A DNA stretch of 8,486 nucleotides from Bacillota bacterium (lineage in GTDB: Bacteria > Bacillota_E > Symbiobacteriia > JAMDAP01). The stretch lies in contig JAMDAP010000163.1 in assembly GCA_023484675.1 (NCBI GenBank), positions 1 to 8,486 of the forward strand. The letters run 5' to 3'. The notes under the pieces were generated by a model. The model ran no database searches, was not told the DNA's origin, and saw only the letters and a program-made list of their open reading frames with translations. The position numbers and the translations under genes are program-made. Of this stretch, positions 1 through 8,486 are shown piece after piece (position 1 is the stretch's first letter; every line of letters starts with the position of its first letter).

Positions 1-415
1 CTGCCCGCGTCCGCGCCTCCCGGGGACCGCAGAGGCGGTTGACCAGCAGCGGTTCTGCCACCAATTCGCCCACGGTCATCCGCGGGTTCAGGGAATCGTA
101 TGGATCCTGGAACACCATCTGCATATGCCGTCGCCGCTGGCGCATCTGCTCGGAGGAGAGGCGGGACAGATCGTTGCCCTCGTACAGAATGCGACCGCCG
201 GTGGGCTGCTCCAGCCGCAGTACCAAGCGGCCGATGGTGGATTTGCCCGAGCCGGACTCGCCCACCAAGCCCAGGGTCTGACCCGCCGGGATGCTGAAGC
301 TCACGCCGTCCACTGCCCGGAGCATGACGTGCCTGCGCCAGCCGGAGCGAACCGGATAATGTTTCTGCAAGTCCTCAACCCGGAGCGACTCCGCCGTCTC
401 CACTGCCTGGCTCAC
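1..415 (-). CDS. dppF: Peptide ABC transporter ATPase, DppF/OppF-like (partial, 3' end beyond window)
   Basis: This is the second nucleotide-binding subunit of the dipeptide/oligopeptide importer; it hydrolyses ATP on the cytoplasmic face to drive uptake. Only the first 138 codons are present, and the frame stays open to the left edge. Visible features are the family N-terminus ([13 protein letters not shown], residues 11-23), Walker [10 protein letters not shown] (residues 52-60) and a Q-loop [17 protein letters not shown] (residues 101-117), which is typical of the DppF/OppF subgroup. The signature motif, Walker B and H-loop lie outside. I chose the GTG at 415 because its GTGA overlaps the TGA stop of the preceding ATPase (412-414) and GGGAGGTGA (420-428) sits 4 nt upstream, so the two ATPases are translationally coupled. 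The dppF/oppF distinction cannot be made from this part, and the substrate is unknown. Confidence 0.95.
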
Positions 416-1386
416 TCCGTCACCTCCCAGCGGTGGCAGCTCACCAGATGACCCTGACCGATGGACTCCTGAATGGGCGGCCCCTCCTTGCAGCGGTCCA
501 CCGCGTAGGCGCAGCGGGGGTGAAAGGGGCAGCCGCTCGGCCGGCGAAGCGCGTCGGGCACGTTGCCCGGAATGACCGCCAGCTCATCCCGAACCCCGAT
601 CCGGGGACGGGATTTAAGCAGGCCGATGGTGTACGGATGCCGGGGACGCTCAAAGATCTCAGCCACCGGCGCCATCTCCACGATCTCGCCGGCATACATG
701 ACCGCAATGGTGTCACACAACTCGGAGGCCATGCCCAGGTCGTGGGTGATGATGATCTGGGCGGTGCCGGTCTGATTCCGCATCTCCTTGAGCAGCTGGA
801 TGATCTGGAACTGGGTAGTTACGTCCAGCCCGGTGGTGGGCTCGTCGGCGATCAGCAACTTGGGCTTGCACGAAAGTGCCAGGGCGATCATCACCCGCTG
901 ACACATGCCGCCGGAGAGCTGGTGCGGATATGTCTTCATCCGGCGTTCTGGTTCGGAGATATGCACGGCCGTCAGCAGGCGAATGGCCTCATTATGGGCG
1001 GCGGCCCGGTCCAGGCCCCGTCGGTGAATCAGCACTTGGGTCAGCACCCGGCCGACGGTCAGCACCGGGTTCAGGGCTGATCGGGGATTCTGAAAGATCA
1101 TGGCGATCTCCGTGCCGCGGACCCGGGCCATCAGGTCCTCGCTCAGCGGGACCAGGTCACGGCCGCCCAGCAGAACGCGGCCACCCACGATCATTCCCGG
1201 CGGCTTGAGAATGCGCATGACCGAGGCGCCACTCACCGACTTGCCGGAGCCTGTCTCCCCGACCAGCCCCATGATCTGGCCGGGCATCAGGTCAAAGGAC
1301 AGCCCGTCCAGAACCTTGACCACACCCTTCCGGGTGTAAAAGTAAGTGCGCAGATCCTGGACCGACAGGAGGGGTTGCTGGGTCAC
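412..1386 (-). CDS. dppD: Peptide ABC transporter ATPase, DppD-like
   Basis: First nucleotide-binding subunit of the peptide/nickel-family importer, 324 aa, usual length. It has Walker [12 protein letters not shown] (about 40-50), Q-loop [11 protein letters not shown] (about 97-107), signature LSGGMCQRV (157-165), Walker [13 protein letters not shown] (177-188) and H-loop ITHDLG (about 213-218). The C-terminal oligopeptide-transporter extension carries four cysteines (about 286, 292, 299, 317; CPFHPRC...C...C), the pattern seen in family members proposed to bind an iron-sulfur cluster. The signature has Cys where the family usually has Arg (LSGGMRQRV), probably tolerated. I chose the GTG at 1386 because TAGGGGG (1394-1400) lies 7 nt upstream; the in-frame GTG at 1392 would leave only 1 nt. 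The gap after the permease stop (1398-1400) is 11 nt, and its own stop overlaps the next ATPase start. Substrate is not predictable. Confidence 0.95.
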
Positions 1387-1397
1387 AACCACACCCC

Positions 1398-2300
1398 CTA
1401 TTTACGGCGGGGGTCCAGGACGTCCTGGAGCCCGTCACCGATGAGATTGAAACCGAGAACTGCGACAGCGATTGCCAGGCCGGGGAAGGTGTAGGTCCAC
1501 CAGTGTCCCTGTAAGAACTCTTGCAAGCCCATGCTGATCATGAGCCCCCACTCCGCCGTGGGCACCGGCACGCCCAGGCCGATAAAGCTGAGGCCGGCAG
1601 CCTCCAGGATGGCCCAGCCCGATTGCAGCGTGGAGGTGACCAGAATGGGACCCATGGCGTTGGGCATGAGGTGCCTGAGCAGCACCCGGCTGGGCGGATT
1701 GCCTGCGGCGACAGCCGCCATGGCGAACTGCGACTGTTTCAGGGAGAGGATCAGATTGCGGGCGAGGCGGGCGTACCCGGGGATGTTGAGCGCTGCCGTG
1801 GCCACGACGACCGTCTTCAGACCTGGGCCCAGTGCAAACGCGACGGCCATGGCGAAGATGAAGCGGGGAAAGGCCTGCAGGATGTCCATCAGCCGCATCA
1901 AGGTCTCGTCCACCAACCGGCCGGAATACCCGGCCACCGCACCGATCAACGAGCCCGTCACCGCGGAGGTGGCCACGGCAGCCACGGCAATGAACAGATC
2001 CAACCGGGCCCCGTAAATCATCCGCGACAGGATGTCGTACCCGAAGAAGTCAGTACCGAAGGGGTGTCCCGCACCCGGCGGAAGATTGGAGGCACCAGGG
2101 TCCAGAGCATACGGATCCCGGGGTGCGAGCCAGGGCGCAGCAACGGCCGCCACCACCAAAGCCAGGACGATGAACAGACCCAACATGGTGGTCGGATTGC
2201 GGCGCACGACCCACCACATCTCCGCCCACCGATCCTCCGGTGGAGCTGCCTCTTCCTCCAGGTCGGGAGGCGGCAACTGTGATCGAATTAGATCGCTCAT
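1398..2300 (-). CDS. dppC: Peptide ABC transporter permease, DppC-like
   Basis: Inner-membrane permease of the importer, 300 aa. A charged cytoplasmic N-terminus (residues 1-35) precedes the first membrane segment (about 38-56). The family motif HPFGTDFFGYDILSRMIYGAR (79-99) is clear, followed by membrane segments near 102-124, 145-170, 215-238 and 270-290, and the conserved end DVLDPR (293-298). The cytoplasmic coupling (EAA) loop is at 191-213, QFAMAAVAAGNPPSRVLLRH then LMPN. The Gly and the RH.MPN tail are kept, but the glutamate of the usual 'EAA' is Met194. The start ATG (2298-2300) overlaps the stop of the preceding permease as TGATG, a classic translational coupling. It ends 11 nt before the ATPase gene. 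Family assignment is firm; the substrate is unknown. Confidence 0.95.
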   Translation of the reverse strand: MSDLIRSQLPPPDLEEEAAPPEDRWAEMWWVVRRNPTTMLGLFIVLALVVAAVAAPWLAPRDPYALDPGASNLPPGAGHPFGTDFFGYDILSRMIYGARLDLFIAVAAVATSAVTGSLIGAVAGYSGRLVDETLMRLMDILQAFPRFIFAMAVAFALGPGLKTVVVATAALNIPGYARLARNLILSLKQSQFAMAAVAAGNPPSRVLLRHLMPNAMGPILVTSTLQSGWAILEAAGLSFIGLGVPVPTAEWGLMISMGLQEFLQGHWWTYTFPGLAIAVAVLGFNLIGDGLQDVLDPRRK

Positions 2301-3316
2301 CAGAATTCCACCCGTGGGTCCAAAATGGCGATCAGAAGGTCAACGATCAGATAGAGCACGACATACATGAAGGTGACGAGGAGGATAAACCCCTGAATGG
2401 CCGGGAAATCGGCGGCCAGGATGGCGTTGTACGCGTAAAGGCCGAGGCCGGGCCAGGAAAAGACCAACTCCACCAGCACCTCGCCGCCGAGGATGTAGCC
2501 GAACACCGCAGCCACCATGGTGATGACCGGCAGCATGGCGTTCTTCAAGGCGTGATCAAAGATGATCAGGCGGCGGGGGAGCCCCAGGGCCCGTGCCGTG
2601 CGCACATAGTCGGACTCCAGCGCCTCGATCATCGAGGACCGGGTGATCCGCGCCAGCGGCGCCATCGCTGTGAAGGCGATGATAAAGACTGGCAGGACCA
2701 GGTGCTGGACCACGTCTTTGAAGACGGCCCAATCACCGGTCAGCGCCGAGTCCACCAGGTCCAGGCCGGTCACGGGCGGCGGTGCGGATAGCATCGTGTC
2801 GATGCGCCCCATGGGCGCCGGAAGCCAGTTCAGCCTGACGAAGAACACCTGAAGCAGCACCAGGCCGAGCCAGAAGATGGGCATACTCACGCCCAACACA
2901 CTGATGATGCGGCCCAGTTGGTCTACCCAGCTGTCCCGGTACGCAGCGCTGGCCACGCCCAACGGTATCGACAGGACGATGGCGACCAGCATGCCCAGGA
3001 AAGCCAATTCAAACGAGGCGCCGAACCGTTCTCTGAGGTCCTTGGCCACCGGTTGGGCGCTAAAGTAGGAGTCTCCCAGGCTACCGGTGGTAACCAGGTC
3101 CCGCACATAGATGTAAAACTGGGTGTGGTACGGCTTGTCCAGGTGGGCAGCGGCCTTCATCTCGGCTACCTTCTCCTTGCTGGCATACGGTCCGGCTACT
3201 CGTTCGATGGGGTTTCCCGGCACAATCCTGGTCAGCATGAAGGCAATGAAGGTAACGCCCAGCAGGACGGGAACAATCAGCAGCAGGCGGCGCAGGCTGT
3301 AACGCAGCAGGCGCAA
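2300..3316 (-). CDS. dppB: Peptide ABC transporter permease, DppB-like
   Basis: Partner permease of the importer, 338 aa from the chosen start. The N-terminus MRLLRYSLRRLLLIVPVLLG and then TRIVPGNP (29-36) is the standard DppB opening. Membrane segments fall near 10-28, 105-125, 137-160, 204-222, 262-283 and 308-332. The coupling loop is intact (EALESDYVRTARALG at 231-245, then HALKNAMLPV), and the end AILDPR (330-335) is conserved. I chose the TTG at 3316 because AGGAGGGG lies about 7 nt upstream and homologues start here. The ATG at 3334 (six residues longer, MRRGSR) lacks a good ribosome binding site, and its first codons would be the Shine-Dalgarno itself. The frame stays open to 3538, but that part overlaps the binding-protein gene and has no membrane-protein character, so it is not coding. 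The stop overlaps dppC. Confidence 0.93.
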   Translation of the reverse strand: MRLLRYSLRRLLLIVPVLLGVTFIAFMLTRIVPGNPIERVAGPYASKEKVAEMKAAAHLDKPYHTQFYIYVRDLVTTGSLGDSYFSAQPVAKDLRERFGASFELAFLGMLVAIVLSIPLGVASAAYRDSWVDQLGRIISVLGVSMPIFWLGLVLLQVFFVRLNWLPAPMGRIDTMLSAPPPVTGLDLVDSALTGDWAVFKDVVQHLVLPVFIIAFTAMAPLARITRSSMIEALESDYVRTARALGLPRRLIIFDHALKNAMLPVITMVAAVFGYILGGEVLVELVFSWPGLGLYAYNAILAADFPAIQGFILLVTFMYVVLYLIVDLLIAILDPRVEF

Positions 3317-3340
3317 TCGGGAACCCCTCCTCATACCCCC

Positions 3341-3407
3341 ATGGAGTCCGGCCAGGCTTGGCCCGGCCTCATTTGCGGGCCCCGGCGGCCCGGCCCCTCG
3401 GCCGGAC
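3341..3407 (-). promoter_or_regulatory. GC-rich intercistronic hairpins between binding protein and permease genes
   Basis: The 112-nt gap between the binding-protein stop (3429-3431) and dppB contains nested GC-rich dyads. GTCCGGCC (3346-3353) and GGCCGGAC (3400-3407) can pair as a long-range 8-bp stem. Inside it, 3350-3368 can form an 8-bp stem with a 3-nt loop (one G-U pair in the minus-strand RNA). There is no U-tract, so this is not a standard intrinsic terminator. In peptide-transporter operons such a position often limits read-through or protects the 3' end of the abundant binding-protein mRNA; that role is inferred here. Confidence 0.5.
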
Positions 3408-3428
3408 CCGCCGGTACGTCCCGCACCT

Positions 3429-5108
3429 CTACTTTTTGTCCAGGTACCAGAACCGGAGGAGTTCGTCGTTGAGGTAGGCGTACCCCTCGATGTTCTTACG
3501 CATGGGCACGTTCCAGGTGGGCTGCACCAGGTAGACATGCGCTACGTCGTCTGCCAAGATCTTTTGGATCTCCTTGGCCGCCCCTAGCCGGCCGGCCTCG
3601 TCGGTGTTCAAGGTCCACTGCTTGATCATCTGGTCCACCCGGGCGTTCTTATAGTGGTTGTAGTTGGTGGGGCTCCCTGACCCGACGATCCAGCTCAGGT
3701 GATAGAACGGGTCGTTCACCCAGCTGATCCAGTAGTCCAGCCACATCTGGAGCTTGCCGCCCTGCTGCAGTTCGTTGAACTGGGCGTACGGGAGCTTCTC
3801 CACTGTCACGTTCAGGCCGATGGCCTTCAGGTTGTTGGCGATGTACACGGCAGCGCGCTCATCTTCCTCCCGGGCCACCTGCACGGTCAGCTTCACGGGC
3901 GGCAGACCCTGTCCGTTGGGGAATCCGGCCTCGGCCAGCATTTGTTTGGCCTTCTCAAGATCGGTGTTGTAGGTCCAGGGTGATGGATCGTGGCCAGGCA
4001 TTCCCTTGCCGATCAGGGACATGGCGCGGAGGGCGTAGCCCTTGTACACGTCCTTGACGATGTTGTCGTACGGGACGGCGTAAGCCACGGCCTTGCGTAC
4101 CTTGACGTTGTCAAAGGGCGGGGTGCTGAAGTTCATCTGCAGATACCCGACCCGCGGCGTCTCCACCGACAGTACCCGGAGGTTCGGATCCTGCTTAAGG
4201 GCGTCCAGCTCCTTCACCGGTGGGTCCTCGACGATGTCCACGTCGCCCTTCTTCAGCAGCAGCAGCCGCTGCGTGGCGTCAGGGATGATCTTGAGGATGA
4301 CCTTATCGAACTTGGGCTTGCCTTGCCAGTAGCCGGGGTTCGCCTTCAGGACGATGCGATCACCTGGCTTGTACTCTTCCAGGATGAAGGGCCCATTGCC
4401 GGGGGCAAGGTTCTTCTTGAAGTAGTCGGTGGCCCACTGGTCCGAGCTGGTGGCGTGCGCCTGGACGTCGGAGAGCCGGATAGACGAGGTGTTATGCATG
4501 ATGTTGTTCATGCGCACCAGGTTGTTGGGCACATCCATCCGAATCTTTACCGTGTACGGGTCCACAACCTCAAAGTAGTCCGGCTTCATGACGCCGCCCA
4601 TGGTCAGGAGCCAGTAGGAAATGCCCTTGGCCTCAAAAATGCGCCGGTAGCCATTCACCACGTCCTGCGCCGTCATTTCCTTGCCGTCGGAATACTTGAC
4701 CCCGTGTCGGAGGTGGAAGAGGATCGCTTTACCGCCGTCCACCACCTCGGTCTTCTCTGCCAGCATCGGCTGGATCTTACTCGTGTCCACGACCCAGTAC
4801 TGGTAACTGTCCGGGGTCGTAACTGCCTTCAGAGCGTACTGCTCCAACTGGTCGAAGGTGTTCTGGATGACGGTCTGCGAGGTACGGGTACCCACGGTGA
4901 AGGCCGGGTCAAAGGTGTCGATGTCACCCGGGAAGGCCACCACCAGGACCTTCTCCTTGGGCTGCTGGGTCTGCGCACCGCTTCCCGACTGAGACTGGGA
5001 TGTACCAGACGAGCTTTTATCCTTTGTGCTGCAGCCGGCCACTACCCCTGCCAGCATGACAAGGGCGAAGGTCATGGCCGCGATCCGGCGGAACAGTGCT
5101 CGGTTCAC
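3429..5108 (-). CDS. Substrate-binding lipoprotein of peptide/nickel ABC importer (SBP family 5)
   Basis: Extracytoplasmic solute receptor of the importer, 559 aa, typical for family 5 (DppA/OppA type). It starts with a lipoprotein signal: VNRALFRR, a hydrophobic stretch, and lipobox VAGC with the lipidated Cys at residue 26. A Ser/Gln/Gly-rich linker follows (about 32-49). The mature domain opens with LVVAFPGDIDTFDPA (about 55-69) and has the family signature FHLRHGVKYSDGKEMTAQDV (131-150). I chose GTG at 5108 because it gives a proper signal peptide with AAGGAGGGG (5118-5126) upstream. The in-frame GTG at 5189 would add 27 residues without signal character. It lies 90 nt after the HyuA-like gene and 112 nt before dppB, the two widest gaps in the operon, consistent with separately tuned expression. 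The ligand is unknown; family 5 also binds nickel, heme, sugars and cyclic compounds, so 'peptide' is only a family label. Confidence 0.95.
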   Translation of the reverse strand: MNRALFRRIAAMTFALVMLAGVVAGCSTKDKSSSGTSQSQSGSGAQTQQPKEKVLVVAFPGDIDTFDPAFTVGTRTSQTVIQNTFDQLEQYALKAVTTPDSYQYWVVDTSKIQPMLAEKTEVVDGGKAILFHLRHGVKYSDGKEMTAQDVVNGYRRIFEAKGISYWLLTMGGVMKPDYFEVVDPYTVKIRMDVPNNLVRMNNIMHNTSSIRLSDVQAHATSSDQWATDYFKKNLAPGNGPFILEEYKPGDRIVLKANPGYWQGKPKFDKVILKIIPDATQRLLLLKKGDVDIVEDPPVKELDALKQDPNLRVLSVETPRVGYLQMNFSTPPFDNVKVRKAVAYAVPYDNIVKDVYKGYALRAMSLIGKGMPGHDPSPWTYNTDLEKAKQMLAEAGFPNGQGLPPVKLTVQVAREEDERAAVYIANNLKAIGLNVTVEKLPYAQFNELQQGGKLQMWLDYWISWVNDPFYHLSWIVGSGSPTNYNHYKNARVDQMIKQWTLNTDEAGRLGAAKEIQKILADDVAHVYLVQPTWNVPMRKNIEGYAYLNDELLRFWYLDKK

Positions 5109-5169
5109 CTGAGTATTCCCCTCCTTAGTTGTAGTCACGGTAAGACAAGTACCGGGGTTGGAGCCGGAT

Positions 5170-5180
5170 ATCACCTCCTT
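5170..5180 (-). promoter_or_regulatory. Orphan perfect Shine-Dalgarno sequence upstream of the binding-protein gene
   Basis: The minus strand reads AAGGAGGTGAT, a full 11-nt complement of the usual 16S rRNA 3' end. No ATG, GTG or TTG lies at a usable distance downstream. The binding-protein start (5108) has its own site, AAGGAGGGG, 46 nt further on. A frame from the near-cognate ATC at 5169 runs 14 codons to a TAA abutting that second site, but ATC is a very poor start and spacing is short. It may be a ribosome standby site, a relic of an older start, or a leader peptide. Confidence 0.55.
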
Positions 5181-5198
5181 GAAGGCCACCCTGCCGAA

Positions 5199-6617
5199 TC
5201 AGCGTGTGACAGCTTTGCCGGATACGAGCGCCTTGGCGGTGACCTTGGCGCTAACCCGCAGGGTGTTGCCCGGCAGATACGTCAGGGTAGCTTCATCAAG
5301 CCTGGCCACCTCCAACGTTGCCGGATCCGCCCCGGCCTCCACCGCAAACTTTCTGGCTCGGCGGATGGCGTCGGCCTGAGCGCCCTTTCGAGTCCATCGG
5401 TCCAGGGAGTATACCAGATCCGCACGCCCGCCCACCGGGGCCAGGGCGGCACCCACCGCTGTGCAGTGTGGTGCCAGCGCCGGACGGGTCAACCCGGTGG
5501 TCCCGCGCAGGCGGCTGGGGACTTGATCCGCCAGCGGCCCGGCACAGACCACAGGCATGGGATCCGGACGGCCGCGCACCCGGTCCAGGGCCAGTTCCAC
5601 CCGCTCCAGCACCTCAGGCGAGAGAGCCGTGCCCGGCGAGATCTGTGCTGCGACGGAAACCGTGTCCGGCTGCGGGATGCTCACGCGCACACCCGCCAGT
5701 TCGCGGGGCGAACTGATCTCGCCGGGAAAGTCGTTCCTGACCAGCCCGCCATCGATGCCAGACTCCCGGCACAGCAAGACGGCACAGTCGGACAGGCCGG
5801 AAAGGTGGGCGGCCCCACGCAGCCCGTGGCCGGTGGCGCACCGTGCGGTCAGGATCGGAAATCGTGCCGCCACCTGGAGAGACATGAGGGTGCCGTCGTT
5901 CTGAGCCATAAAGACCGGGCTGGTGATGCCGAGCCGGGTCAGTACCCGGGTGGTGGTTTCGGCGGCCCGGGGGCCCACGTGGACCAGAGCTGCGTTCAAA
6001 ACAGTGCCGTTCTCCCGTTCCACCAAGCCGATGCTGCCCAGCCAGTGGGAGAGGGCGAGGGGAAAGGCAGGGCCCAGGGCCTCGGTCAGTGCAGCCGCCA
6101 GGTGGATCTCCTGCATCGGATGCACCGGCGAGAACACACCGGTGATGGCGGCCGCCTCCAGTTTCTGCCGCCGGATCTCGCTGACCAGCCGGGCTACCGC
6201 CTGATCGTCCGGCTCCGGACCGATCGTCCGGCCGTCCAGCTCGAAACCACCGGTGAGTTCAAAGATCGCCCCTCCGACCGCCATTTGCAGGTCCTCCGGC
6301 CAGTCCAGCAGGGGAGGTATGGCGGTACCGGCCGGCGACGCCAGACGGATCACCGCCACCCGGGCCAGGCCGCGTCGCTCCTGCAGGGCGGCGCGGCAGT
6401 GGTCGCTGACCAGCACTGCGTAAAGGACATCCGCCGGGCCAGCGGCGCACTGGTCGAGAATCTGGCGCACAGCCTCCTCCACCGATGCAGAAGGGCGATC
6501 CGGATTCACCGGCACCGTGACCCACGCCCGGATGGTGCGGTACTGGTCCATCAGCACGGACCTAGTTTCGAGCGCATCCAGTTCAAGGCCCAACACGTAC
6601 GACGCCAGAACCGTCAC
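5199..6617 (-). CDS. Hydantoinase/oxoprolinase (HyuA)-family protein with degenerate nucleotide-binding motifs
   Basis: Family members are ATP-dependent amidases that open hydantoin or 5-oxoproline rings using an actin-like fold. This 472-aa protein has the whole scaffold: an N-terminal region (PPLLDWPEDL, ITGVFSPVHP), the second-domain hallmark SHWLGSIGLVERENGT (190-205), QNDGTLMS (239-246), RGAAHLSGL (267-275) and the C-terminal YLPGN (447-451). The glycine-rich motifs are replaced at equal length. The usual DVGGTNTDA is ELDALETRS (12-20), SGPTNS is CATGHG (260-265), DVGGTTTDVG is LCRESGIDGG (282-291), and GGGS-type loops read AQISPG and CAGP. The frame is uninterrupted, so this is not simple decay. 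I infer it is inactive as a standard ATPase or has a changed role. I chose GTG at 6617 (GGGGAAG 3 nt upstream, 35-nt overlap with the DUF917 gene); ATG 6674 or GTG 6596 are possible. Confidence 0.85.
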   Translation of the reverse strand: MTVLASYVLGLELDALETRSVLMDQYRTIRAWVTVPVNPDRPSASVEEAVRQILDQCAAGPADVLYAVLVSDHCRAALQERRGLARVAVIRLASPAGTAIPPLLDWPEDLQMAVGGAIFELTGGFELDGRTIGPEPDDQAVARLVSEIRRQKLEAAAITGVFSPVHPMQEIHLAAALTEALGPAFPLALSHWLGSIGLVERENGTVLNAALVHVGPRAAETTTRVLTRLGITSPVFMAQNDGTLMSLQVAARFPILTARCATGHGLRGAAHLSGLSDCAVLLCRESGIDGGLVRNDFPGEISSPRELAGVRVSIPQPDTVSVAAQISPGTALSPEVLERVELALDRVRGRPDPMPVVCAGPLADQVPSRLRGTTGLTRPALAPHCTAVGAALAPVGGRADLVYSLDRWTRKGAQADAIRRARKFAVEAGADPATLEVARLDEATLTYLPGNTLRVSAKVTAKALVSGKAVTR

Positions 6618-7743
6618 CGCCTTCCCCAGCGCGCCCGGGCCTGTCCAACGGCTGATAGTCGATGTCGTATCCAAAAGAGCGTGGCCCCACGCATTTTAGA
6701 GCCTGGGGCGTCTGCATGATTTCGGGGACAGGTATGCCCAGCACGGCCACATGCTGCCCGCAGGCCAGGGTGTCAGCGTGCAGGGGCTGCAGCGTCTCGG
6801 TGTCCAGCATGGTAATCAGGTCCGGTACCGAGACCACCACCTTGCCTTCCGACTCCGCCTGGAGGAACTCATTCTGAAACTGGACCTGCAGGTGCCGCCC
6901 GTGGCGGCAGCGGATCTGGGCGGTGCCAAAGGCGTACCTCGGCGCCCCGATGGCGCCTGACTCGGTCTCGGCAGCTGTCCGGTAGAGTTCCACCACCTGG
7001 CCCCGGCAGAGCAGCCGCATCGGCCCGTAAGTGGAGTTGCTGGTGACCTCATTGATGGCAGAGAGGATGTCGTCCAGGCGGGGCGCCGCCCTGCGCATAT
7101 GCTGACCGATGCGGAGGGCGAGGGAGACGGTGCCCAGCACGGCGGTCTCCTTCAACTGGGCACCCAGCATCGGGTAGCCGGCCAAATGGGCCACCCCGCC
7201 CAACCCCTGGGCGGCGCCGCGGGCCAGGTGCTCCAGAGTATGGTTGTCCGCCGCCCGAATGATGATCACATCGCCCGGCTCGTTCACCAGCACAAAGGGG
7301 CAGCCTTGCACGCCGTAAATGCCAAAGCTGACCATCTGCAGATCCGGAAAGGCCCGGCCGAACCCGTCGGCATCCACCAGGGGCAGCCCGGCCGCGGCAG
7401 CGGTCGCTACGGCAGACAGGCAGTTGCGTCCGCCCACCTCCACCGGAACCAGGGCTTCTGCCTGGCGCCCCAGGTGCTCTTGGAGCGCTTCCAACGCGGC
7501 CAGTAGTGTCTTTTCGCCCGGCAGTTTCTCATCGAACACGGCGGGAGACCCCATGAAGGCCACGGAGATGACCAGCGCCTGGTCCGCCAGTTCGTAAGGG
7601 GCCAGGAGCCTCACCGGGCCGTGCTTGCGCACCGCCTGCAGCGCCACCAGGGCACCCAGGTACGTATCGCCTCCACCACCCGACCCCAAAATGGCAGCCC
7701 CCCGCTCCAGGTCTCGCACCGCCTGTTCGTCCAACCAGACCAT
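6583..7743 (-). CDS. DUF917 (S-Me-THD) family protein
   Basis: Members of this family (Pfam DUF917, now named after S-methyl thiohydantoin desulfurase) are commonly encoded next to, or fused with, HyuA-type hydantoinases; their biochemistry is poorly defined. The 386-aa protein has the glycine-rich loop GSGGGGDTY (20-28), PVEVGGRN (100-107), VDADGFGRAFPDLQM (123-137), FQNEFL (289-294), VPDLITMLD (306-314) and the family end FGYDIDYQPL (357-366). A 20-residue Gly/Arg-rich tail follows and overlaps the next gene in another frame. I chose ATG at 7743 because GGAGGAG (7751-7757) sits 7 nt upstream, and the alternative ATG at 7791 lies inside the sigma-54 promoter, upstream of the predicted transcript start. 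It is the first gene of the operon. Unlike its neighbour, all recognisable motifs are intact. Probably a cytoplasmic hydrolase-like or metal-binding partner; exact reaction unknown. Confidence 0.93.
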   Translation of the reverse strand: MVWLDEQAVRDLERGAAILGSGGGGDTYLGALVALQAVRKHGPVRLLAPYELADQALVISVAFMGSPAVFDEKLPGEKTLLAALEALQEHLGRQAEALVPVEVGGRNCLSAVATAAAAGLPLVDADGFGRAFPDLQMVSFGIYGVQGCPFVLVNEPGDVIIIRAADNHTLEHLARGAAQGLGGVAHLAGYPMLGAQLKETAVLGTVSLALRIGQHMRRAAPRLDDILSAINEVTSNSTYGPMRLLCRGQVVELYRTAAETESGAIGAPRYAFGTAQIRCRHGRHLQVQFQNEFLQAESEGKVVVSVPDLITMLDTETLQPLHADTLACGQHVAVLGIPVPEIMQTPQALKCVGPRSFGYDIDYQPLDRPGRAGEGGDGSGVVRVGP

Positions 7744-7779
7744 CGCACCACTCCTCCGGCCGACCGGCATCTTGGCAAT

Positions 7780-7796
7780 AGCAAGAAACATGCCAG
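7780..7796 (-). promoter_or_regulatory. Sigma-54 (-24/-12) promoter of the operon
   Basis: The minus strand reads CTGGCATGTTTCTTGCT. Compared with the consensus TGGCAC-N5-TTGCW it differs only at the last base of the -24 box. The GG (7793-7794) and GC (7781-7782) dinucleotides are separated by exactly 10 nt, as sigma-54 requires. Transcription should start near 7768-7770, leaving about 25 nt of leader with the GGAGGAG ribosome binding site before the ATG at 7743. A sigma-54 activator gene lies immediately upstream, which strongly supports the call. Confidence 0.9.
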
Positions 7797-7800
7797 CGCT

Positions 7801-7845
7801 AGGCCCGGAAAGGACGGGCCTGGAGACGGTTCATTCGGGCCCGTC
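7801..7845. repeat. Overlapping GC-rich dyads between activator site and promoter
   Basis: AGGCCCG (7801-7807) pairs with CGGGCCT (7815-7821) around a 7-nt loop. The same central arm, GACGGGCC (7813-7820), can instead pair with GGCCCGTC (7838-7845). The first dyad begins four bases from the -24 box. It could be a second protein site or a structural spacer; GC-rich DNA produces such dyads easily, so significance is uncertain. Confidence 0.35.
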
Positions 7846-7852
7846 GTCCGCT

Positions 7853-7927
7853 TTTCTCGAATTGGAATGAGAAATGAGAAAACGCTTTCTCGCCTATCCG
7901 TTCCAGAACGGCGTTTTCTCATTTCTC
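7853..7927. promoter_or_regulatory. Probable upstream activator site (enhancer) for the sigma-54 activator
   Basis: A perfect 17-bp inverted repeat, GAGAAATGAGAAAACGC (7869-7885) and its complement (7911-7927), is separated by 25 bp. The unit GAGAAA or its complement TTTCTC occurs six times: 7853-7858, 7869-7874, 7876-7881, 7886-7891, 7915-7920 and 7922-7927. Two tandem copies with a 7-bp period occur in each arm, and GAGAAA-N4-TTTCTC forms a compact dyad at 7876-7891. A separate dyad CCGTTC-CA-GAACGG (7898-7911) lies between the arms. The centre (7898) is about 130 bp upstream of the predicted start site, the usual distance for enhancer-binding activators. The AT-rich run stands out against the GC-rich background. 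The activator encoded at 8064-8486 is the likely ligand (inference). Confidence 0.8.
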
Positions 7928-7951
7928 GCCGGTTCCCGGCCAAGGCCCCGC

Positions 7952-7981
7952 CCTGCGGCACGCAGGCTCAGCTCACCTGCG
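7952..7981. repeat. Alternating small hairpins (three-arm repeat)
   Basis: CGCAGG (7961-7966) can pair either with CCTGCG at 7952-7957 (3-nt loop) or with CCTGCG at 7976-7981 (9-nt loop). It sits in the 3' flank of the activator gene, just beyond the stronger hairpin at 7996-8025. It may add to transcript termination or be chance in GC-rich DNA. Confidence 0.3.
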
Positions 7982-7995
7982 GGGCATACAGCGCA

Positions 7996-8025
7996 ACAGG
8001 CGGGGAAACCAAGTCCCCCGCCTGT
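7996..8025 (-). terminator. Probable terminator hairpin of the activator gene
   Basis: ACAGGCGGGG (7996-8005) and CCCCGCCTGT (8016-8025) form a perfect 10-bp GC-rich stem with a 10-nt loop, 38 nt after the TAG of the activator gene. No strong U-tract follows on the minus strand, so termination may be inefficient or factor-assisted. The position would insulate the activator transcript from the sigma-54 operon. Confidence 0.6.
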
Positions 8026-8063
8026 CCGTCCCTTTTCGCACCGAAGGAGATACAGTCCCCGTC

Positions 8064-8486
8064 CTATTCCGCAGCCCGAGAATTCTCATTCTCCATCCGC
8101 TGCAGCCAGCGGTAGAGGGTAGCCAGGCTGATGCCCAGTGCTCTGGCGGCGGCCCGCTTTCCCTCGGTGGTGTTGCCGTGGCTGCTGAGCAACTCCCTGA
8201 CCCGGGCCAGGTCCACCCGCAGCCCCCCGGCACGTGAGGTCCGGCGCACAGGCGGATACCGCTGTGGGGCAGCCTCCCCCGTAACGGGGGTTCTGCCCGC
8301 CCCAAGGGAGCGGGCGTCCACGGACCTGCTCTGCGGTGCTGCGCCGGAGTCCGGCACCGGCTGCCACTGCCGCAGGTGGGGCGGCAGGCTGTCCATGGTG
8401 ACCAACACCCCCTGCTCCAGACTGACCACGTACTGGATGGTGTTCTCCAGCTCGCGCACGTTCCCCGGCCAGGGATAGGCATGGAG
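8064..8486 (-). CDS. Sigma-54-dependent transcriptional activator, C-terminal part (5' end beyond window)
   Basis: The last 140 residues of an enhancer-binding protein enter from the right edge. They begin with the end of the AAA+ sigma-54 interaction domain, YPWPGNVRELENTIQYVV (residues 4-21 of the fragment), the near-invariant motif of this family. A variable Pro/Arg-rich linker follows (about 45-85). The Fis-type helix-turn-helix has the form ARVRELLSSHGNTTEGKRAA then ARALGISLATLYRWL (about 91-125), resembling clostridial activators of amino-acid catabolism. The GAFTGA loop, Walker motifs and N-terminal sensor domain lie outside, so the signal is unknown. It reads in the same direction as the operon and stops 267 bp upstream of the promoter. 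It probably binds the repeat array at 7853-7927 and activates the promoter at 7780-7796. Confidence 0.95.
   Translation of the reverse strand, partial: LHAYPWPGNVRELENTIQYVVSLEQGVLVTMDSLPPHLRQWQPVPDSGAAPQSRSVDARSLGAGRTPVTGEAAPQRYPPVRRTSRAGGLRVDLARVRELLSSHGNTTEGKRAAARALGISLATLYRWLQRMENENSRAAE

What the first reader, a model, noticed from the sequence alone, without database searches (positions are those of the whole stretch)
5199..6617. HyuA-family protein in which all recognisable nucleotide-binding motifs are rewritten while the fold is kept
Seen: the protein aligns without gaps to the family hallmark blocks (SHWLGSIGLVERENGT, QNDGTLMS, RGAAHLSGL, YLPGN). At the positions of the glycine-rich phosphate and adenosine motifs it reads ELDALETRS for DVGGTNTDA, CATGHG for SGPTNS, LCRESGIDGG for DVGGTTTDVG, and non-GGGS loops elsewhere. 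TTHATNA also reads VSDHCRA. Family consensus strings are from general knowledge. Several independent motif losses at constant length in an open frame suggest selection for a non-ATPase role. It could be a pseudo-enzyme that scaffolds or activates the intact DUF917 partner, or a changed cofactor site. This could define an undescribed HyuA-like subfamily linked to transporters.
Basis: partly seen in the sequence, partly recalled or inferred. Interest (0 to 1): 0.82.

Follow-up and report, generated by a model that had tools for sequence, protein, structure and literature searches.

The report
ATP-dead HyuA partner of DUF917
The gene encodes a relative of ATP-using ring-opening enzymes that has kept its shape but lost its ATP-binding loops and about 60 residues of the ATP domain, and close relatives share this loss, so it is probably a non-ATP partner of the neighbouring DUF917 protein rather than a broken gene.

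The parts
5199..6617 (-). short, motif-less HyuA-like protein, 472 aa (GTG start)
   Evidence: ORF; Hydant_A_N; five further motif-less relatives; AlphaFold2 model pLDDT 93; HyuA fold
6558..6584 (-). position of phosphate-1 motif, ELDALETRS for DVGGTNTDA
   Evidence: D, G, T and D each in 160 of 160 canonical proteins, none of these four kept here
6387..6407 (-). position of TTHATNA, SDHCRAA; D72 is invariant in the six-member clade (T in canonical)
5823..5840 (-). position of CGPTNS, CATGHG; H264 is invariant in the six-member clade (N in 159 of 160 canonical)
5745..5774 (-). position of phosphate-2 motif, LCRESGIDGG for DVGGTTTDVG
5598..5648 (-). site of the internal deletion of about 60 residues (GGGS / adenosine segment missing)
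   Evidence: canonical P0055 residues 316-384; secondary structure elements lost
5526..5543 (-). position of VGGGSV, AGPLAD; P361 is invariant in the six-member clade (G in 160 of 160 canonical)
6583..7743 (-). DUF917 (S-Me-THD) partner, 386 aa, overlaps the short HyuA gene by 35 bp
   Evidence: Pfam 173.8 and 173.2 bits for the frame from 7791; type split and partner clade; 14 of 67 near-invariant sites changed; start and overlap
7780..7795 (-). sigma-54 promoter-like site TGGCATGTTTCTTGCT
   Evidence: exact match, 0.01 expected by chance; same place in L003 and L014
7853..7927 (.). cluster of six GAGAAA hexamers with a 17-bp perfect inverted repeat; candidate activator-binding enhancer
8064..8486 (-). 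C-terminal part of a sigma-54-dependent activator (cut by the window end)
   Evidence: 38% identical over 134 aligned positions (E 9e-22) to the annotated sigma-54 activator beside the plasmid module; Pfam AAA lid and Fis-type HTH hits are below their cut-offs
3429..5108 (-). family 5 extracellular solute-binding lipoprotein
   Evidence: SBP_bac_5 326.5 bits; GTG at 5108; lipobox read by eye
2300..3334 (-). DppB-like permease
   Evidence: ATG at 3334
1398..2300 (-). DppC-like permease
412..1392 (-). OppD/DppD-like ATP-binding protein

Best explanation
The protein is a pseudoenzyme of the HyuA (ASKHA) family: it folds like HyuA but cannot bind or use ATP in the family's way. It is made together with a co-diverged DUF917 protein from a sigma-54-controlled transport operon. 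It most likely acts as a structural or regulatory subunit of that DUF917 hydrolase, taking the place that ATP-using HyuA takes in ordinary pairs, so the pair handles its cyclic amide or thiohydantoin-like substrate without ATP activation. In the plasmid relatives it may also join the canonical pair beside it. Shown: motif loss, deletion, clade, kept fold (model), selection on the plasmid relatives, shared module. Inferred: no ATP binding, the complex with DUF917, the DUF917 reaction, the substrate.
Against: No binding, activity or complex was tested. dN/dS comes from one pair of plasmid relatives that keep 20 of 26 motif columns (the L003 copy passes the Hydantoinase_A cut-off with 57.8 bits), not from the window clade, for which no second DNA sequence was at hand. 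The six clade members have full-length frames, but a protein database would not list broken copies. The canonical DUF917-linked HyuA do not spell GxxPGP themselves in the aligned segment, so its adenosine role is carried over from CapA and relatives. Conserved new residues in the old pocket (D72, R259, H264) could mean a new activity rather than a passive subunit. The DUF917 partner departs from its family at 14 of 67 sites, so its activity is not assured. No canonical HyuA pair is visible in the window.
Confidence: 0.6

Rival explanations
1. Re-purposed pocket: the old active site has become a different ligand-binding or catalytic site (D72, R259, H264, P361), so the protein is a sensor or ATP-free enzyme, not a passive subunit.
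For: D72, R259, H264 and P361 are the same in all six members while 100%, 94%, 99% and 100% of 160 canonical proteins have T, A, N and G there. The motif-1 loop itself is variable in the clade (28% pairwise identity). H264 also occurs in the Rhodococcus short form.
Against: Six sequences are few, and there are 15 such clade-fixed sites spread along the protein from residue 72 to 453. The plasmid sister forms do not share D72, R259 or H264. The distance between these residues in the model was not measured.
Confidence: 0.22
2. Heteromer with the canonical pair: the short HyuA/DUF917 pair is a regulatory or structural half of a larger complex with an ATP-using HyuA/DUF917 pair.
For: A canonical DUF917/HyuA pair lies next to the short pair in the three Geobacillus/Parageobacillus records read, and all eight plasmid records that hold this short form at 91.6% or more have at least two HyuA places. 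Rhodococcus has a canonical pair divergent to the short pair. Haloferax and Nonomuraea operons hold DUF917 of both types around one HyuA.
Against: No canonical pair is seen in the 8.5 kb of the window, whose genome is not held. In Rhizobium and Aminobacter both DUF917 are of one type, so a two-type complex is not general.
Confidence: 0.2
3. Decaying paralogue on the way to loss.
For: Motif loss and a deletion are what decay would start with; dN/dS of the plasmid short form is about twice that of its canonical neighbour.
Against: Family-conserved sites outside the motifs are kept at 70% against 22% inside; the dN/dS of the plasmid relatives is still 0.154; six proteins diverged to 46% identity all keep the frame (though databases list no broken copies); the model is confident; promoter site and operon are kept.
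Confidence: 0.04
4. Assembly or annotation artefact.
For: One residue differs from P0001, and the sources of the clade are unnamed.
Against: The same deletion is in plasmid records described as complete of Parageobacillus, Geobacillus and Rhodococcus and in five other protein clusters.
Confidence: 0.01

Closest known systems
Short HyuA of DUF917/HyuA pairs (about 517 aa; Hydant_A_N + Hydantoinase_A)
   Same: fold, gene order DUF917 then HyuA as on the Geobacillus plasmids, conserved blocks RENxTxLNA, QNDGT, RGAA, YLPGN
   Different: ATP motifs lost, about 60 residues missing, Hydantoinase_A below cut-off
CapA of caprolactamase, HydA, 5-oxoprolinase (hydantoinase/ketone carboxylase alpha subunits)
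   Different: those keep DxGGTxTD and DxGGT, are about 700 aa and work with a HyuB-type subunit (PMC8453981 and PMC5214803, passages)
Apc-alpha' of acetophenone carboxylase
   Same: a second HyuA paralogue in one system; top row by Z (5l9w_b, 26.8)
   Different: Apc-alpha' has an ATP-binding module (PMC5214803, abstract and passages)
WP_012820765.1 / WP_181727837.1 on Geobacillus and Parageobacillus plasmids ('hydantoinase/oxoprolinase N-terminal domain-containing protein')
   Same: same deletion, sigma-54 activator, exact sigma-54 site, DUF917 partner of the same clade
   Different: keeps 20 of 26 motif columns (DVGETNTDA, VGGGG) and passes the Hydantoinase_A cut-off (57.8 bits for the L003 copy); a cytosine permease and a canonical pair follow
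S-methyl thiohydantoin / thiohydantoin desulfurases (NF058532, NF058529)
   Same: same protein family as the DUF917 partner (79.8 and 93.5 bits)
   Different: far below the equivalog cut-offs of 450 and 440, so the reaction is not assigned

Membership tests
HyuA / hydantoinase-oxoprolinase alpha subunit | Hydant_A_N domain over the curated cut-off | tested here: met
   41.5 bits, cut-off 25.2
HyuA / hydantoinase-oxoprolinase alpha subunit | Hydantoinase_A domain over the curated cut-off | tested here: not met
   15.8 bits, cut-off 22.9
HyuA / hydantoinase-oxoprolinase alpha subunit | overall fold | tested here: met
HyuA / hydantoinase-oxoprolinase alpha subunit | phosphate-1 and phosphate-2 motifs (DxGGTxTD, DxGGT) | tested here: not met
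HyuA / hydantoinase-oxoprolinase alpha subunit | GGGS / adenosine segment | tested here: not met
   16 residues against 71-87 in 160 others
HyuA / hydantoinase-oxoprolinase alpha subunit | ATP-dependent ring opening | not testable with these tools
   needs protein
pseudoenzyme | catalytic residues lost in a conserved, selected clade | tested here: met
   six-member clade 100/99; sites outside motifs kept; selection measured only on the sister group, dN/dS 0.154
pseudoenzyme | no catalysis by the purified protein | not testable with these tools
   needs protein
DUF917 / S-Me-THD (partner) | N- and C-terminal domains over cut-off | tested here: met
   173.8 and 173.2 bits, cut-off 27
S-methyl thiohydantoin / thiohydantoin desulfurase (partner) | equivalog score of a known desulfurase | tested here: not met
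   93.5 against 440; 79.8 against 450

The most novel reading that the evidence does not exclude
A HyuA lineage gave up ATP stepwise: first loss of the adenosine segment, then of the phosphate loops. It kept the fold as an obligate partner of a second DUF917 type and fixed a new set of pocket residues (D72, R259, H264), so that the pair is an ATP-free version of an ATP-driven machine. The same decommissioning happened at least twice, once in the plasmid/window lineage and once in Rhodococcus.
Probability: 0.3. Interest if true: 0.75.

Novelty: new variant of a known kind. Interest (0 to 1): 0.56.

Why it matters
It gives a conserved pair of DUF917 and ATP-less HyuA, with forms at two stages of loss and named plasmid relatives in Geobacillus and Parageobacillus. 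That makes two questions testable: what HyuA does for DUF917 proteins, and whether ATP is needed only for some substrates. It also warns that automatic names such as 'hydantoinase/oxoprolinase' can sit on proteins that have lost the ATP site.

Tried and rejected
Decaying gene: set aside, with the caveats given above. Constant-length motif rewriting: rejected. One origin of all short forms: unsettled. With all columns kept, one change, support 86, with long branches meeting. With motif and deletion columns dropped, two changes. The AU test on HyuA does not reject one origin (p 0.176). The AU test on the DUF917 partners rejects one clade (p 0.008), under the tool's warning about long branches.

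Wider distribution: the genome-contig scan found one relative, of canonical type, in Marinicaulis. It used only two short patterns, so it says little about absence. In 50 genomes of the phylum of that genome 12 had a family match, and in 385 of its class 48 had one at E <= 1e-30, with at most four candidates scored per genome. In the rows listed I saw none that runs through the deletion as one stretch. No genome outside that phylum could be reached. Viral contigs gave no relative. Phage records gave six matches, each under 60% identity. Rfam: none over the gathering score. Solved structures by sequence: one weak hit for the window protein. NCBIfam: none for it at E <= 0.001.

Literature: searches for DUF917, N-methylhydantoinase, thiohydantoin desulfurase, ergothioneine and hydantoins, ASKHA pseudoenzyme, oxoprolinase pseudoenzyme and hydantoinase with inactive paralog listed no paper whose title or shown abstract start described this protein. 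That covers only the open-licence library and those words. Three papers were looked into by passages only.

Full report
What is there. On the minus strand the window holds the end of a sigma-54-dependent activator (8486-8064), a DUF917 protein (7743-6583), the finding (6617-5199) and a dipeptide-type ABC transporter: solute-binding lipoprotein, two permeases, one ATP-binding protein and the cut start of a second (the cut one read by eye). The activator is named by its 38% identity to the annotated activator of the plasmid module; its Pfam hits are below their cut-offs. The HyuA-like gene looks coding: third-position GC is 0.79 overall and 0.70-0.84 in each of nine pieces. No whole genome is held for the window.

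Motif loss is real and specific. Hydant_A_N scores over its cut-off, Hydantoinase_A does not. I aligned 160 other HyuA proteins: 156 from the best-listed hits, plus four canonical neighbours or relatives, so the set is biased to close homologues. In all 160 the first motif has D, G, T, D and the second D, G, G; 158 have the second G of motif 1, the two exceptions being P0041 and P0091. The window and five other clusters (P0002-P0006, 46-86% identical in alignment A2) keep only scattered letters of these motifs. Of 26 motif columns conserved in at least 95% of the 160, the six keep 22% on average (4 to 9 each); of 82 equally conserved columns outside the motifs they keep 70%. Between pairs of equal divergence (0.52 identity outside the motifs), phosphate-1 columns are 0.28 identical in the clade against 0.97 in 2,167 sampled canonical pairs.

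The length is not constant. The stretch from GGGS to the following helix is 71-87 residues in 160 of 160 canonical proteins. It is 15-17 in the six (and in P0001), 14 in the Geobacillus/Parageobacillus forms and 19 in the Rhodococcus form. It aligns with the CapA segment with the adenosine motif GANPGP 358-363; the canonical DUF917-linked HyuA do not spell that string there. In the canonical model it holds two strands and three helices that have no counterpart in the window model. CapA with D11A or D295A in the two phosphate motifs gave 0.05% and 0.4% conversion (PMC8453981, passages). I therefore infer that the window protein cannot use ATP in the family's way.

Relatives with names. A protein search of plasmid records with the window protein gave 132 records; among the 20 rows listed, two showed a short form. 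Parageobacillus thermoglucosidasius L003 reads: sigma-54 activator, DUF917, short HyuA, cytosine permease, DUF917, canonical HyuA. L005 and Geobacillus L014 read the same. With the L003 short form as query, eight plasmid records hold it at 91.6% or more and all eight hold at least two HyuA places. Rhodococcus JS3073 has a canonical HyuA/DUF917 pair divergent to a DUF917/short HyuA pair (Pfam check). The Geobacillus/Parageobacillus short form keeps 20 of 26 motif columns, and the L003 copy passes the Hydantoinase_A cut-off; the Rhodococcus form keeps 7 and misses that cut-off narrowly (22.5 against 22.9). This suggests that in the plasmid/window lineage the deletion came before the full loss of the motifs. 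Between the L003 and L014 plasmids dN/dS is 0.154 for short HyuA, 0.075 canonical HyuA, 0.082 and 0.021 for the two DUF917, 0.060 permease, 0.091 activator (Nei-Gojobori, one pair). Short HyuA is thus selected, but less strictly than its neighbours.

Trees. With motif and deletion columns removed, the six are one side of a branch (100/99), and the six with the two plasmid short forms are too (98/97); Rhodococcus falls elsewhere on a long branch. One origin for all nine is not rejected on HyuA (p 0.176). The DUF917 tree splits into two types (100/98). The window partner, four relatives and the plasmid partners of short HyuA form one clade (98/96) in one type, while the Rhodococcus partner lies in the other type, and one clade for all eight is rejected (p 0.008). 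In Haloferax L020 (one and two genes) and Nonomuraea L019 (one and one) both types lie around a single canonical HyuA; in Rhizobium and Aminobacter both DUF917 fall in one type. The partner is thus co-diverged. Of 67 sites conserved in at least 93% of 118 other DUF917 proteins, the window keeps 53. P27, a proline in all 118, is changed in all nine DUF917 of the short-HyuA group. For two of these nine, P0164 and P0168, the neighbouring HyuA is not known, and the HyuA neighbours of most of the 118 were not examined.

Shared control. TGGCATGTTTCTTGCT at 7795-7780 (-) matches the sigma-54 consensus (recalled) exactly; 0.01 were expected in the window. L003 and L014 have an exact match at the same place before the DUF917 gene that partners short HyuA. 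The Rhodococcus locus has none within one mismatch. Upstream of the promoter six of the seven GAGAAA hexamers of the window lie within 268 bp, with a 17-bp perfect inverted repeat. L003 has three and L014 two in the matching stretch, where 0.2 were expected. I chose this hexamer after seeing both sequences, so the count is descriptive; of 5,000 shuffles of each stretch none reached the count in the window or L003, and 32 did in L014.

How it probably works. In canonical members HyuA activates a carbonyl with ATP and a partner completes the hydrolysis (PMC5214803 and PMC8453981, passages, for HyuA/HyuB-type systems). What HyuA does for DUF917 is not established in what I read. One paper calls DUF917 proteins not experimentally characterised and suggests hydantoinases (PMC11055893, passage), while NCBIfam names some as thiohydantoin desulfurases. 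I favour a subunit role without ATP for the short HyuA (0.6), then a re-purposed pocket (0.22) and a heteromer with a canonical pair (0.2); these overlap. For the re-purposed pocket speak D72, R259, H264 and P361, invariant in the six and different in 94-100% of the 160. Against it speaks that the six are few, that 15 sites behave so, and that distances were not measured.

Limits. Genomes outside one phylum could not be sampled. No complex was modelled. That the clade is small rests on two protein searches in which only the best 120 hits were listed and only about 8,000 candidates scored.

Noticed in passing
window 5748-5750: Codon for residue 290 reads G while P0001, otherwise identical apart from the start residue, has V, as four of the five other clade members do: polymorphism or read error.
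   Followed up: partly
window 7853-7927: Cluster of GAGAAA hexamers and a 17-bp perfect inverted repeat about 60-130 bp upstream of the sigma-54 site; similar hexamers before the plasmid modules. Candidate enhancer.
   Followed up: partly
L020, L019, L021, L022: These four canonical DUF917/HyuA operons carry two or three DUF917 genes; DUF917 splits into two well supported types, and Haloferax and Nonomuraea carry both.
   Followed up: partly
L004 5055-10395: Rhodococcus JS3073: divergent canonical and short pairs with very long branches; possible second origin of the deletion.
   Followed up: partly
window 3990-6719 (+): A 909-aa open frame on the other strand over the solute-binding and HyuA genes; probably a by-product of high GC.
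   Followed up: no
P0041, P0091: Two full-length HyuA proteins with one changed glycine in the first phosphate motif (S and K).
   Followed up: no
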